This document shows positions 1 through 64,000 of a DNA stretch of 64,000 nt, piece by piece. The notes under the pieces were generated by a model. The model worked only from the letters and a program-made list of their open reading frames with translations, made no database searches and was not told the DNA's origin. The stretch covers positions 2,604,001-2,668,000 of the forward strand of contig NZ_CP043473.1 in assembly GCF_008275125.1 (NCBI RefSeq), given 5' to 3'. The position numbers and the translations under genes were made by a program. Source of the stretch: Chromobacterium paludis. GTDB lineage: Bacteria > Pseudomonadota > Gammaproteobacteria > Burkholderiales > Chromobacteriaceae. Numbering within the stretch: the stretch's first letter is position 1; every line of letters begins with the position of its first letter.

Positions 1-783
1 CACCGCGACGTTGGCGTCTTCTATCGCCTTCATGGTCTTGATGACGGAGAACTTCTCCAGCATCTCGTTGACCTTGGCGCGGCGACGCACGCCGGCGGTG
101 TCGATGATGGTATAGGTATGGCCATCGCGCTCGAAATCAATATAAATGCTGTCGCGCGTGGTGCCGGCCTGGTCGAAGGCGATGACGCGCTCTTCGCCTA
201 GGATGGCGTTGACCAGGGTGGACTTGCCGACATTGGGGCGGCCGATGATGGCGAACTTGGGATGGCGGGCGTCTTCTTCTTCCACTTCTTCCGGGAAGTC
301 TTCCAGCACCAGCTCCATCAGCTCGCGCACGCCGTCGCCGTGGGCGGCGGAGATCACCAGCGGCTCGCCCAGCGCCAGTTCATGGAACTCGGCGCCGGCG
401 ATGGCATGCTTCATGCCCTCGGCCTTGTTGACGGCCAGGAACACCGGGCGATCCAGCTGGCGCAGCCGGTTGGCGATGATCTTGTCCTGCGGCGTCAGGC
501 CGGAGCGGCCATCCACCAGGAAGACCACGGCATCGGCTTCGTCCACGGCCTGCAGCGTCTGCTTGGCCATTTCGAACAGGATGCCTTCGTCCACCACCGG
601 CTCGAAGCCGCCGGTATCGACCACCAGATACGGCTTTTCGCCAACGCGGCCGTGGCCGTAGTGGCGGTCGCGCGTCAGACCCGGCTGGTCAGCGACCAGG
701 GCGTCGCGGCTGCGCGTCAGCCGGTTGAAGAGGGTCGACTTGCCCACATTGGGACGGCCGACCAGCGCTACGGTAGGTTTCAT
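1..783 (-). CDS. der: GTPase Der (EngA), C-terminus cut by window edge
   Basis: Der is an essential GTPase with two tandem G domains that acts in maturation of the 50S ribosomal subunit in the cytoplasm. The visible 261 codons start at an ATG (complement of 781-783) and carry the P-loop GRPNVGKS at residues 9-16. A second GRPNVGKS lies near residue 180, which is the double-G-domain hallmark of this family. DTGGF and DTAGV switch motifs follow each P-loop. The rest of G domain 2 and the KH-like domain lie beyond position 1. The gene is last in the ndk-to-der run, only 12 bp after bamB, so it is probably cotranscribed. Identification is secure; completeness cannot be judged. Confidence 0.97.
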
Positions 784-795
784 GTAAAACTGCTT

Positions 796-1935
796 TTATT
801 CCAAGTTCAGCATCGCCAGGCGGCCATCCTGTCCCTGCACCAGGGCGGAGGAGCCGAGCGACACCGGTTGATTGACCGGACCTGAGGTGCCGATCTTGGC
901 GCGGCCCACGATGCCGCCGCTCTCGTTGGATAGCAGATGGGCATAACCTTCGCCATCCACCACCAGCACAAAGCGGCCCAGCAGGACCGGACCCGACACA
1001 TTGCGGTACTTCAGATCGTCGTTTTTCCAGACATTGCGCCCCGTTTGACGGTCATAGGCCCAGATCGAGCCGTTCTCCGCCGTCACATAGACATTGCGGG
1101 CATCCAGCGCCAGACCGCGGCTGGACGACACTTCGCGCGCCCATTGCAGGCTGCCGTTGCGCGCGTCGAAGCAGGCGACACGGCCCTGGTAGGCCACGGC
1201 GCACACCTGGCCGCCGTCGAACACCGGGCGGCTGGTGACATCGGTGACGCGTTCCAGCTCAGTGGCGCCGCGCGGCGTGGCCACCGCGCCCTGCCACAGC
1301 GTGTTGCCGGATAGCGGGTTGATGATGTCGAGCTGGCCGCCGGCCTGGCCCACCATCACCGCATCCTTGCCCACGGCGCGCATCGAGCCGTCGTTGCGCA
1401 CCGTCAATTGCGGCAACACATTGCCGACCGACCATTGCTGCTTGCCGTCGGCCACGCTGAAGCCGGTCAGGCGCGCATCGTTGGTGCGCACCACCACGAT
1501 GTCGCCGGCGATCTGCGGCGGCTCCAGCATCAGGCTGGTCAGCGTTTGCTCCCACTCCACCTTGCCGCTGAGACGGTTCACCGCCAGCAGCTTGGCATCC
1601 TGCGTGCCCACCAGCACGGTGTCGCCATTGACGGCGACGCCGGCGCTCAGCGCGCGTTTCAGCGACACGTCGCTCTGCACGCGGCCGCTCAGCGCGTCCA
1701 CGCTGCGGATGCGGCCTTCGCCATCCGCCGTCACCACATTGCCGTTGGCGTACACCGGCAGGAAGCTGGCGGCCGGCGCCGCCTGCTGCAGCGTCCACTT
1801 GACGCTCATCGACTGCAGCGGCTTGATGGCGGCCAGCGGCGTGGGCGGGAACTGGGTCGATCCTTCAAACCAGCTGGCGCAACCGGCCAGCGACAAAGAC
1901 GAGATTACAGCGGTAAGCAACAGTTGGCGGCGCAT
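796..1935 (-). CDS. bamB: Outer membrane assembly lipoprotein BamB
   Basis: BamB is the beta-propeller scaffold lipoprotein of the BAM complex, which inserts beta-barrel proteins into the outer membrane. The 379-residue product has a signal peptide ending in the lipobox LAGC (Cys19). It continues with repeating blocks of the type G-x-V-x-A-L-D/N-x-x-(T/S)-G-x-x-x-W, as in PQQ-like propeller blades (GKVEWEQ, GNTLWQG, GSLQWAR, GRNVWKN). The length is usual for the family. It lies 4 bp downstream of yfgM and 12 bp upstream of der, the conserved yfgM-bamB-der order. Its partner bamC lies elsewhere in this window, after dapA. Confidence 0.95.
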   Translation of the reverse strand: MRRQLLLTAVISSLSLAGCASWFEGSTQFPPTPLAAIKPLQSMSVKWTLQQAAPAASFLPVYANGNVVTADGEGRIRSVDALSGRVQSDVSLKRALSAGVAVNGDTVLVGTQDAKLLAVNRLSGKVEWEQTLTSLMLEPPQIAGDIVVVRTNDARLTGFSVADGKQQWSVGNVLPQLTVRNDGSMRAVGKDAVMVGQAGGQLDIINPLSGNTLWQGAVATPRGATELERVTDVTSRPVFDGGQVCAVAYQGRVACFDARNGSLQWAREVSSSRGLALDARNVYVTAENGSIWAYDRQTGRNVWKNDDLKYRNVSGPVLLGRFVLVVDGEGYAHLLSNESGGIVGRAKIGTSGPVNQPVSLGSSALVQGQDGRLAMLNLE

Positions 1936-1939
1936 GCGG

Positions 1940-2569
1940 TCAGCCTCCCAGCGCGTCGAGTTTCATCCGGACCAGCTCGCGGTTCGGGCTTTCTTCCACC
2001 AGTTTGGCCAGCGCGGCCTTGTAGGCGTCGCGCGCGCCGGCGGTGTCGCCCTTGGCGGTGAACACATCGCCCTTCAGCTCGAGGTACTCGGCGTCAAAAG
2101 CGGCCGGATGCGGCTGATTCAGCTCGGAAACGGCGGCGTCGTACTGTTTTTGCTGCAGCTTCAGCGAGGCCAGGCGCAGGCGGGCGATGGCTTGCAGCGC
2201 CTCGTCCTTGCCGTTTTGCACCACCCACTGCAGCTGGCTGCTGGCCAGCGGCAGATCGTTCTTGTCGAAGGCGGCCTTGGCCAGCACCAGCGCGCCGCGG
2301 CTGGCGTAGACGGTGCCGGCGTAGTCGCTCTGCAAGCGCAGGGCGGCGACTTTCAGCTTGGCGATGTCCTTGGCCGACACTGCGTCATCCACGGCCTCAT
2401 AGGCCGCGGCAGCCTTCTCCGCCTGCTGATGCTGATACACGCCATACCCCTTGTAGCCCAGATAGCCCAGGCTGACCGCCAGCACGGCGCCGCCGATCAG
2501 CTTGCCCCACTGGTGCCAGAAGGCCTTCATCGAATCGATCTGTTCCTGTTCCTGCAAATCGAACGCCAT
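1940..2569 (-). CDS. yfgM: YfgM-family TPR membrane protein
   Basis: YfgM is an inner-membrane protein with a periplasmic TPR domain that associates with the SecYEG/PpiD export site in E. coli. The 209-residue product has a cytoplasmic N-terminus rich in charged residues. One transmembrane segment follows at about residues 24-42 (LIGGAVLAVSLGYLGYKGY). The remainder is an alanine- and lysine-rich helical region that looks like TPR repeats. The family match rests on this architecture and on position between hisS and bamB, where yfgM lies in many proteobacteria. The gene begins 19 bp after the hisS stop. Confidence 0.9.
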   Translation of the reverse strand: MAFDLQEQEQIDSMKAFWHQWGKLIGGAVLAVSLGYLGYKGYGVYQHQQAEKAAAAYEAVDDAVSAKDIAKLKVAALRLQSDYAGTVYASRGALVLAKAAFDKNDLPLASSQLQWVVQNGKDEALQAIARLRLASLKLQQKQYDAAVSELNQPHPAAFDAEYLELKGDVFTAKGDTAGARDAYKAALAKLVEESPNRELVRMKLDALGG

Positions 2570-2588
2570 TGCGTTCCCCCTTATTCAA

Positions 2589-3860
2589 TCAAGCTTTTAG
2601 AGCGGCCAGCGTTGCGGCGACTTCCGCGGCGGCCACGGTCTTTTGTTCGATTTCGGCGCGCAGCGCCTTGATCACGGCTTGGCCGGCCGCGATTTCGTTC
2701 TCGCCGACGATGACAGCAAACTCGGCGCCGCTGGCGTCGGCCTTCTTCATCTGCGACTTGAAGCTACCCTCGCCCAGGTGCTGCACCACGGAGAAGCCCG
2801 CGGCGCGCATTTGCTGGGCCAAACGCATCGCGTACAGGCCGGCGCCCTCGCCCTGATTGACCAGATAAACGTCGACGCCGCGCTGCGCCGGCAGCAGATT
2901 CTTGTCCTGCAGCAACAGCAGCACGCGCTCCATGCCCATGCCGAAGCCGATACCTGGCGCCGGCTTGCCGCCCAGTTGCTCGATCAGGCCGTCGTAACGG
3001 CCGCCGGCGCAGACGGTGCCCTGCGCGCCCAGCTCGGTGGTCACCCACTCGAACACGGACTGGTTGTAGTAGTCCAGGCCACGCACCAGGCGCGGGTTCT
3101 CGACAAACTCCACGCCCAGCGCGGCGATCATCGCCTTCCAGCCTTCGTAGTGGGCGCGCGACTCCTCGCCCAGATAATCCGACAGCTTGGGCGCGGCGTT
3201 GGCCATGTCCTGCAAGGCCGGATTCTTGGTGTCCAGCACGCGCAGCGGGTTGCTGTGCATGCGGCGCTTGCCGTCATCGTCCAGGATGTCGACGTGGCGC
3301 TCCAGATAGGCGATCAGCGCCTCGCGGTGCGCGGCGCGCTCATCCTTGTTGCCCAGCGAGTTGATTTCCAGGCGCACGTACTGGCTGATGCCCAGGCGGC
3401 GCCACAGATCGGCCGTCATGGCGATGATTTCGGCGTCCACGTCCGGACCGGCGAAGCCCAGCGCTTCCACGCCCATCTGGTGGAACTGGCGGTAGCGGCC
3501 CTTCTGCGGGCGCTCGTGACGGTACATCGGCCCCATGTACCACACCTTCTGCGTGGCGTTGTACAGCAGATTGTGCTCGACCACGGCTCGCAGCGTGCCG
3601 GCGGTGCCCTCCGGGCGCAGCGTCAGGCTGTCGCCGTTCAGGCTGTCGGTAAAGGTGTACATTTCCTTCTCGACGATGTCGGTCACTTCGCCGATGGAGC
3701 GGATGAACAGCGCGGTGTTTTCCAGGATGGGGGTGCGGATATTGTGGTAGCCGTAATCGGCCAGCAGCTTGCGCAGCACCCCTTCAAAATATTCCCACTG
3801 GTAGGATTCGGCCGGCAGCACATCGTTCATGCCTTTGACCGCTTGGTATTTCTGAGCCAT
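2589..3860 (-). CDS. hisS: Histidyl-tRNA synthetase
   Basis: This class II aminoacyl-tRNA synthetase charges tRNA-His in the cytoplasm. The 423-residue product shows the N-terminal family signature KGMNDVLP. Motif 2 follows ([19 protein letters not shown]), then the HisRS-specific LVRGLDYY and the AGGRYDGL block. Motif 3 is [13 protein letters not shown]-terminal anticodon-binding domain follows from about residue 325. The length is typical of bacterial HisRS. It stands between ispG (37 bp gap) and yfgM (19 bp gap) in the same-strand cluster and is probably part of one operon. Nothing unusual is visible. Confidence 0.97.
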
Positions 3861-3897
3861 TGCTATCTTCTTAATATTCAGCTGAATTCAGTTTCCG

Positions 3898-5181
3898 TCA
3901 GGCCTTGACCGGCTGGATCGGGATGGTGCGGCTAACGCTTTCGCGACGCTTGGCGCCGCCCTCGCCGTAGCGCGTTTTCACATAGTTGTCGACGATGGCG
4001 GTGAATTCGGCGGCGATATTATCGCCCTTCAGCGTCACGTCCTTTTGGCCGTCGACATACACCGGCGCCACCGGCACTTCGCCGGTGCCCGGCAGGCTGA
4101 TGCCGATGTCGGCCAGCTTGGACTCGCCCGGCCCGTTCACCACGCAGCCCATCACCGCCACCTTCATGTCCTCCACGCCCGGATACTGCAGGCGCCACAC
4201 CGGCATCTGTTCGCGCAGATAGGTCTGGATGTCGTCCGCCAGCTCCTGGAAGAAGGTGCTGGTGGTGCGGCCGCAGCCCGGACAGGCGGTAACCAGCGGC
4301 GTGAAGCTGCGTAAGCCCATGGTTTGCAGCAGCTCCTGCGCCACCATCACTTCCTTGGTGCGCGCCTCGCCCGGCTGCGGCGTCAGCGAAATGCGGATAG
4401 TGTCGCCGATGCCTTCCTGCAGCAATACCGCCAGCGCGGCGCTGGAGGCGACGATGCCCTTGCTGCCCATGCCGGCCTCGGTCAGCCCCAGGTGCAGCGG
4501 GTAATCGCAGCGGCGGCCCAGCTCGCGGTAGACGCTGATCAGGTCCTGCACATTGCTGACCTTGCACGACAGGATGATGTTGTCGGGCGACAGGCCCAGC
4601 TCCACCGCCTTTTCCGCCGACTCCAGCGCCGACACGATCAGCGCCTCCTGCATCAGCTTGGGCAGCGGCAGCGGATTGGCCGCGCGGTTGTTGGCGTCCA
4701 TCATGCGCGCGAGCAAGGCCTGGTCCAGGCTGCCCCAGTTGACGCCGATGCGCACGGCCTTGTCGTGCTCCATCGCAGTGCGGATCATGAAGGCGAACTT
4801 GTCATCGCCCTTGGCGCCCTTGCCGACATTGCCCGGATTGATGCGGTACTTGGCCAATGCCTTGGCGCAGTCCGGGAACTCCTTCAGCAGGCGGTCGCCG
4901 TTGAAGTGAAAATCGCCAACCAAGGGCACATTGCAGCCCATATCGTCCAGCCGGCGGCGGATATCGGCCACCTGGGCCGCCGCTTCCGGCGAGTTGACGG
5001 TGATGCGCACCACCTCGGAGCCGGCCTGGGCCAGTTGATATACCTGCTCAACCGTCGCCGCCGCGTCGGCGGTATCGGTATTGGTCATGGACTGCACCAC
5101 GACCGGCGCGGCCGAGCCCACCAAAACATGTCCTACCCGCACCAGGCGGGTGGGACGGCGCGCGATGTTCACGCTATCCAT
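3898..5181 (-). CDS. ispG: 4-hydroxy-3-methylbut-2-enyl-diphosphate synthase IspG
   Basis: IspG is the [4Fe-4S] enzyme that converts 2-C-methyl-D-erythritol cyclodiphosphate to HMBPP in the MEP isoprenoid pathway. The 427-residue product has an N-terminal TIM-barrel part ([26 protein letters not shown]). The C-terminal cluster-binding region contains CPGCGRTTS and [10 protein letters not shown], supplying three cysteines and the conserved glutamate. It is longer than the E. coli enzyme (about 370 residues); an extra central segment is common in betaproteobacterial versions. IspH, which uses its product, is also in this window at 28723-29655. The gene begins 13 bp after rodZ. Confidence 0.96.
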
Positions 5182-5194
5182 TCGCTACCCTGCA

Positions 5195-6118
5195 TCACTT
5201 GAGTTGAATCTTGGCGGTGGTGCCGCGGATTTTGTCGCTGAAGTCCACCGGTTTGCCGTTGTAGCGCAGCTCCACTTGGCCAGCATTGCCGACCACCACC
5301 TTGAACGGCGCGGTGCCGCTGACCTCGGTCGGCTCGCCCGGCTGCAGCACCTTGTAAATCAATTTACGTCCCGTAGCATCCTGCACCGAGATCCAGGCCG
5401 CGTCCTTGACGTTGACGCTGACCTTGTCCGCCCCTTGAGCCGCCGGCGAGCTGGCCTGCGGCTTGGCGGTCGCCATATTGGCAGGGGCGCTGGCCACCGG
5501 CTTGACGATGGCCGCCTTGGCCGGCGCGCTGGCCTGAGGCTGGCTTTGCGCCATGGCGGCTGAAGCCGCAGTCTGCGCGGGGGCCGAGGCCGCCACCGCG
5601 GAGGCCTCGTGCTGCTGCGTCAGCATCGGCGCCAGCTGATTGCTTTCCGGCGCATCCGGCTGCCGCGACGCGGAATCCCGGTTGACGAACCAGACGCTGC
5701 CGCCCACCACCACCACGGCCAAGGCCGCCAGCCCCAGCCACTTGCCCATGGCGGAATCGCCAGCCGGCGGCTCCGCAGGCGCTTCCGGCTCAGGAGCCGT
5801 TTCGCGCGCCGTGGTGCCCTTGACCAGATTCGCCACGTCATTGACGGCGGAGGGGAAATGATGCTCCAAGGCCCGCATCAGGGGCTCCGGATCCACATCC
5901 AGAAAACGAGCGTAATTGCGGACGAAACCGCGCACGAAAGTGGCGCCAGGCAAGGCGTCGAAGTCGTCGCGCTCAATCGCTTCCAGCTGCCGCAAGGAGA
6001 GCTTCAAGCGATCGGCCACTTCCCCCAGGCCCAGCCCCGCCGCCTCGCGCGCCGACTTCAGACTGGCGCCGATGCCGCCTGGCATCGGCGCTTCATGATG
6101 TTCGTTTTTTCTTTCCAT
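5195..6118 (-). CDS. rodZ: Cytoskeletal protein RodZ
   Basis: RodZ links MreB filaments to the inner membrane and helps set rod shape. The 307-residue product has an N-terminal helix-turn-helix of the RodZ type at about residues 15-75 (LKSAREAAGLGLGEVADRLK, then FVRGFVRNYARFL). A single transmembrane segment lies at about residues 129-146. A low-complexity Ala/Pro/Ser/Gln periplasmic linker follows, then a C-terminal beta-rich DUF4115-like domain from about residue 230. It starts 2 bp after pilW and precedes ispG, an order widely conserved in beta- and gammaproteobacteria. The linker is strongly alanine-rich, as often seen. Confidence 0.93.
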   Translation of the reverse strand: MERKNEHHEAPMPGGIGASLKSAREAAGLGLGEVADRLKLSLRQLEAIERDDFDALPGATFVRGFVRNYARFLDVDPEPLMRALEHHFPSAVNDVANLVKGTTARETAPEPEAPAEPPAGDSAMGKWLGLAALAVVVVGGSVWFVNRDSASRQPDAPESNQLAPMLTQQHEASAVAASAPAQTAASAAMAQSQPQASAPAKAAIVKPVASAPANMATAKPQASSPAAQGADKVSVNVKDAAWISVQDATGRKLIYKVLQPGEPTEVSGTAPFKVVVGNAGQVELRYNGKPVDFSDKIRGTTAKIQLK

Positions 6119-6120
6119 CC

Positions 6121-6867
6121 TCAGCTTCCACTCAACAGCAGTTGTGTTTCTCTAGAGTCCGGATACCGGTTTTTCAGCTCGGTGGCGCACTCGCTCTCCA
6201 GCGCGCCATCCCCGGTCTTGCGGGCGATTCTGGCTCCCAACCACAGCTCGGTCGCGCCCAGCCCGTCAGGATTGGCCCGACGCAGCCGATCAAAGTAGAA
6301 GGCAGCCAGCTTGGCATTGCCCTGCCCCAGCTGCAACTCCGCGAGCTCAGTCAAGGCGGGCGGGTAATTCGGCGCGGCGCGCAGGGCGTCCAGCAGGTAT
6401 GCGTTGGCCTTGTCCAACTGGCCCAGCTTGAGACTGCAACGCCCCAGATTCAAATAAGCCGATTGCGGCGAGTCGTACAGCGGGTCGGCCAGCGCGCGCT
6501 GGAACAGCGGCAGCGACTCCTGCACGCGCCCGTTCTCACACAGGAACAGGCCGTAATTATTGTTGGCGGCGGAATTGCCCGGCTCCAGCTGCAGGGCATG
6601 GCGAAAATCCTGCTCGGCCTGGTCGTTCATGCGGAGCAAACCCTGCACATAGGCGCGCGTCACATAGCCCTGAACATAGGTCGGATCGGCCGCCACCGCC
6701 TCGTTGGCGTTGTCCAACGCCACCTTCATATTGCCTATCTTGGCATATTCCACCGCAAGCTGGCTGCGGATCTTGGCCAATTCGTGAGGATTCCCGGCCG
6801 CCATGGCGGAGCTGGCCATGCCAAATGTCAACAACCATCCAGCCAACCCTCTCCGCCATGCGCTCAT
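6121..6867 (-). CDS. pilW: Type IV pilus assembly TPR protein PilW/PilF
   Basis: PilW/PilF-family TPR proteins act as pilotins or stability factors for type IV pili, helping the PilQ secretin assemble in the outer membrane. The 248-residue product has an N-terminal signal peptide ending in SAMA. TPR units follow ([57 protein letters not shown]). The rlmN stop overlaps its ATG as ATGA, implying translational coupling. Family members are normally lipoproteins, but no cysteine occurs in the signal region here, so it looks like a soluble periplasmic version. The function is inferred from family and the conserved rlmN-pilW-rodZ order. Confidence 0.88.
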
Positions 6868-7958
6868 ATTTTTTTATCCTCTATGATCTGCATCCACTTG
6901 GCCTGACGCCGCGTCTTGTCCTGCACCTGGCCGGCCAACTGGCCGCAGGCGGCATCGATGTCGTCGCCGCGCGTCTTGCGCACGGTCACGACATAGCCTT
7001 GTTCTTGCAAAAGTTCGCGGAAAATTCGAATCGCGTTATTGCTGGAACGATCATAACCCGAGTTGGGGAACGGGTTGAACGGGATCAGGTTGAACTTGCA
7101 GGGCACGTCCTTTACCAGCTCCATCAACTGGCGAGCATGTTCCGGTCTATCGTTGACCCCGTCAAGCATCACATATTCAAAGGTGATGAAATCGCGCGGC
7201 GCCTTTTCCAGATAGCGGCGACAGGCGGCCATCAGCTCGGCCAGCGGGTATTTCTTGTTGATCGGCACAATCACGTCGCGGATCGCGTCGTTGGGCGCAT
7301 GCAGGGACACGGCCAACGCCACCGGGCATTCCTCGCGCAGCCGGTCCATCTGCGGCACCAGGCCGGAGGTGGACAGCGTCACCCGGCGGCGGGACAGGCC
7401 GTAGCCGTGGTCGTCCAGCATGATCTTCAGCGCGCTGACCACATTGTCGAAATTCGCCAGCGGCTCACCCATGCCCATCATCACCACGTTGGAGATCACG
7501 CGCTCATTCTTGGGCGTCACGCCCATGGCCTTGTTGGCCCACCACAGCTGGCCGATGATCTCGGCGGTGGACAGGTTGCGGTTGAATCCCTGGCGGCCGG
7601 TGGAGCAGAAGGTGCACTCCAGCGCGCAACCCACCTGGGATGACACGCACAAGGTGCCGCGATCGTCTTCCGGAATGAACACGGTTTCCACACCGTTGCC
7701 GGTGCCGACGTCGAGCAGCCACTTGCGAGTGCCATCACTGGACGCCTGCCCGGTCATCAGCGACGGCACCCGCACCTCGGCGCGCTCGTGCAGCTTGGCG
7801 CGCAGGCTCTTGGCCAGGTCGGTCATCGCGTCGAAATCGTCTTCGGCCATCTGGTGCATCCAGCGCATCACTTGCTTGGCGCGGAAAGGCTTCTCGCCCA
7901 TTTCGGCGAAGTGCTGCGTCAGCTGGTCCAGATTGAAGTCGAGCAGGTTGGTTTTCAT
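6864..7958 (-). CDS. rlmN: Dual-specificity 23S rRNA/tRNA methyltransferase RlmN
   Basis: RlmN is a radical-SAM enzyme that methylates C2 of A2503 in 23S rRNA and A37 of some tRNAs. The 364-residue product ([13 protein letters not shown]) carries the radical-SAM CX3CX2C motif in [11 protein letters not shown]. It also has the [12 protein letters not shown] block, the SLHAPND motif and the C-terminal [15 protein letters not shown] block containing the second catalytic cysteine. I chose the ATG at 7956-7958 because GAGG lies at proper spacing; an upstream in-frame start at 8015 lacks family similarity. It overlaps pilW by ATGA and lies about 70 bp downstream of ndk. Confidence 0.96.
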
Positions 7959-8028
7959 GCAATCCTCGAGAGGGGAAAGAGGCCGGCGCTTGCGCGGCGG
8001 CCTCCGGTCAATCAACTACAGTTCGGGA

Positions 8029-8454
8029 TCAGCGCGAGCAGATCTCGGAAGCGGCGAAGAAGTAAGCCACTTCGATGGCAGCGTTTTCCACGCTGTCGGA
8101 GCCGTGAACGGCGTTGGCGTCGATCGAATCGGCAAAGTCGGCGCGGATGGTGCCGGCTTCAGCTTTCTTCGGATCGGTGGCGCCCATCAGTTCGCGGTTC
8201 TTCAGCACGGCGTTTTCGCCTTCCAGCGCCTGGATCATCACCGGGCCGGACACCATGAAGTCAACCAGGTCCTTGAAGAACGGACGCTCTTTGTGCACGG
8301 CGTAGAAGCCTTCGGCCTCGGCGCGGGACAGTTGCTTCATCTTGGCGGCAACCACTTTCAAACCAGCGGATTCGAAGCGGTCATAGATTTTGCCGATCAC
8401 GTTTTTCGCAACGGCGTCCGGCTTAACGATGGACAAGGTACGTTCGATTGCCAT
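8029..8454 (-). CDS. ndk: Nucleoside diphosphate kinase
   Basis: Ndk equalises nucleoside di- and triphosphate pools by a ping-pong mechanism through a phosphohistidine. The 141-residue product begins [15 protein letters not shown]. It has the active-site block [12 protein letters not shown] with His117, the same number as in E. coli. The start at 8452-8454 gives the canonical family N-terminus; the in-frame ATG seven codons upstream would add a non-conserved extension. It is the first gene of the minus-strand run ending in der. It is divergent from the SPOR gene, so the 130-bp gap holds promoters for both. Confidence 0.97.
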
Positions 8455-8584
8455 ATAAATTCTCCCTAACGACAAGACAACTGGCTAAACTTGAGTATTA
8501 TGACGCCAGTCGGGTTACCCAATTCTGACGAACCCGCTATTTTAGCAGTGTTTTCAAACACGTGCTGCACATTCCTTACGGACC

Positions 8585-9403
8585 ATGCGAGAACAAGACC
8601 AGCTGCAGGCGCCGCAAGACGGCCATAACGACCCCGACCTCAACAGCAAACTGAAAAAGCGGCTATGGATTGCCGGCGGACTGGTTGCTGTCGCCGTCGC
8701 CGCCATCCCGCTGATGGATGCGCTCAACAAGCCCAAGGTGGAGATGAGCAGCGACGCGCCCACGCCAAGCTCAGGCAAGATCATCAAGCCCGCCGCCAGT
8801 CCAGACGTCGGCAGCATCACCCTGCCCAAGACTGCCAGCGCGCCAACCGCCCAAAGCAGCGAACCCGTCGCGCAAAGCGGGGCGCCCGCCAGCCCGGCCG
8901 AAAGCCAGCCCGCCGCGCCCGACCTGAGCAAGACGCCCGCCATCGCCAGCCAGCAAGCCGCGCCGCACCACGCCGCGCCGCGCCCGGCTCATGGCAGCGA
9001 AGAGGCGCGCCCCACCCCGCCGCCGCCCGCCACAGCCAAAGAAGCCACAGCCAACCAAGCCAGCCCGCAACCCCACAGCGCCGCCGCGAATACAGCCACA
9101 GCCACTCAAGCCACTCCGCCCATTGTGGACAACACCAGCACGGCAAAAGTTGCGCCCACGCCAAGCCTGAGCAAGGCCGAGCCCGTCGGCAGCTCCGTCG
9201 GCTACCAAGTGCAATTGGGCTTATTCGCCAGCATGGGCAATGCGCAGAAGCTGGTGCGCGACCTGCAGAAGCACGGCATCGCCGCCCACACCATCACCCG
9301 CGTCCAGGTCGGCCCCTTCAAAAACCGGGCCGAAGCCGAAGAAACCATGAAAAAACTGCGAGAACTGGGTTACGCCCCGCTACTTTCCGCCAACGGACAG
9401 TAA
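8585..9403 (+). CDS. SPOR-domain inner-membrane protein (DedD/FtsN-like)
   Basis: SPOR domains bind denuded peptidoglycan glycans at the division septum. The 272-residue product has a short charged cytoplasmic N-terminus and one transmembrane segment at about residues 26-45. A long Ala/Pro/Ser/Gln linker follows (about 55-205). The C-terminal SPOR domain starts at YQVQLGLFASMGNAQKLV and ends RELGYAPLLSANGQ. The layout resembles DedD or FtsN, but the proteins are too alike in layout for me to name the paralogue. It is monocistronic, with its own terminator directly after the stop. A role in cell division or envelope constriction is inferred from the domain. Confidence 0.88.
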   Translation: MREQDQLQAPQDGHNDPDLNSKLKKRLWIAGGLVAVAVAAIPLMDALNKPKVEMSSDAPTPSSGKIIKPAASPDVGSITLPKTASAPTAQSSEPVAQSGAPASPAESQPAAPDLSKTPAIASQQAAPHHAAPRPAHGSEEARPTPPPPATAKEATANQASPQPHSAAANTATATQATPPIVDNTSTAKVAPTPSLSKAEPVGSSVGYQVQLGLFASMGNAQKLVRDLQKHGIAAHTITRVQVGPFKNRAEAEETMKKLRELGYAPLLSANGQ

Positions 9404-9421
9404 GCCGGACGCCGCCAAAAC

Positions 9422-9452
9422 AAAAAAGCCCAGGATATCCTGGGCTTTTTTT
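9422..9452 (+). terminator. Rho-independent terminator of the SPOR gene
   Basis: The stem GCCCAGGAT/ATCCTGGGC (9428-9445) is preceded by A6 and followed by T7. It lies 18 bp after the stop codon of the SPOR gene. Confidence 0.9.
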
Positions 9453-9626
9453 ATACTCCTTCAACAACCACACCATACCAGCCAGCCATCGACAAAGCAC
9501 CAGTCATTCGCCACCCGGCTTTATTGCCCCCTAGCGCCAGGATCTTTTTTCATCCATACAACCAACCCTGCCCCGAGCCAAGCGGGAAAGGACTGAGCTT
9601 GGGCGGATTGCCCCTCCACCACGCCA

Positions 9627-10001
9627 GTGCAATTGCTCTCAGCGATCGTGGTCTGCGCCTTTGCACTGTTTTCATTTGGTTTCATGCCGAGCTCCCCGCT
9701 CAAGAGCGCGAATTCAGCCTTCAGCGCGGGCATCTTCATCTTCCAGCCGATGCTTCTCTTGTCGGGTGCCAGTTTTCCGCTTGAAAACTTGCCGCCGTTT
9801 ATGCGTGTGCTTGTCCAGATCGCGCCCATGACCCATGTCGTCGCGGTCTTGCGCGCGGCCTGGCGAGGTCAATTCTTCACGACTGACAGCCTCGGACGCT
9901 GCGCCTTTCTGATCTTGCTTGGTGGCATGTGCGCATTGATTTCGCACAAAACTTTCCGCTGGAGCTCGATGCAGTCCCCGCTAATCGCCGAAGCCGAATG
10001 A
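9627..10001 (+). pseudogene. Remnant of an ABC-2 type transporter permease (C-terminal part)
   Basis: The 124-residue frame opens at a GTG with no clear ribosome-binding site. It encodes only the C-terminal part of an ABC-2 (DrrB/NodJ-like) permease: FQPMLLLSGASFPLENLPP, then IAPMTHVVAVLRAAWRG and a last transmembrane segment. Complete permeases have about 250-380 residues with six helices, and the N-terminal half and the partner ATPase are absent here. I see no other gene in 9453-9626 or 10002-10091. The remnant is next to a tRNA cluster, a common place for integration and decay. A short secreted or membrane protein cannot be fully excluded. Confidence 0.6.
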
Positions 10002-10091
10002 GTCACCATGCAGAAGACCGAGCGTCTTGATATGGCAGTGACCGATAAGGACGGAATTTGCTTACATAGCGATTACACAGTCTACAAAAGC

Positions 10092-10118
10092 AAAAGGCCA
10101 GATCGTTTAGATCTGGCC
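10092..10118 (-). terminator. Terminator of tRNA-Gln
   Basis: A perfect 9-bp stem GGCCAGATC/GATCTGGCC (10096-10118, loop GTTTA) is followed on the minus strand by TTTTGCTTTTG. It lies 17 bp past the tRNA-Gln 3' end. Confidence 0.85.
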
Positions 10119-10135
10119 TAAGTGCTTAATATCTC

Positions 10136-10211
10136 TGGCAGGCAGTACAGGGCTCGAACCTGTGACCCTCGGAATCAAAATCCGATGCTCTACCAACTGA
10201 GCTAACTGCCA
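10136..10211 (-). tRNA. tRNA-Gln (anticodon TTG)
   Basis: The 76-nt sequence folds as a cloverleaf with acceptor TGGCAGT/ACTGCC, D arm GCTC/GAGC, anticodon stem TCGGA/TCCGA with loop TTTTGAT, and T arm with GTTCGAG. CCA is encoded. The anticodon TTG and discriminator G73 fit glutamine. The first base pair would be U1-U72, an unpaired end compatible with the weak U1-A72 pair usual for tRNA-Gln. Confidence 0.95.
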
Positions 10212-10350
10212 ACACTTTTCGAAACGAATCTCGCCTCGAGAGGGACGAACTATACGCCTACCAATTAAAGTTGGCAAGCATTTTTTTAAAATGCTCAACA
10301 CAGAGCACTTTGCAACAACAGCCGGCCGCACCAACATCACCAGCAAAGCA

Positions 10351-10380
10351 AAAGACCCACGGCTTAAACCGCGGGTCTTT
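10351..10380 (-). terminator. Terminator of tRNA-Thr
   Basis: AAAGACCC and GGGTCTTT pair with inner CGG/CCG and one A-C mismatch. On the minus strand the stem is followed by TGCTTTGC. It is 10 bp past the tRNA-Thr 3' end. Confidence 0.75.
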
Positions 10381-10389
10381 GTTTTCATA

Positions 10390-10465
10390 TGGTGCCGGCA
10401 AGAGGAGTCGAACCCCCGACCTTCGCATTACGAATGCGCTGCTCTACCAACTGAGCTATGCCGGC
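10390..10465 (-). tRNA. tRNA-Thr (anticodon CGT)
   Basis: The 76-nt cloverleaf has acceptor GCCGGCA/TGCCGGC and encoded CCA. The anticodon loop TTCGTAA gives anticodon CGT, which reads ACG threonine codons. The outermost anticodon-stem pair (27-43) is a G-A mismatch; the other four pairs are intact. Confidence 0.94.
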
Positions 10466-10477
10466 AAACCAATCTGT

Positions 10478-10519
10478 AAAAAAGCCCTGATTCTCTGAAT
10501 TTGAAAATCAAGGCTTTTT
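10478..10519 (-). terminator. Terminator of the tRNA-Pro pair
   Basis: AAAAAGCC-TGATT pairs with AATCA-GGCTTTTT, and the minus strand ends in T6. It lies a few bases after the 3' end of the downstream tRNA-Pro, in the gap before tRNA-Thr. Confidence 0.8.
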
Positions 10520-10525
10520 GAATCC

Positions 10526-10602
10526 TGGTCGGAGTGAGAGGATTCGAACCTCCGGCCTCTACGTCCCGAACGTAGCGCTCTACCAGGCTAAGCTACACTC
10601 CG
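10526..10602 (-). tRNA. tRNA-Pro (anticodon CGG), copy 1
   Basis: The 77-nt cloverleaf starts CGGAGTG and ends CACTCCGACCA. The anticodon stem CTACG/CGTAG has loop TTCGGGA, so the anticodon is CGG, reading CCG proline codons. It is identical to the copy at 10680-10756, 77 bp away, and a T-run terminator follows it. Confidence 0.96.
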
Positions 10603-10679
10603 ATTTGCTGCTCTTTCGACTTGCGTCGAGGAGACATACTTTACTCTGTTCGCTTTATTTTGACAAGCTTTTGTTTAAC

Positions 10680-10756
10680 TGGTCGGAGTGAGAGGATTCG
10701 AACCTCCGGCCTCTACGTCCCGAACGTAGCGCTCTACCAGGCTAAGCTACACTCCG
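10680..10756 (-). tRNA. tRNA-Pro (anticodon CGG), copy 2
   Basis: This is a perfect duplicate of the tRNA-Pro at 10526-10602. It is the first of the four minus-strand tRNA genes. The 77-bp spacer shows no terminator, so the two Pro genes are probably one transcript. Confidence 0.96.
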
Positions 10757-10851
10757 ACGACCGGCTAAAACTGCTTGTCTGAAAATCTGCTGCTGCATCG
10801 CTTGCTGCGGTACAATCAACGGCTTCAGAGGACGCGCATTATGGAACAAAT

Positions 10852-11829
10852 ATGTGGTTTAGGCAACTATCTTTTTATCGTTTGAGCGGCGAAAGCCTGG
10901 TGGACGCCGATAAGCTGTTGCAAGCATTGGAAAAACGTCCGTTCCAACCCTGCATGGGCCTCGACTGGTTCAGTGAAGGCTGGGTGGCGCCCGCCGGGCA
11001 TCTGGATGCGCCGGTCTACGCGGCACGCGGCAGCCTGATGGTTGCCATGCGCCGCGAAGACAAGGTCTTGCCGGCCTCGGTGATCCGCGACTTCGTCGAG
11101 ATGAAGGTGCAGGAGATCGAGGACAAGGAGCTACGCAAAGTGGGCCGCAAGGAAAAGCTGGCGCTGAAGGAGCAGGTCACCGACGACCTGCTGCCGCGCG
11201 CCTTCGTGCGCAGCGGCCGCACCAGCGCCTATCTGGACATCGCCCGCGGCTGGCTGATGGTGGACTCCGGTTCCTCCAGCAAGGCGGAGGCGCTGGTCTC
11301 CAAGCTGCGCGAGGCGCTGCCGCCCTTCCCCGCCGCGCTGCCGCGCACCCAGATCGCGCCGCACACCGCGATGACGGATTGGCTGGCCGCCGGCGAGGCC
11401 CCGGGCGGCTTCGAGCTGGATGCCGACTGCGAGCTGAAGGACGGCAGCGAAAACGGCGCCGTGGTCCGTTGCAGCCGCATCGACCTGACCAGCGACGAAA
11501 TCCGCCAGCACATCGCCACCGGCAAACAGGCCACCAAGCTGGGCCTGATCTGGAACGAAAAGATCCGCTTCCAGCTGACCGACACGCTGCAGCTGAAGCG
11601 CATCCAGTTCCTGGACGTGCTGCAGGACGAAGCCAGCCAGGCTGGCGATGATCGAGAAAGCCTGTTCGAAGCCACCTTCATCCTGATGATCGAGGAACTG
11701 GGCGAGCTGGTGGAAGCGCTGGTGGAGGCATTGGGCGGCCTGGAAGACAGCCAAGCGGGGCCGGCCGCGGCCAGCCCCGCCGCCTTATCCCCGGAAGCGG
11801 GCGACGCTGCCGACGTGCCTTGGGATTGA
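10852..11829 (+). CDS. rdgC: Recombination-associated protein RdgC
   Basis: RdgC is a ring-shaped dimeric DNA-binding protein that modulates RecA-dependent recombination. The 325-residue product starts MWFRQLSFYRL, as in the family. It retains the blocks FQPCMGLDWFSEGWV, RREDKVLPASVIRDF and the central RTSAYLDIARGWLMVDS. The C-terminus is about 20 residues longer than E. coli RdgC and is Ala/Gly-rich (GGLEDSQAGPAAASPAA). In Neisseria, RdgC affects pilin antigenic variation, and this organism also carries pilus genes. The gene is alone, between the tRNA cluster and a strong terminator. Confidence 0.95.
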   Translation: MWFRQLSFYRLSGESLVDADKLLQALEKRPFQPCMGLDWFSEGWVAPAGHLDAPVYAARGSLMVAMRREDKVLPASVIRDFVEMKVQEIEDKELRKVGRKEKLALKEQVTDDLLPRAFVRSGRTSAYLDIARGWLMVDSGSSSKAEALVSKLREALPPFPAALPRTQIAPHTAMTDWLAAGEAPGGFELDADCELKDGSENGAVVRCSRIDLTSDEIRQHIATGKQATKLGLIWNEKIRFQLTDTLQLKRIQFLDVLQDEASQAGDDRESLFEATFILMIEELGELVEALVEALGGLEDSQAGPAAASPAALSPEAGDAADVPWD

Positions 11830-11850
11830 GCCCGCGCCATATGCATGAAG

Positions 11851-11875
11851 AAACCCGGCTTAGCCGGGTTTTTTT
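11851..11875 (+). terminator. Terminator of rdgC
   Basis: AAACCCGGCT/AGCCGGGTTT followed by T-run (about T7) lies 21 bp after the rdgC stop. Confidence 0.9.
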
Positions 11876-12009
11876 GCGCCTACGTCGCCGAATTTCACAA
11901 CGGCGCTCAATTGTTCACCAATTAGAAATGATTAAGTGAGAAAACCGCCGTTTTTCAAACTTCAGCGGCGACGTAAGCTGTCGCCATCCCCCAATGCAAG
12001 CGACAGATC

Positions 12010-12789
12010 ATGAGCACCAAACAAGCCGCGCTCTTCCTTTCCCACGGCGCGCCCACACTGCCGATAGAAGATAGCCCGACTCGCCATTTCTTGGAGCGGC
12101 TGGGAAAAGACTGGCCGCGCCCTCGCGCCATCGTCATCGTCTCCGCCCACTGGGAGGAGAGCGTCTACGCTGTCAATCTGCAGCCATCGCCCGGCACCAT
12201 GTACGACTTCGGTGGCTTTCCGCCCATTCTGCGCACCCTGCGCTATCCCGCCGCCACCGATACGGACCTGGCCGGCCGCGTCGCCGGCATGCTGGATGAC
12301 GCCGGCCTGCCGCTTGCCGTCACGCGCGAACGGTCGCTGGATCATGGCATGTGGACGCCCTTGATGCTGATGTTCCCGCAGGCCGACATCCCGCTGGTGA
12401 TGGTTTCCATGCGTCGCCGCGCCGGCGCGGCCGAACATTACGCGCTGGGCCGCGCGCTGCGGCCGCTGCGCGAGGAAAACGTGCTGATCATAGGCAGCGG
12501 CAGTTACACCCATAATCTATGGGAGCTGGGCCGCGAGGGCAGCGCGCCGACGCCCTGGGCCAGCGGCTTCGCCGACTGGATGGACCAGGCCTTGCTTGAA
12601 AACCGGCGCGAGGCGGTGATGGACTGGCAGCGGCAAGCGCCCTACGCCCGCGAAAACCACCCCAGCGACGAGCACTTCCAGCCGCTGCTGGTGGCGCTGG
12701 GCGCGGCCAGCGACGACACGCCGCCGATCAAACTGCACGACGACTGGCGCGCAGGCTCGCTGTCCATGGCCTGCTGGCGCTTCGACTGA
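12010..12789 (+). CDS. Class III extradiol dioxygenase family protein (YgiD/LigB type)
   Basis: The 259-residue product belongs to the LigB superfamily and resembles E. coli YgiD, which opens L-DOPA to 4,5-seco-DOPA, and plant DODA. Visible motifs are LSHGAPTLPIED (His12), VSAHWEES (His47), LDHGMWTPL, GSGSYTHNLWEL (His168) and HPSDEHFQPLL (His222). These histidines are candidates for metal ligands and catalysis. The native substrate is not known from the sequence; a catecholic compound is an inference. It is convergent with the dihydroorotate dehydrogenase gene, with stops 4 bp apart and no recognisable shared terminator between them. Confidence 0.85.
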   Translation: MSTKQAALFLSHGAPTLPIEDSPTRHFLERLGKDWPRPRAIVIVSAHWEESVYAVNLQPSPGTMYDFGGFPPILRTLRYPAATDTDLAGRVAGMLDDAGLPLAVTRERSLDHGMWTPLMLMFPQADIPLVMVSMRRRAGAAEHYALGRALRPLREENVLIIGSGSYTHNLWELGREGSAPTPWASGFADWMDQALLENRREAVMDWQRQAPYARENHPSDEHFQPLLVALGAASDDTPPIKLHDDWRAGSLSMACWRFD

Positions 12790-12793
12790 GCGC

Positions 12794-13744
12794 TTATAAA
12801 GTGCGCAGCTTGCCGCGGAACGCCTCCAGGCTGCGGTAACCCTTGGCCAGCATCAGCGCCGCAAGTTCCGCGGCGATGCGGGCGAAGGCAGCCGGACCTT
12901 CGTGATGGAGGCAGGTGCCCACCTGCACCGCGCGCGCGCCGGCCAGGATGTGCATGAAGGCTTCCTTGCCGCTTTTGACGCCACCGCAGCCGACGATGTC
13001 CTTGCCCGGCAGCAGGCGGTAGAACTCGCGCACATTGGCCAGCGCCGTCGGCAGCACGTAGTCGCCCCCCAGCCCGCCCAGGCCGTCCTTCGGCTTGATG
13101 GTCACCGACTCGCTGTCGACGTCCACCACCAGGCCGTTGCCTATGGAGTTGATGCAGGTGACGAAGGCCAGGCGGGGATGGCGATTGAGGATGTCCGCCA
13201 TCGCGGCGAAATGCGCCGGATCGAAATACGGCGGCAGCTTGACCCCGTAGCGGCCCGGCCAGGCCCGGTCAAAAGCGTTCAGCGCCTCCGTCGTGGTGAC
13301 GAAGTCATAGCCCAGTTGCGGCTTGCCCGGCACATTGGGGCAGGACAGATTGACTTCCGGAATCGCCGGCAGGCCGGCCGCCGCCAAGGTGCGCAGCATG
13401 ATCAAATTATCGTCCAGCGTCATGCCTGACAGCGACAGGAACAACGGCTTGCCGCAACCGTAGTCGTAGCGGCGCGCGTAATCGAGGTAATACGCAAAGC
13501 CGTGATTGGGCAGGCCCATGGAGTTGATGCTGCCCAGCGCCGTGCGATGGTAGCGCGGCTCAGGGTTGCCCTCGCGCGCGGACAGCGTTGCGCTTTTGCT
13601 GATCACGGCGGCGGCGGCGGAAGTGCGCACCGCCTCCAGCTCCGCCTCTTCGCGGCACCACACGCCGGAGGCGTTGTAGAGGCAGCCGGGCATGGTCTGG
13701 CCCAGCCAGCTCACAGACAAATCGATGGAAGAAAGGTCAGACAT
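12794..13744 (-). CDS. Dihydroorotate dehydrogenase, class 1A type
   Basis: The protein is an FMN TIM barrel that oxidises dihydroorotate to orotate in pyrimidine synthesis. The 316 residues are of class 1A (Lactococcus PyrDA-like) type. NLSCPNVPGKPQLGYD holds the catalytic cysteine (Cys135) used by class 1 enzymes, where class 2 has serine. There is no N-terminal membrane-binding extension, and CGGVKSGKEAFMHILAGA forms the phosphate site. I chose MSDLSSIDL (13742-13744); an earlier ATG adds 13 non-conserved residues. Most betaproteobacteria use membrane-bound class 2 PyrD, so this may be a second or acquired enzyme. A related pyrimidine oxidoreductase activity is possible. Confidence 0.8.
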   Translation of the reverse strand: MSDLSSIDLSVSWLGQTMPGCLYNASGVWCREEAELEAVRTSAAAAVISKSATLSAREGNPEPRYHRTALGSINSMGLPNHGFAYYLDYARRYDYGCGKPLFLSLSGMTLDDNLIMLRTLAAAGLPAIPEVNLSCPNVPGKPQLGYDFVTTTEALNAFDRAWPGRYGVKLPPYFDPAHFAAMADILNRHPRLAFVTCINSIGNGLVVDVDSESVTIKPKDGLGGLGGDYVLPTALANVREFYRLLPGKDIVGCGGVKSGKEAFMHILAGARAVQVGTCLHHEGPAAFARIAAELAALMLAKGYRSLEAFRGKLRTL

Positions 13745-13917
13745 CGCGCGCTCCGCTATGGATTGAAACCGCCGCATTATCAAGGCAATAGCCGGAGAGC
13801 GCGCTGAGCGGGGTCAAAGTTGGCGCGATTGCCCCCTCCCTTCCCCCACCTTTCTCCCGCGAGGAAAAAAGGAGCAAACCGCAGCGCGGCAGCTTCTTCT
13901 CGCACCGCCCCCGCACA

Positions 13918-13946
13918 TGAAAATGCCCGGCGCGAGGCCGGGCATT
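13918..13946 (-). terminator. Terminator downstream of bfr
   Basis: AATGCCCGGC/GCCGGGCATT with loop GCGAG is followed on the minus strand by TTTCATG. It lies 23 bp after the bfr stop. Confidence 0.75.
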
Positions 13947-13969
13947 CGACAATTCAAAACCCAAGCGGC

Positions 13970-14437
13970 TTACATCTGCGCCTGCTGGTAATTTTCCACG
14001 CCCATCAGTTCGATCAGCTTCAACTGCTGCTCCAGCCAATGCGCGTGGTCGTTTTCGGTCTCTTCCAGCAAGACCATCAGCGCGTCGCGGGTCACGTAGT
14101 CGCGCACGCTCTCGCAATGGGCGATGACCTGCTTCAGCAGCGCGCCGACGCGGTACTCCACCTCCAGGTCGGCCTGCAGCATGGCCGGCACGTCTTCGCC
14201 CACCTGGATGGGGACGCGGCGGGCCACATCGGGGCGGCCTTGCAGGAACAGGGTGCGGGCGATCAGCGTGCGCGCGTGCTCCAGTTCGTCCTCGCGCTCA
14301 TGGTCTATGCGCTCGAACAACTTGTGCAGCCCCATGTCCTTGTACATCTCGGCATGAATGAAATACTGGTCCGCGGCGGACAGCTCCTCGGCCAGCAGAT
14401 CATTGAGCAAGACTATGGTTTTGGGATCGCCCTTCAT
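13970..14437 (-). CDS. bfr: Bacterioferritin, probably without the haem methionine
   Basis: Bacterioferritin stores iron as a 24-subunit shell and oxidises Fe(II) at a di-iron centre. The 155-residue product keeps the ferroxidase residues Glu18, Glu51, His54, Glu94 and an ExxH pair (Glu128/His131). The residue at position 52, Met in haem-binding bacterioferritins, is Leu here (HEREDELEHA). This subunit therefore should not ligate haem by itself. Neisseria species make mixed shells from two Bfr subunits, so a second bfr elsewhere is plausible. It lies directly downstream of feoAB on the same strand (46 bp after the feoB stop), linking iron uptake and storage. Confidence 0.93.
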   Translation of the reverse strand: MKGDPKTIVLLNDLLAEELSAADQYFIHAEMYKDMGLHKLFERIDHEREDELEHARTLIARTLFLQGRPDVARRVPIQVGEDVPAMLQADLEVEYRVGALLKQVIAHCESVRDYVTRDALMVLLEETENDHAHWLEQQLKLIELMGVENYQQAQM

Positions 14438-14483
14438 GTTTTTTCCTGTTCTGATCGATGATGCAAGCTGCCATTTTAGGCGC

Positions 14484-16253
14484 TCAGCGCAGTAGATGCA
14501 CGCCTTGGTAGAAGACGAAGGACAGCGTCCAGGCCAGCAGCACCGACCAGGCCACCGACATCGCGGCGAAGCGCCAACTCTTGGATTCGCGGTGCATCGC
14601 CGCCACCGTGGACAGGCAGGGCACGTACACCAGCGTGAAGATCAGGAAACTCATCGCCGACATCCAGTCCAGGTGCTGGACCAGCACGCCGCCCAGGCCC
14701 GCCTCGGACACGCCGTAGATCACCGCCAGGCTGCCCAGCAGGATCTCCTTGGCGATGAAGCCGAACAGCAGCGCCACCGCCAGCTCGGCGCGTATGCCTA
14801 TCGGGCTCAATACCGGCGACAGCGCCTCGCCCAGCGCGTAGGCCAGGGTCTTGCCATGGCCGGCCGGGATATGCGTCAGCAGCCACACCATCACCACGCC
14901 GGCCAGGATGAAGGTTGAGGCCAGGCGCAGGAAGGCGCTCACCTCGCCCACCGCCCGCGCCAGCATGTGGCGCGCGCCGGGCAAGCGGTACGGCGGCACC
15001 TCCAGCAGGAAGGCCTCGTCGCCACGGTAGCGGCGCTTGAACACCCAGGCGGTGATGATGGCGGCGACGAAGGTCATCAAATACAAGGCCGACACCACCC
15101 ACGGCGCCTGCGCCTTGCTGAACAGGATGCCGGCGAAGAACACCACCACCTGCAAACGCGCCGAGCACAAAGAAAACGGAATCACCAGCATGGTCAGCAG
15201 CCGCTGCTTGCGCTCGCGCATCACGCGCGTGCCCATGATGGCCGGCACATTGCAGCCGAAACCCATCAGCTGCATCACGAAGCCGCGGCCATCCAGCCCC
15301 AGCCTGGCCATCATCGCATCAGTCAGAAAGGCGGCGCGCGCCAAGTAGCCGCTGTCTTCCACCATGGCCATCAGCACGAAGAAGACGAACAGGATGGGCG
15401 CGAAGGTCAGCACCGTGGCCACGCCCTGCCACACGCCGTCCAGCAGCAGGCTTTGCAGAATGCCAGGCAGCGAAACGATGGCCGGCGACAAGGCATGGTC
15501 CTTGATCCAGTCCAGGCCGCCCCCCACCGCATCCTGCAGCGGCGTGCCGATCTGGTAGGTCAGGTTGAACAGCAGCGCCATGAAAGCGAAGAACAATGGC
15601 AGGCCCAGCCACGGGTGCAGCAGCCAGCGGTCCACTTTTTCGGTCAGCAACACCGGCAGCACCGGCGGCAGACGCCAGCAGCCATCCAGCTTGCGGCGGG
15701 CCAGATCAATGGCGCGCTGAGACTCCGGCACCGCTTCCAGCTGGGCATGCACCGCCGGGCCATGCTGCGCGGCCAGCTGGTTCAACGCCGCCATCAGCCT
15801 GGGCCAGCCCTCCATGCGCTTGGCTGACACCAGCGCCACCGGCGTTTGCAGGCGCTCGGCCAGCGCATCGACATCCACGGTCACGCCCAGCAGCTTGGCC
15901 TCGTCCGCCATGTTCAACACCACCAGGCAGGGCAGGCCGCTGGCAATCACCTGCAGCGCCAAGGGCAGCTGGCGGTCCAGCTGGCTGGCATTGAGCACCA
16001 GCACCGCGCCGTCGAACGGCGTGGACAGCAACACATCGCGCACCACGGCCTCGTCGTCGCTGTAGCCGGTCAGGTCGTTGACGCCGGGCAGGTCGATCAG
16101 CTCCACCATCTTGCCGCCCAAGAGCAGGCGCGAGCTGATCAGCTCCACGGTCAGGCCAGGCCAGTTTCCCACGCGCTGCGACATGCCGGTCAGACGGTTG
16201 AACAGCGTGGACTTGCCGGTATTGGGCAAGCCGATCAAGGCAAAACGCTTCAT
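14484..16253 (-). CDS. feoB: Ferrous iron transporter FeoB
   Basis: FeoB imports Fe(II) across the inner membrane and has an N-terminal G protein domain. The 589-residue product has P-loop GLPNTGKS (8-15), the switch IDLPGVND and the specificity motif NMAD. A hydrophobic Gate region follows with at least eight helices (for example [20 protein letters not shown]) and the [14 protein letters not shown] core motif. It is shorter than the E. coli protein of about 770 residues, mainly at the spacer and C-terminus, but similar short forms exist. Its ATG overlaps the feoA stop (ATGA), so it is translationally coupled. No feoC is visible. Confidence 0.95.
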
Positions 16254-16480
16254 GCCGCCGCCCTCACGTCGATCAGGCGAGCCAGGCTGCGGCGCAGCAG
16301 AAAACGCGTGGCGCCGACCTCAAGCAGCAGCGGGCCGCCCCAGGGCGCAACCTTGCGCAGATGAAAGCGGCTGCCCGGAACCAGGCCGAAGGCCGCCACG
16401 CGGCGGAAAGCCTCCTCGGCCAGATTCAGCTTTTCTACAATGCCATGGGCGCCGGCGGGAAACAGATCCAGAGACGACAT
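16250..16480 (-). CDS. feoA: FeoA, small SH3-like partner of FeoB
   Basis: FeoA is a cytoplasmic SH3-fold protein needed for FeoB-mediated iron uptake. The 76-residue product starts [18 protein letters not shown] and contains [18 protein letters not shown]. It ends [16 protein letters not shown], matching the FeoA pattern of turns and basic C-terminus. The start at 16478-16480 is the only sensible one; the open frame upstream is unrelated. It overlaps feoB by 4 bp. A Fur-like palindrome lies 27 bp upstream. Confidence 0.9.
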
Positions 16481-16506
16481 GATGGTTCTTGTCCTGACAA
16501 TAACGG

Positions 16507-16525
16507 GAATAATTTGCATTATTAT
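16507..16525 (-). promoter_or_regulatory. Putative Fur box upstream of feoAB
   Basis: AATAAT and ATTATT form an inverted repeat around TTGC, giving an AT-rich island in GC-rich surroundings 27-45 bp upstream of feoA. The pattern fits the A/T-rich palindrome bound by Fur. The assignment is by position and composition only. Confidence 0.5.
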
Positions 16526-16681
16526 ATCCAAGCTCGCCCCAAGGACCCGCGACAATTTGTCACAACCCCTGACCGGATTGATCGAAATCAAGCCCGCGCC
16601 GGACGGCATCGCCATAGCGCCAATCCCCTTGAAACGGTTAAAATTGCGGCATTGAAATCCAGGACACACGGGCCAAACGAC

Positions 16682-17254
16682 ATGAGCATCAAATCGGACA
16701 AGTGGATACGCCGCATGGCGGCCGAACAGGGCATGATAGAACCGTTCGAGCCCAACCAAGTGAAAATGGCCGCCGACGGCCAGAAGCTGATTTCCTACGG
16801 CACCTCCAGCTACGGCTACGATATCCGCTGCGCCGACGAATTCAAGGTGTTCACCAACATCAACAGCACCATCGTCGACCCCAAGAGCTTCGATCCCAAC
16901 TCCTTCGTCGAAGTCTCCGGCAAGGGCTATTGCATCATTCCGCCCAATAGCTTCGCGCTGGCGCGCACCGTGGAGTATTTCCGCATTCCGCGCAGCGTGC
17001 TGACCGTCTGCCTGGGCAAGTCCACCTACGCCCGCTGCGGCATCATCGTCAACGTCACCCCGTTCGAGCCGGAGTGGGAAGGCTATGTGACGCTGGAGTT
17101 CTCCAATACCACGCCGCTGCCGGCCAAGATCTACGCCAACGAGGGCGTGGCGCAGGTGCTGTTCTTCGAATCCGACGAAGTGTGCGACGTGTCCTACAAG
17201 GACCGCGCCGGCAAATACCAGGGCCAGGTGGGCGTCACCCTGCCCCGCCCCTGA
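16682..17254 (+). CDS. dcd: dCTP deaminase
   Basis: Dcd converts dCTP to dUTP, feeding dTMP synthesis. The 190-residue product begins [19 protein letters not shown]. It carries family blocks [24 protein letters not shown] and [19 protein letters not shown], and it ends in the C-terminal motif [17 protein letters not shown]. The length is usual for the E. coli-type homotrimer. The ATG at 16682 was chosen because it gives the canonical N-terminus; longer in-frame starts run back into the feoA region. It is divergent from feoAB and followed by a strong terminator. Confidence 0.96.
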
Positions 17255-17270
17255 GCGCTTCCCGCGCCCA

Positions 17271-17306
17271 AGCAAAACAGGATGGCCACGGCCATCCTGT
17301 TTTGCT
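17271..17306 (+). terminator. Terminator of dcd
   Basis: A perfect 16-bp stem runs from AGCAAAACAGGATGGC to its complement (17271-17286 and 17291-17306, loop CACG). It lies 16 bp after dcd. The T-run is inside the stem (TGTTTTGCTT), so it may act in both directions. Confidence 0.75.
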
Positions 17307-17523
17307 TCACGCCTAAAAATCCCCCTCGCAATTTACGCCATCTGTTCTAGGCTAAACGAAGGGTTAGCTGACATCCCGGTTGTGCCAACCCTTTGCACAG
17401 CAAGCTGTTTCTTCTTGGGGCGTCGCGGTTCCCCCTTGCCGCTGCGCCCCCTTTTTATGCCCCGCCCTTGTCTATCCTCATGCCGGCCGCATCTATGGTT
17501 CTCACCCAAATGGAAAACCACAG

Positions 17524-18003
17524 ATGGACATCTACGACTTCTCCTTCCGCCGCCTGGACGGCGTCGAGCAATCCCTGGCCGAATACCGCGGCCGCGCGCT
17601 ATTGCTGGTCAATACCGCCAGCCGCTGCGGCTTCACCGGCCAATACGCCGGGCTGCAGCAGCTGCATGCCGATTACGCGGAGCAGGGGCTGACTGTGATC
17701 GGCTTCCCTTGCAACCAGTTCGGCGCGCAGGAGCCGGGCGCGGCGGATGAGATCGGCGCGTTCTGCCAGAAAAACTACGGCGTGGACTTCGTCATGGCGG
17801 ACAAGATAGACGTCAACGGCGACGATGCCCATCCGCTGTGGCGCTATCTGAAACAGCAACAGCCCGGCCTGCTGGGCAGCGAAATGATTAAATGGAACTT
17901 CACCAAGTTCCTGGTGGACAAGACCGGCCGCGTCGTCTCCCGCCACGCGCCGCAAACCGAGCCGGCCGAACTGGCCCAGCGCATCGCCGAACTGCTGGCA
18001 TGA
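17524..18003 (+). CDS. Glutathione peroxidase-family thiol peroxidase
   Basis: The 159-residue product is a non-selenium glutathione peroxidase (BtuE/GPx type), which reduces peroxides with thioredoxin or glutathione. NTASRCGFTGQY carries the peroxidatic Cys35, and GFPCNQFGAQEPG is the second signature. WNFTKFLVDK provides the conserved Trp and Asn of the active site. The start MDIYDFSF at 17524 matches the family N-terminus; the frame remains open upstream but looks non-coding. The stretch 17307-17523 holds no recognisable gene. It converges on the C69 dipeptidase gene through a shared hairpin. Confidence 0.93.
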   Translation: MDIYDFSFRRLDGVEQSLAEYRGRALLLVNTASRCGFTGQYAGLQQLHADYAEQGLTVIGFPCNQFGAQEPGAADEIGAFCQKNYGVDFVMADKIDVNGDDAHPLWRYLKQQQPGLLGSEMIKWNFTKFLVDKTGRVVSRHAPQTEPAELAQRIAELLA

Positions 18004-18027
18004 AAAAAGGGGGCCAGGCCCCCTTGT
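18003..18027. terminator. Shared terminator between convergent genes
   Basis: GGGGGCC/GGCCCCC hairpin at about 18009-18023 has A6 upstream and TTGTTCGTTT downstream. It lies between the convergent stops of the peroxidase and dipeptidase genes. Confidence 0.65.
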
Positions 18028-18037
18028 TCGTTTCCGC

Positions 18038-19528
18038 TTACAAGCTCTTGATCTTCTCCAACTCCTCCGGGCTGTACTTTTTCTCGCTGGACTTGGTCAT
18101 GTCGGTCATCAGCGCCTGGTTGACGTCGCGCGCCGACTGCACCGCCCACAGCATCGCGCCGTTGCTCCATTGATTGGCCAAGGCTTGCGCGGTCTGCGGA
18201 TTGGCCGCGTACAGCGTCTTCAGCATGGCGTCCACATGCGGCTGCCCGACCTGCAGCTGGCTCTCCAGCTTGCCCTGCCAAGCCCGCAGCACCGGCCCGT
18301 ACTTGGCCGGATTGGCTTGCGCCAAGGTCGCGTTGCCGCGGAAGGCCCAGTAGGCGGACTGGCCCTCATACTGCGCGCTGCCGCTGCGCAAGGGCGCGGC
18401 CACGTCTTTCAGCGCATTCTCGTACATGGGCACGAAAACCGCGCCCGCCGGACTGCCGAACGATTGCCAGGTCAGCACCGCGAACGGCTGCGGCATGTCG
18501 GCGCGCAACTGGAAAATATGCGATTCGATGGTGCGGTCCACGCCTATCGGCCGCTCGGCGTCGGCGCGCTTGGCCAGCGGCGTGCCGGTGAAATCGGCGC
18601 GCAATACGCCCGCCACGTCCGCAACCGACAACTTATGGTCCGGCTTCTGCAACAGCGGGTATTGATCCTGTCTAGTCGCCTGCTTGAGCGAGGGCGTCAA
18701 CCTATGCTGGGCCAGCCATTCGCGGTCCACGTTGTACGGATCGCCAGTCACGCCGAAGGCCTTGGCGAAATTGAAAGCCCGTTCGTCCACCGACGGCAGC
18801 AGCTTGTGCTGGCGCACGAAATCGGCCAAGCCGGGGCTGGACAGCACATTGGCCTTGTCCTGCAGGTTCACGCCGTGCAGACGCAAGCCATTGGCGACGA
18901 TCAGGTAGCCGTCCTGCGGCAGGCGGTAGGCCAGCCAATGGTGGCCGGAACCGATTTCCATATACCAGGCCTCGTTCGGGTCCGCGATCAACACCCCGTT
19001 GCCCTCGCCCGCGCCATACTGCTGGATGTAACGGCCCAGCAGCTCGACGCCCTCGCGCGCGCGCTTGGCCTGCGGCAAAATCAGGGAAGGGATCACCGCC
19101 TCGATCACGCCGCTGTCCACCAGCGGATCGGCAGCAGCGGCCTGCTTGTTGACCTGCGCGCTGTTGGTGGCGGTGACGGCCACATTGAACTCGTTGACCC
19201 CGCGCTCTTCATACAGGCCATCGCCGGCCAGGGTGTCGCCGTTCCAATCCATCAGACCGGTGTAGCGATACAAGGTCTTGGGCGCCGGCACCTTCAGGCC
19301 ATTCTTGAAACTGAGCTGCTCGTCCTTGTCCGCCTCGCGCCGCGGGTGGATCACCTCGCGCTTGTTCCAGTTATTGATGTAATAGTCCTCGTTGCGCGCC
19401 ACCATCAACGATCCATCCGCGGACGCCAGCTTGCCCACCACCAGGGAGGTGCAGGCCTGAGCCGCGTCGGCGCCCAATAGCGCCAGAATGGCCGTAGCGA
19501 TCAGGGTAAGGCTTGTTTTGCCATGCAT
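18038..19528 (-). CDS. Secreted C69-family dipeptidase
   Basis: Peptidase family C69 (formerly U34, PepD-like) consists of N-terminal nucleophile hydrolases in which a processed N-terminal cysteine attacks dipeptides. The 496-residue product has a signal peptide ending ADAAQA, followed directly by Cys26 (CTSLVVGKLASADGS). Signal peptidase cleavage would therefore expose the nucleophile. Other family blocks are MVARNEDYYINNWNKR, GVNEFNVAVTATNS and EAWYMEIGSGHHWLA. A periplasmic or secreted location is inferred from the signal. It is monocistronic. The exact specificity is unknown; some relatives cleave dipeptides with D- or L-residues. Confidence 0.88.
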   Translation of the reverse strand: MHGKTSLTLIATAILALLGADAAQACTSLVVGKLASADGSLMVARNEDYYINNWNKREVIHPRREADKDEQLSFKNGLKVPAPKTLYRYTGLMDWNGDTLAGDGLYEERGVNEFNVAVTATNSAQVNKQAAAADPLVDSGVIEAVIPSLILPQAKRAREGVELLGRYIQQYGAGEGNGVLIADPNEAWYMEIGSGHHWLAYRLPQDGYLIVANGLRLHGVNLQDKANVLSSPGLADFVRQHKLLPSVDERAFNFAKAFGVTGDPYNVDREWLAQHRLTPSLKQATRQDQYPLLQKPDHKLSVADVAGVLRADFTGTPLAKRADAERPIGVDRTIESHIFQLRADMPQPFAVLTWQSFGSPAGAVFVPMYENALKDVAAPLRSGSAQYEGQSAYWAFRGNATLAQANPAKYGPVLRAWQGKLESQLQVGQPHVDAMLKTLYAANPQTAQALANQWSNGAMLWAVQSARDVNQALMTDMTKSSEKKYSPEELEKIKSL

Positions 19529-19689
19529 GACAGATACTCCTGCTTAGAACGATGGCAGCGATGCTAGGCCGGTCGCGTCCCCTTTCCCATCTCTTTCCCA
19601 CCCCCTTGTTGACCACCGTCAACGGCCGAAATCCGCCACTTCGTCTTTCTTACCATCCATGTCGCCAGGCCTGAAATTTGCTGCAAAGC

Positions 19690-19716
19690 AAAAGGCCGGA
19701 CATCGCTGTCCGGCCG
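19690..19716 (-). terminator. Terminator of the twin small genes
   Basis: GGCCGGACA/TGTCCGGCC (19694-19715) is followed on the minus strand by TTTTGCTTTGC, 27 bp after the stop of the 19743-20033 gene. Confidence 0.85.
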
Positions 19717-19742
19717 GCTTGATTCACTCCATGCTCGACGCT

Positions 19743-20033
19743 TCAGGACTTGCAGTCATCCAGCGAGTTGCGCGCCAGATGCGCCAGCTGGTCCAGCTCC
19801 TCATCCAGATGCGCCTGCATGTCCAGCAGGGCCGCCCGCAACACTGCGGACGCCAGGGCGGATTGCTCGCCGTTGAATACCTGGGCCAGCACGCGCAGTT
19901 CGCGGCAGGCGGTCAGATCCAGCGGCACTTCCAGCATCCTCACCACCGGAACGTCCAGCTCCGCCACGACTTCGACATTCCCCACCCGCTGGCTTTCCAG
20001 CGCGCTCAGCAGGTTTTTCAAGGCCAGTCCCAT
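19743..20033 (-). CDS. Hypothetical small helical protein, twin 1
   Basis: I do not recognise this 96-residue protein. The start MGLALKNLLSAL (20031-20033) is supported by a strong AGGGA ribosome-binding site. No signal peptide or membrane segment is visible, so it is probably cytosolic. The C-terminal half is predicted helical: RELRVLAQVFNGEQSALA followed by LLDMQAHLDEELDQLAHL. That part lines up with ELLALAAVFENSSEALAG and following residues of the next upstream gene, so the two look like diverged duplicates. The pair is probably one transcription unit ending in the terminator at about 19694-19715. Function unknown. Confidence 0.7.
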   Translation of the reverse strand: MGLALKNLLSALESQRVGNVEVVAELDVPVVRMLEVPLDLTACRELRVLAQVFNGEQSALASAVLRAALLDMQAHLDEELDQLAHLARNSLDDCKS

Positions 20034-20120
20034 ATTCCCTCCCTTCCTTTGCGTTGCCCATGCCAAGAAACTTCTTGGCGCCCATGCGGCGGATCCGCGG
20101 TCTTTGCGGACTGGCCGCGC

Positions 20121-20420
20121 TCAATGCCGGCGCATGCCGCCGCCCGCCGCGCCGCTCAGGATGTCGCGGCAGGCCTGGGTGGCCCTCAGCATCTGGCCAT
20201 CGTCCAGCGCCTCCCAGGCGTCGGCAATGGCCGCGCCCAGCAGTTCGCCCGCCAGCGCCTCGCTGCTGTTCTCAAATACCGCGGCCAAGGCCAGCAACTC
20301 CAGCGCCATTTCGCCGGACAAAGCGGCAGCGACGCTTCGCTGCGCGGAGGCGGGCATGCTGCCCAATGGCGGGCGCGGCGCGCCCAGCCGGCTAATCAAA
20401 CTGTCGATACTCTTCCCCAT
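20121..20420 (-). CDS. Hypothetical small helical protein, twin 2
   Basis: I do not recognise this 99-residue protein. The start MGKSIDSLISRLG (20418-20420) has GGAGAGG 5-11 bases upstream. The N-terminus is basic and proline-bearing. From about residue 38 it is helical and acidic (ELLALAAVFENSSEALAG, IADAWEALDDGQM) and aligns with the C-terminal half of the gene at 19743-20033. It ends in a Gly/Arg/His tail. No export signal is seen. The acetylpolyamine amidohydrolase gene ends 91 bp upstream on the same strand, so a joint transcript is possible, but no functional link is shown. Confidence 0.65.
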   Translation of the reverse strand: MGKSIDSLISRLGAPRPPLGSMPASAQRSVAAALSGEMALELLALAAVFENSSEALAGELLGAAIADAWEALDDGQMLRATQACRDILSGAAGGGMRRH

Positions 20421-20511
20421 CAGCCTCTCCAAATGATCCCGCCCGCCCGCGGCGTCCCCAGCCGCGGCGCAGGCTCTTTGAACATAGGCCACGCTGCCCT
20501 AAAAATCTTTG

Positions 20512-21543
20512 CTAGGCGCGCGCCTCGAAACCGCACAGCACATTGGCGACGTTGTCGCCTATCGGCCCCACGGCATAGCCGCCCTCCAAACAGAACAGAG
20601 TGGGCAGCTTGAGCCCCGCCAGACGGGCGCCCAGCGTGGTGAAGTCCGGTGTCTCCAGCTGGAAGCGGGAAATCGGATCGCCGCGGAAAGTGTCTACGCC
20701 AAGCGACACCACCAGCGCGTCCGCCCCGAAACGGGCAATCTGCTCCAGCGCGCAATCGAGGGCGAAAAACCAGGTGCTGACGCAGGAGCCGGCCGCCAAG
20801 GGGAAGTTGAAGTTGTAGCCCAAACCTTCGTCTTCGCCCTTTTCATCGGCATGGCCCAGGAAGAACGGGTATTCGGTGCGCGGATCGCCATGAATGGACA
20901 GGAACAGCACGTCGGAGCGGCGGTAGAAAATGTCCTGGGTGCCATTGCCGTGGTGATAGTCGACATCCAGCACCGCCACGCGGCGCATGCCGTGATCGCG
21001 CAGCGCCTGGGCGGCGATGGCGGCGTTGTTGAAGAAGCAGTAGCCGCCGCAGTAATCGCTGGCCGCGTGATGGCCGGGCGGCCGTGTCAGCGCGAAGACG
21101 GCGCGCTCGCCGCCTATCAGCCGCTCAGCGCCGGTCAGCGCCGCATCCGCGGCAGCCGTGGCGGCCTGCCAGGTGCCGGCGGTGATGGGCGTGCCGCAGT
21201 CCATGGAGTAATAACAGAGCTGGCCCTCCACCTGCTCCGGCACGGTCTCGCGCAGGCGGCGGATCTGCCACATTTTGGGCAGCGCGTCGCAATCGCGGCC
21301 CAAGGCTGTCCAACGCTGCCAGGCGGTCTCCAGAAAGCGCACATAGCCCTCGTCATGCACACGCAGAATCGGCGCCAGGCCATGGCGGCGCGGATGAATC
21401 ACATCGCCCAGATCGCGCTCGCGCACGGCGGCCAGCACCATGTCGGCGCGGGAGGGGGTTTCGAAACAGGGCTTGAGGGTGCCGTCTATCAGTTCGGAAC
21501 GGCCGTGCTGCAGACGATGGGAATCAGAGTAGAGAGTAAGCAT
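20512..21543 (-). CDS. Acetylpolyamine amidohydrolase (histone deacetylase fold)
   Basis: The 343-residue product matches bacterial acetylpolyamine amidohydrolases, zinc enzymes that remove acetyl groups from acetylated polyamines and small amines. The catalytic residues match the recalled numbering of the characterised Mycoplana ramosa enzyme: tandem His158-His159 (RPPGHHA), zinc ligands Asp195 and His197 (DVDYHHGNG) and Asp284 (LGVDTF), and Tyr323 (EGGYAV). The N-terminal loop YSDSHRLQHGRSELI, which shapes a narrow dimer-interface channel, is also present. A polyamine rather than protein substrate is therefore likely. It stands alone between ychJ and the twin small genes. Confidence 0.88.
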   Translation of the reverse strand: MLTLYSDSHRLQHGRSELIDGTLKPCFETPSRADMVLAAVRERDLGDVIHPRRHGLAPILRVHDEGYVRFLETAWQRWTALGRDCDALPKMWQIRRLRETVPEQVEGQLCYYSMDCGTPITAGTWQAATAAADAALTGAERLIGGERAVFALTRPPGHHAASDYCGGYCFFNNAAIAAQALRDHGMRRVAVLDVDYHHGNGTQDIFYRRSDVLFLSIHGDPRTEYPFFLGHADEKGEDEGLGYNFNFPLAAGSCVSTWFFALDCALEQIARFGADALVVSLGVDTFRGDPISRFQLETPDFTTLGARLAGLKLPTLFCLEGGYAVGPIGDNVANVLCGFEARA

Positions 21544-21638
21544 GGGCTTTTCCGGAGAGGGAAAGCCCTATGCTCCCGCCATGACGCAAGCAGGGTCAAA
21601 CCTTGATCGCCGCAGATTTGCGCCAGCGCAAGCGCCGT

Positions 21639-22046
21639 TCAGCGCAACTCGCCCGCCACGTAATACCAGCGTCCATCCTCGCGGACGAAGCGGCTGATCT
21701 CATGCAGGCGCTCCGCCTTGCCGCCCACCTTCCAGCGCGCGACGAATTCGACCGTGCCTTCGCTGTCGCCTTCCCGCCCCGCCTCGCAACGCTTGATTTC
21801 CAGGCCTATCCATTTCACCACGCCAGCGTCTTCCTCCAGGCCCAGCGTTTCCGGACGGGTGGAAGGATGCCAGGTAGCCAGCAGATAGTCTTCCAGCCCC
21901 AAGGCGAAGGCGCTGTAGCGCGAGCGCATCAAGGCTTGAGCGGTGGGGGCCGGCGGCGCGTCCGGCTGATGATAGCGGCCGCAGCAGGCGGCCAGTTCGC
22001 CGCCGCCGCAAGGGCAGGCGACGCTTGAGGACTTCTTGGACTTCAT
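21639..22046 (-). CDS. ychJ: YchJ-family SEC-C motif protein (UPF0225)
   Basis: YchJ proteins are small cytosolic proteins of uncertain function with an N-terminal zinc-binding Cys cluster and an NTF2-like fold. The 135-residue product begins MKSKKSSSVACPCGGGELAACCGRYH, with the Cys-rich motif. It continues ALMRSRYSAFALGLEDYLLATWHPSTRP, which is diagnostic of YchJ. The start at 22044-22046 overlaps the stop of the upstream lipoprotein gene by one base (TGATG), so translation is coupled. A longer frame start inside the lipoprotein gene is not credible. Confidence 0.9.
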   Translation of the reverse strand: MKSKKSSSVACPCGGGELAACCGRYHQPDAPPAPTAQALMRSRYSAFALGLEDYLLATWHPSTRPETLGLEEDAGVVKWIGLEIKRCEAGREGDSEGTVEFVARWKVGGKAERLHEISRFVREDGRWYYVAGELR

Positions 22047-22516
22047 CAGTAACCCAGCGGCGGCAGGCCGTACAGTTTGAGCAGGAAGTTGGTGAAGGCC
22101 GGATCTGCCGGTTTCGGCGCGTACTGGGGCCAGCGACGCAGCCATCCCCGCAGATGGGCCTCCAGCTTGGCGCGGAACACGTCTGAGTCGATACGGCCGG
22201 CGTCGCGCTCCGCCGTCAATTCCCGATACAGCGCGAAAGTGTCGTTGTCCACCGCATTGCTGCCGACGATGCGCAGCCGGGCGGCATTCAGCAGGTCTGC
22301 CGCCGCGGTGCGGCTCAGCTCGCCAGCCTTGACGCGATCAGCCAATCCATCCGCCTCGTCCAGCAACTGCGCTTGCTTGTTCGGCTGCGGCGCGGCGACG
22401 GGATGAGGCGGCCGGACCGCGACCGGGCCGCCGTGAACCGGAGCGGCCGGCTGCTGCAGGCTGCTGCAAGCGCTCAAACCGCCCAACAAGGTCAAACCGA
22501 TGATCAGCTTTTTCAT
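22046..22516 (-). CDS. Hypothetical lipoprotein
   Basis: This 156-residue protein begins MKKLIIGLTLLGGLSACSS, a clear lipoprotein signal with lipobox LSAC and Cys17. A Pro/His/Val-rich linker follows to about residue 40. The mature part is charged and helical (LLDEADGLADRVKAGELSRT, RELTAERDAGRIDSDVFRAK), suggesting a small coiled or helical periplasmic domain. I cannot assign a family. It is coupled to ychJ by a one-base stop/start overlap. The IS110 element lies 56 bp upstream of its start, so the IS may have displaced its promoter. Confidence 0.75.
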   Translation of the reverse strand: MKKLIIGLTLLGGLSACSSLQQPAAPVHGGPVAVRPPHPVAAPQPNKQAQLLDEADGLADRVKAGELSRTAAADLLNAARLRIVGSNAVDNDTFALYRELTAERDAGRIDSDVFRAKLEAHLRGWLRRWPQYAPKPADPAFTNFLLKLYGLPPLGY

Positions 22517-22591
22517 GGCGGCCATTGTAGCCCGCCTTGCCGGCGCGACGTCAATGCCAGCGGCAAATAAAATCTATGGTCAGCCTGACCT

Positions 22592-22824
22592 TTGCAAGAA
22601 CAGCGTGCTGATGAATCATGACGGGGTAGGCTTGCTCTAATCTATCCGGATTCTTGATGGGCACAATAGAGCCCGATCCATGATGTGAGCCGCTCCTGCA
22701 AGTCCCTAAAAAGCCCTCAGTCTGTCATGACTGTTTTTACGATCGGGGTATCCTGCAGGCCGTGGGCCGGTTGTCGTCATCAGTATCTGTCTTGGCAAAA
22801 GCAGGCTTCTACTCGCCGCCGGGT
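22592..22824 (-). ncRNA. Predicted IS guide RNA region, copy 1
   Basis: The noncoding tail between the transposase stop and the right inverted repeat corresponds to 35247-35479 of copy 2, and I see no difference between them. It contains GGGCTTTTT (complement of 22708-22716), matching the terminator target, and ATAGATTA (complement of 22638-22645), matching the predicted circle junction. IS1111-group elements are known to encode their guide RNA (seekRNA/bridge RNA) downstream of the transposase. RNA ends are not determinable by eye. Confidence 0.55.
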
Positions 22825-23871
22825 TTACCCGGCGGTTTGCATTTCAGTCAGTGCGCGGGCCTGGGGACGGTACTCGCCGCCTTTGGCGAGTAGCGCCCAC
22901 ACGACCCGTGCCAGTTTGTTGGCCAGTGCGCAGGCCACGATATTCGAGTGGCGACGCTGCATCAGCGCCACCGTCCACGCTGCCATCGCACTCTTCCAGC
23001 GCGGCGCGTTCTGCATGATCACCCGTGCGCATTGCACCAGCAGGCGACGCAGGCTCTTGTCACCGCGTTTGCTGATGCCCAGCAGCTTGGACTTCCCGCC
23101 TGTCGAGTATTGTCGCGGGACCAGACCCAGCGATGCCGCAAAGTCACGGGCATTGCCATAGCCCTTGGCATTGCCGGCGTCCGCCGACAACTGGCTGGCG
23201 GTGATCGCACCGATGCCGGGAATGGTCATCAACCGCCGGGCGACATCGTCCTGTCGGGCTTCTGTGGCAATCTCGTGATCCAGCTCGTCGATCTCGGTCT
23301 TGAGCAGACGGTAGTGATCCAGCTGGCGTTGCAGGATCTGCCGGGCCTTGACGGGCAAGCCGTTGGTCTCGTCCATCAGCAGCATCGGCAGCTGCGTGAT
23401 CCCCCGTACCCCGACAGGAAGCGCGATGCCGAACTCCAGCAGCAGCGCATGGATCTGGTTGTTGGTCTGTATTCGTTCGGCAATGCGAGATTCCCGCAGG
23501 CGATGCAGTGCCGACAAGGCTTGCTGTTCGGCACTCTTGGCGGCAACGTAGCGCATGGTCGGGCGCGTAGCCGCCTCGCAGATGGCCTGGGCATCGATGA
23601 AATCGTTCTTGTTGCCGAAGACAAACGGGCGGATGTACTGCGGTGCGATCAGTTGTACGGTATGACCGAAGCCCGTCAGCTTGCGTGCCAGCCAGTGCGC
23701 GCCGCAGTAGGCCTCCATCACGATGCGGCAGGGAGGCTGTTTCGCGAGAAATTCGATGAGACTGTTGCGATTGAACTGCTTCTTGAGGACCGGGTTGCCG
23801 CGCGGGTCGTGCCCGATCAGATGAAAGCTGTGCTTGCCGATATCCAGACCGATGAGTGTGACGGTTGCCAT
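22825..23871 (-). CDS. IS110-family transposase, copy 1
   Basis: The 348-residue transposase has the RuvC-like DEDD catalytic domain of IS110 (first Asp in GLDIGKHSF, Glu in CRIVMEAYCG, Asp pair around NKNDFIDAQAI). It also has the C-terminal Tnp_20 domain beginning MTIPGIGAITASQLSADAG, with the Ser-bearing segment RQYSTGGKSKLLG. IS110 enzymes excise a circular intermediate and reinsert it guided by an element-encoded RNA. The start MATVTLIGL (23869-23871) has GGGGAG upstream; earlier ATGs lie in the left-end hairpin. The frame is intact. It differs from copy 2 at one visible residue (Tyr versus Cys in MEAYCG). Confidence 0.95.
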   Translation of the reverse strand: MATVTLIGLDIGKHSFHLIGHDPRGNPVLKKQFNRNSLIEFLAKQPPCRIVMEAYCGAHWLARKLTGFGHTVQLIAPQYIRPFVFGNKNDFIDAQAICEAATRPTMRYVAAKSAEQQALSALHRLRESRIAERIQTNNQIHALLLEFGIALPVGVRGITQLPMLLMDETNGLPVKARQILQRQLDHYRLLKTEIDELDHEIATEARQDDVARRLMTIPGIGAITASQLSADAGNAKGYGNARDFAASLGLVPRQYSTGGKSKLLGISKRGDKSLRRLLVQCARVIMQNAPRWKSAMAAWTVALMQRRHSNIVACALANKLARVVWALLAKGGEYRPQARALTEMQTAG

Positions 23872-23951
23872 GATGCTCTCCCCGAAGAAGAAATGCCTCA
23901 GCAGGTTTGACGCCTGCTGAGGCATTTAGGTCAGGCTGACCATCACATTAA

Positions 23952-23972
23952 GCCCCGGCGCGATGCCGAGGC
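23952..23972 (-). terminator. cysK terminator stem, split from its T-tract by the IS
   Basis: On the minus strand GCCTCGGC-ATCGC-GCCGGGGC forms an 8-bp stem (one G-T pair) 22 bp after the cysK stop. The T-tract TTTTATTTG that would follow it is now at 22572 downward, on the other side of IS copy 1. Confidence 0.8.
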
Positions 23973-23994
23973 CCTTGCCCATGCGCGAGGCGGA

Positions 23995-24927
23995 CTACGC
24001 CAAATGCTCGAACAACACCGTGGACAGATAGCGTTCGCCGAAGGACGGAATCACCACCACGATCAGCTTGCCGGCGTTTTCCGGCCGCTTGGCCAGTTGC
24101 AGCGCCGACCACACCGCCGCGCCGGACGAAATGCCCACCAGGATGCCCTCCTTGGTGGCGACTTCGCGCGCGGTTCGCAGCGCGTCTTCGTTCTGGACGC
24201 GGATGATTTCGTCGTAAACATCGGTATTCAGAATGGCCGGCACGAAACCGGCGCCTATGCCCTGGATCGGGTGCGGCCCCTTGGCGCCGCCGGACAACAC
24301 CGGCGAGGCATCCGGCTCCACCGCCACGATCTGCACGCCGGGCTTGCGCGCCTTCAACACTTCGCCCACCCCGGTGATGGTGCCGCCGGTGCCCACGCCG
24401 GCCACGAAGATGTCCACCTTGCCGTCGGTATCGTTCCACACCTCTTCCGCCGTGGTATGGCGGTGGATGGCCGGGTTGGCAGGGTTCTCGAACTGCTGCG
24501 GCATGAAATAGGTGTCCGGGAACTCGTCCACCAGCGCCTTGGCCTTGGCGATGGCGCCGCCCATGCCGTCCGCTCCCGGCGTCAGGATCAACTCCGCGCC
24601 ATAGGCCTTCAGCAACTGGCGGCGCTCCTTGCTCATGGTTTCCGGCATGGTGATCACCAGCTTGTAGCCGCGCGCCGCGCACACCATGGCCAGGCCGATG
24701 CCGGTGTTGCCCGAGGTCGGCTCCACGATGACGGTATCGGGCTGGATCTTGCCGGCCTGTTCCGCCGCGTCCAGCATCGCCACCGCGATGCGGTCCTTGA
24801 CGCTGTGCGCCGGATTGAAGAACTCCAGCTTGGCCGCCACCGTGGCGACGCAGCCTTCGGTGACCCGGTTGAGCTTGACCAGCGGCGTGTTGCCGATCAG
24901 GTCGGTGATGGTGTTGGCAATGCGCAT
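23995..24927 (-). CDS. cysK: Cysteine synthase A
   Basis: CysK is the PLP enzyme that makes cysteine from O-acetylserine and sulfide. The 310-residue product has the PLP lysine in NPAHSVKDR (Lys44), the substrate loop TSGNTG, the glycine-rich phosphate site GTGGTITG and the C-terminal ISSGAA motif. I chose [10 protein letters not shown] (24925-24927), which has GAGGAA about 9 bases upstream; two in-frame ATGs slightly upstream are possible. It uses the sulfide produced by the cysH-cysI genes at 36.4-39.3 kb. Its terminator is split by IS copy 1, so read-through could enter the transposase gene. Confidence 0.95.
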
Positions 24928-25093
24928 CGTCTTATTCCTCATCAACCATGAATATCAATGTCGATATTCCTCGACATCATAATTAATGACAAGCAATCAG
25001 CCTAATATCCTTTGCTTATATCCTGTAAACCAAATGCCGGCCGCTCCCTCTAAGCCGCTTGCTTATAGTCAAAACCAAACAGACAAGATTCCC

Positions 25094-25963
25094 ATGCCTA
25101 CCCAGGAAAATCTGATCCCGCTGTCCGGCTGGCGCCGCAAGCTCTACATCGTCATCTACGAGGCCGACACCCGGGCCGGCCGCATCTTCGACATGGCGCT
25201 GATCGCGGCCATTCTCGCATCCGTCGCCTGCGTGATGCTGGAAAGCGTGTCGTCGATCAAGCAGCGCTACGGCACGCTGCTGACCATCTTGGACTGGACC
25301 TTCACCCTGCTGTTCACCATCGAGTACGCCCTGCGGCTGATCTGCGTGCACAAGCCCATGCGCTATGTGAAGAGCTTCTTCGGCGTGATCGACTTGCTGT
25401 CCATCCTGCCGCTATACCTGGGGCTGTTCATCCCGGAAAGCCGCTTCCTGGCCGACATCCGCATCCTGCGCCTGCTCCGGATGTTCCGCATCCTCAAGCT
25501 GAGCCGCCACCTGGGCGAGGCCGCGCAGCTGCGGCGCGCCTTGCTGGCCAGCCGCCGCAAGATCACCGTGTTCCTGGTCACCGTCATCTTGCTGGTCATC
25601 GTGCTGGGCACGCTGATGTACGTGATAGAAGGACCGGAAGACGGCTTCACCAGCATTCCCGTCAGCATCTACTGGGCCATCGTCACGCTGACCACGGTCG
25701 GCTTCGGCGACATCACGCCGAAAACGCCGCTGGGCCAGGCCGTGGCCAGCCTGGTGATGATCACCGGCTACGGCATCATCGCCGTGCCCACCGGCATTGT
25801 CAGCGCCGAGATCGCGCGCAGCGCGCCCGATCCCACGCCTGACAACCGCTCCGCCACCCGGCTATGCCCGCATTGTTTCAGCGAGGGGCATGACTGGGAC
25901 GCTCGCTTTTGCAAACATTGCGGCGGCCAACTGCCGCGTCCGGCCAAGGACGAAGTCAGCTGA
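25094..25963 (+). CDS. Voltage-gated potassium channel-like protein with C-terminal zinc ribbon
   Basis: The 289-residue protein has a six-helix voltage-gated ion channel fold: S1-S3 at about residues 31-110, an arginine-rich S4 ([18 protein letters not shown], about 121-138), and a pore loop with selectivity filter TVGFGD (201-206). S6 follows. The C-terminus carries two CxxC pairs (CPHC at 258-261 and CKHC at 273-276), a zinc-ribbon-like module unusual as a channel tail. The start is uncertain: ATGs at 24986 and 25034 are in frame but would add a non-conserved leader. It overlaps the convergent macro-domain gene by 8 bp. Confidence 0.85.
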
Positions 25964-26462
25964 GCGCGCGCCGATAGCCCTCCAAAACGCCCGCGTCGTA
26001 GGCCACCAGCCAGATTTCGCACAACGCGTGAGGCTGCGCGGCCAGCCAGCCCCGCACCGTCGCCACCGCCAGCCGACACGCGTCGTCCAGCGGATAGCCA
26101 TACGCGCCGCAACTGATGGCCGGAAAGGCGATGCTGGCCAAGCCGTGCCGCTCGGCCAAGTCCAGGCTGTTGCGATAGCACGCCGCCAGCAGCGCCGGTT
26201 CGCCATGGCCGCCGCCCTGCCAGACCGGCCCCACGGTATGGATCACATATGGCGCCGACAGATTGAAACCTGGCGTCAGCCTGGCCTCCCCCGTCGGACA
26301 GCCCCCCAGGCGCCGGCAAGCCGCCAGCAGCTCCGGTCCCGCCGCCCGGTGAATGGCGCCGTCCACGCCGCCGCCGCCCAGCAGACTGTTGTTGGCGGCG
26401 TTGACGATGGCCTCCACCTCCATCCGGGTAATGTCCGCTTGCACGCAGCGCAAGTCCGCCAT
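25956..26462 (-). CDS. Macro-domain protein, probable O-acetyl-ADP-ribose deacetylase
   Basis: Macro domains bind ADP-ribose, and the bacterial YmdB/AF1521-like group hydrolyses O-acetyl-ADP-ribose or removes ADP-ribose from acidic residues. The 168-residue protein has the ADP-ribose motifs [19 protein letters not shown] and [17 protein letters not shown]. The phosphate loop is in [17 protein letters not shown]. The start [12 protein letters not shown] (26460-26462) has a strong AAAGGAGG site. Its 3' end overlaps the channel gene by 8 bp on the opposite strand. No ADP-ribosyltransferase or toxin partner is adjacent, so a housekeeping role is more likely than antitoxin. Confidence 0.92.
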
Positions 26463-26878
26463 GCCGGCCTCCTTTCGTTTCGGGTGCAATGCGAACCGAT
26501 CAAGCGGCTCGCTGTTGTATCATATTGCCTGGCGGATGGCTCCGGCGCAGCCGCGCGCGCAACCGCTTGATCGGCAAGCAAATAGCAAGCGCTTACTCTG
26601 CGGTCAAAATACCAAACAAATAAAATCCATCCCAGCAAGCGCAGTCCCTCGCCGCAAAGCCCGCCGTCAGGCCCTGCCGCCCCCGCTGTGGATAACTTTG
26701 TTGATAAGCCGGTGAACAGGCGGCCAAAAGGCCCGCCCCATAAACGTTCCAGCCCCAAAGCCACGCTGGGATGAATAATTGCAAGCCTATGATTTAATTG
26801 GAAATTCAATTCAATAGCAAACGCTCCTGTGCGCCTCCCGCCAGAGCGGATACCGAATAATTACTCCAGCCTACGATT
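26463..26878. other. 416-bp intergenic region between macro-domain gene and xseA
   Basis: No gene is supported here. The region is more AT-rich than its surroundings toward its xseA end and must hold divergent promoters. TGTGGATAA at 26687-26695 is a perfect match to the 9-bp DnaA box, and TGTTGATAA follows at 26700-26708. Open frames across it lack codon structure and are shadows. Confidence 0.5.
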
Positions 26879-28252
26879 GTGGATCACTTGACAAGACAGA
26901 ATTTTCTTGATCGCAGCCAAGATGTGATCAGCGTCTCCTCTCTCAACCGCATGGCGCGCGACCTGCTGGAAGCCGGCATCCCGCCATTGTGGATAGGCGG
27001 AGAAATTTCCAACCTGACGCTGGCGGCTTCCGGCCACGCTTACTTCTCGCTGAAAGACGGCGGCGCCCAGGTGCGCTGCGTAATGTTCCGCCACAAGCTC
27101 GCCCTGTTGCCGTTCCGACCGCAGGAAGGCATGCAGGTGGAGCTGCGCGGCCAAGTGACCCTGTACGAAGCGCGCGGCGACTTTCAGATCACGGTTGGCG
27201 AAATGCGCGCCGCCGGCCTGGGCCGCCTGTACGAGGCGTTTGAACGGCTGAAGGCCAAGCTGCAGGCCGAGGGATTGTTTGAGGCGTCACGCAAACGCGA
27301 ACTGCCCGCGCACCCCGCCGCCATCGGCATCGTCACCTCGCCCGCCGCCGCCGCATTGCGCGACGTGGTCAGCACGCTGCGACGCCGCATGCCCGGTATT
27401 CCACTGATCCTCTACCCCGCCCAGGTGCAGGGCGAAGGCTCGGCGCAACAGATCGCCAACGCCATCCGCCTGGCCGGCGCGCGCAAGGAGGTGGATGTGC
27501 TGATCGTCTGCCGCGGCGGCGGCAGCATTGAAGACCTGTGGTCGTTCAACGAGGAAATCGTCGCCCGCGCCGTGGCCGCCAGCCCCATTCCCACCGTCAG
27601 CGGCGTCGGCCACGAAACCGACTTCACCATCTGCGACTTCGTCGCCGATCGGCGCGCGCCGACCCCCACCGCCGCCGCGGAACTGGTGTCGCCCAACCGC
27701 GAGCACCTAGCCATCCAGCTGGAGCAAACCCGCCGCGCGCTGGAGCGGGCGCTGAACCGGCTGTTGACCGACAAGGCGCAGCAGCTGGACTTCCTGGGCC
27801 GCCGGCTCACCCATCCCGGGGCCAGGCTGCAGACGCAAAGCGAGCGGCTGGACGCCCTGGCGCGAACGCTGCGCCAACGCGTGCATGCCGTTTTTGAACA
27901 AGGGCGCTGGCGGCTGCAACTGGCCGGCAGCCGCGTCGCGCGCCACCGGCCCGACCTATCCGCGCGCGCCGCGCAGCTGCAACAGCAGCAATCCCGCCTG
28001 CAGCGCGCCCGCGACCGCCTGCTGGAGCGGCGCGCGCAGCAGCTGGCGCAACTGGCCGCCACGCTGACAGCGCTCAATCCGGAGGCGGTGCTGGCGCGCG
28101 GCTACGCCATCGTGCAAAAACAGAACGGCCAGGCAGTGAAAAGCCCGGCCGAACTGTTGAATCACGAGAAAGTCATGCTGCGGCTGGCGGAAGGCAGCAC
28201 CGAGGCGCGCATCGAACACCCCCAGGGCGTGCAGCCGGAACTGCCGTTTTAG
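26879..28252 (+). CDS. xseA: Exodeoxyribonuclease VII large subunit
   Basis: XseA with XseB forms exonuclease VII, which digests single-stranded DNA from both ends. The 457-residue product has an N-terminal OB fold (LWIGGEISNLTLAASGHAYF, VMFRHKL). The catalytic core includes AAALRDVVSTLRRR, CRGGGSIEDLWSFNEE and SGVGHETDFTICDFVADRR. A long coiled-coil and a C-terminal ARGYAIV motif end the protein. It starts at GTG (26879) without a clear ribosome-binding site; GTG at 26924 is an alternative. xseB is not in the window. It is transcribed alone. Confidence 0.94.
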   Translation: MDHLTRQNFLDRSQDVISVSSLNRMARDLLEAGIPPLWIGGEISNLTLAASGHAYFSLKDGGAQVRCVMFRHKLALLPFRPQEGMQVELRGQVTLYEARGDFQITVGEMRAAGLGRLYEAFERLKAKLQAEGLFEASRKRELPAHPAAIGIVTSPAAAALRDVVSTLRRRMPGIPLILYPAQVQGEGSAQQIANAIRLAGARKEVDVLIVCRGGGSIEDLWSFNEEIVARAVAASPIPTVSGVGHETDFTICDFVADRRAPTPTAAAELVSPNREHLAIQLEQTRRALERALNRLLTDKAQQLDFLGRRLTHPGARLQTQSERLDALARTLRQRVHAVFEQGRWRLQLAGSRVARHRPDLSARAAQLQQQQSRLQRARDRLLERRAQQLAQLAATLTALNPEAVLARGYAIVQKQNGQAVKSPAELLNHEKVMLRLAEGSTEARIEHPQGVQPELPF

Positions 28253-28301
28253 CAGTGCCGGCGAGCAGCCTCATCCAGGATGACCGATCATGGCTCTCCA
28301 G

Positions 28302-28544
28302 TTAATTGTGACTAGCGCTACTGGCGCTGCCACGCCGGATCTGATCAAACAACTGTTGCTGGGCAGAGTCGCTTAATGTCTCAGTGTTAACGCTAGTGTG
28401 GCGAGGTATATTGCTTCCGGTAATGTAAGTGGCATCAGAGTACCGTTCCTCAGCCGCAGCACTCTTGTCCGCACCGGCCGGGGAAGCGCACGCGGTCAGC
28501 CAAGCCGTGGCGGCCAATAACATGATAGGTTTGACGAGATTCAT
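28302..28544 (-). CDS. Small hypothetical lipoprotein
   Basis: This 80-residue protein starts MNLVKPIMLLAATAWLTACASP, a lipoprotein signal with lipobox LTAC and Cys19. The mature part is short and polar and contains YITGSNIPRHTS, a TGSxIPR-type motif I recall from small uncharacterised proteobacterial proteins. It ends in a Ser/Ala/His-rich tail. No function is known to me. It converges with xseA, with 49 bp between the stops and no strong hairpin, and it is followed upstream by an ordinary 180-bp intergenic region. Confidence 0.7.
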   Translation of the reverse strand: MNLVKPIMLLAATAWLTACASPAGADKSAAAEERYSDATYITGSNIPRHTSVNTETLSDSAQQQLFDQIRRGSASSASHN

Positions 28545-28670
28545 GGTTTCATCCGCGGAAAACAGGTTGGAAACAAGCGCCGGCGCATTTTATTGTCATA
28601 ATTCGTATTTCATACTAATCAACTGCGGCAAGCATGTAAATCTCAATCTGAAACCACTTCGATGCCAATA

Positions 28671-28701
28671 ACAAAACAGACCTGCCACAGGGCAGGTCTG
28701 T
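28671..28701 (-). terminator. Terminator of the ribF-ileS-lspA-ispH run
   Basis: ACAGACCTGCC/GGCAGGTCTGT (28676-28701) is followed on the minus strand by TTTGTTATTG. It is 22 bp after the ispH stop. Confidence 0.85.
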
Positions 28702-28722
28702 CAGTTGGAAGGCCAAACTCCC

Positions 28723-29655
28723 TTAGGCCTGCCGCAAGGCCGGCGGCAAGGCGAACACCGTGTTTTCCTCGACGCCAGGCAGCTCGCTCACCTGGCTGAC
28801 ATCGAAAGTCTTGATGCGGTCTATCACCGCCTGCACCAGCACTTCCGGCGCGCTGGCGCCGGCCGTCACGCCCACCTTGCTCTTGCCGGCGAACCAGGCA
28901 GGCTCCAGCAGATCGGCGTTGTCCACCATATAGGCATCCACCCCCTTCAGCGCCGCCACTTCGCGCAGGCGATTGGAGTTGGAACTGTTGGGCGAGCCCA
29001 CCACCACCACCATATCGCATTGCTCGGCCAGCAGCTTCACCGCGTCCTGGCGGTTTTGCGTGGCATAACAGATGTCGTCCTTCTTGGGGCTATGGATATT
29101 GGGAAAGCGCGCCTTGAGCGCGGTGATGATGTCGCGTGTCTCGTCCACCGACAGCGTAGTCTGGCTGACGTAGGACAGCTGATCCGGGTTGGCGACCTGC
29201 AGCCTGGCCACGTCGGCTTCGTTTTCCACCAGATACATGCCGCCCTCGGCCTGTCCCATTGTGCCTTCCACCTCCGGGTGGCCGGCATGGCCGATCATGA
29301 TGATCTCCATGCCAGCCTGACGCATGCGCTTGACCTCGACGTGCACCTTGGTCACCAGCGGACAGGTCGCGTCAAACACATTGAGCCCCAGCGCCTCGGC
29401 CTCGGCGCGAACCGACAGCGGCACGCCATGCGCGGAGTAGACCAGCGTGCTGCCGGCCGGCACATCCTTCAACTCCTCGATGAACACCGCGCCCTTGGCG
29501 CGCAAGTTGTCCACCACAAAACGGTTGTGCACCACCTCGTGACGCACGTAGATGGGCGCGCCGTACAGCTCGATGGCGCGCTCGACGATGGCGATGGCTC
29601 GGTCCACCCCGGCGCAGAAGCCGCGCGGGTTGGCGAGCATGATGGTCTTCGTCAT
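28723..29655 (-). CDS. ispH: 4-hydroxy-3-methylbut-2-enyl diphosphate reductase IspH
   Basis: IspH is the last MEP-pathway enzyme, a [4Fe-4S] protein that reduces HMBPP to IPP and DMAPP. The 310-residue product has cluster cysteines in [12 protein letters not shown] and [11 protein letters not shown]. The third expected cysteine region is around [10 protein letters not shown]. Substrate motifs [12 protein letters not shown] and [11 protein letters not shown] are present, as is the catalytic glutamate in [14 protein letters not shown]. It is last in the ribF-ileS-lspA-ispH order, a common arrangement in proteobacteria, and is followed by a terminator. IspG is also in this window. Confidence 0.96.
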
Positions 29656-29746
29656 CCGTATTTCCTTAATCAGGCCGGGGTTTTGCCCGGAAAATGCGCG
29701 AATGGCCCGCGCCGCGGGCCATCGTTACGATCAAGCGCCGCCTCGC

Positions 29747-30247
29747 TCAACGCGACGGCTTCTTGAAGCCGTCCAGCACCATCAGCGCCGCGCCGACGCA
29801 GATGAAGGAATCCGCCAGGTTGAACGCTGGGTAGTACCACTGGTGGTAGTAGTGCACCAATATGAAGTCGATCACATGGCCATAGGCCAAGCGGTCTATC
29901 ACATTGCCCAGCGCGCCGCCGATGATGAAGGCGGCGGCCAGATTCATCAGCACGGAAAAGCGTCCCTTGACGATGCTCCACCCCAGCCAGCCGGATACGG
30001 CGAAGGCCAGCACGGTGAACAGATACTTCTGCCAGCCGCCCGCGTCATGCAGAAAGCTGAACGCGGCGCCCGGATTGTAAATCAGGGTAAAGCTGAAGAA
30101 ACCGTCTATCACTGGCCGCGCTTCCCCATATTGGTAGCTGCCGTTGAAATACAGCTTGCTGAGCTGATCCAGCACGATGACCAGCGCCGCCAGCACAAAC
30201 CACTTGGACCATCGGCGCTCGCCGGACATAGTCATTGCAGAATCCAT
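29747..30247 (-). CDS. lspA: Lipoprotein signal peptidase (SPase II)
   Basis: LspA cleaves prolipoproteins before the lipidated cysteine in the inner membrane. The 166-residue product has four hydrophobic segments. The catalytic aspartates lie in GNVIDRLAYGHVIDF and NLADSFICVG, and the conserved YNPGAAFSFL loop is present. Many lipoproteins in the window are its expected substrates. The start is given as MDSAMTMSGE (30245-30247), though the ATG five codons later is equally possible. A GC hairpin (about 29704-29721) lies between lspA and ispH and may modulate distal expression. Confidence 0.95.
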   Translation of the reverse strand: MDSAMTMSGERRWSKWFVLAALVIVLDQLSKLYFNGSYQYGEARPVIDGFFSFTLIYNPGAAFSFLHDAGGWQKYLFTVLAFAVSGWLGWSIVKGRFSVLMNLAAAFIIGGALGNVIDRLAYGHVIDFILVHYYHQWYYPAFNLADSFICVGAALMVLDGFKKPSR

Positions 30248-30296
30248 CTATCGGTTTCCAATTGCAGTTGGGGCCGCCGCAGCGGCCCCGAATCGA

Positions 30297-33074
30297 TCAG
30301 GCGTGCAGGCGCTGCTCGCCCTGGCCATCCAGGTTGTCCACGCAGCGGCCGCACACCGCGCCGTGGCCGGCATGGCTGCCCACGTCGGCACGATAATGCC
30401 AGCAGCGGTCGCACTTTTCATGCGTCGACGGCGTCACGTGGATAGCCAGCTCGGCAGCCTCGCGCACCGTCGCCTTGGACACGATCAGCACGAACTTCAG
30501 TTCCTCGCCCAAGCTGCGCAGGACAGGCGCCAGATCGGCCGGGGCGGCGATGTCCACCTCCGCTTGCAGGGACGAGCCCAGCTTATCCGCGCTGCGCAGT
30601 TCCTCGATCTGCTTGTTGACGGCGGCGCGCAGCTCGCGGATGGCCAGCCACTTGGCGGACAACGCGGACTCGCGCTCAAGCGCCTGCGCCGGGAACTCAT
30701 GCCAGATGTGATACAGCGTGGACTCTTCCTCGCTGTCCACCAGCACGTTCCACGCCTCGTCGGCGGTGAAGCACAGGATGGGCGCCACCATCAGCAACAG
30801 GCTGCGCGTGATGTGGTAGAGCGCAGTCTGCGCGCTGCGGCGCGCGTGACTGTCGGCCTGGGTGGTGTACAGGCGGTCCTTGATCACGTCCAGATAGAAG
30901 GCGCCCAGGTCTTCCGAGCAATAGCCGACCACTTCCTGCACCACATGGTGGAAGGCGTAGCGCGAGTACAGCTCGCCCACCACCTTCTCCTGCACCTCGC
31001 GCGCGCGCAGCAGCGCGTACTGGTCCAGCTCCACCATGTCGGCCAGCGGCACGGTGTTTTCCAGCGGATCGAAATCCGACAGGTTGGCCAGCAGGAAGCG
31101 GATGGTGTTGCGCAGGCGGCGGTAGCTTTCGGTGGTGCGCTTCAGGATTTCCTGCGACAGCGACATGTCGCCGGAGTAGTCCGCGCTGGCCACCCACAGC
31201 CGCAGGATGTCCGCGCCCAGCGTGCCGCAGATCTCTTCCGGCGCGATGCCGTTGCCCTTGGACTTGGACATCTTGTAGCCCTTGTCGTCCACGGTGAAGC
31301 CGTGGGTCAGGAGCTGCTTGTACGGCGCGCGGCCGATGGTGGCGCAGCCGGTCTTCAGCGACGACTGGAACCAGCCGCGGTGCTGGTCGGAGCCTTCCAG
31401 GTACAGGTCGGCCGGCCAGGCCAGCTCCGGGCGCTGCTTCAGCACCGCGAAGTGAGTGGCACCGGAGTCGAACCACACGTCCAGCGTGTCGGTCAGCTTG
31501 CGGTATTGCTCGGCCTCGTCGCCCAGCAATTCCTTGGCGTCCAGACTGAACCAGGCTTCGATGCCCTGCTGCTCGATGCGCAGCGCCACTTCCTCCAGCA
31601 GCTGGGCGGAACGCGGATGCAGCTCGCCCGACTCCTTGTGAATGAAGAAGGTCATCGGCACGCCCCAGTTACGCTGGCGCGACACGCACCAGTCGGGGCT
31701 GTTCTTGATCATCGCGTCCAGACGCGCGCGGCCCCAGGCCGGGAAGAATTCGGTGGCGTCGACGGCGCGCTGGCTGATCTCGCGCAACGTCTCGCCGCCA
31801 TTGGCCTGACGGTCCATGCTGATGAACCATTGCGGCGTGGCGCGGAAGATGATCGGCGTCTTGTGGCGCCAGCAATGCGGATAGCTATGTTCCAGCTTGG
31901 CCTTGTGCACCAGCGTGCCGCGCGACTCCAGCGTCTCGATCACGCGCGGGTTGGCATCCCATACCAGCATGCCGGCGAACAGCTCGGTGGTGCTCTTGTA
32001 GCGGCCGTCGTCCGCCACCGGATTGGCGATGGGCAGCTTGTACTGCAGGCCGGCCTGGAAGTCTTCCAAACCATGGGCCGGCGCGGTGTGTACCAAGCCG
32101 GTGCCGGCGTCGGTGGTGACGTGGTCGCCCAGAATCACCGGCACCTGGCGGTCATAGAACGGGTGCTGCAGCGCGATCAGCTCCAGCGCCTGGCCCTTGG
32201 CTTCGCCCAACACGCGGTACTCGTCCACGCCATAGCGCTTCATCGCCGACTCGACCAGATCCTTGCCCAGGATCAGCTTGCCCTTGGGGGTGTCCACCAG
32301 CTGGTAATCCAGGCTGGCGCCGGCGGCGACGGCCTGGTTGGCCGGCAGCGTCCACGGTGTGGTGGTCCAGATCACGGCCATCGCGCCGTTGGCATCGGCG
32401 TCGAAGGCGGCGGAAGCCTTGTCGGCATCGACCACCTTGAAGCCGACGTCGATCGCCGGCGACACCTTGTCTTCGTATTCCACTTCGGCTTCCGCCAGCG
32501 AGGAACCGCACTCGATGCACCAGTGCACTGGCTTCTCGCCCTTGCTCAGGTAGCCGTTTTCATGGATCTTGCCGAGGGTGCGCACGATGTCGGCTTCGGT
32601 CTTGAAATCCATGGTCAGGTACGGGTTGTCCCAATCGCCCAGCACGCCCAGGCGGATGAAGCCCTTCTTCTGACGCGCCACCTGCTCCTTGGCGTACTCG
32701 CGGCACAGCTCGCGGAACTTGGCGGCCGGGATGTCCTTGCCGTGCAGCTTTTCCACCATCAGCTCGATAGGCAAGCCGTGGCAGTCCCAGCCCGGAACAT
32801 AGGGCGCGTCGAAGCCGGCCAGGGTCTTGGAACGGACGATGATGTCCTTCAGCACCTTGTTGACCGCGTGGCCCAGGTGGATGTCGTTGTTGGCGTACGG
32901 CGGGCCGTCATGCAGGATGAACTTGGGACGGCCGGCGGACAGCTTGCGCAGCTTTTCATAGCGCTTCTCTTCCTGCCAGCGCTTGACCCAGGCCGGTTCG
33001 CGTTTGGCCAGATCCCCGCGCATGGCGAAGGGTGTATCCAGCAGGTTTACGGTTTTACGATAATCGATGCTCAT
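30297..33074 (-). CDS. ileS: Isoleucyl-tRNA synthetase
   Basis: IleS is the class I synthetase that charges tRNA-Ile and edits misactivated valine. The 925-residue product has the HIGH-type motif [11 protein letters not shown] with [11 protein letters not shown]. The editing domain contains [11 protein letters not shown], and the KMSKS loop is [11 protein letters not shown]. The C-terminus carries a zinc-binding pattern [10 protein letters not shown] and CGRCVDNL. The length is typical of bacterial eubacterial-type IleRS (mupirocin-sensitive class by architecture). Its ATG overlaps the ribF stop by 4 bp, and lspA begins 50 bp downstream. Confidence 0.97.
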
Positions 33075-34006
33075 GCCTGCTCTCGCTGCAAACTTGTCAA
33101 ATAGGTCTTGGCACTGGCCGCGTCGCGCTCTATCTGCGCCACCAGTGTCGCCAAATCATCATAGCGCGCTTCATCGCGCAGCTTCTTCAGGAATCGTACG
33201 GTCAGACGCTTGCCGTAGAGGTCGCCGGCAAAATCGAACAGGTGCACTTCCAGCTTGTAGTCAGGCGTGTCGCTGACCGTGGGGTTCAGCCCCAGGCTGG
33301 CCACGCCGCCCAAGCGGCCGAACGGCGTATCCGCCTCCACCACAAACACCCCCTGCAATGCCGGCTTCAGGTGCGGCAGATGGATGTTGGCGGTGGGAAA
33401 GCCTATGGTTCTGCCCAGCTTCTTGCCATGCATCACCTTGCCTGATATCCGGTACGCCTCGCCCAGCAAGCCGTTGGCCGAATCGAGATCGCCAGCGGCC
33501 AGCCGCTCCCGAATCAGCGTGCTGGAGGCACGTTCTCCCTGCACCAGCACGGAAGGCATGGCCTCCGTGGCGAAATGGGGGCAGGAAGCCAGGAGGTCGA
33601 AATCTCCTTTGCGTCCGGCGCCAAACTGAAAATCGTCGCCGATCAGCAAATAACGGGTCTGCAATTCTTGCACCAGCACGCGATCGACAAAATCCGACGC
33701 CGTCATGCTGGCGAAGCTGTGATTGAAACGGTAGACGAAAACATAATCCACCAGTCCCAGCTCTCGCAACAAGCTAAACTTGTCGCGCAGCGTCGACAAC
33801 CGAGCGGGCGGGTTTACCCGGCTGAAGAATTCTCGCGGGTGCGGCTCGAACGTCAGCAGCGCGGTAGGCAGCTCGCGCGCCTGCGCCTCCAGGCGCAGCC
33901 TGTGCAGCATGCGTCTATGCCCTTGGTGCACACCATCGAAATTGCCTATGGTCAGCGCGCAGCCCGGCAGGGCGAAACGACGCGGATCCCCCAGAAATAC
34001 CTGCAT
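33071..34006 (-). CDS. ribF: Bifunctional riboflavin kinase/FMN adenylyltransferase
   Basis: RibF makes FMN from riboflavin and then FAD. The 311-residue product has an N-terminal nucleotidyltransferase domain ([42 protein letters not shown]). The C-terminal flavokinase domain follows ([50 protein letters not shown]). It is first in the ribF-ileS-lspA-ispH run and overlaps ileS by ATGA. FAD and FMN feed flavoproteins such as the class 1 dihydroorotate dehydrogenase here. Its promoter must lie in 34007-34093, just beyond the relocated ompA terminator. Confidence 0.96.
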
Positions 34007-34093
34007 TTGCGGTCTTTGTACGCATCCTGAAACCGTCGATTGTAGCCGCCCGCGGTCAATAGCGTCCAGCCATCATCCATATGCGGGACAAAC

Positions 34094-34116
34094 AAAAAGC
34101 CCCGCCGGGGCGGGGC
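34094..34116. terminator. ompA terminator stem, split by IS copy 2
   Basis: AAAAAGCCCCG-CCGGGG-CGGGGC is a GC stem with T5 on the minus side. Its other flank (T6 on plus, A6 on minus) is now at 35499-35504 on the far side of the IS. Before insertion it would have lain directly after ompA, 16 bp past the stop. Confidence 0.85.
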
Positions 34117-34140
34117 TTAATGTGATGGTCAGCCTGACCT

Positions 34141-34180
34141 AAATGCCTCAGCAGGCGTCAAACCTGCTGAGGCATTTTTT
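34141..34180 (+). terminator. Terminator-like hairpin in the IS left end
   Basis: A perfect 15-bp stem AAATGCCTCAGCAGG pairs with 34163-34177, with loop CGTCAAA, followed by T-rich TTTCTTCTT. It lies between the left inverted repeat and the transposase start and looks like a rho-independent terminator that blocks outside transcription. Copy 1 has the same stem with a shorter T-run. Confidence 0.65.
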
Positions 34181-34199
34181 CTTCTTCGGGGAGAGCATC

Positions 34200-35246
34200 A
34201 TGGCAACCGTCACACTCATCGGTCTGGATATCGGCAAGCACAGCTTTCATCTGATTGGGCACGACCCGCGCGGCAACCCGGTCCTCAAGAAGCAGTTCAA
34301 TCGCAACAGTCTCATCGAATTTCTCGCGAAACAGCCTCCCTGCCGCATCGTGATGGAGGCCTGCTGCGGCGCGCACTGGCTGGCACGCAAGCTGACGGGC
34401 TTCGGTCATACCGTACAACTGATCGCACCGCAGTACATCCGCCCGTTTGTCTTCGGCAACAAGAACGATTTCATCGATGCCCAGGCCATCTGCGAGGCGG
34501 CTACGCGCCCGACCATGCGCTACGTTGCCGCCAAGAGTGCCGAACAGCAAGCCTTGTCGGCACTGCATCGCCTGCGGGAATCTCGCATTGCCGAACGAAT
34601 ACAGACCAACAACCAGATCCATGCGCTGCTGCTGGAGTTCGGTATCGCGCTTCCTGTCGGGGTACGGGGGATCACGCAGCTGCCGATGCTGCTGATGGAC
34701 GAGACCAACGGCTTGCCCGTCAAGGCCCGGCAGATCCTGCAACGCCAGCTGGATCACTACCGTCTGCTCAAGACCGAGATCGACGAGCTGGATCACGAGA
34801 TTGCCACAGAAGCCCGACAGGACGATGTCGCCCGGCGGTTGATGACCATTCCCGGCATCGGTGCGATCACCGCCAGCCAGTTGTCGGCGGACGCCGGCAA
34901 TGCCAAGGGCTATGGCAATGCCCGTGACTTTGCGGCATCGCTGGGTCTGGTCCCGCGACAATACTCGACAGGCGGGAAGTCCAAGCTGCTGGGCATCAGC
35001 AAACGCGGTGACAAGAGCCTGCGTCGCCTGCTGGTGCAATGCGCACGGGTGATCATGCAGAACGCGCCGCGCTGGAAGAGTGCGATGGCAGCGTGGACGG
35101 TGGCGCTGATGCAGCGTCGCCACTCGAATATCGTGGCCTGCGCACTGGCCAACAAACTGGCACGGGTCGTGTGGGCGCTACTCGCCAAAGGCGGCGAGTA
35201 CCGTCCCCAGGCCCGCGCACTGACTGAAATGCAAACCGCCGGGTAA
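34200..35246 (+). CDS. IS110-family transposase, copy 2
   Basis: The 348-residue protein has the DEDD domain (GLDIGKHSF, CRIVMEACCG, NKNDFIDAQAI) and the C-terminal Tnp_20 domain (IPGIGAITASQLSADAG, RQYSTGGKSKLLG). The frame is complete, so the element may be active. The start MATVTLIGL at 34200 has GGGGAG 6 bases upstream. The stop codon lies in the loop of a CCGCCGGG/CCCGGCGG hairpin (35236-35255), which may mark the 5' side of the guide RNA region. Cys replaces the Tyr found in copy 1 after MEA, and which residue is ancestral is unknown. Confidence 0.95.
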   Translation: MATVTLIGLDIGKHSFHLIGHDPRGNPVLKKQFNRNSLIEFLAKQPPCRIVMEACCGAHWLARKLTGFGHTVQLIAPQYIRPFVFGNKNDFIDAQAICEAATRPTMRYVAAKSAEQQALSALHRLRESRIAERIQTNNQIHALLLEFGIALPVGVRGITQLPMLLMDETNGLPVKARQILQRQLDHYRLLKTEIDELDHEIATEARQDDVARRLMTIPGIGAITASQLSADAGNAKGYGNARDFAASLGLVPRQYSTGGKSKLLGISKRGDKSLRRLLVQCARVIMQNAPRWKSAMAAWTVALMQRRHSNIVACALANKLARVVWALLAKGGEYRPQARALTEMQTAG

Positions 35247-35479
35247 ACCCGGCGGCGAGTAGAAGCCTGCTTTTGCCAAGACAGATACTGATGACGACAA
35301 CCGGCCCACGGCCTGCAGGATACCCCGATCGTAAAAACAGTCATGACAGACTGAGGGCTTTTTAGGGACTTGCAGGAGCGGCTCACATCATGGATCGGGC
35401 TCTATTGTGCCCATCAAGAATCCGGATAGATTAGAGCAAGCCTACCCCGTCATGATTCATCAGCACGCTGTTCTTGCAA
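35247..35479 (+). ncRNA. Predicted IS guide RNA (seekRNA/bridge RNA) region, copy 2
   Basis: This noncoding tail holds two plausible guide loops. CCTGCA (35312-35317) can pair with TGCAGG (35371-35376), enclosing a loop with GGGCTTTTT (35355-35363), which matches the terminator target GGGGC-TTTTTT. GCTCTA (35399-35404) can pair with TAGAGC (35432-35437), enclosing or abutting ATAGATTA (35426-35433), which matches the predicted circle junction CATAGA-T-TAATG. This is the expected place for an IS1111-group guide RNA. RNA ends and folding are inferred. Confidence 0.6.
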
Positions 35480-35520
35480 AGGTCAGGCTGACCATAGATT
35501 TTTTCATGGTGGCGGCTGGC

Positions 35521-36210
35521 TTACTTGGCCGGCTGTTCAACCATGCTTTCCTTCACGGCGTCGATCACGACTTCCACGCGACGGTCAGACTCGATGCAAG
35601 CCTTGATTTCGGCATTTTGCTTCTTGTTCTTCGCGTATTTCGGGAACTTGGCCTTGCACTCTTCCGTCATCTTGGCTTCGGCCTTGCCCTTACCGACGGA
35701 AGTTACCTTCTCAGCCGGCACGCCTTCGTTCACGAAGTAGGCCTTGACCGCGTCGGCGCGCTTCTGGGACAGAGCGTTGTTCAGCTTGTCGGAACCCATG
35801 AAGTCGGTGTAGCCGTCGATTTCCACGCCGGTCAGGTGGCCTTGGCCAGCGTGAGCCTTCAGCTTGGCAACCAGCGGATCCAGTTCGTTCTTGGCGTCTG
35901 CGCGCAGGGTGGACTTGTTGAAGTCGAACAGCACCTTGGCGGACAGGGTCACTTTTTCCTTCATCTGAACCATGGTCGGCTTCGGAGCCACCGGAGCGGC
36001 GACAACCGGCTTGGCCGCTTCGCGGTCGCCACATTCAACCAGGCCGTTGGCAGCCTTGTCGAAGGTGGAGGTGCGCCAGCATTCGCCGTAGTTGTTGCGG
36101 ACTACGGAGTCGGTGGATTGGTCAACGGCATAACCCGGTTTGGCAGCAAAAGCGCTAGCAGAAACCAACAGGGCGGCAACCAGTGCGCTCAGTTTCAGCT
36201 GTTTAGTCAT
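35521..36210 (-). CDS. ompA: OmpA-family outer membrane protein (RmpM-like)
   Basis: The 229-residue product has a signal peptide cleaved after SASAFA. A short N-terminal region with SVVRNNYGECWRTS follows, then a Pro/Ala hinge (about 68-82) and a C-terminal OmpA peptidoglycan-binding domain. That domain shows LFDFNKSTLR, GYTDFMGSDKLNNALSQKRA and a cysteine pair (EECKAKFP, IKACIESDRRVEV). It resembles neisserial RmpM (class 4 protein), which lacks a large N-terminal barrel and tethers porins to peptidoglycan. A strong promoter lies upstream. Its terminator stem is now about 1.4 kb away because IS copy 2 was inserted. Confidence 0.9.
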   Translation of the reverse strand: MTKQLKLSALVAALLVSASAFAAKPGYAVDQSTDSVVRNNYGECWRTSTFDKAANGLVECGDREAAKPVVAAPVAPKPTMVQMKEKVTLSAKVLFDFNKSTLRADAKNELDPLVAKLKAHAGQGHLTGVEIDGYTDFMGSDKLNNALSQKRADAVKAYFVNEGVPAEKVTSVGKGKAEAKMTEECKAKFPKYAKNKKQNAEIKACIESDRRVEVVIDAVKESMVEQPAK

Positions 36211-36329
36211 GTTATTCCCTCTTTAATCTATAAAATGGGTCGCAATGCGGGCTGACGCAAAGACCACGCGAACAAGTTGACTGCAAACATCAGAGATGGC
36301 TACATGCTGTGTTGATGCAGTTAACCCGC

Positions 36330-36358
36330 ACTATAGGAATCCAGCAACACCATGTCAA
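36330..36358 (-). promoter_or_regulatory. Strong sigma-70 promoter of ompA
   Basis: On the minus strand TTGACA (complement of 36353-36358) is followed after 17 bp by TATAGT (complement of 36330-36335). The -35 is a perfect consensus and the -10 is close. The predicted leader to the ompA ATG is about 110 nt, suitable for a highly expressed porin-associated gene. Confidence 0.85.
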
Positions 36359-36449
36359 CACGAGCCCGGGCCTCACGCTCGAGAAACGTTGCACAAATAC
36401 ATCACAATTCGCTTATTATCGGAGAAATTTGTCTCCCTAACGCGACACA

Positions 36450-36959
36450 TTACGGCTGTGTGACGCGTCTGCGAAACAGTGGTTGCGGCTGCCTGAAAGT
36501 TACCTGATAGCTATCGCTGAAGGTATTGTAACAAGAATCAACGTTCAGCGTCTTGCCTTCCTTGATCTGGAAGGCATCGAAGCCCACCTGCCACAATGGA
36601 TGAATCAGGTCTTGCCAGACATCGCCCACCGCCCGCAGTTCCCCGCTGAAATGATAGCGCTCCCGCAATAGCCTGGCGAGGCTGTAGCCGCGGCCATCCG
36701 TGAAGGCAGGGAAGTCAATCGCCACAAGGGACAGCGATGGCAAATGCGCTTGCAGCAAGGCAGGATCGTCATCCGGCGCCAGCCAGACTCCCACTCGCCC
36801 GCGCCGCCCGCTCCACCGCTCCGCATCCGCCAGCCATGCGGCCAGCGGCACGATCACATCCGCGTCAAGCGGCGCGGCAGGCAGTTCGCCTTGCTCATCC
36901 GGGCGCAGCAGCGTCCATTCGTCGGCCAGTTCTTTGCCGTGCTTAATGTACCGGGGCAT
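36450..36959 (-). CDS. DUF934 protein linked to sulfite reductase
   Basis: DUF934 proteins are small cytosolic proteins encoded next to CysI-type sulfite reductases in many proteobacteria; their role is probably auxiliary in sulfite reduction. The 169-residue product starts MPRYIKHGKELADEWTLL. It has the family blocks VGVWLAPDDDP, IDFPAFTDGRGYSLARLLRE and VGFDAFQIKEG. The start at 36957-36959 lies inside the cysI 3' end, giving a 17-bp overlap and implying translational coupling. Earlier in-frame ATGs in cysI are not credible. Confidence 0.9.
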   Translation of the reverse strand: MPRYIKHGKELADEWTLLRPDEQGELPAAPLDADVIVPLAAWLADAERWSGRRGRVGVWLAPDDDPALLQAHLPSLSLVAIDFPAFTDGRGYSLARLLRERYHFSGELRAVGDVWQDLIHPLWQVGFDAFQIKEGKTLNVDSCYNTFSDSYQVTFRQPQPLFRRRVTQP

Positions 36960-38601
36960 AGACCCTCTCCTTGAACGGTTCCACGCCGACACGACGCAGG
37001 GTTTCGATGAAGCGCTCGCCATCTTGCCGTTTTTCGACATAGACCTGCATGATCTTGCCGAAGGCAACCGGCACGTCAGCCTGCGCAAAAGAGGGGCCGA
37101 TCACCTTGCCAATGGCGGTATCGCTGCCCTGGCTGCCGCCCAGCGTGATCTGGTACCACTCCTCGCCGTTTTTATCGACGCCTAGTATGCCGATATTGCC
37201 AATATGGTGATGGCCGCAGGCGTTCATGCAGCCGGAGAAGTTACAGGCGATCTCGCCCAGATCGTGCAGATAATCGAAGTCGTCGAAAGTCTGCTGGATG
37301 GCATTGGCCACCGGAATGGAGCGCGCATTGGCCAGCGAGCAGAAATCGCCGCCCGGGCAGCTGATGATGTCGGTCAACAGACCGATATTGGGCGTGGCCA
37401 TGCGCTGCTGGCGGGCCTCGCGCCACAGCGCGTACAAGTCTTTCTGCGCCACGTCCGGCAGCACCAGATTCTGTTCGTGCGCCACACGCAGCTCGCCGAA
37501 GCCGAAACGATCGGCCCAGTCCGCCGCCGCCTCCATCTGCTCGGCCGTGATGTCTCCCGGCGGCGCGCCGGTTTCCTTCAGCGACAGCACCACCGAGCGG
37601 TAGCCCGGCTGGCGATGCGCGCGCGTATTGCGCTCGAACCAGCGGGCGAAAGCCTTGTCCTCGGCCAGCGGACCCGTCAATTCAGCAGGATCATCGGCCA
37701 GCGCGGGGTAGTCAGGATCGTCGAAGAAACGGGCGTAGTGCGCGACATCCTCATCCCGCAGCGTGGCCGGGCCATCCTTCAGATGCAGCCACTCGTCTTC
37801 CACCTTGGCGGCGAAGCCCTGCGGCGTCATGGCCTTGACCAGAATCTTGACGCGCGCCTTGTACTTGTTGTCGCGGCGGCCGAAGCGGTTATACACGCGC
37901 AGCACCGCGTCCAGATAAGTCAGCAAGTGCTGGCGCGGCAGGAATTCGCGTATCACCTCGCCCACCATGGGCGTGCGTCCCAGGCCGCCGCCGACGATCA
38001 CTTTGAAGCCGGCCTCACCATCCGCGTTGCGGCTGACGTGCAGGCCGATGTCGTGAACCATGGTGGCGGCGCGGTCTTCCACGCTGCCGGAGACGGCGAT
38101 CTTGAACTTGCGCGGCAGGAAGGCGAATTCCGGGTGCAGCGTGCTCCACTGGCGGATGATTTCGCAATACGGACGCGGATCGAACAGTTGGTCGGCGGCG
38201 ACGCCGGCGAAGGCGTCGGTGGTGGTATTGCGCACGCAGTTGCCGGAGGTCTGGATTGCGTGCATTTCCACGGTGGACAGCTCTTCCAGAATGTCCGGCA
38301 CGCTCTCCAACGCCGGCCAGTTGAACTGGATGTTCTGGCGCGTGGTGAAGTGGCCGTAGCCTTTGTCATAGCGGCGGGCGATGTCGGCCAGCTTGCGCAA
38401 TTGCTCGCTGCGCAGATGGCCGTACGGGATGGCCACGCGCAGCATGGGCGCGTGGCGCTGAATGTACAGGCCATTCATCAGCCGCAGGGGGCGGAACTCG
38501 TCCTCGGACAGCTCGCCGGCCAGGAAGCGGCGGGTCTGGTCGCGGAACTGCTGCACGCGCTCGCGCACCAGGCGATGGTCGACTTCATCGTAACGATACA
38601 T
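36943..38601 (-). CDS. cysI: Sulfite (or nitrite/sulfite) reductase hemoprotein
   Basis: This enzyme reduces sulfite to sulfide with a coupled sirohaem and [4Fe-4S] centre. The 552-residue product has two ferredoxin-like half domains (GHFTTRQNIQFNW, GNCVRNTTTDAFAGV). The cluster cysteines are in ISCPGGDFCSLANA and CNFSGCMNACGHHHIG. It is the single-chain form usual in beta- and alphaproteobacteria, with no CysJ flavoprotein nearby. cysH is 34 bp upstream and the DUF934 gene overlaps downstream, so the three form an operon. The divergent cysB gene suggests cysteine-starvation control. Confidence 0.92.
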   Translation of the reverse strand: MYRYDEVDHRLVRERVQQFRDQTRRFLAGELSEDEFRPLRLMNGLYIQRHAPMLRVAIPYGHLRSEQLRKLADIARRYDKGYGHFTTRQNIQFNWPALESVPDILEELSTVEMHAIQTSGNCVRNTTTDAFAGVAADQLFDPRPYCEIIRQWSTLHPEFAFLPRKFKIAVSGSVEDRAATMVHDIGLHVSRNADGEAGFKVIVGGGLGRTPMVGEVIREFLPRQHLLTYLDAVLRVYNRFGRRDNKYKARVKILVKAMTPQGFAAKVEDEWLHLKDGPATLRDEDVAHYARFFDDPDYPALADDPAELTGPLAEDKAFARWFERNTRAHRQPGYRSVVLSLKETGAPPGDITAEQMEAAADWADRFGFGELRVAHEQNLVLPDVAQKDLYALWREARQQRMATPNIGLLTDIISCPGGDFCSLANARSIPVANAIQQTFDDFDYLHDLGEIACNFSGCMNACGHHHIGNIGILGVDKNGEEWYQITLGGSQGSDTAIGKVIGPSFAQADVPVAFGKIMQVYVEKRQDGERFIETLRRVGVEPFKERVYAPVH

Positions 38602-38635
38602 ATTGAATTCCAGCAGATAGGCCGATGGCGGCGGG

Positions 38636-39340
38636 TCAGGCGGGGCGCTTCAGCGGACTGGCCTTGGCGTGCAGCCCGCATTCCTTGGTTTCCGGGTTTT
38701 CCCACCACCAGCGGCCGGCGCGGATGTCCTCGCCCACGCTGATGGCCCGGGTGCAGGGCGCGCAACCTATGGACGGATAATGCCGGTCATGCAGCGCGTT
38801 GTAAGGCACTTCGCGCTCGCGCAGGTACTGCCAGACCTCGGCCTCGGTCCACTCCAAGAGCGGACTGAATTTCAGCAGACCGTTGTCGGCGTCGTACGCC
38901 TCGTCGGCCAGGTCCTGCCGCGTCGGCGACTGCTGACGGCGCAGGCCGGTGATCCAGGCGGAGCGGCCCGCCAGCGCTCGCCTGAGCGGCTCCAGCTTGC
39001 GCACGGCGCAACAGGATTGGCGCAACGCCACGCTCTGATAAAAGCCATTGATGCCATGCAGGTTGACGTATTGCTCGGTGGCGGCGGTATCCGGGAAATA
39101 CACCTGGACCGGATGCGCCGGGTAACGCTCGGCCACCTGCTGCATCAATGCATAGGTCTCGGCCGGCAAGCGGCCGGTATCCAGGCTGAAGCTGCGCAAG
39201 GGCAGGTTCAGCCGGGCGATCAGATCGGTCAGCACCATGTCTTCGGCGCCATAACTGTTGGCAAGCACCGCGTCGGGGTGTCGTTCGGCAATCGTTTGCA
39301 GCAGGGCCGTCGTGGCGGCCAGTTTGGACTCCAGGCTCAT
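38636..39340 (-). CDS. cysH: Adenylylsulfate (APS) reductase, [4Fe-4S] type
   Basis: The enzyme reduces activated sulfate to sulfite. The 234-residue product has the PP-loop-like substrate site SYGAEDMVLTDLI. The paired cysteines are CCAVRKLEPL and SIGCAPCTRAI, which ligate a [4Fe-4S] cluster in APS-using enzymes. The C-terminal catalytic motif is KECGLH. The presence of the double cysteines points to APS rather than PAPS as substrate, despite the gene symbol cysH. It is first in a cysH-cysI-DUF934 operon and divergent from cysB. CysDN/CysC are not in this window. Confidence 0.93.
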   Translation of the reverse strand: MSLESKLAATTALLQTIAERHPDAVLANSYGAEDMVLTDLIARLNLPLRSFSLDTGRLPAETYALMQQVAERYPAHPVQVYFPDTAATEQYVNLHGINGFYQSVALRQSCCAVRKLEPLRRALAGRSAWITGLRRQQSPTRQDLADEAYDADNGLLKFSPLLEWTEAEVWQYLREREVPYNALHDRHYPSIGCAPCTRAISVGEDIRAGRWWWENPETKECGLHAKASPLKRPA

Positions 39341-39451
39341 CAGGCGCTCCGGGATGGGTTCGAGGCTATCCTAACCAAAGCGCTTATAAACCTAAAAGAA
39401 TATTGTGTTAGTATTTAATGACTACAGGTTTTAAGAGGACAGACCGTCAAC

Positions 39452-40396
39452 ATGAAGCTACAACAATTGCGCTATCTGGTCGAAGTGGCCAAGCAAGGGC
39501 TGAACGTCTCGGAGGCCGCGGAGAAGCTGCATACCTCGCAACCCGGCATTTCCAAGCAGATCCGCTTGCTGGAAGATGAACTGGGCATCCAGGTGTTCAT
39601 TCGCAATGGCAAGCGCGTGGTGTCGGTGTCCGAGCCGGGCAAGGAGGTGCTGCGCATTTCCGAGCGCATCCTGCGCGAGGCGCAAAACCTGAAGCGCGTG
39701 GGCGAAGAGTTCTCGCGCGAGTCGGAGGGCGCGCTGACCATCGCCACCACCCACACCCAGGCGCGCTATGCCTTGCCGCAAGCCATCGCCGAATTCGTCA
39801 ATCGCTACCCCAAGGTCAGGCTGTCGCTGAAACAGGGCAGCCCGACGCAGATTTGCGACATGGTGATCTCGGGCGAGGCCGACCTGGCCATCGCCACCGA
39901 AGGCATCGCCCTGTACAAGGAGCTGGCCACCCTGCCCTGCTATGAGTGGAACCGCTCGGTCGTGGTCCCCAAGGGCCACCCGCTGGCCGAGCTGGAGCGC
40001 CAGATCGCGTTGGCCGACATCGCCCAATACCCCATCGTCACCTACGACTTCGCTTTCGCCGGACGCTCCAAGATCAACAAGGCCTTCTCCGACCAGGGCC
40101 TCAGCGCCAACGTGGTGCTGACCGCGATCGACACCGATGTCATCAAGACCTATGTCTCGCTGGGCCTGGGCATAGGCATCATCGCCAGCATGGCCTATGA
40201 GCCGGCGCGCGACCACAACCTGGTGGCGATAGATGCCGGCCACCTGTTCGAGCCGTCCACCACCAAGATAGGCATCCGCAAGGACGCCTATCTGCGCGGC
40301 TTCGCCTATACCTTCATCGAGCTGTTCGCGCCGCATCTGCACCGGCGCGAAGTGGATTCGGCGCTGCTGGCGCACGATGTCAATGACGAAGAATGA
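39452..40396 (+). CDS. cysB: LysR-type regulator CysB
   Basis: CysB activates sulfate assimilation genes when the inducer acetylserine accumulates. The 314-residue product has an N-terminal winged helix-turn-helix (MKLQQLRYLVEVAKQGLNVS, KLHTSQPGISKQIRLLE). A periplasmic-binding-protein-like effector domain follows (THTQARYALPQAIAEFVNRY, then LKQGSPTQICDMV). It lies divergently from cysH, with 111 bp between the starts, the classic LysR arrangement, so the gap should contain its operator. The start has AAGAGGA upstream. A related paralogue (Cbl) is possible, but the local operon favours CysB. Confidence 0.92.
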   Translation: MKLQQLRYLVEVAKQGLNVSEAAEKLHTSQPGISKQIRLLEDELGIQVFIRNGKRVVSVSEPGKEVLRISERILREAQNLKRVGEEFSRESEGALTIATTHTQARYALPQAIAEFVNRYPKVRLSLKQGSPTQICDMVISGEADLAIATEGIALYKELATLPCYEWNRSVVVPKGHPLAELERQIALADIAQYPIVTYDFAFAGRSKINKAFSDQGLSANVVLTAIDTDVIKTYVSLGLGIGIIASMAYEPARDHNLVAIDAGHLFEPSTTKIGIRKDAYLRGFAYTFIELFAPHLHRREVDSALLAHDVNDEE

Positions 40397-40413
40397 CGGG
40401 GAGTCATACCCGC

Positions 40414-40450
40414 AAAGCCAACGCCCCGGACCAGCCGGGGCGTTGGCTTT
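40414..40450. terminator. Bidirectional terminator between cysB and the FabG-like gene
   Basis: A perfect 16-bp stem AAAGCCAACGCCCCGG pairs with 40435-40450 (loop ACCAG). It is 18 bp after cysB and 19 bp after the stop of the convergent gene. Confidence 0.8.
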
Positions 40451-40468
40451 GGCGCAGCGAGATCGCGC

Positions 40469-41209
40469 TTACAACGTGAGGCCGCCGGTCACTTCGATGG
40501 CCGCGCCGTTGATGTAGCTGGCCTCGTCCGACGCCAGGAAGGCGTAGACGTTGGCGATCTCGGCCGGATCGGCCATGCGGCGCATCGGCACCTTGTCTTC
40601 CATCGCCTGCAGCACCTTTTCCGGCATGGCCTTCAGGATGGGCGTGGCGACAAAGCCCGGGCAGACGGCGTTGGCGCGGATGCCCTTCTTGCCCAACTCC
40701 TTGGCCCAGGTCTTGACGAAGCCGATCACGCCGAACTTGGCCGCCGCGTAGTTGGTCTGGCCGAAGTTGCCATAGACGCCGACCACGGACGACGCGTTCA
40801 GAATCACGCCGCCGCCCTGCTCCACCATGGTGTCCACCACGGCGCGGGCGCAGTTGTAGACGCCCTTCAGGTTGATGTCGATGACGCGGTCGAACTGTTC
40901 TTCCGTCATCTTGATCAGCTGCGCGTCCTGCACGATGCCGGCGTTGTTGACCAGCACGTCGATGCGGCCGCAACGGTTCTTCAGATCGGCGACCATTTCG
41001 GCGATCTGGCCCTTGTTGGTCACGTCCACCTTGTAGCCGTAGGCTTCGCCGCCCAGCGCCTTCAACTCGTCGACGACGGCGTTGACCGCCTCCAGGTTCA
41101 GGTCGCACACCGCGACGATGGCGCCTTCCTTGACGAACTTCTCAGCAGTAGCCTTGCCGATGCCGCTGGCGGAGCCGGTGATAATGCTGACTTTCCCTTT
41201 TAAACGCAT
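40469..41209 (-). CDS. SDR-family 3-oxoacyl-ACP/acetoacetyl-CoA reductase (FabG-like)
   Basis: The 246-residue protein is a classical short-chain dehydrogenase. The NAD(P)-binding motif is [15 protein letters not shown], with NNAG in [10 protein letters not shown]. The catalytic residues are Ser in LNASSVVG and the YAAAK motif. The C-terminal [17 protein letters not shown] closes the fold, as in FabG/PhbB. The start [12 protein letters not shown] (41207-41209) has AAGGAA upstream. It stands outside a fatty-acid or PHB gene cluster, so the exact substrate is open. Cys-Asp (VCDLNLEA) after beta-2 suggests NAD(H) rather than NADP(H) could be used. Confidence 0.85.
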
Positions 41210-41340
41210 GATGTTTCCTTCTTTTACCGCTTTGCAGATCTCATCAGGCCGCCATGGACGGATGAGCACCAGATGTCTCCTGGCATCGACCCTCCCGGCC
41301 GGGTCCCTGATTATTGTTATCGCGCCGCGCGCGGCGCATG

Positions 41341-41388
41341 AAAAAGGCGGGAGTTTGTGCACCGCAATATAGCGCACCCCCTCCCGCC
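41341..41388 (-). terminator. Terminator downstream of the ABC-F gene
   Basis: GGCGGGAG and CTCCCGCC (41346-41353, 41381-41388) bracket an inner GTGC/GCAC stem, and the minus strand ends in T5. A second perfect 11-bp hairpin, GTTACGAGCTG with loop AGA (41396-41420), lies directly after the gene stop but has no T-run. Confidence 0.65.
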
Positions 41389-41424
41389 GGTACAAGTTAC
41401 GAGCTGAGACAGCTCGTAACCGGA

Positions 41425-43056
41425 TTACTCCAGGCCCTTGCTGGCCAGGTAGTCTTCATAGTTGCCGATGTAGTAGTCGTAGCCGCCCTTACCGTCCAGT
41501 TCCAGCACGTGGGTGGCCAGGCTGCTCACGAATTGGCGGTCGTGCGAAACAAAGATCAAGGTGCCCTTGTACTTTTCCAGCGCCATGTTCAGGGATTCGA
41601 TCGACTCCATGTCCATGTGGTTGGTCGGTTCGTCCATGATCATCACGTTCGGCTTCTGCAGGATCAGCTTGCCGTACAGCATGCGGCCCTTCTCGCCGCC
41701 GGACAGCACGCGCACCGGCTTGCCCACTTCATCGCCGCCGAACAGCAGGCGGCCCAGCGTGCCGCGGATCACCTGCTCGTCGTCGCCTTCCTGGCCCCAT
41801 TCGCGCATCCATTCGGTCAGCGTGGCATCGCTGTCGAATTCGGCTTCATGGTCCTGGGCGAAGTAGCCGATCTGCGCCTTTTCCGCCCACTTGATAGTGC
41901 CGTAGTCGGCGGTCAGGCCTTCGGCGAACTTGGCATCGAATGCGCCAGCCAGCAGCTTGACCAGCGAGGTCTTGCCCGCGCCGTTGGGACCGATGATGGC
42001 CAGACGGGCGCCGGCTTCCAGGATCAGGTTCAAGTCCTTGAACAACACCTTGTTGTCGTAGGCCTTGCTGAGGTTTTCCACTTCCACCGCCTGGCGGTGC
42101 AGCTTGAACTTGTCGTCCATCTCGAAGCGGATGAACGGGTTCTGGCGGCTGGACGGCTTCACTTCCACCATCTCGGCCTTCAGCTTGTCCACCTGCTTCA
42201 GGCGCGAGGTAGCCTGACGGGCCTTGGACTTGTTGGCGGAGAAGCGGGCCACGAACTCCTGCAGCTCCTGGATGCGCTCCTTGGCCTTGCTGTTGGAGCT
42301 CAACTGGCGCTCGCGGGCCTGGGCCGAGGCGATCATGTAGTCGTCGTAATTGCCCGGATAGATGCGGATGGTGTTGTAGTCCAAGTCCGCCATGTGGGTG
42401 CAGACCGAATTCAGGAAGTGGCGGTCGTGCGAGATGATGATCATGGTGGCGTTGCGCTCGTTCAGCACGTGCTCCAGCCAGCGGATGGTGTTGATGTCCA
42501 GGTTGTTGGTCGGCTCGTCCAACAACAGGATGTCAGGATTGGAGAACAGCGCCTGCGCCAGCAGCACGCGCAGCTTCCAGCCCGGGGCCACTTCGCTCAT
42601 CGGGCCGAAATGCTGCTCCACCGGAATGCCCACGCCCATCAGCAATTCGCCGGCGCGCGCCTCGGCGGTGTAGCCGTCGTATTCGGCGAACTTGGCCTCC
42701 AGGTCGGCCGCGCGCATGTAGTCGTCTTCCGTCGCTTCCAGATTGGCGTAGATCGCGTCGCGTTCGCTCATCGCCGCCCACATCTCGGTGTGACCCATCA
42801 TCACCACGTCGATCACGCGCTGGTCTTCGTAGCCAAACTGATCCTGACGCAGCTTACCCAGGCGCAGGCCGTTTTCGATGGCCACCTCGCCCGCGGTCTG
42901 TTCCAGATCGCCGCCCAGGATTTTCATGAAAGTGGACTTGCCGGAACCGTTGGCGCCGATCAGGCCGTAACGGTTGCCCTCGCCGAATTTGACGGTCACC
43001 TTCTCGAACAAAGGTTTCACGCCAAACTGCATCGTAATATTGCTTGTGGTAATCAC
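41425..43056 (-). CDS. ybiT: ABC-F family ATPase, YbiT subfamily
   Basis: ABC-F proteins have two ATPase domains without membrane parts and act at the ribosomal E site. The 543-residue product has Walker A motifs GANGSGKST and GPNGAGKTS and Walker B DEPTNNLD and DEPTNHMD. Signature regions are [17 protein letters not shown] and [10 protein letters not shown]. The inter-domain linker has the basic P-site tRNA-interaction segment ([19 protein letters not shown]). The first signature lacks canonical LSGG, having the SEVAPGWK variant of YbiT. It is divergent from dapA. The symbol follows resemblance to E. coli YbiT. Confidence 0.88.
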
Positions 43057-43162
43057 GCTTGAAGATCCTTCAGCCGTAAGCCGTAAGTATCGGAAAAACG
43101 TAGGATTCTAGCACAGGCCAGGCGAATTCCCGAACCTTTGGCGGGTCGTTCGCCACGAACTT

Positions 43163-43190
43163 TTGCCAGCCAGACGAATTCCGCTACAAT
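43163..43190 (+). promoter_or_regulatory. Putative sigma-70 promoter of dapA-bamC
   Basis: TTGCCA (43163-43168) and TACAAT (43185-43190) are separated by 16 bp, 40 bp upstream of the dapA ATG. Both boxes are near consensus. Confidence 0.6.
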
Positions 43191-43229
43191 CGTAAACCTT
43201 GTAAATCCTTATTCCAGATAGGCAGAACT

Positions 43230-44105
43230 ATGCTTACCGGCAGCTTGGTAGCGCTCGTCACGCCGATGTCCAGCGATGGCTCGGTGGATTTTGCGGCGCT
43301 GCAACGATTGGTTGAGTTCCACATCGAGAACGGCACTTCCGGCATCGTCGCCGTCGGCACCACCGGCGAATCGGCCACGCTGTCGGTCGAAGAGCACATA
43401 GCGGTGGTCAAAGCAGTGGTGGAATACGCCAAGGGCCGGGTCAAGGTCATCGCCGGCGCCGGCGGCAATGCCACCAGCGAAGCCATCGAACTGGGCCGCC
43501 TGTCGGCCGAGGTCGGCGCCGACCTGGTGCTGTCCGTCGTGCCCTATTACAACAAGCCGACACAGGAAGGCATCTACCAACACTTCAAGACCATCGCCGA
43601 CGCGAGTCCGCTGCCCGTCATCCTTTATAACGTGCCGGGCCGCACCGTGGCCGACATGAGCAACGACACAGCGCTGCGCCTGGCCCAGCACCCCAATATC
43701 GTGGGGCTCAAAGACGCCACCGGCGACATCGGCCGCGCCTGCGACCTGGCGCTGCGCGCGCCCAAGGATTTCGCCCTATATTCCGGCGATGACGCTACTG
43801 GCATGGCCTTCATGCTGTGCGGCGGCCATGGCGTGATCTCGGTCACCGCCAATATCGCCCCCAAATTGATGAGCGAACTGTGCGTGGCCGCCACCGCTGG
43901 CGACGCCGCCAAGGCGCGCGCCATCAACGACAAGCTGCAAGGTCTGCACAAGCAGCTGTTCATCGAACCGAACCCGATTCCGGCCAAATGGGCGCTGACG
44001 CGGATGCAAGGCATCCCCGCCGGCATCCGCCTGCCGCTGACCCCGCTGAGCGACGCCGCCGTGCCGGCCGTAGAAGCGGCGATGCAACAAGCCGAAGTCA
44101 TTTGA
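43230..44105 (+). CDS. dapA: 4-hydroxy-tetrahydrodipicolinate synthase
   Basis: DapA condenses pyruvate with aspartate semialdehyde in lysine and diaminopimelate synthesis. The 291-residue product has the Schiff-base lysine Lys161 in [11 protein letters not shown] and Tyr133 in ILYNVPGRT, with the same numbering as in E. coli. The pyruvate-binding GTTGESAT is also present. It is followed after 26 bp by bamC on the same strand, the dapA-bamC (nlpB) pairing known in gammaproteobacteria as well. Diaminopimelate supplies peptidoglycan, so the pair joins envelope precursor synthesis and outer-membrane assembly. Confidence 0.97.
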
Positions 44106-44131
44106 TCATCCCCTGCTTGATGGGAGTCCGC

Positions 44132-45247
44132 ATGAAACGCAGCGTGTCCGTCGCGACCCTGCTGGCAACCGGCCTGTTGGCCGCTTGCAGCAGCACACAG
44201 CAACCGCTTGGCAAGAACCTGGACTACAAGTCCGACGTCCCGAACACCACCAAGAGCCTGGAAGTGCCGCCGGATCTGACCGCGCCGCAAGTCCAGAACA
44301 AGTACCAGCTGCCCGGCGGCGTCGCCGCCGCCGCCAATGCGGATGGCGAAGCCCCGGCCGTGTCCTCGCCCATCGCCATCAACCAGCTGGACAACATCAA
44401 GATGGAGCGCGCCGGCACCCAGCGCTGGCTGTTGGTAGGCGGCAAGAAGGCCGCCGAGCTGTGGCCCGTGCTGAAGGCGTTCTGGCAGGAAAACGGCTTC
44501 GTGATCAAGAACGAAGACCCCAGCCTGGGCATCATGGAGACAGACTGGGCCGAGAACCGCGCCAAGCTGCCCAACGACGGCCTGCGCAAGCTGCTGGAAA
44601 CCGTGGGCCTCGGCAGCGTCTACTCCACCGGCGAGCGCGACAAGTTCCGCATCCGCCTGGAGAACACGCCGCAAGGCACCGAAGTGTACTTCTCGCATCG
44701 CGGCATGGAAGAGGTCTACGCCGACAACAGCAAGACCAACACCATCTGGCAGGCCCGCCCGACCGACCCGAACCTGGAAGCGGAGCTCTTGGGCCGCTTC
44801 ATGATGCGTCTGGGCATGAAAGAAGAAAAAGCCAAGCAACAAGTCCAGCAGACACTGAGCAAGCCGGCCGCGCCGCAAGATCCGATCGTGGACGGCCAAT
44901 TGCGGCTGGCCGATGGCTTCGACCGCGCTTGGCGCCGCGTCGGCCTGGCGCTGGACCGCGTCGGCCTGGTAGTGACCGACCGCGACCGCTCGCAAGGCGT
45001 GTATTACGTGAAGCCGGCCAAGAGCGACACCGACAAGGAAGAGTCCGGTGGCTTCTGGTCCAGCCTGGCGTTCTGGAAAGGCAGCGACGGCAAGGCGGTC
45101 AAGCCGAGCGAACCGGAATATCGGATCAAGCTGCAAGAACTCGACAGCAACACTACCGCCCTGCAAATTCAGGACAAGCAAGGCAAACCGCTGTCCGACG
45201 ACTTCGTCAAAGCCGCGCTGGGCAAGTTGCAAACCGAACTGCAGTAA
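44132..45247 (+). CDS. bamC: Outer membrane assembly lipoprotein BamC
   Basis: BamC is a lipoprotein subunit of the BAM complex that contacts BamD. The 371-residue product begins MKRSVSVATLLATGLLAACSS, with lipobox LAAC and Cys19. An unstructured BamD-binding segment follows (LDYKSDVPNTTKSLEVPPDL). Two helix-grip domains end the protein, the first beginning RWLLVGGKKAAELWPVLKAF. The ATG at 44132 has GGGAG upstream; the frame is open farther upstream inside dapA without meaning. It forms an operon with dapA and ends at a strong terminator. Confidence 0.92.
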   Translation: MKRSVSVATLLATGLLAACSSTQQPLGKNLDYKSDVPNTTKSLEVPPDLTAPQVQNKYQLPGGVAAAANADGEAPAVSSPIAINQLDNIKMERAGTQRWLLVGGKKAAELWPVLKAFWQENGFVIKNEDPSLGIMETDWAENRAKLPNDGLRKLLETVGLGSVYSTGERDKFRIRLENTPQGTEVYFSHRGMEEVYADNSKTNTIWQARPTDPNLEAELLGRFMMRLGMKEEKAKQQVQQTLSKPAAPQDPIVDGQLRLADGFDRAWRRVGLALDRVGLVVTDRDRSQGVYYVKPAKSDTDKEESGGFWSSLAFWKGSDGKAVKPSEPEYRIKLQELDSNTTALQIQDKQGKPLSDDFVKAALGKLQTELQ

Positions 45248-45271
45248 TGCAACAGTCATCGCCAAAATACA

Positions 45272-45301
45272 ACAGCCCGCGCCAAGCGGGCTGTTTTTTT
45301 A
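45272..45301 (+). terminator. Terminator of dapA-bamC
   Basis: ACAGCCCGC/GCGGGCTGT (loop GCCAA) followed by T7 lies 25 bp after the bamC stop. Confidence 0.92.
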
Positions 45302-45452
45302 TTCCAAAAACATCATTATTGATCTTGTCGCAAAATTGAAATGGCGCTGGACCTGGCCGCTCCAGTATGTAACACTTTGTATTTAGCCGCCACTTCTGTC
45401 GCATTTGCGCCAAATTAGTCATTTTCCCGCTACCGGGCATTTCGCGCAGACG

Positions 45453-45481
45453 CAAAAAAACCGGCCGAAGCCGGTTTTTTT
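45453..45481 (-). terminator. Terminator of the repeat-rich lipoprotein gene
   Basis: ACCGGC-CGAA-GCCGGT is flanked by A7 and T7, so it can act in either direction. It lies about 25 bp after the stop of the minus-strand lipoprotein gene. Confidence 0.9.
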
Positions 45482-45500
45482 GGTGTTGCTCGCTGCTAAA

Positions 45501-45704
45501 TTACTTAGCGGCGGAAGCAGCCGGAGCGGAAGCGTCAGCAGCCGGAGCGGAAGCGGCCGGAGCGGAAGCTTCAGCAGCCGGAGCGGAAGCGGCCGGAGCG
45601 GAAGCTTCAGCAGCCGGAGCGGAGGCTTCAGCCGGGGCTTCTTTCTTACCGCAAGCAGACAGAGCAACGGCCAGCAGGGCAGCAACGAGGAGCGACTGTT
45701 TCAT
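45501..45704 (-). CDS. Small lipoprotein with Ala/Ser/Pro/Glu repeats
   Basis: The 67-residue product starts MKQSLLVAALLAVALSACGKKE, with lipobox LSAC and Cys18. The rest is low complexity: repeats of the type EASAPAA and ASAPAA from about residue 24 to the end. At the DNA level the repeats are near-perfect 33-36 bp units, so copy number could vary by slippage. Such proteins are often abundant flexible outer-membrane lipoproteins, but no function is known to me. It is monocistronic, with its own terminator and an AT-rich 259-bp upstream region (45705-45963) without another gene. Confidence 0.8.
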   Translation of the reverse strand: MKQSLLVAALLAVALSACGKKEAPAEASAPAAEASAPAASAPAAEASAPAASAPAADASAPAASAAK

Positions 45705-45963
45705 TTTTTCTTTACCTTTGAGGATAAGTTGAACAAGACGTCAGTTATCGCGCGGTCTCGAAAGTAAAGCCGCGCGACTGAAAATCCATCAGTGAGCAAA
45801 TTGTATCACGAAAAAAATGGCTGTATAGGGGGCAAAAATCTAAAAAAACCGCGCTGCCGGGCAAAGTTCACCGACAGGCCGCGTCAACGCAAAAACGGGC
45901 GTTTGCATGCGAAATATTCACGTTGCGCGCGTTGCCAAACTGATACAGCACACTTTTTCGTTG

Positions 45964-47097
45964 CTATTTTACAACATCGTCAGACAAATGCCAGTAGCCG
46001 GATAGGTATCCGTCATACAGGTCGGCTTGCATGGCTTCGGAATACTCCCCGGCCGGCAGCTTGCGCAGATTGCCAAAACGCCTCCAGTCCTCCAAATCCC
46101 CCTCCTCCGCCTCCACCTTTTCGCCGTTGCAATAGACGCAGGCGTCGCAGAACAGAATCTGGCTCTTGCGATCCAGCAGCAGGCCGCGCGAGAACAAGGC
46201 CGCGCCAAATGCCTCCTCGTCCAGCTCGTCCTCCGGGGCGTCATAGAATACGTGCGCCTTGGGCTCGGTCAGGTAATGGCCGAGAAAGTCGCAAACCGTG
46301 TCTTTGTCCCAACGGATCTGCGACAGCAGGCCCGCCACCTGCTCTATCATCTCGTCGCCGATGCGGGCCGGATCGGCCTGGCGCTTCAGGTCCGGATCGG
46401 CGTAGACGCCATCCAGGCAAACCCTGTCCTGCAGATATACCAGGAACTGCGTCGCCAGCTCCTGCGCCGGCGGCGCGCGGAAGCCGATCGAATAGGTCAT
46501 GCCCGGCTCCAGCGCCACGCCGTAGTGCGCGCAATGCGGCGGCAGGTAGAGCATATCGCCGTGCTCCAGCACGAACTCCTGCTCCATGCGGAAGTCCTTC
46601 AGCACGCGGATGGGGGCGTCCTCGATGAAGTCATCGTCGTGCTGCGACGATATCTGCCAGCGCTTCTTGCCGCCCACCTGCAGCAGGAACACGTCGTAAG
46701 CGTCGAAGTGCGGCCCAACCGTCCCGCCTGGCGGCGCGTAGCTGATCATCAGGTCGTCCAGCCTGGCATAAGGGATGAAGTTGAAACGCCACAGGATGTC
46801 GTCGATGTGCGGCAGATGGTGGTTGACGCCCTGCACCAGCAAGGTCCAGTCGGTCTCGGCCAAGCGGCGGAAGCGCGAGGCGCGGAAGGGGCCGCGCTCC
46901 AGATGCCATTTGCCCTTCTTGAACTCGATCAGCCGCGATTCCGCGTCTTCGCGCTGCGCCAGCTCGGACAGCACGGAAAAATCGACATGCGGCCCGACAT
47001 CGGTCAGCGCGCCCTTGATCAACAAGGGTTTCTTGTGCCAATACTCGGCCAGGAAGTGTTCGGGCGACATGCCGCCCAGCAGGTTTACAGTATTCAT
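45964..47097 (-). CDS. roxA: Ribosomal protein L16 arginine hydroxylase RoxA (YcfD-like)
   Basis: RoxA/YcfD is a 2-oxoglutarate and Fe(II) oxygenase with a JmjC/cupin fold that hydroxylates an arginine of ribosomal protein L16. The 377-residue product has the iron triad His130-Asp132 (GPHFDAYDVFLLQ) and probably His191 (PPHCAHYGVALE). Lys and Arg in GGKKRWQIS, expected to contact the co-substrate, are also present. A C-terminal winged-helix-like dimerisation region follows. The start MNTVNLLGG is about 138 bp from slyD, which is divergent. The family assignment is good; the exact ribosomal target is inferred. Confidence 0.88.
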   Translation of the reverse strand: MNTVNLLGGMSPEHFLAEYWHKKPLLIKGALTDVGPHVDFSVLSELAQREDAESRLIEFKKGKWHLERGPFRASRFRRLAETDWTLLVQGVNHHLPHIDDILWRFNFIPYARLDDLMISYAPPGGTVGPHFDAYDVFLLQVGGKKRWQISSQHDDDFIEDAPIRVLKDFRMEQEFVLEHGDMLYLPPHCAHYGVALEPGMTYSIGFRAPPAQELATQFLVYLQDRVCLDGVYADPDLKRQADPARIGDEMIEQVAGLLSQIRWDKDTVCDFLGHYLTEPKAHVFYDAPEDELDEEAFGAALFSRGLLLDRKSQILFCDACVYCNGEKVEAEEGDLEDWRRFGNLRKLPAGEYSEAMQADLYDGYLSGYWHLSDDVVK

Positions 47098-47235
47098 CGG
47101 TTTTTCACGGACGCGAACGCCCGTCTATGGTTTACAATATGGCCAGGCGCTCAGACGCCGTATCTTGCGGTGGAAGGAACACCCTGGTGGCCGTCCCTGT
47201 CAAGTTTTTTCACCATCCTCACGGATAATCGACTC

Positions 47236-47715
47236 ATGCAAATCGCCAAAAACACCATCGTCACGCTCCACTACGAGATGTTCGACGCCGACAACAACCT
47301 GCTCGACAAGACCGAAGAGCCGATCAGCTACCTGCACGGCGGCTACGATGGCATTTTCCCGCTGGTGGAAGAGGCGCTGGAAGGCAAGAACATCGGTGAA
47401 GCCGTCGACGTGAAGCTGACCGCGGACGACGCGTTCGGCGATCCGGAAGAAGAGCTGATCCGCGTGGAAGACCTGGAAGTGTTCCCGGCCGATGTGGAAG
47501 TGGGCATGGTCTTCGAGGCCGATGATCCGGAAACCGGCGAGCTGCTGCTGTTCCGCGTCACCGACATCGCCGACGGTAAGGCCGTGGTCGACGCCAACCA
47601 CCCGCTGGCCGGCCAAAGCATCCGTTTCGCCGCCAAGGTGGTGGAAGTGCGCGCCGCCAGCCAGGATGAAATCAGCCACGGCCACGCCCACGGCGAGCAC
47701 GGCCACCACCACTAA
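47236..47715 (+). CDS. slyD: FKBP-type peptidyl-prolyl isomerase, SlyD type
   Basis: SlyD is a cytosolic proline isomerase and chaperone that also delivers nickel. The 159-residue product has the split FKBP domain (TVTLHYEMFDADNNLLDKT, SYLHGGYDGIFPLVEEALEG). The inserted flap (IF) domain lies at about 68-120, and the C-terminus is short and His-rich (HGHAHGEHGHHH), suitable for Ni(II) or Zn(II) binding. The tail is shorter than that of E. coli SlyD and lacks its cysteines. The ATG at 47236 fits the family; the open frame upstream is a shadow of roxA. Confidence 0.9.
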   Translation: MQIAKNTIVTLHYEMFDADNNLLDKTEEPISYLHGGYDGIFPLVEEALEGKNIGEAVDVKLTADDAFGDPEEELIRVEDLEVFPADVEVGMVFEADDPETGELLLFRVTDIADGKAVVDANHPLAGQSIRFAAKVVEVRAASQDEISHGHAHGEHGHHH

Positions 47716-47738
47716 GCGAATTTCGCCCGGTGTTGCCA

Positions 47739-47765
47739 ACAAAGCGGCCCTCAGGGCCGCTTTGT
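47739..47765 (+). terminator. Terminator of slyD
   Basis: ACAAAGCGGCCC/GGGCCGCTTTGT (loop TCA) starts 24 bp after slyD and lies before the convergent prmC stop. It may serve both strands. Confidence 0.8.
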
Positions 47766-47788
47766 CGTTTCCGCCTGATCCAGGGCGG

Positions 47789-48610
47789 TTAACTGGGCTT
47801 TCTGCCCAAGGTGACGCGATCCAGCCCCGCCAGATCCGGAAGGGTTTCCACCGCCTCCAGGCCCGCCGCCGCGAACAGCGCGCGCACCGCCGCGCCCTGG
47901 TCATAGCCGTGCTCCACCATCAGCCAGCCGCCGGCGCTCAACCTGGCCGGCGCGCCGGCCGCGATTTCGCGCAGGCAGGCCAGGCCATCGGCCTCGTCGG
48001 TCAAGGCGCCGCGTGGCTCGAAACGCAGGTCGCCCTCGTCGAGATGACGGTCGCGGCTTTCGATATACGGCGGATTCGACACGATCAGCTCATAGCATGC
48101 CGGATGGGCCAGCGGCGCATACCAGCTGCCATGCATGAACGTCACCGCCGCGCCCAAGGCCTGCGCGTTGCCGCGCGCGACCGCCAGCGCCTCGGCCGAC
48201 ACATCCACCGCGCTGACTTGCCAGGCCGGCGCTTCCAGCGCCAGCGTCACGGCGATGATGCCGCTGCCGGTGCCCAAATCGAGCGCGCTCGCCGGCAGGC
48301 TTCGATCCCGCCGGGACAGCGCGGCCTCGACCAGATGCTCGGTCTCCGGCCGCGGAATCAACACCGCCGGGCTGACGCGGAAATCGCGCCCGAAGAATTC
48401 GCGGCTGCCCAGCAAATACGCCATGGGCTCGCCTGCCAGCCGCCGCGCGGCCAATGCCTGGAACGCCGCCTCCGCCGGTTCGGGCAGTTCGCGCTCCGGA
48501 TAGCCGATGATGGCGGCGTGGGTCAGGCCAGGCCAGGCCAGTTGCAGCAGCATCCGGCTCTCCAGCCTTGGCAAGGGGTGGCGCCGCAGCGCCTGTTCTA
48601 TGGTCAGCAT
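47789..48610 (-). CDS. prmC: Release factor glutamine methyltransferase PrmC
   Basis: PrmC methylates the GGQ glutamine of peptide release factors RF1 and RF2. The 273-residue product has an N-terminal helical release-factor-binding domain. The SAM-binding motif is LDLGTGSGIIAVTLAL, with VDVSAEAL as motif II and catalytic NPPY in IVSNPPYIES. It is immediately downstream of mgtE (6 bp gap). prfA is not adjacent, unlike in many genomes where prmC follows prfA. The protein ends TLGRKPS, close to the family C-terminus. Confidence 0.95.
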   Translation of the reverse strand: MLTIEQALRRHPLPRLESRMLLQLAWPGLTHAAIIGYPERELPEPAEAAFQALAARRLAGEPMAYLLGSREFFGRDFRVSPAVLIPRPETEHLVEAALSRRDRSLPASALDLGTGSGIIAVTLALEAPAWQVSAVDVSAEALAVARGNAQALGAAVTFMHGSWYAPLAHPACYELIVSNPPYIESRDRHLDEGDLRFEPRGALTDEADGLACLREIAAGAPARLSAGGWLMVEHGYDQGAAVRALFAAAGLEAVETLPDLAGLDRVTLGRKPS

Positions 48611-48616
48611 GGTTCT

Positions 48617-50053
48617 TTACAACAAGAACAGGGTGGCCAGCCCCAGGAAAATGAAAAAACCGCCGGAATCGGTGCAGGCCGTGATCAACACGCTGGAGCC
48701 CAAGGCCGGGTCCTTGCCCAGCTTCTGCATCAGCGTCGGTATCATCACGCCCATGGTGGCGGCCAGCATCAGGTTCAGCGTCATCGCCGCCAGCATCACC
48801 AGGCCCAGCGAGATGCTGCCGTACAGCAGCCAGGCCACGCTGCCTATCACGCCGCCCCAGACCATGCCATTGATGATGCTGACGCCGATTTCCTTGCGCC
48901 ATAGCCTGCCGGCCTGCCCTATCTGCATCTGGCCCATGGCCAGCGCGCGCACGATCATGGTGATGGTCTGGTTGCCGGAGTTGCCGCCTATGCCGGCGAC
49001 GATGGGCATCAAGGCGGCCAGCGCCACCAGCTGGGCGATGGAGTGCTCGAACATGCCGATCACGCGCGAGGCGAAGAAGGCGGTGCACAAATTGATGGCC
49101 AGCCAGGACCAACGGTTCTTCACCGAGTCGATCACCGGCGCGAACAAGTCTTCCTCTTCCTTCAGGCCGGCCAGGTTCAGCACCTCGCTGTCGCTCTCCT
49201 CGCGGATGACGTCCACCATGGCGTCCACGGTCAAACGCCCCAGCAGCACGCCGTTCTCATCCACCACCGGCGCGGTCACCAGGTCATAACGTTCGAAGGC
49301 CTGGGCGGCGTCCTGCGCCGGCTCGTCCGGCTGGAAGCTGACGACCTCGGTGGCCATCACCTCGGACACCTCGGCCTCGGGGTCCGACACCAGCAGCTTG
49401 CGGATGGACAGCACGCCCTTCAAGCGGCCGGTTTCATCGGTGACGAAAATCTTGTCGGTCTGGTTGGGCAGCTCGTCGAAACGGCGCAGATAGCGCAGCA
49501 CCACTTCGCAGCTGACGTCGGCGCGTATCGTCACCAGCTCGAAGTCCATCAGCGCGCCGACGCGGTCTTCCTCGTAGGACAGCACCTCCTGCAGCTGGCC
49601 GCGCTCCTCCTCATCCAGCCGCCCCATCACCTCGTACACCACCTGGCGCGGCAATTCCGGCGCCAGCTCGGCCACGTCGTCGGCATCCAGCGCCACCAGC
49701 GCGGCGATCAGCTCATCGTGGTCCATCACCTCGATCAAGGACTCGCGCACCGCGTCGGACACTTCCAGCAGCACGGCGCCATCGCGCGACGGCTCGGTCA
49801 GGTCCCAGGCCAGCAGACGGTCTTCCAGCGGCAAGGCTTCCAGCACATGGGCGACGTCGGCCGGATGCAGCTGCGCCAGCCGCAGTCGGAGCTCGGCCAG
49901 ATTATCCTGCGGCAGCGGCGCCAGCGACGACGGTTCGCCATCGTCCGGCCGCAACGGCGCCTCCAGCTTGCGCTGGCGCTCGATCAGACGCTGTACCAAC
50001 TGTAAATGGTATTGCAGGCGATCCGCAGTTTGAGGGGTGACGGCAAGCGTCAT
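48617..50053 (-). CDS. mgtE: MgtE-family magnesium transporter
   Basis: MgtE is a dimeric Mg2+ channel gated by its own cytosolic domains. The 478-residue product has an N domain with repeated acidic helices (LHPADVAHVLEALPLEDRLL, SYEEDRVGALMDFEL). A CBS pair lies at about 140-270. The transmembrane domain has five segments beginning near residue 310 and includes IVAGIGGNSGNQTITMIVRA, the pore signature. A long N-terminal extension (about 50 residues) is present before the N domain. It probably forms a unit with prmC. No Mg-sensing riboswitch is apparent in the 165-bp upstream gap. Confidence 0.93.
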   Translation of the reverse strand: MTLAVTPQTADRLQYHLQLVQRLIERQRKLEAPLRPDDGEPSSLAPLPQDNLAELRLRLAQLHPADVAHVLEALPLEDRLLAWDLTEPSRDGAVLLEVSDAVRESLIEVMDHDELIAALVALDADDVAELAPELPRQVVYEVMGRLDEEERGQLQEVLSYEEDRVGALMDFELVTIRADVSCEVVLRYLRRFDELPNQTDKIFVTDETGRLKGVLSIRKLLVSDPEAEVSEVMATEVVSFQPDEPAQDAAQAFERYDLVTAPVVDENGVLLGRLTVDAMVDVIREESDSEVLNLAGLKEEEDLFAPVIDSVKNRWSWLAINLCTAFFASRVIGMFEHSIAQLVALAALMPIVAGIGGNSGNQTITMIVRALAMGQMQIGQAGRLWRKEIGVSIINGMVWGGVIGSVAWLLYGSISLGLVMLAAMTLNLMLAATMGVMIPTLMQKLGKDPALGSSVLITACTDSGGFFIFLGLATLFLL

Positions 50054-50218
50054 GCAAGACTCCTTTGCCCTGGCCGGGCAAGGGTAGCTGCGGGCCGAGG
50101 GTTACGCCTTAAGAAGAATGGATGAAGGGCCGACTGGGCAAGTCCATGCGCGAAGCCGCAAACAGGGGCGCGGCGGTCAAAAAACAGGCGCGATCATAAC
50201 ACGAACGATGCAGACGGC

Positions 50219-50851
50219 TCAAAAGCCGGGCTGGGACCGATAGTGCTGCACGGCCATGCGCACCAACTGCAGATTGTCGCATGCGCCCAGCTTGACTCGC
50301 AGTCGCTGGCGATAGGTTTCCACGGTATTGGGACTCAGTCCCAGCCGCTCGGCCATCACAGTCTTGGACAAGCCATCTGCCAGCAACTGGAACACCTGGC
50401 ATTCTCGCGGCGTCAGGCTGTCCATTCCCTGCCCCTCCAGCCGGCGGAAGAACAGCTTTTGCGCCAGCACCTCCGGCACATGCCGGCGTCCGGCCAACAC
50501 CGCGTCCACGGCCTGCTCCAGCATCACGGCCGCCATATCCTTAAGCAGATAGCCGCGCGCGCCGGCCGCCAGCACCTGCTCTACCAGCGCAGCTTCGTCA
50601 TGCATGGACATCACCAGCACCGGCGTCTCGGGATAATGGCGACACGCCCACGGCAATAGGTCAGCGCCCTGTTCGCCGCCCAGTCTCAGGTCCAGCAAAA
50701 CCAAGCCCACCGCATGCTGCTCCAACAGCCGGCGCGCCTCCGCCAGCGTGCCCGCCTCCAGGCAGGCCCAATCCGGCAGGCAGCCGGCCAGCACGCGGGC
50801 CAGGCCGATGCGCACGATGGGGTGGTCGTCAACGATTAAGCAGGTCTTCAT
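50219..50851 (-). CDS. NarL/FixJ-family response regulator
   Basis: The 210-residue protein has a receiver domain with the acidic pocket VDDHP and phospho-acceptor Asp54 (VLLDLRLGG). Conserved Lys is in GYLLKDM. The C-terminal LuxR-type helix-turn-helix is at about 143-200 (LTPRECQVFQLLADGLSK, LGLSPNTVETYRQRLR). It controls unknown target genes by binding DNA as a dimer. Its ATG overlaps the stop of the sensor kinase gene upstream (ATGA), so the two are a coupled pair. The ligand and regulon are unknown. The neighbouring divergent lipoprotein and TonB-receptor genes are natural candidate targets. Confidence 0.92.
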   Translation of the reverse strand: MKTCLIVDDHPIVRIGLARVLAGCLPDWACLEAGTLAEARRLLEQHAVGLVLLDLRLGGEQGADLLPWACRHYPETPVLVMSMHDEAALVEQVLAAGARGYLLKDMAAVMLEQAVDAVLAGRRHVPEVLAQKLFFRRLEGQGMDSLTPRECQVFQLLADGLSKTVMAERLGLSPNTVETYRQRLRVKLGACDNLQLVRMAVQHYRSQPGF

Positions 50852-52416
50852 GGTTTCGCCGTCACTGCAATAATGATTTCGGTAAGGCCGGGCCGACTGG
50901 ACAGTTGCAGCCAGCCCCCCAGCAAAGCGGCGCGCTGCCTGAGCGAACGCAGCCCCATGCCTTCGGCGGCCGTGGCCGGCTCGAAGCCCCGGCCGTTGTC
51001 CCGCACGCGCAGCAATTGGCCGGCAACCGGCGACAGCGCGATGTCCACCTCGCTCGCGCCGCCGTGGCGACGGGCATTGTTGATGGCCTCCTGCACGATG
51101 CGGAACAGGTGCAGCCGGGATTCGGCATCCAAAGCGGGTTCTTTTCCAGCCACCCGTATCCGGCAACCTCCGCCGCTGCTCTGCCTCGCCAGCCTATCCA
51201 GGGCGGCATGCACTCCCTGCTCCGCCACGCCATGCGCGCCCCAGCCGCGCGCGCCCATCCGCACCGACGCCACCGCCTCGCCCAGCACCTCGCTCAGCTC
51301 GCGGCAATAAGGCTGGATCGCCTCCCCGCCCAACTGTCCGATGTGATCGGCCAGCAAACGAGACGCCACCAGCAATTGCCCGGTGTTATCGTGCAGCTCG
51401 CCGCTCAGGCGCTGGCGCTCGGTCTCCCCGGCCTCCAGCAGGGCGCCGGCCAGCAAACGCGACTCTTCGCGCAAGTCCCCCACCTCGCGCAGGCGGTGAC
51501 GCAGGCGCGCGGTGCGCTGCGCGACCGTCCGCGCCAAGCGCTGCCGAGCCAGCATCAGCCGCCAGGCCAGCAGCCACACAGCCAGACCCGCCAATGCGTA
51601 GCCGGCGAGCAAGGCATATTGGGCGCGCGCCAGCCCCGGCGCGAAGGAACGGTATACATGCAGGCCAAGCGCATAAGTCGCGCCGTCCAGCTGGCGGTAT
51701 TGAATGCCGGAATAGGCGTGAGCATAGCGGTCTTCATCCGGCGTCACCGACGCGCCGCGCCACAACCAAGCCGGCCGGCCTTCGCCCACGCTCAGCGCCA
51801 ATGCCGCGCCGCGCGCGGCCGTGGCTTGCAAGGCGGCGTCAAACAGCGGGCGCAGCCGCCAGCGCAAACGCAGAAAGCCGACCAGACGCCCATCTATGGA
51901 CACACGCACAATCTGCTCCATGCGCCATTTTCCCGCACCCGCGGCGCTGGCGGGGCCGATCAGCGGCTCGCCGCGCGTCGGCAAGCGCCGCAGCGCCGCC
52001 AGCACGGCGGCGTCCTCCGCGTCCGCGGATTGCGATGACAGCGCCCCCGTGCCATCCAGCGCGCAGCGATAGCGGCGGTCGCCTAGCACCAGATCCAGCG
52101 CATCCCAGGCGGCGGGAAACTGTGCGATGGCGACGCGACAACGCTGCCGCGCGCCCCGCGCATCGGGATCGAGGCGCGGCGCCCCCGCCGCGTCGACCTC
52201 CAGATAATCGAGAAAGCCAAAGGCCTCATGCTGCAACTCGCTGATGCGGGTGGCCAAGCGCTCGCCGTAGGCCGCGCTCTGATAGCCCGCATCCAGCCGC
52301 GTTTGCTGGCGCGCATTGCCGCGCAGCAAAAGCGCGACCAGCGCCAGCGACAGCAACAACGCCCCCGCCAGCGCCGCCAGAATCAACCGCTGGCTCCCGT
52401 TCAGGCTTGCCTTCAT
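50848..52416 (-). CDS. Two-component sensor histidine kinase (HisKA_3, NarX/UhpB type)
   Basis: The 522-residue membrane kinase has a transmembrane segment at about residues 11-30 and a periplasmic sensor region of about 200 residues. A second membrane segment lies near 265-285 (YALLAGYALAGLAVWLLAW). A coiled-coil leads to the H-box RQRLSGELHDNTGQLL with phospho-acceptor His342. The HATPase domain is at the C-terminus (NNARRHGG, DNGRGF, GMGLRSLRQRAALLGG). No HAMP domain is obvious. The start at 52414-52416 has GGGGTG 8 bases upstream; a GTG two codons earlier is possible. The sensed signal is unknown. Confidence 0.9.
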   Translation of the reverse strand: MKASLNGSQRLILAALAGALLLSLALVALLLRGNARQQTRLDAGYQSAAYGERLATRISELQHEAFGFLDYLEVDAAGAPRLDPDARGARQRCRVAIAQFPAAWDALDLVLGDRRYRCALDGTGALSSQSADAEDAAVLAALRRLPTRGEPLIGPASAAGAGKWRMEQIVRVSIDGRLVGFLRLRWRLRPLFDAALQATAARGAALALSVGEGRPAWLWRGASVTPDEDRYAHAYSGIQYRQLDGATYALGLHVYRSFAPGLARAQYALLAGYALAGLAVWLLAWRLMLARQRLARTVAQRTARLRHRLREVGDLREESRLLAGALLEAGETERQRLSGELHDNTGQLLVASRLLADHIGQLGGEAIQPYCRELSEVLGEAVASVRMGARGWGAHGVAEQGVHAALDRLARQSSGGGCRIRVAGKEPALDAESRLHLFRIVQEAINNARRHGGASEVDIALSPVAGQLLRVRDNGRGFEPATAAEGMGLRSLRQRAALLGGWLQLSSRPGLTEIIIAVTAKP

Positions 52417-52587
52417 GGCCACGTCACCCCAATGACATAGCCCGTCATTCTAACTTGCGCTCCGCCAGTCAACCAGCAGTTGACCGGCGATCAACCGGCA
52501 AGCGATTAGCCATCTCCGCCTCATGCTCTACAGTGGCTCGCAGTCCGCGCGGCCATGCCGGGCCAACACAACCATCAGGGGAACACT

Positions 52588-54315
52588 ATGCAACGGAATA
52601 CGGCTTTCCTTCTCAAGACGTCGGCGGCGGCGTTGACGCTGGCGCTCGCCGCTTGCGGCGGCGGCGGGGACTCGACCGGTTCGGCCTCCAGCAGCGCCGG
52701 CAGCCAAGCCGGCCAACTGTCTGGCGTAGCCGCCAGCGGCGCGCCGCTGGCCAATGCCGCCATCACCGTAAGCGACAGCCAGGGCAAGACCTGCCAGACC
52801 ACCAGCAATGCCAGCGGCCAATACCAGCTGAGCCTGGCGCAATGCCCCAACGCCCCTTACCTGCTCACCGCTAGCGGCTTACAGGGCGATAACACTAGCG
52901 TTAGCCTGCATTCGGTCGCGCTTGGCGCCGGCACAGTTCATATCACCACGCTGACCGAAGTGCTAAGCCAACGTCTGCTCACCCAGCAATTGAACACTCC
53001 TCTGGCGAATGCGCTCACCAGCGCGCGCGTTGACGCCGCGCAAGCGGAGCTGCGCAAGAATCTCGCAAGCGCCTTGAGCACGCTGGGCCTGGACGCCAAC
53101 GCCGTGGACTTTCTTTCCGGCGCCTTCCAAGCAAACCATACCGGGCTGGATCAGGTGCTGGACAGTATCCGCCTGTCGAAAAATGCAGCGGGCGATACCA
53201 TTCTGATTGCCAAAGACAATGGCGGGGCAGTGCTCACCATCCCGGCTGGCGGGAGCGCGCTCTGGGGGGGCGCCGCTTTCCCGCTGATCGACGTCGATAG
53301 CGGCGTGGAAACGCTGGCCGCCAATCTGCAAGCCGCCATCCGCCAATCCGACGCCACGGCGCTGCAGTCGCTGCTGGCCGCAGACTTCCTCGACAGCGGC
53401 GACAATGCCGCCCAATGGGCAGCCAATGCACTGGACGGCGGCTGGAGCGATGTCACGGTAGGCCACCCTTTGATTGGCTCCTGCCTGGAAGTGGACGGCT
53501 CAGGCGGCGGCAAGTGCACGCATCGCGCCGTGGACATTCTTTTCAGTTCGGCCACGCATGGCAAGGCGGTATTGCATACGACCATAGAGCGCAATGGCAA
53601 AACCTGGCAGCTCGCCGGCAATCAGCGTCCGTTCGATCTGGAAGTGGTGCCCAAGGCGTATTTGAACCAAGATGGCAGCAGCATGGTCGGCCTCAGCCTG
53701 AGTAGCGGCCTGGACTCAACCCCGGACAAGCCAATCCGTCGCGTCGATGTCAGCCTGAACTTCCAAAGTACCTCATCGGGCGGCTTCGCCAGCACCAGCT
53801 TTGTCGGATGCAATCAGCCATGGCTGTGCTGGAACAGCGGCGTCCAGCCCTCCAGCAGCAACTTCTGGCCTTCCGGCAGCAACACTGGCGGCACGCTGCC
53901 CACCGATGGCGGCTGGTATCGCGCCTACATCACGGTGAACTACACCGACGCGAATGGCGTCGCCCGCCAAACCAGCTTCTGGCAACCGCTGCATGCGCCC
54001 AGCGGCCTGCCTTCCGCCGGCCAATATGCCTCGCTCAGCGGCAGCTTGGCCGACCTTTCCAGCCAATTGCCCGGCAACAGCGTCAAAGTGGCCTACAGCC
54101 TGCCCGCCGGCACCTACCTTGGCGATGTGACACTGAATGGCGTGGATGCCAGCCATCAGTCTTGGCTGGCGAATAAGAGCATGCTGGGCGGCTCGCCGCT
54201 GACCTTGAGTTTTGCCAACAATGGACAGCCCGTCGTCATCAGCGCGCTCAGTTCGCTATTCCTGAGCAACGAGACGCCAAGCGGCTGGCAATTGACTCGC
54301 CAGTACACGTTCTGA
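52588..54315 (+). CDS. Large surface or periplasmic lipoprotein with carboxypeptidase-regulatory-like domain
   Basis: The 575-residue product starts MQRNTAFLLKTSAAALTLALAACGGGGDS. It has a lipoprotein signal with lipobox LAAC (Cys23) and a glycine-rich spacer typical of surface-exposed lipoproteins. Residues about 45-110 resemble a carboxypeptidase-regulatory/Ig-like fold (VAASGAPLANAAITVSD, TTSNASGQYQLSL). A long beta-rich region without a recognised family follows; it contains several Cys (GSCLEVDGSGGGKC, FVGCNQPWLCWNSG). It is divergent from the kinase/regulator pair. Function unknown; binding or scaffolding at the surface is a guess. Confidence 0.8.
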   Translation: MQRNTAFLLKTSAAALTLALAACGGGGDSTGSASSSAGSQAGQLSGVAASGAPLANAAITVSDSQGKTCQTTSNASGQYQLSLAQCPNAPYLLTASGLQGDNTSVSLHSVALGAGTVHITTLTEVLSQRLLTQQLNTPLANALTSARVDAAQAELRKNLASALSTLGLDANAVDFLSGAFQANHTGLDQVLDSIRLSKNAAGDTILIAKDNGGAVLTIPAGGSALWGGAAFPLIDVDSGVETLAANLQAAIRQSDATALQSLLAADFLDSGDNAAQWAANALDGGWSDVTVGHPLIGSCLEVDGSGGGKCTHRAVDILFSSATHGKAVLHTTIERNGKTWQLAGNQRPFDLEVVPKAYLNQDGSSMVGLSLSSGLDSTPDKPIRRVDVSLNFQSTSSGGFASTSFVGCNQPWLCWNSGVQPSSSNFWPSGSNTGGTLPTDGGWYRAYITVNYTDANGVARQTSFWQPLHAPSGLPSAGQYASLSGSLADLSSQLPGNSVKVAYSLPAGTYLGDVTLNGVDASHQSWLANKSMLGGSPLTLSFANNGQPVVISALSSLFLSNETPSGWQLTRQYTF

Positions 54316-54439
54316 ACGCCTGCCGGCCTATCCAAAGGAAAAGCCGCATGCCCCGCGGAAAAATCATTCACCACAACCGCGCAGCAAGCCAGGGGCGCGT
54401 CGCGGCGGCGGGAGCCTGTGGCTTCAATATCATCACGCC

Positions 54440-54616
54440 ATGGAACTGGCGGGTGATATGGCTGCCGGCTTCGGCGGTCAGGAACTGGCGCAAAGGGCGA
54501 TGGGCCAATTCCGCGCCGATAACCTGATCCACCTGGACATCGGCTGTTATCTCGCATCCGCCAGCGCTCTCGCGCTAGCCGGCATAGGCTTTCAGCGCTG
54601 GCGCGCACCTCGTTGA
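54440..54616 (+). CDS. Short uncertain ORF (58 residues) or remnant
   Basis: Between the two lipoprotein genes (54316-54635) the best open frame gives 58 residues, starting MELAGDMAAGFGGQELAQRA and ending with a possible membrane-like segment (CYLASASALALAGIGF) plus RWRAPR. No ribosome-binding site is convincing and I recognise no family. It may be the degraded end of a lost gene, since the frame is open upstream without a start. A shorter competing frame at 54348-54527 looks even less gene-like. Confidence 0.25.
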   Translation: MELAGDMAAGFGGQELAQRAMGQFRADNLIHLDIGCYLASASALALAGIGFQRWRAPR

Positions 54617-54635
54617 AGACAGAAAAGGAACCGCA

Positions 54636-55382
54636 ATGAAAATCGCCCAAACCTTGATGTGCGTCGCCGCGCTGCTACTGAGCGCCTGCGGCCGATCCGG
54701 CGCCAATGACGGCGGCGCCCCACCCCTCCAAGCGAGCCATGCGCCCACGCCGGCCAATGCCGCGGAGGCGGCCAAACAAGCCGCCGCAGATGCGCTGCCC
54801 AAGGCCGACGTGGCCACGCCAGACAGCGAATACCGCGCCATCACCGGTCCGGAGCAGATCTTGGCTTATATACACGGCCTATCCCCGCTCGCTATCGACT
54901 ACGGCAAGATCGCTGAAAAACTGTCACAGGAATACCGGAGCACCGGCGACGGCTTCAAGAAGCAAGACATCGCCAAGGCGCTGGCCCCGCGCATTGACCG
55001 CATGTTGGCCGACGCCAAAGCCCATCGCTACTTCGTGTTCAAGGTCAGGCCGGAGCTGGAGGCCTACCAATTCGGCAGCCATAGCTTCCACACCCAGCTG
55101 TCCAACGATGCCACCTGGCGGCAATGGAACAATCACGATAGCGAACAGCTGGTGTTCACCAATGGCGACCAATTCCAGCAGCTGAAAGCGCCTGACGAGG
55201 CCGCCGCGCGGCAGGTGGAAATGCTGCGCAGCAAAAACCAGTGGGGGGCGCAGGCCATGGAGATCTATGCCTACGCCCAGGAGCCGGACCTGAGCAGCGG
55301 CGCGCTCAAGGCACAAATCATCAAGGTGAAGCTGATAGACCCTCAAGGCAATACGCTGCTGAAACAGGCTGCGAACAGCTGA
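54636..55382 (+). CDS. Hypothetical lipoprotein
   Basis: The 248-residue product begins MKIAQTLMCVAALLLSACGRSG, with lipobox LSAC and Cys18, preceded by AAAAGGAA as ribosome-binding site. After an Ala/Pro linker (about 25-60) comes an unrecognised mixed domain with YRAITGPEQILAYIHGLSPL, DYGKIAEKLSQEYR and a beta-like C-terminal half (AQIIKVKLIDPQGNTLL). It is between the larger lipoprotein and the TonB-dependent receptor, so all three may concern the outer membrane. I cannot name the family. Confidence 0.75.
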   Translation: MKIAQTLMCVAALLLSACGRSGANDGGAPPLQASHAPTPANAAEAAKQAAADALPKADVATPDSEYRAITGPEQILAYIHGLSPLAIDYGKIAEKLSQEYRSTGDGFKKQDIAKALAPRIDRMLADAKAHRYFVFKVRPELEAYQFGSHSFHTQLSNDATWRQWNNHDSEQLVFTNGDQFQQLKAPDEAAARQVEMLRSKNQWGAQAMEIYAYAQEPDLSSGALKAQIIKVKLIDPQGNTLLKQAANS

Positions 55383-55524
55383 GCCATCGCAGCCGATTCC
55401 GCGCCGACCGCGAGCCAAAAACCAGGGGCCTCCTGTCATGACACGGCACACGGCCGGCACGGCGCCGCGCCTCGCTCGCCCATGCAGCGTCATCCGTCAT
55501 GAATGGATGCGAATGGATTATTTT

Positions 55525-55552
55525 TTGACAAGAAAATACGCATAGCTATCAT
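55525..55552 (+). promoter_or_regulatory. Putative sigma-70 promoter of the TonB-dependent receptor
   Basis: TTGACA (55525-55530) and TATCAT (55547-55552) are spaced by 16 bp, 32 bp upstream of the receptor ATG. The leader would be only about 25 nt and I see no clear ribosome-binding site. Confidence 0.6.
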
Positions 55553-55584
55553 GCCGTATCACTTTTCATGCCATATGCCTTCGC

Positions 55585-58278
55585 ATGCGCCCCTTGATTT
55601 TTCCCTTGACCTGCAGCCTGCTGTTCGCCTCTTTTGCCGCCCAGGCCGACGACGACGCCCCCATCTCATTGGACAGCGTCACCATCATCGGTTCGCGTCT
55701 GCCGCAAACCCTGCCTGGCGCCAATATCGAGATTCTGGACCGCGAGCAGATCGAGCGCAGCGGAGCGGACACCGCGGCCAAGCTGCTTTACCGCCTGACG
55801 GAAACCACCGCGTCGCAGAGTGGCCAGGACGGCACCAGCATGTCGCCCGGCGGCGCGTCCATCCAACTGCGCGGACTGAGCGAAAAGTACGCGCTGGTCC
55901 TGCTCAACGGCCATCGTTTGGCCAATTACGGCTTTGCCGCCAATGGCGAAAACACCTTCGTCGATCTGAACCAGATTCCCACAAAAGCGCTGGACAGCGT
56001 GGAAATCCTGCGCGACGGCGCTTCCGCGCTATACGGCGGCGATGCCGTGGCCGGCGTCATCAACTTCAAGACCCGGCGTGACTTCCAAGGCGTCATCGGC
56101 ACACTGCAAGCCGGACAGAACAGCCAGCGCGATGGCGGCAATGCCAGCGGCGCGCTGACGCTAGGGCTGGGCGCCCCGGAACAGGATGGCCACAATGTGA
56201 CACTGACGCTGCAAGCCAGCCACCGCGAGCCCATCTTGAAGGCGCGCCACCCAACCATCGCCACCGACGACTACAGCCGGCTGGGCGGCAGCGACAACCG
56301 TTTGCAAAACGGCCCGCCCGGCACCTGGGCAGACCGCAACTTCCAGGGCCAAGACGATCAGCAGCGCGACACCAATGTCTATGCCATGCCGGGCTGCCCG
56401 CAGGTACAAGCCAGCCCCGACCCGTATGCCGGCGGCGGCAGCAACTGCATCCAGGACCAGGCGCGCTTCAGCTGGGCGTCGGACCGCAATGACCAGGCTG
56501 CCTTGCTGCTCACCGCCAACCAGCGCCTCCCCGCGGGAGGAGAGGCTTTCGGCGAATTGAGCTATGCCCACCAGCAGCAACGCTACATGATGGGCTACCC
56601 CAGCTTCAATACCTGGGGACAAGACTGGTGGATGGACCCAAGCTGGAAAATGTATCCCGCGGCCCATGCCGCGCAGCTGCAGGCGATCAATCCGACGTTC
56701 CAGAACGGCGATCCCGTGATGTTCATCCGCCCGGTCTACGAATTGGGACCGTCCTATCAGAGCCTGAGCGGCGACAACTGGCACCTCCTAGGAGGCTGGC
56801 GCGGCGACTGGCGCGGCTGGCAGGCTGAAGGCACGCTGGGCTACGGACTCAATTTACTGAGCCTAAAGCAAGATAAGCAGATCGATACCGCGGCCGCCTA
56901 TGCCAATCTGCACGATGGCGACAACGGCGGCCCCGGCTATGATCCCTTTGCCGCCTGGAACTCGCCAGCCCTGGCGCAGCCCTTTCTCACCACCATTGAA
57001 CGCAAGGCACGCTCGGAACGCGTGGACGGGGAAGGGATCCTGCGCCGGCAGAACCTGTTTGCGCTGCCAGGCGGTACGGCCGCGCTGGCGCTAGGCGCGC
57101 AATTCGGCAAGGAGTCGCTGCGCGATACGCCCGATGCGCGCGTGGTGGCGGAGCAGATCTTCAATCAGTATGCCGTGGCGGCGGAGGCTTCGCGCCACAC
57201 CCAAGCGCTGTTCGCGGAGCTGGCCTTGCCGCTGGCCAAACGCCTGGCGCTCCAGCTAGCCCTGCGCGCCGACCGCTACAGCGACTTCGGCACCAGCATC
57301 AGTCCCAAGTTGGACCTGCGCTGGCAGGCCAATGGCTGGCTCAGCCTGAATGCCGGCGCCAGCCGCGACTTCAAACCGCCCACCTTGCCCGAGCTGCATT
57401 CCACTCTGCAGGCCTATGCCTATGTTTCTGACTGGAAAGTCTGCCAGGGGGAGCAAAAAGACCCCGCCAGCTGCAATCAAGGCTACAAGGCTTACCAAAG
57501 CGGCAATCCCGACCTCAAGGCCGAACACGCCGACAACGTCCACTTCGGCATGAGCTTGGCGCCCATGCGCGACTTGACCCTCAAACTCGACTGGTACCGC
57601 ATCCGCCTGCTGGACGCCGTCACCGCGCTGGATGCGCAGTACGTGATTGACCACGAAGATACCCTGTACGCTCATTCCGGCTACATCGTGCGCAAACCCA
57701 TCCCTGACATTTACCATTCCTGGTATCCCGGTCTGGATCGAGGCGAGCTGGACTACCTCAAGCTGCCCTATGCCAATGTCGGCACCATACAAAGCTCAGG
57801 CTTCGATGGTTCGCTGAACTACCGCCTGCCTTTGGGCAGGCTGGGGGAGCTGGAGTTTGAGAATCACTACAGCCGGGTGCTGGGCTTCACCCAAGCGCTG
57901 GCGCCGGGCGCGCTGCCGCAGGACATGGCAGGGGGAACCAGCTTGCCGCGTTGGCGCAATATACTGCGCATCGGCCACCATCTGGGCGACTGGAGCGGCA
58001 ATCTGATCGTGCGCAGCTACGCGAGCACGCTGAACGCAGCGAGGCCTGGCATGCCCACCCTGCCGGGACAGCCGGCTAGGCTGCCGGCCTTTTCCATGCT
58101 GGACTGCAATGCCAGCTGGCAAGCCGGACGCCGCTGGCAGATTGGCGGCGGCATCAGCAATCTGGGCGACAAGACCCCTCCCTACGCCACCGGTGTGGGC
58201 AGCAATGGCTACCAAGGCAATTGGGACGACAGCTGGGGCCGCAGCTACTGGCTGAGCGCGCGCTATCAGATGCCATAA
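55585..58278 (+). CDS. TonB-dependent outer membrane receptor
   Basis: The 897-residue protein has a signal peptide (cleavage after FAAQA), a TonB-box-like stretch ISLDSVTIIGSRL and a plug domain (about 30-160). Plug motifs include IQLRGLSEKYALVLLNGHRL and VEILRDGASALYGGDAVAGV, diagnostic of this superfamily. The remaining residues form a 22-strand barrel. It lacks the usual terminal Phe, ending SARYQMP. The substrate is unknown; no siderophore biosynthesis or Fur-type site is close, so carbohydrate, peptide or other ligands are possible. No ExbBD/TonB genes are near. It converges on mtgA with a 36-bp gap. Confidence 0.88.
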   Translation: MRPLIFPLTCSLLFASFAAQADDDAPISLDSVTIIGSRLPQTLPGANIEILDREQIERSGADTAAKLLYRLTETTASQSGQDGTSMSPGGASIQLRGLSEKYALVLLNGHRLANYGFAANGENTFVDLNQIPTKALDSVEILRDGASALYGGDAVAGVINFKTRRDFQGVIGTLQAGQNSQRDGGNASGALTLGLGAPEQDGHNVTLTLQASHREPILKARHPTIATDDYSRLGGSDNRLQNGPPGTWADRNFQGQDDQQRDTNVYAMPGCPQVQASPDPYAGGGSNCIQDQARFSWASDRNDQAALLLTANQRLPAGGEAFGELSYAHQQQRYMMGYPSFNTWGQDWWMDPSWKMYPAAHAAQLQAINPTFQNGDPVMFIRPVYELGPSYQSLSGDNWHLLGGWRGDWRGWQAEGTLGYGLNLLSLKQDKQIDTAAAYANLHDGDNGGPGYDPFAAWNSPALAQPFLTTIERKARSERVDGEGILRRQNLFALPGGTAALALGAQFGKESLRDTPDARVVAEQIFNQYAVAAEASRHTQALFAELALPLAKRLALQLALRADRYSDFGTSISPKLDLRWQANGWLSLNAGASRDFKPPTLPELHSTLQAYAYVSDWKVCQGEQKDPASCNQGYKAYQSGNPDLKAEHADNVHFGMSLAPMRDLTLKLDWYRIRLLDAVTALDAQYVIDHEDTLYAHSGYIVRKPIPDIYHSWYPGLDRGELDYLKLPYANVGTIQSSGFDGSLNYRLPLGRLGELEFENHYSRVLGFTQALAPGALPQDMAGGTSLPRWRNILRIGHHLGDWSGNLIVRSYASTLNAARPGMPTLPGQPARLPAFSMLDCNASWQAGRRWQIGGGISNLGDKTPPYATGVGSNGYQGNWDDSWGRSYWLSARYQMP

Positions 58279-58314
58279 AAAAACAGGCTGACACGCAGCC
58301 CGTTCACCTCGTCC

Positions 58315-59001
58315 TCAAGGCAGATCGGCGTAACCCATGCGCCGCTGGATGATGCGGGTTTTACGGGCCAGACCGGGCGCGCCGCGATGGTCGTCGTAAT
58401 AGCGCGGATTGGGCACCATGGCCGCCAGTTTGGCCGCCTGGCCGGAAGACAGCCTGGCCGCGCTGGTGCGGAAGTAATGGCGCGCGGCCGCCTCGGCGCC
58501 GAACACGCCGTTGCCCCACTCGATCACATTGAGATAGATCTCGAAGATGCGGCGCTTGTCCAGGGTCTTTTCCAGCATCACAGTGATCAGGGCCTCCTCC
58601 AGCTTGCGCCATGGCGTCTTGCCGCTGGACAGGAATAGGTTCTTGGCCAGTTGCTGGCTGATGGTGGAGCCGCCGGCGACAATGCGCCCCTTCTTCAAGT
58701 TCTTCTCGAACGCCACCTCGATGCCATCCCAGTCGAAACCTTCGTGATCGACGAACTTGGCGTCCTCCGCCGCGATCAACGCCCGCTTCAGATTGGGCGA
58801 GATGCGCTCGTACGGCACCCAGCGATGGCTGAGCTCCGCCTCCGGATCGTCCTGCTTCAGCTTGGCCAATTGCTCGTTCATGAAGGAGCTGGCGTCCGGA
58901 TTATGGTCGCGCCAATACAGGATGTGGCCAAAGATCCAGAGGTTATACAGCAGAAAGGCGGCCGCCAGGGCCGCCAGAATTTTCAGAATCCAGCGTGTCA
59001 T
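58315..59001 (-). CDS. mtgA: Monofunctional peptidoglycan glycosyltransferase
   Basis: MtgA polymerises lipid II into glycan strands without transpeptidation. The 228-residue product has one N-terminal transmembrane anchor (about 7-25). The GT51 domain has motif 1 AAEDAKFVDHEGFDWDG with the catalytic Glu. Motif 2 is GGSTISQQLAKNLFL and motif 3 is RKLEEALITVMLE, with IYLNVIEWGNGVFG after it. The stop of aroE is 2 bp upstream of its start, so aroE-mtgA form an operon, an arrangement common in beta- and gammaproteobacteria. Confidence 0.95.
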   Translation of the reverse strand: MTRWILKILAALAAAFLLYNLWIFGHILYWRDHNPDASSFMNEQLAKLKQDDPEAELSHRWVPYERISPNLKRALIAAEDAKFVDHEGFDWDGIEVAFEKNLKKGRIVAGGSTISQQLAKNLFLSSGKTPWRKLEEALITVMLEKTLDKRRIFEIYLNVIEWGNGVFGAEAAARHYFRTSAARLSSGQAAKLAAMVPNPRYYDDHRGAPGLARKTRIIQRRMGYADLP

Positions 59002-59003
59002 GC

Positions 59004-59825
59004 TCAGGCCAGCACTTCCCTCAACATATTGGTCACCTTGCGCGTTTCCGGCTCCACGCCGCGCCAGATGGCGAACGATTCCGCGGCCTGCTCCACCAGC
59101 ATGCCCAGGCCGTCGGCCAGCATGCCCGCGTTCTCGCCTTGGGCTCGCTGCAGGAAGGGCGTCAAGCCGCTGCTGTACACCATGTCGTAGGCCAGGGTCC
59201 GCGGCGTGAACACGCCATGCGGCAGCGGCGGCATCTCGTTGTTCAGGCTGGTGGAGGTGGCGTTGATGATGATGTCGAAACTGCGGCCGTCCAGCGCGTC
59301 GTAGCCGACAGCCTCCACTTTGCCATAGCGGGCGAAGTGATGCGCCAGCGCCTCGGCCTTGATCACGGTGCGGTTGGCGATGGTCAGGCTGGCCGGCTTC
59401 TGCTCCAGAATCGGCTCCAGCACGCCGCGCACCGCGCCGCCGGCGCCCAGGATCAACACGCGCTGGCCGCCTATCGGATAATCCAGGTTTTCCACGATGT
59501 CGCGCACCAGGCCGACGCCGTCGGTGTTGTCGCCATAGACCTTGCCGTCGCGGAAAGTCAGCGTGTTCACCGCCTCGGCCGCCCGCGCGCGCTCGGTCAA
59601 TTCAGAGGCGTAGCGGAAGGCGTCGCTCTTGAACGGCAGGGTGATGTTGAGCCCCTTGCCGCCGTCCGCGACGAAGGCGTCGACCACCTCCTTGAACTTG
59701 CCGATATCGGCGAACAGCTTCTCATAGCGGATGTCCTGGCCGGTGGCCTGGGCGAACTCCTGATGGATGAACGGCGACTGGCTGTGGGAAATCGGGTTGC
59801 CGATAACGGCGTAACGGTCGGTCAT
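59004..59825 (-). CDS. aroE: Shikimate dehydrogenase
   Basis: AroE reduces 3-dehydroshikimate with NADPH in aromatic amino-acid synthesis. The 273-residue product has substrate motifs NPISHSQSP, catalytic Lys66 (LNITLPFKSD) and Asp102 (GDNTDGVGL). The Rossmann motif GAGGAVRGVL binds the cofactor, and NRTVIKAE follows beta-2 with the Arg that favours NADP. The length is normal. It is cotranscribed with mtgA, with 2 bp between the genes. Confidence 0.96.
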   Translation of the reverse strand: MTDRYAVIGNPISHSQSPFIHQEFAQATGQDIRYEKLFADIGKFKEVVDAFVADGGKGLNITLPFKSDAFRYASELTERARAAEAVNTLTFRDGKVYGDNTDGVGLVRDIVENLDYPIGGQRVLILGAGGAVRGVLEPILEQKPASLTIANRTVIKAEALAHHFARYGKVEAVGYDALDGRSFDIIINATSTSLNNEMPPLPHGVFTPRTLAYDMVYSSGLTPFLQRAQGENAGMLADGLGMLVEQAAESFAIWRGVEPETRKVTNMLREVLA

Positions 59826-59920
59826 GGTCGGCTTTCCAAAAATATGCGCCGCTTGGCGGCGGGGTCAGGCCACACTTTGCCGCGTAACGCCGCAAACTTC
59901 AACCGCCGCCGTCAAACCGC

Positions 59921-60373
59921 TCAGCCCTGCGCCCAAGGCAGGCCGCGCTGACGCCAGCCGCCCACCGAGTTGCGATGACCGTTCTCGTCCTTGTCGCCCT
60001 CGAAGCCTTCCAGCACGTTGTAGACCTCGCTATAGCCATTGGCCGCGGCCAGCCGCGCCACTTCGTCTGAGCGCGCGCCGGAGCGGCACAGCACCAGCAG
60101 CACCGCCTCCGGGTCCACCTGGTGGGTCAACTGCGCCCAGAAGTGCGGATTGGGAACCATGCCGGGGAAGCTGCGCCATTCGATGTTGACCGCTTGCGGC
60201 ACCGTGCCGACGAATTGCCATTCGGCGTGGCTGCGCACGTCCAGCAGCACCGCCTTCGGCAAGCCTTGCATCATTTCGTAGGCCTCGTCCGGCAACACCG
60301 CCCCGCTATAGGGCAATCCCATTTTCTCGGCCCGCTCATGCGCGGCCTGCAGTATCTGGCTCATGCGGCTCAT
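59921..60373 (-). CDS. Rhodanese-domain protein
   Basis: The 150-residue protein is a single rhodanese domain, a sulfur-carrier or sulfurtransferase fold. The active-site loop CRSGARS carries Cys96 as persulfide site. The N-terminal rhodanese motif is VLLDVRSHAEW, and the C-terminal region has GFEGDKDENGHRNSVGGW. The start MSRMSQIL (60371-60373) is supported by AGGAGG; the longer frame runs into the glnA control region. It is divergent from glnA, so the NtrC sites at 60447-60494 lie 74-121 bp upstream of it too. The sulfur acceptor is unknown. Confidence 0.9.
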   Translation of the reverse strand: MSRMSQILQAAHERAEKMGLPYSGAVLPDEAYEMMQGLPKAVLLDVRSHAEWQFVGTVPQAVNIEWRSFPGMVPNPHFWAQLTHQVDPEAVLLVLCRSGARSDEVARLAAANGYSEVYNVLEGFEGDKDENGHRNSVGGWRQRGLPWAQG

Positions 60374-60446
60374 GCTGGTTTCCTCCTGTTGCAACACGTT
60401 GTGCCTATGCTGTCGATTATCTGCCCAGGCGGCATGGCTGGCAAAT

Positions 60447-60463
60447 AGCACCAATATGGTGCA
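60447..60463. promoter_or_regulatory. NtrC-binding site 1 of glnA
   Basis: GCACC-AATAT-GGTGC is a nearly perfect NtrC palindrome. Its centre is about 138 bp upstream of the predicted glnA start point, matching the enteric glnA upstream site (-140). Confidence 0.85.
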
Positions 60464-60477
60464 TATCAAATTCACGC

Positions 60478-60494
60478 GGCACCAAGCTGGTTCA
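60478..60494. promoter_or_regulatory. NtrC-binding site 2 of glnA
   Basis: GGCACC-AAGCT-GGTTCA is a weaker NtrC palindrome centred 31 bp (three helical turns) after site 1, about -107 from the predicted start point. This corresponds to the enteric -108 site. Confidence 0.75.
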
Positions 60495-60566
60495 ATATTG
60501 TCCATACCAGGCTGCTGGCTAAGGCCAAATGGCTATGACACAATGCAGCAGCTGCGTTTTTCAAGC

Positions 60567-60583
60567 TGGCACGCTTCCTGCTT
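60567..60583 (+). promoter_or_regulatory. Sigma-54 promoter of glnA
   Basis: TGGCACG-CTTCC-TGCTT has GG and GC exactly 10 bp apart (-24/-12), as required by sigma-54. The transcription start would be near 60593, giving a leader of about 55 nt before the glnA ATG. Confidence 0.88.
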
Positions 60584-60648
60584 AATGCCGGGCGTACCAA
60601 TTTTCCGCACTTGCCCTTGGGTGCACGTTGCCTTTCAGGAGATAAACC

Positions 60649-62067
60649 ATGGCAGTAGCCGACGTAGTCAAGCTGATCCAAGAAAACGACGTCAAATTTG
60701 TCGATCTGCGCTTTACCGATACCCGCGGCAAAGAACAGCACGTCTCCATCCCGGCACACGTGCTGCTGGAAGATGCCGACGCCTGGTTCGAACGCGGCCA
60801 TGCCTTCGACGGCTCGTCCATCGCCGGCTGGAAAGGCATCCAAGCCTCCGACATGCTGCTGATCGCCGACCCGGCTACCGCCCGCATCGACCCGTTCTTC
60901 GACGAGCCGACCGTATTCATGCACTGCGACGTGATCGACCCGGCCGACGGCAAGGGCTACGACCGCGACCCGCGCTCCATCGCCAAGCGCGCCGAAGCCT
61001 ACCTGAAAGCCTCCGGCGTGGGCGACACCGCCTACTTCGGCCCGGAGCCGGAATTCTTCATTTTCGACAGCATCACCTGGGGCGCCGACATGTCCGGCTG
61101 CTTCGTCAAGATCAAAGCCGAAGAAGCGGCCTGGGCCTCGGCTGAAGAATTCGAAGGCGGCAATATGGGCCACCGTCCGGGCATCAAGGGCGGCTACTTC
61201 CCGGTGCCGCCGGTGGATTCCTCGCAAGACATCCGCTCCGCCATGGTGCTGCTGCTGGAAGAACTGGGCATCCCGGTGGAAGTGCATCACCACGAAGTGG
61301 CCACCGCCGGCCAGAACGAAATCGGCACCAAGTTCAGCACGCTGACCCAGCGCGCCGACTGGACGCAAATCCTGAAGTACGTGGTGCACAACGTGGCCCA
61401 CAGCTACGGCAAGACCGCCACCTTCATGCCCAAGCCCATCGTCGGCGACAACGGCTCCGGCATGCACGTTCACCAGTCCATCTGGAAAGACGGCCAGAAC
61501 CTGTTCGCGGGCGAAGGCTACGCCGGCCTGTCCGATACCGCCCTGTACTACATCGGCGGCATCATCAAGCACGCCAAGGCGCTGAACGCCATCACCAACC
61601 CGGGCACCAACTCGTACAAGCGTCTGGTTCCGCACTACGAAGCGCCGGTGAAGCTGGCTTACTCCGCCAAGAACCGCTCCGCGTCCATCCGCATCCCGCA
61701 CGTGGCCAGCCCCAAGGCTCGCCGCATCGAAGCGCGCTTCCCGGATCCGCTGGCCAACCCGTACCTGTGCTTCTCCGCGCTGCTGATGGCCGGCCTGGAC
61801 GGCATCCAGAACAAGATCCACCCGGGCGACGCCGCGGACAAGAACCTGTACGATCTGCCGCCGGAAGAAGACAAGCTGATCCCGACCGTCTGCGCCTCGC
61901 TGGACGAAGCCCTGGCCGCGCTGGACGCGGACCGCGAGTTCCTGACCCGCGGCGGCGTGTTCTCCAACGAATGGATCGACGCCTACATCGAACTGAAGAT
62001 GCAGGAAGTGAACCTGGCCCGCATGACCACCCACCCGGTCGAGTTCGCGATGTATTATTCGCTGTAA
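60649..62067 (+). CDS. glnA: Glutamine synthetase type I
   Basis: GlnA makes glutamine from glutamate, ammonia and ATP as a dodecamer. The 472-residue product has the N-terminal beta-grasp ([18 protein letters not shown]). Active-site blocks are [39 protein letters not shown] and [25 protein letters not shown] places the adenylylation tyrosine at Tyr401, so GlnE control is expected. Two NtrC sites and a sigma-54 promoter lie upstream. Downstream is a terminator, then a DUF4124 gene, then ntrBC, resembling the glnA-ntrBC locus of enteric bacteria with one gene inserted. Confidence 0.97.
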
Positions 62068-62084
62068 GCTGAAACGCAGCGCGC

Positions 62085-62112
62085 AAAACGGCAGCCCGCG
62101 GGCTGCCGTTTT
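62085..62112 (+). terminator. Terminator of glnA
   Basis: AAAACGGCAGCCC/GGGCTGCCGTTTT (13-bp stem, loop GC) lies 17 bp after the glnA stop. The T4 ends the stem. Confidence 0.8.
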
Positions 62113-62191
62113 ACATTTCCGCGCCGCCTGTCGCATGACGGCCCGTCTCGATTTGCTTATCATGCAGGGGCATCCATACCCGCTTCAGACG

Positions 62192-62653
62192 ATGAAAACA
62201 CTCGCTTTATGCCTGCTGCTGGCTTGCGGCGGCGCGCAGGCCGCCGCCATCTACAAATATGTCGACGCCCAAGGCAACGTCACCTACACCAACGTGCCCT
62301 TGCGCGGCGCCCAGCCCATCACGCTGAACCCGTTATCCACCTACCACAGCCGCAAGCCGGCCGGCGGCAACGCAGAGAAGCCCGCCGCTTCCGGCGGCTA
62401 CCCCAGCGTGGATGCCGACACCCAGAAACAGCGCGACAACGGCCGCAAGAAAATCCTGGAACAGGAACTGGCCAACGAGGCCAAGGCGCTGGAAACGGCG
62501 AAGAAAGCGCTGGCGGACGGCAAGGCCGTGCGCCTGGGCGACGAGGCCCGCAACTATCAGAAATACCTGAACCGGGTGCAAAAACTGCAAGATGAAGTCA
62601 CCGACCGCGAGAAAAACGTCGCGGCCCTGAAGAAGGAACTGGGCCTGCCCTAG
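62192..62653 (+). CDS. Secreted DUF4124-domain protein
   Basis: The 153-residue product has a signal peptide (MKTLALCLLLACGGAQA) followed by a DUF4124 motif, AIYKYVDAQGNVTYTNVPL, a short WW-like beta domain. The rest is a Lys/Glu/Ala-rich helical, probably coiled-coil region from about residue 80 (LEQELANEAKALETAKKAL). A Cys in the signal (LLLAC) is not followed by a lipobox context that I consider convincing, though a lipoprotein is possible. DUF4124 genes are often next to glnA in betaproteobacteria. The function is unknown. NtrC site 3 lies 6 bp after its stop. Confidence 0.85.
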   Translation: MKTLALCLLLACGGAQAAAIYKYVDAQGNVTYTNVPLRGAQPITLNPLSTYHSRKPAGGNAEKPAASGGYPSVDADTQKQRDNGRKKILEQELANEAKALETAKKALADGKAVRLGDEARNYQKYLNRVQKLQDEVTDREKNVAALKKELGLP

Positions 62654-62658
62654 CCCGC

Positions 62659-62675
62659 CGCACCAATCTGGTGCA
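62659..62675. promoter_or_regulatory. NtrC-binding site upstream of ntrBC
   Basis: GCACC-AATCT-GGTGC is a strong NtrC palindrome, centred about 94 bp upstream of the predicted sigma-54 start point for ntrB. Confidence 0.85.
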
Positions 62676-62734
62676 AACTATCCATCCAGCCGCCGCCTTT
62701 GCGCCGCGGGACCGCTCTTTCGCCCCCTCCAAGC

Positions 62735-62750
62735 TGGCGCGCTTATTGCT
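62735..62750 (+). promoter_or_regulatory. Sigma-54 promoter of ntrBC
   Basis: TGGCGCG-CTTA-TTGCT has GG and GC 10 bp apart (62736-62737 and 62748-62749). The start point would be near 62761, about 42 bp before the ntrB ATG. Confidence 0.85.
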
Positions 62751-62802
62751 GTGCAATGCGTCGGCGCGCCTGCGCCGCTCATCCCAACCATAACGGACGC
62801 CC

Positions 62803-63861
62803 ATGTCGACACCCAGCTTTGCCGGACTGGAACTGCTAGACACGCCGGTTTTGATCTGCGATGCCGCCGCCGCGCTGCGCTTCGTCAATCCCGCCTGCGA
62901 AAACCTGCTGGCGCTGGGCAGCCGCGAGCTGCTGCGCCGCAGCCTGATCGACCTGTTCCAGCCCAGTCCGGCCCTGGAGCAGGCGCTCGCCACTGCCCTG
63001 CGCCAAGGCGCCAGTTATATCGAGCACGATCTGGAGCTGCGCCCGCAGCATCATGACGTGGTGCTGCATGTGGCCCTGTCCATCACGCCGATAGACGCGG
63101 ACGCGCCGCTGGCGCTGATCGAGCTGAGGCCACTCGATCAGCAGCTGAAAATCGCCAACGAGGAACGCTCCCTGCTGCAGCACCAAGCCAACCGCGAGCT
63201 GATCCGCAACCTGGCGCACGAGATCAAGAACCCGCTGGGCGGCATCCGCGGCGCCGCGCAATTGCTGGAGCACGAACTGGCCGACCGGCCGGAGCTGAAG
63301 GAATACACCGAAGTCATCACCGAGGAGGCCTTGCGCCTGCAAACCCTGGTGGACCGGCTGCTGGCGCCGCATCGCAGCCGCAGCCGCAGCCAGGTCAACA
63401 TCCACGAAGTGCTGGAGCGGGTGCGCAGCATCGCCCTGGCCCAGCATCCGCAAGGCCTGGCCGTGGCGCGCGACTACGACACTAGCCTGCCGCTGCTCAC
63501 CGCCGACAAGGAACAGCTGATCCAGGTGGTGCTCAATATCGTCAACAACGCGGTGCAGGCCCTGCGCGGCCAGGGCCGCATCGTGCTGCGCACGCGGGTG
63601 GCGCGCCAGATCACGCTGGCGCGCAAGCGCCACCAGCTGGCATTGAAATTGCAGATCGAAGACGACGGCCCAGGCATTCCCGACGACATCCGCGACCACA
63701 TCTTCTACCCGCTGGTCACCGGCCGCGCCGAAGGCACCGGCCTGGGCCTGACCCTGGCCCAGGCCTTCGTCCACCAGCACGGCGGCAGCATAGAGTTCGA
63801 ATCGCGGCCGGGGCAAACCTGCTTCACCGTGTTGCTGCCCTTCGGCAACGACGCGGCATAA
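62803..63861 (+). CDS. glnL: Nitrogen regulation sensor kinase NtrB
   Basis: NtrB phosphorylates NtrC under nitrogen limitation and acts as a phosphatase when PII binds it. The 352-residue soluble kinase has an N-terminal PAS domain (about 8-125). The H-box NLAHEIKNPLGGIRGAAQ has phospho-acceptor His139, the same number as in E. coli. The ATPase domain follows (QVVLNIVNNAVQAL, DDGPGIPDDI, GTGLGLTLAQAF). No membrane segment is present. It is 27 bp upstream of ntrC, and its own sigma-54 promoter and NtrC site imply positive autoregulation. Confidence 0.96.
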   Translation: MSTPSFAGLELLDTPVLICDAAAALRFVNPACENLLALGSRELLRRSLIDLFQPSPALEQALATALRQGASYIEHDLELRPQHHDVVLHVALSITPIDADAPLALIELRPLDQQLKIANEERSLLQHQANRELIRNLAHEIKNPLGGIRGAAQLLEHELADRPELKEYTEVITEEALRLQTLVDRLLAPHRSRSRSQVNIHEVLERVRSIALAQHPQGLAVARDYDTSLPLLTADKEQLIQVVLNIVNNAVQALRGQGRIVLRTRVARQITLARKRHQLALKLQIEDDGPGIPDDIRDHIFYPLVTGRAEGTGLGLTLAQAFVHQHGGSIEFESRPGQTCFTVLLPFGNDAA

Positions 63862-63888
63862 CGACAAAAGAACACGAGGAGAACGCCC

Positions 63889-64000
63889 ATGGGGCAAGCA
63901 GTCTGGATCATCGACGACGACAAGGCGATACGCTGGGTGCTGGAAAAGGCGCTGACCCGGGCCGGCATAAGCTTCGCCAGTTTCTCCAGCGCTGACGACG
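63889..64000 (+). CDS. glnG: Nitrogen regulator NtrC, N-terminal fragment cut by window end
   Basis: Only the first 37 codons are visible: MGQAVWIIDDDKAIRWVLEK is the beta-1/alpha-1 part of a receiver domain with the acidic pair in IDDDKAIRWV, exactly like NtrC. The ATG at 63889 has GAGGAG 6-7 bases upstream. The phospho-acceptor Asp, the AAA+ sigma-54 activator domain and the Fis-type HTH lie beyond the window. The identity follows from the N-terminal match and from position directly after ntrB. Confidence 0.92.
   Translation, partial: MGQAVWIIDDDKAIRWVLEKALTRAGISFASFSSADD

Follow-up and report, generated by a model that had tools for sequence, protein, structure and literature searches.

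RNA-guided targeting has already been published for relatives of the insertion sequence studied here. In other IS1111 elements a seekRNA (bridge RNA) co-purifies with the transposase and is needed for movement, and the targets named in the text of that report, as opposed to its figure logos, are REP sequences, attC sites, Tn21-family ends and a short linear word (PMC11187229). In the same text the inverted repeats of the IS1111 group are sub-terminal and about 11-13 bp long, lying 7 bp from the left end and 3 bp from the right end, and the RNA of the IS110 group is placed upstream of the gene, with the guide order reversed. IS621, as described in the text of PMC11208160, targets REP. Terminators as a target class of IS1111 or IS110 elements were not found in the literature searched (figure target logos of PMC11187229 excepted), and the text consulted from the BMC Genomics IS survey (PMC9208149) holds nothing on IS110 elements targeting them.

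Here we describe an IS1111-type insertion sequence of Chromobacterium paludis that is very probably guided by RNA to intrinsic terminators. All coordinates are positions in the window, the whole stretch of 64,000 nt that was analysed (NZ_CP043473.1; GC 63%).

Element and boundaries

The element, 1,378-1,384 bp long, is present in the genome as eight full copies and one left-end remnant; the two copies in the window share 1,325 identical nt (Table 1). Their boundaries were set by the 7/3-bp end rule of the group (PMC11187229, text). By four features the element belongs to the IS1111 group of the IS110 family: a predicted DEDD transposase with a Transposase_20 C-terminal domain; sub-terminal repeats, here perfect over 15 bp, with 7/3 extensions that fit all eight full copies; a noncoding region 3' of tnp (35247-35498) that is longer than the upstream one (82 bp); and insertion in a single orientation with no target duplication. 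Judging from sequence and covariation, it also resembles the seekRNA (bridge-RNA) guided elements in having a structured RNA that carries guides for both strands of the target. The transposase frame carries both IS110 Pfam domains (E 3.6e-18 and 8.2e-24) and transposase domains only, and matches in sequence the solved IS621 and ISCro4 transposases. The flanks of the eight copies rejoin with no duplication except for one ambiguous T, the empty sites in other species serving for comparison. At the circle junction, promoter-like hexamers 17 apart (at least 4/6 each) would arise in 25 of 27 elements, and they are exactly TTGCAA and GATAAT in 19 of those 25.

Table 1. Features of the two insertion sequence (IS) copies and their target sites in the window
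Feature	Position	Strand	Remarks
IS copy 2	34118..35498	+	1,381 bp; left end TAATGTG, right end AGA
IS copy 1	22573..23950	-	1,378 bp
Transposase of copy 2	34200..35246	+	348 aa, DEDD_Tnp_IS110 + Transposase_20
Transposase of copy 1	22825..23871	-	
Left sub-terminal inverted repeat ATGGTCAGCCTGACC	34125..34139	+	read from sequence
Right sub-terminal inverted repeat GGTCAGGCTGACCAT	35481..35495	+	exact inverse of left repeat
Target hairpin GCCCCG-CCGGGG-CGGGGC and first T	34099..34117	+	left flank of copy 2
T6, T-tract of target	35499..35504	+	right flank of copy 2
Target hairpin GCCTCGGC-ATCGC-GCCGGGGC and first T	23951..23972	-	left flank of copy 1
TTTT, T-tract of target	22569..22572	-	right flank of copy 1
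Element's own hairpin and T-run	34141..34180	+	between left end and transposase; terminator-like
Candidate seekRNA (bridge RNA) target-binding core of copy 2	35302..35383	+	
Guide A, ATCGTAAAAA	35328..35337	+	complementary to top strand of right half (TTTTTACGAT)
Guide B, GGGCTTTTT	35355..35363	+	same as top strand of left half
Candidate seekRNA core of copy 1	22688..22769	-	in stretch identical to copy 2
Guide A of copy 1	22734-22743	-	
Guide B of copy 1	22708-22716	-	

Insertion sites

The preliminary description placed both window copies inside rho-independent terminators, in the same orientation and separating the 3' arm from the T-tract, and the stems and T-tracts are indeed as it gave them. 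This placement proved systematic over the genome: a GC hairpin ending GGGCT forms the left flank in 9/9 cases (eight full copies and the remnant), and the right flank starts TTTT in 8/8. All nine copies or remnants lie at the same point of a short-loop hairpin with 7-8 uninterrupted pairs. The possibility it had raised, that other copies might lack a stem and T-run, was not borne out, as the other seven have a stem, and a T-run wherever the right end remains. Its view of the stems as unrelated except for their foot also extends to the nine left flanks, which differ from one another. As for the junction it had drawn, GGGGC/TTTT, the place in the structure was right; by the end rule one T would stay with the stem (GGGCT/TTTT), a one-base ambiguity in these copies that arises because the left end of the element also begins with T.

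The empty sites, which the preliminary description thought might lack intact terminators, are terminator-like in most of the 18 same-genus genomes. The site of copy 2 is so in 17/18 (shuffled rate 2.6%). That of copy 1 is so in 13/18 (shuffled rate 4.8%), one of these 13 (L115) showing a doubtful hairpin, and has no terminator in 5/18. The placement of the copies at hairpins is not due to chance. That two copies fell at such sites by coincidence, or that homologous duplication spread a single segment, had nothing in its favour beyond the small number (two) first noted, and is now hardly conceivable. Duplication of one segment is refuted by the nine different left flanks, chance was dropped since nine of nine copies or remnants share one position in a hairpin, and the empty sites in relatives and the same pattern in other elements (below) speak against this explanation as well.

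Target word in the genome

The word GGGCTTTT occurs 217 times in the genome (110+107), and the backward-read word 31+19 times. Among the 100 words listed, five lie by position within IS copies, in the guide; each of the eight full copies probably adds one such word. We inspected 58 words: all those listed up to position 1,186,321, apart from one inside an IS copy. A stem of at least 7 pairs was found at 29 of the 58, as against 5.8% in shuffles, which by extrapolation would give such terminators in the order of 100 in the genome, among about 8.5 million strand positions.

Hairpins at all nine insertions exceed what the word alone would predict (0.5^9 = 0.002), so that selection must be at work, or else a preference for structure. 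The simplest reason would be the loss of insertions that hit genes: the hairpin-free words would presumably sit in coding DNA, with insertions there being selected out. Alternatively, insertion could be guide-driven at any GGGCTTTT, with a DNA hairpin or transcription of the terminator aiding strand opening and thereby producing a several-fold preference. The nine-of-nine excess and the short loops of the target hairpins would fit this possible but rather unlikely mechanism; however, loss of cells with broken genes would give the same excess.

Candidate guide RNA and its targets across relatives

The two guides of the noncoding region spell GGGCT and TTTTTA, and their order, with the top-strand complement first, is that published for IS1111 (PMC11187229, text). 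In a covarying fold of 28 sequences, 96.7% of cells are paired and 73 cells changed on both sides (21.6 when shuffled), while the number of pairs with a change on both sides, 9 against 7.4 shuffled, is unexceptional (51 of 500 shuffles). The single-sequence fold of the candidate seekRNA is ordinary (z -1.4). An Rfam search of 34000-35700 gave nine matches at E<=1, none reaching the gathering score, and the best, NsiR1 (0.0015), falls on the internal hairpin of the element.

Guides match the flanks of their own elements far better than those of others. The left guide of 24 elements scores a mean of 4.67/5 against 1.89 for mismatched pairs (4 or 5 of 5 in 24/24), and the right guide of 27 elements 7.04/8 against 4.90; in 100,000 permutations neither observed mean was ever attained (p<=1e-5 for each). 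Guide and target co-vary, as in GGGTT/GGGTT (L042), AACCT/AACCT (L033) and GGGTC/GGGTC (L073), and the guide GGGCG is paired with the targets GGCCG and TGGCG (L021, L027). At most copies in the genome of C. paludis the right guide (TTTTTACGAT) finds its match chiefly in the T's (L001 reaching 6/8), which indicates that the T-tract carries the match and that the remainder is tolerated. Two flanks misfit their guides: the right one of L118 (4/8) and the left one of L120 (1/5), whose left end is degraded.

The terminator pattern is also found at L020, L042, L021, L027, L033, L073, L074, L127, L121, L122, L124 and L134, and terminator-type guides recur within the subgroup. Relatives with non-terminator guides are mostly at sites without a hairpin. 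L075, L119, L123, L125, L128, L129, L133 and L135, as well as L067/L070 and L035, lie at their own guide words with no hairpin above the cut-off, and L118 does so on the left side only. By eye, the left flank of L038 has a hairpin and the left end of L037, a fragment of a 77% relative whose guide is absent from the contig, has no evident one.

These relatives bear on the idea that the hairpin or cruciform itself is what the transposase recognises, the GGGC and T-tract merely accompanying terminators. Stems that differ in sequence outside the foot, and hairpins at nine of nine insertions against 29 of 58 for the same word genome-wide, are what it would predict. But the relatives listed above from L075 to L135 sit at guide-spelled words without an above-cut-off hairpin, and the guide-target match is far above permutation, which makes recognition of the hairpin alone very unlikely. 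Our data point to an enzyme that need not sense the terminator as a structure, a short word of about GGGCT/TTTT being enough to explain the target. Of the preliminary claim that the element recognises terminator 3' sides, the systematic insertion in a single orientation stands; recognition of the structure gives way to a word spelled by the guide.

Internal hairpin of the left end

A terminator-like hairpin begins about 23 bp inside the left end (-26.4 kcal/mol, z -8.2). Its T-run is T6 in copy 2 and TTT-CTT-CTT in copy 1; over the genome it is T6 in 5/9 copies and TTT(CTT) in 4/9, window copy 1 included, and this interruption takes some weight from the explanation proposed below and from its wider form. 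With cut-offs chosen after seeing the sequences (hairpin at least 6, T-tract at least 4, internal hairpin at least 8), such a hairpin is present in 12/12 elements with terminator-type guides against 3/13 others, the elements at non-terminator sites that have it being L072, L118 and L125. This count was made without the second copies L027, L127, L067 and L070, so that the element of L060/L067/L070 is absent from it; L034 was given both labels by hand in the first count and was left out of a repeat count. Once relatedness is allowed for, the comparison does not reach significance (4-5 pairs in one direction and 0 in the opposite one, p 0.0625), on a tree with nine open forks and a long outgroup branch. 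The hairpin may terminate transcription.

Samples and searches

At the thresholds used, and with the own genome included each time, matches were found in 9/61 genomes of the family, 9/399 of the order and 2/369 of the class. A scan of genome contigs gave seven loci (L033-L039): L033 and L035 were used for guides and L034 for the left flank and the tree, whereas L036 was rejected as too distant (37%) and L037-L039 as fragments, L037 and L038 being left out of the counts. The guide comparison was made without L036 and without a group of about 48% identity with other end sequences (L046-L048, L052, L053, L061-L064, L066, L068, L069, L071, L076). L034, L126, L130, L131, L139, L046, L047, L048, L052 and L053, having no right end by motif, were not entered in the guide sample. 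The permutation sample is without L136 and L138 (right end misplaced by motif) and the second copies or near-identical elements L050, L027, L067, L070, L127 and L020, and the left-guide sample also without L120 (degraded end), L060 (3-nt flank) and L137 (no left end found). When the records of L073, L074, L117, L120-L122, L124 and L127 were searched for additional copies, 7/8 gave one place per record (E<=1e-85).

Discussion

Guidance by RNA to a short terminator word suggests the following course, in which RNA production, binding, circle formation and catalysis would proceed as described in the texts of PMC11187229 and PMC11208160. The noncoding region after the transposase gene would be transcribed into a seekRNA. 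An outer stem and an inner hairpin would close the internal loop of this RNA, in which two guides would be exposed. The first would pair with the top strand to the right of the insertion point, the T-tract, and the second, equal to the top strand to the left, would correspond to GGGCT at the foot of the GC-rich terminator stem. The transposase-RNA complex would then put the circular element at GGGCT/TTTT in one orientation. Roughly half of the GGGCTTTT words sampled are hairpin sites, where insertion would spare genes, and this would explain why the surviving copies all lie in terminators. Insertion separates the hairpin from its T-tract, and the strong hairpin of the element might make termination possible again or protect the transposase gene from read-through, which could be the reason for its presence.

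More tentatively, and as a view that may well prove too broad, a subgroup of IS1111 could repeatedly have become specialised in intrinsic terminators, an RNA-programmed safe harbour. The right guide would be fixed on the T-tract and the left one retuned to different stem feet (GGGCT, GGGTT, GGGTC, AACCT, CGGGT, GCGTT), while the broken terminator would be replaced by one in the left end, leaving the insertion near-neutral for the host and the transposase silent. Terminator targeting would extend the natural targets of programmable IS1111 elements to a functional class of sites where transcription units end. The 24-27 natural guide-target pairs make pairing rules readable (about 5 nt on the left and 8 nt on the right), and the presence of a replacement terminator in such elements becomes testable.

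The closest described systems are the seekRNA IS1111 elements ISEc11, ISPa11, ISKpn4 and ISPst6, which, according to the text of PMC11187229, have in common with ours the DEDD/Transposase_20 protein, the sub-terminal repeats with 7/3-bp extensions, the noncoding region 3' of tnp with two guides in the published order, and natural guide replacement between relatives. Our element differs in having the foot and T-tract of intrinsic terminators as its target and in bearing a terminator-like hairpin in its left end. IS621, a sequence relative with a solved structure, and other IS110 bridge-RNA elements also have an RNA loop whose guides address the two strands of the target (PMC11208160, text), but their RNA lies upstream with the guide order reversed, whereas ours lies downstream. 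Like our element, the REP-targeting ISPa11, ISPpu9 and ISPpu10 insert in an extragenic palindrome; however, REP is one repeated sequence family in the account of PMC1525189, whereas the stems here are unrelated and have only the foot and T-run in common. A group II ribozyme and a reverse transcriptase were looked for with Pfam on the transposase frame and Rfam on 34000-35700 (the nine matches at E<=1), and none was found. IS1630 of Mycoplasma fermentans, an IS30-type element not known to have a guide RNA, reportedly inserts at inverted repeats that vary in sequence. Group IIC (bacterial class C) introns, which sit immediately after rho-independent terminators and so spare genes (PMC8919778, text, which cites Robart et al. 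2007), are analogous to our element, which is not a member of their class, theirs being a retroelement ribozyme with a reverse transcriptase. With a conserved regulatory signal as its target, one short guide would reach many sites, in a way already known for these introns.

Results

The element and its insertion site

The two copies of the IS110-family element in the window are inverted arms with 1,325 identical nucleotides in common. They belong to an IS1111-type insertion sequence whose 348-aa transposase carries the DEDD_Tnp_IS110 and Transposase_20 Pfam domains and matches in sequence the solved ISCro4 and IS621 transposases. The 15-bp sub-terminal repeats are perfect and lie 7 bp from the left end and 3 bp from the right end, as in the IS1111 end rule set out in the consulted part of PMC11187229. 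The genome holds eight full copies and one left-end remnant.

Copies of the element (window positions, except for the remnant, which is on the genome's own contig, G000:C1)
Feature	Position	Strand	Basis or remark
IS copy 1	22573-23950	-	sequence and IS1111 end rule
IS copy 2	34118-35498	+	sequence and IS1111 end rule
Left-end remnant, 168 bp	G000:C1:1664297-1664464		hairpin ending GGGGCT still adjoins

According to the preliminary description, each window copy parts the hairpin of a terminator from its T-run, and the sequence bears this out. Indeed, terminator insertion is real and general within this genome: all nine left flanks show a hairpin of 7-8 uninterrupted pairs ending GGGC, then T, then the left end, with stems of unlike sequence, and the right flanks of the full copies start with TTTT (8/8). 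The target is best read as GGGCT/TTTT (the slash marking the junction), one T being ambiguous.

The word GGGCTTTT occurs 217 times in the genome, and 50 times when read backwards. A stem of at least 7 pairs stood at 29 of the 58 words inspected (those listed up to position 1,186,321, minus one within an IS copy), versus 5.8% in shuffles, so that by itself roughly one occurrence of the word in two marks a hairpin. At this rate the chance of nine insertions out of nine at hairpins is 0.002. Selection against insertions into genes is the likely cause of this excess; a direct preference for hairpins may also lie behind it.

A script looked for terminators (stem of at least 6, followed by 4 or more T in 5) at the corresponding empty places of 18 further genomes from the same genus. 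Beside the OmpA-family gene, at the copy 2 place, 17 of the 18 have a terminator-like hairpin (shuffled rate 2.6%), and the exact word GGGCTTTT is present in 13 of these; the eighteenth (locus L089) has the hairpin and only three T's. Beside the PALP-domain (cysK-like) gene, at the copy 1 place, the count is 13 of 18, one of them doubtful (L115), with the exact word in five genomes and a shuffled rate of 4.8%; by this stem and T test nothing terminator-like was found in the other five. The results therefore do not go against the preliminary description on either point that it had named as refuting: other copies away from a GC stem and T-run, or empty sites in relatives without intact terminators.

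In a crude ORF test, a frame on the strand of the transposase gene (tnp) stops 27-110 nt short of the left junction in seven copies of this genome (L002-L008). The same test gives such a frame at window copy 2 (87 nt), where the gene recognized by domain on that side, a FAD synthetase/riboflavin kinase, lies on the other strand. The hairpin at copy 2 has an A-run ahead of it and a T-run behind it; copy 2 lies on its OmpA side, with its tnp directed against the OmpA-family gene, so co-direction with the upstream gene is not a rule.

A candidate guide RNA and its target

The noncoding region 3' of tnp reads ATCGTAAAAA, then a small hairpin, then GGGCTTTTT, the first being the complement of the target's right half and the second a copy of its left half. 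This order, right-half complement first, is that of the IS1111 seekRNAs in the part of PMC11187229 consulted. In the minimum-energy fold, an outer stem and an inner hairpin enclose an internal loop that contains both guides. As a single sequence the guide region does not fold exceptionally (z -1.4; 17 of 200 shuffles fold equally well). The structure was drawn by hand from an alignment of 28 relatives; across that alignment 96.7% of cells pair, slid structures bring pairing down to 22-41%, and both sides are changed in 73 cells versus 21.6 in shuffles; pairs with any double change are ordinary in number (9 versus 7.4; 51/500 shuffles).

Ends, flanks and guides were compiled for relatives of 97% to 42% identity. 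For the 5-nt left guide, 4 or 5 positions are the same as in the element's own left flank in all 24 elements counted (mean 4.67; mismatched pairs average 1.89). For the 8-nt right guide, agreement with its own flank averages 7.04 positions versus 4.90 for mismatched pairs (27 elements), scored as the best of several registers with equal freedom given to the mismatched pairs. None of 100,000 permutations reached the left or the right value, the elements being related to varying degrees and the pairs not fully independent. Left guide and target are identical in L042 (GGGTT), L033 (AACCT), L073 (GGGTC), L121 (CGGGT), L134 (GCGTT) and L133 (TGTGT, with TTATGACTA on the right in guide and target alike). 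Misfits are the right side of L118 (4/8) and the left side of L120 (1/5), whose end is degraded and which was left out of the permutation. The L120 record, NC_015727.1, is one plasmid with 14 IS110-type places by tblastn, just one of them at E<=1e-85.

The right flank begins with TT in all 33 rows shown of the guide comparison, whatever the guide has beyond these two bases, and this points to a fixed junction core. As read from sequence, the site is explained by an IS1111 element whose candidate guide spells the terminator foot and the T-tract.

Terminators among the targets of relatives

Counting those having a right flank, 12 distinct elements lie at terminators (hairpin plus T-tract): L001 (this genome's element), L020, L042, L021, L033, L073, L074, L117, L121, L122, L124 and L134, the call being weak for L117 (shuffle p 0.22) and moderate for L121, L122, L124 and L134 (p 0.06-0.09). 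Thirteen others fail this criterion, among them L072 and L065, with a hairpin but T3 only, and L132, a palindrome with T3. Terminators are a recurrent, but not obligatory, target of the relatives. On the transposase tree (L034 added by hand) the terminator label needs 7 changes, consistent with repeated retuning in either direction.

L038, from an uncultured Aeromonas MAG, is a fragment of a 74% relative whose left flank is an AT-richer hairpin, ATCCGAAAC...GTTTCGGAT; its guide is absent from the contig. In a draft genome (G009), at the starts of L028, L029 and L031, contigs break at the right ends of a related element, then differing T-rich flanks follow; these are probably more insertions of the same kind. 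The L073 record, NZ_AP026896.1, is labelled a plasmid and has a chromosome-like size of 4.94 Mb.

A hairpin inside the element

The window element also has a hairpin of its own, 15 pairs long and trailed by T's, in the stretch that separates tnp from the left end (-26.4 kcal/mol, z -8.2). Its pairing is kept while the sequences differ from lineage to lineage. A similar hairpin and T-run is found in 12/12 terminator-sited elements versus 3/13 others (Fisher p 1e-4, with cut-offs chosen after the data were seen); corrected for relatedness (p 0.0625), the association with terminator siting is suggestive only. The hairpin may either serve the host gene or silence tnp. In this genome its T-run is T6 in 5/9 copies and TTT(CTT) in 4/9, window copy 1 included, which counts against reading it as an internal terminator. 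The stretch after it reads T6(CTT)2, TTT(CTT)3, TTT(CTT)4 or TTT(CTT)2, depending on the copy (34175-34190 in the window; likewise in L005-L008). Such variants account for the element lengths of 1378, 1381 and 1384, and because the steps are of three bases a long upstream reading frame stays open.

Discussion

The consulted parts of PMC11187229 and PMC11208160 already describe targeting by a guide RNA, the anatomy of IS1111 elements and natural reprogramming. The word "terminator" is absent from the main text of PMC11208160, its three uses in PMC11187229 all concern cloning constructs, and the parts consulted of PMC9208149, PMC10888264 and PMC5395568 do not describe terminators as a target of such elements. 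Nor are terminators described as a target of IS110/IS1111 or RNA-guided elements among the matches listed, in several cases the best ones, for the main texts of the open literature. Within the literature searched, and as far as the parts consulted go, the guide RNA mechanism is thus already known and terminators as its target are the new aspect; the known example of a mobile element lying after terminators is the group IIC intron, as described in the consulted part of PMC8919778.
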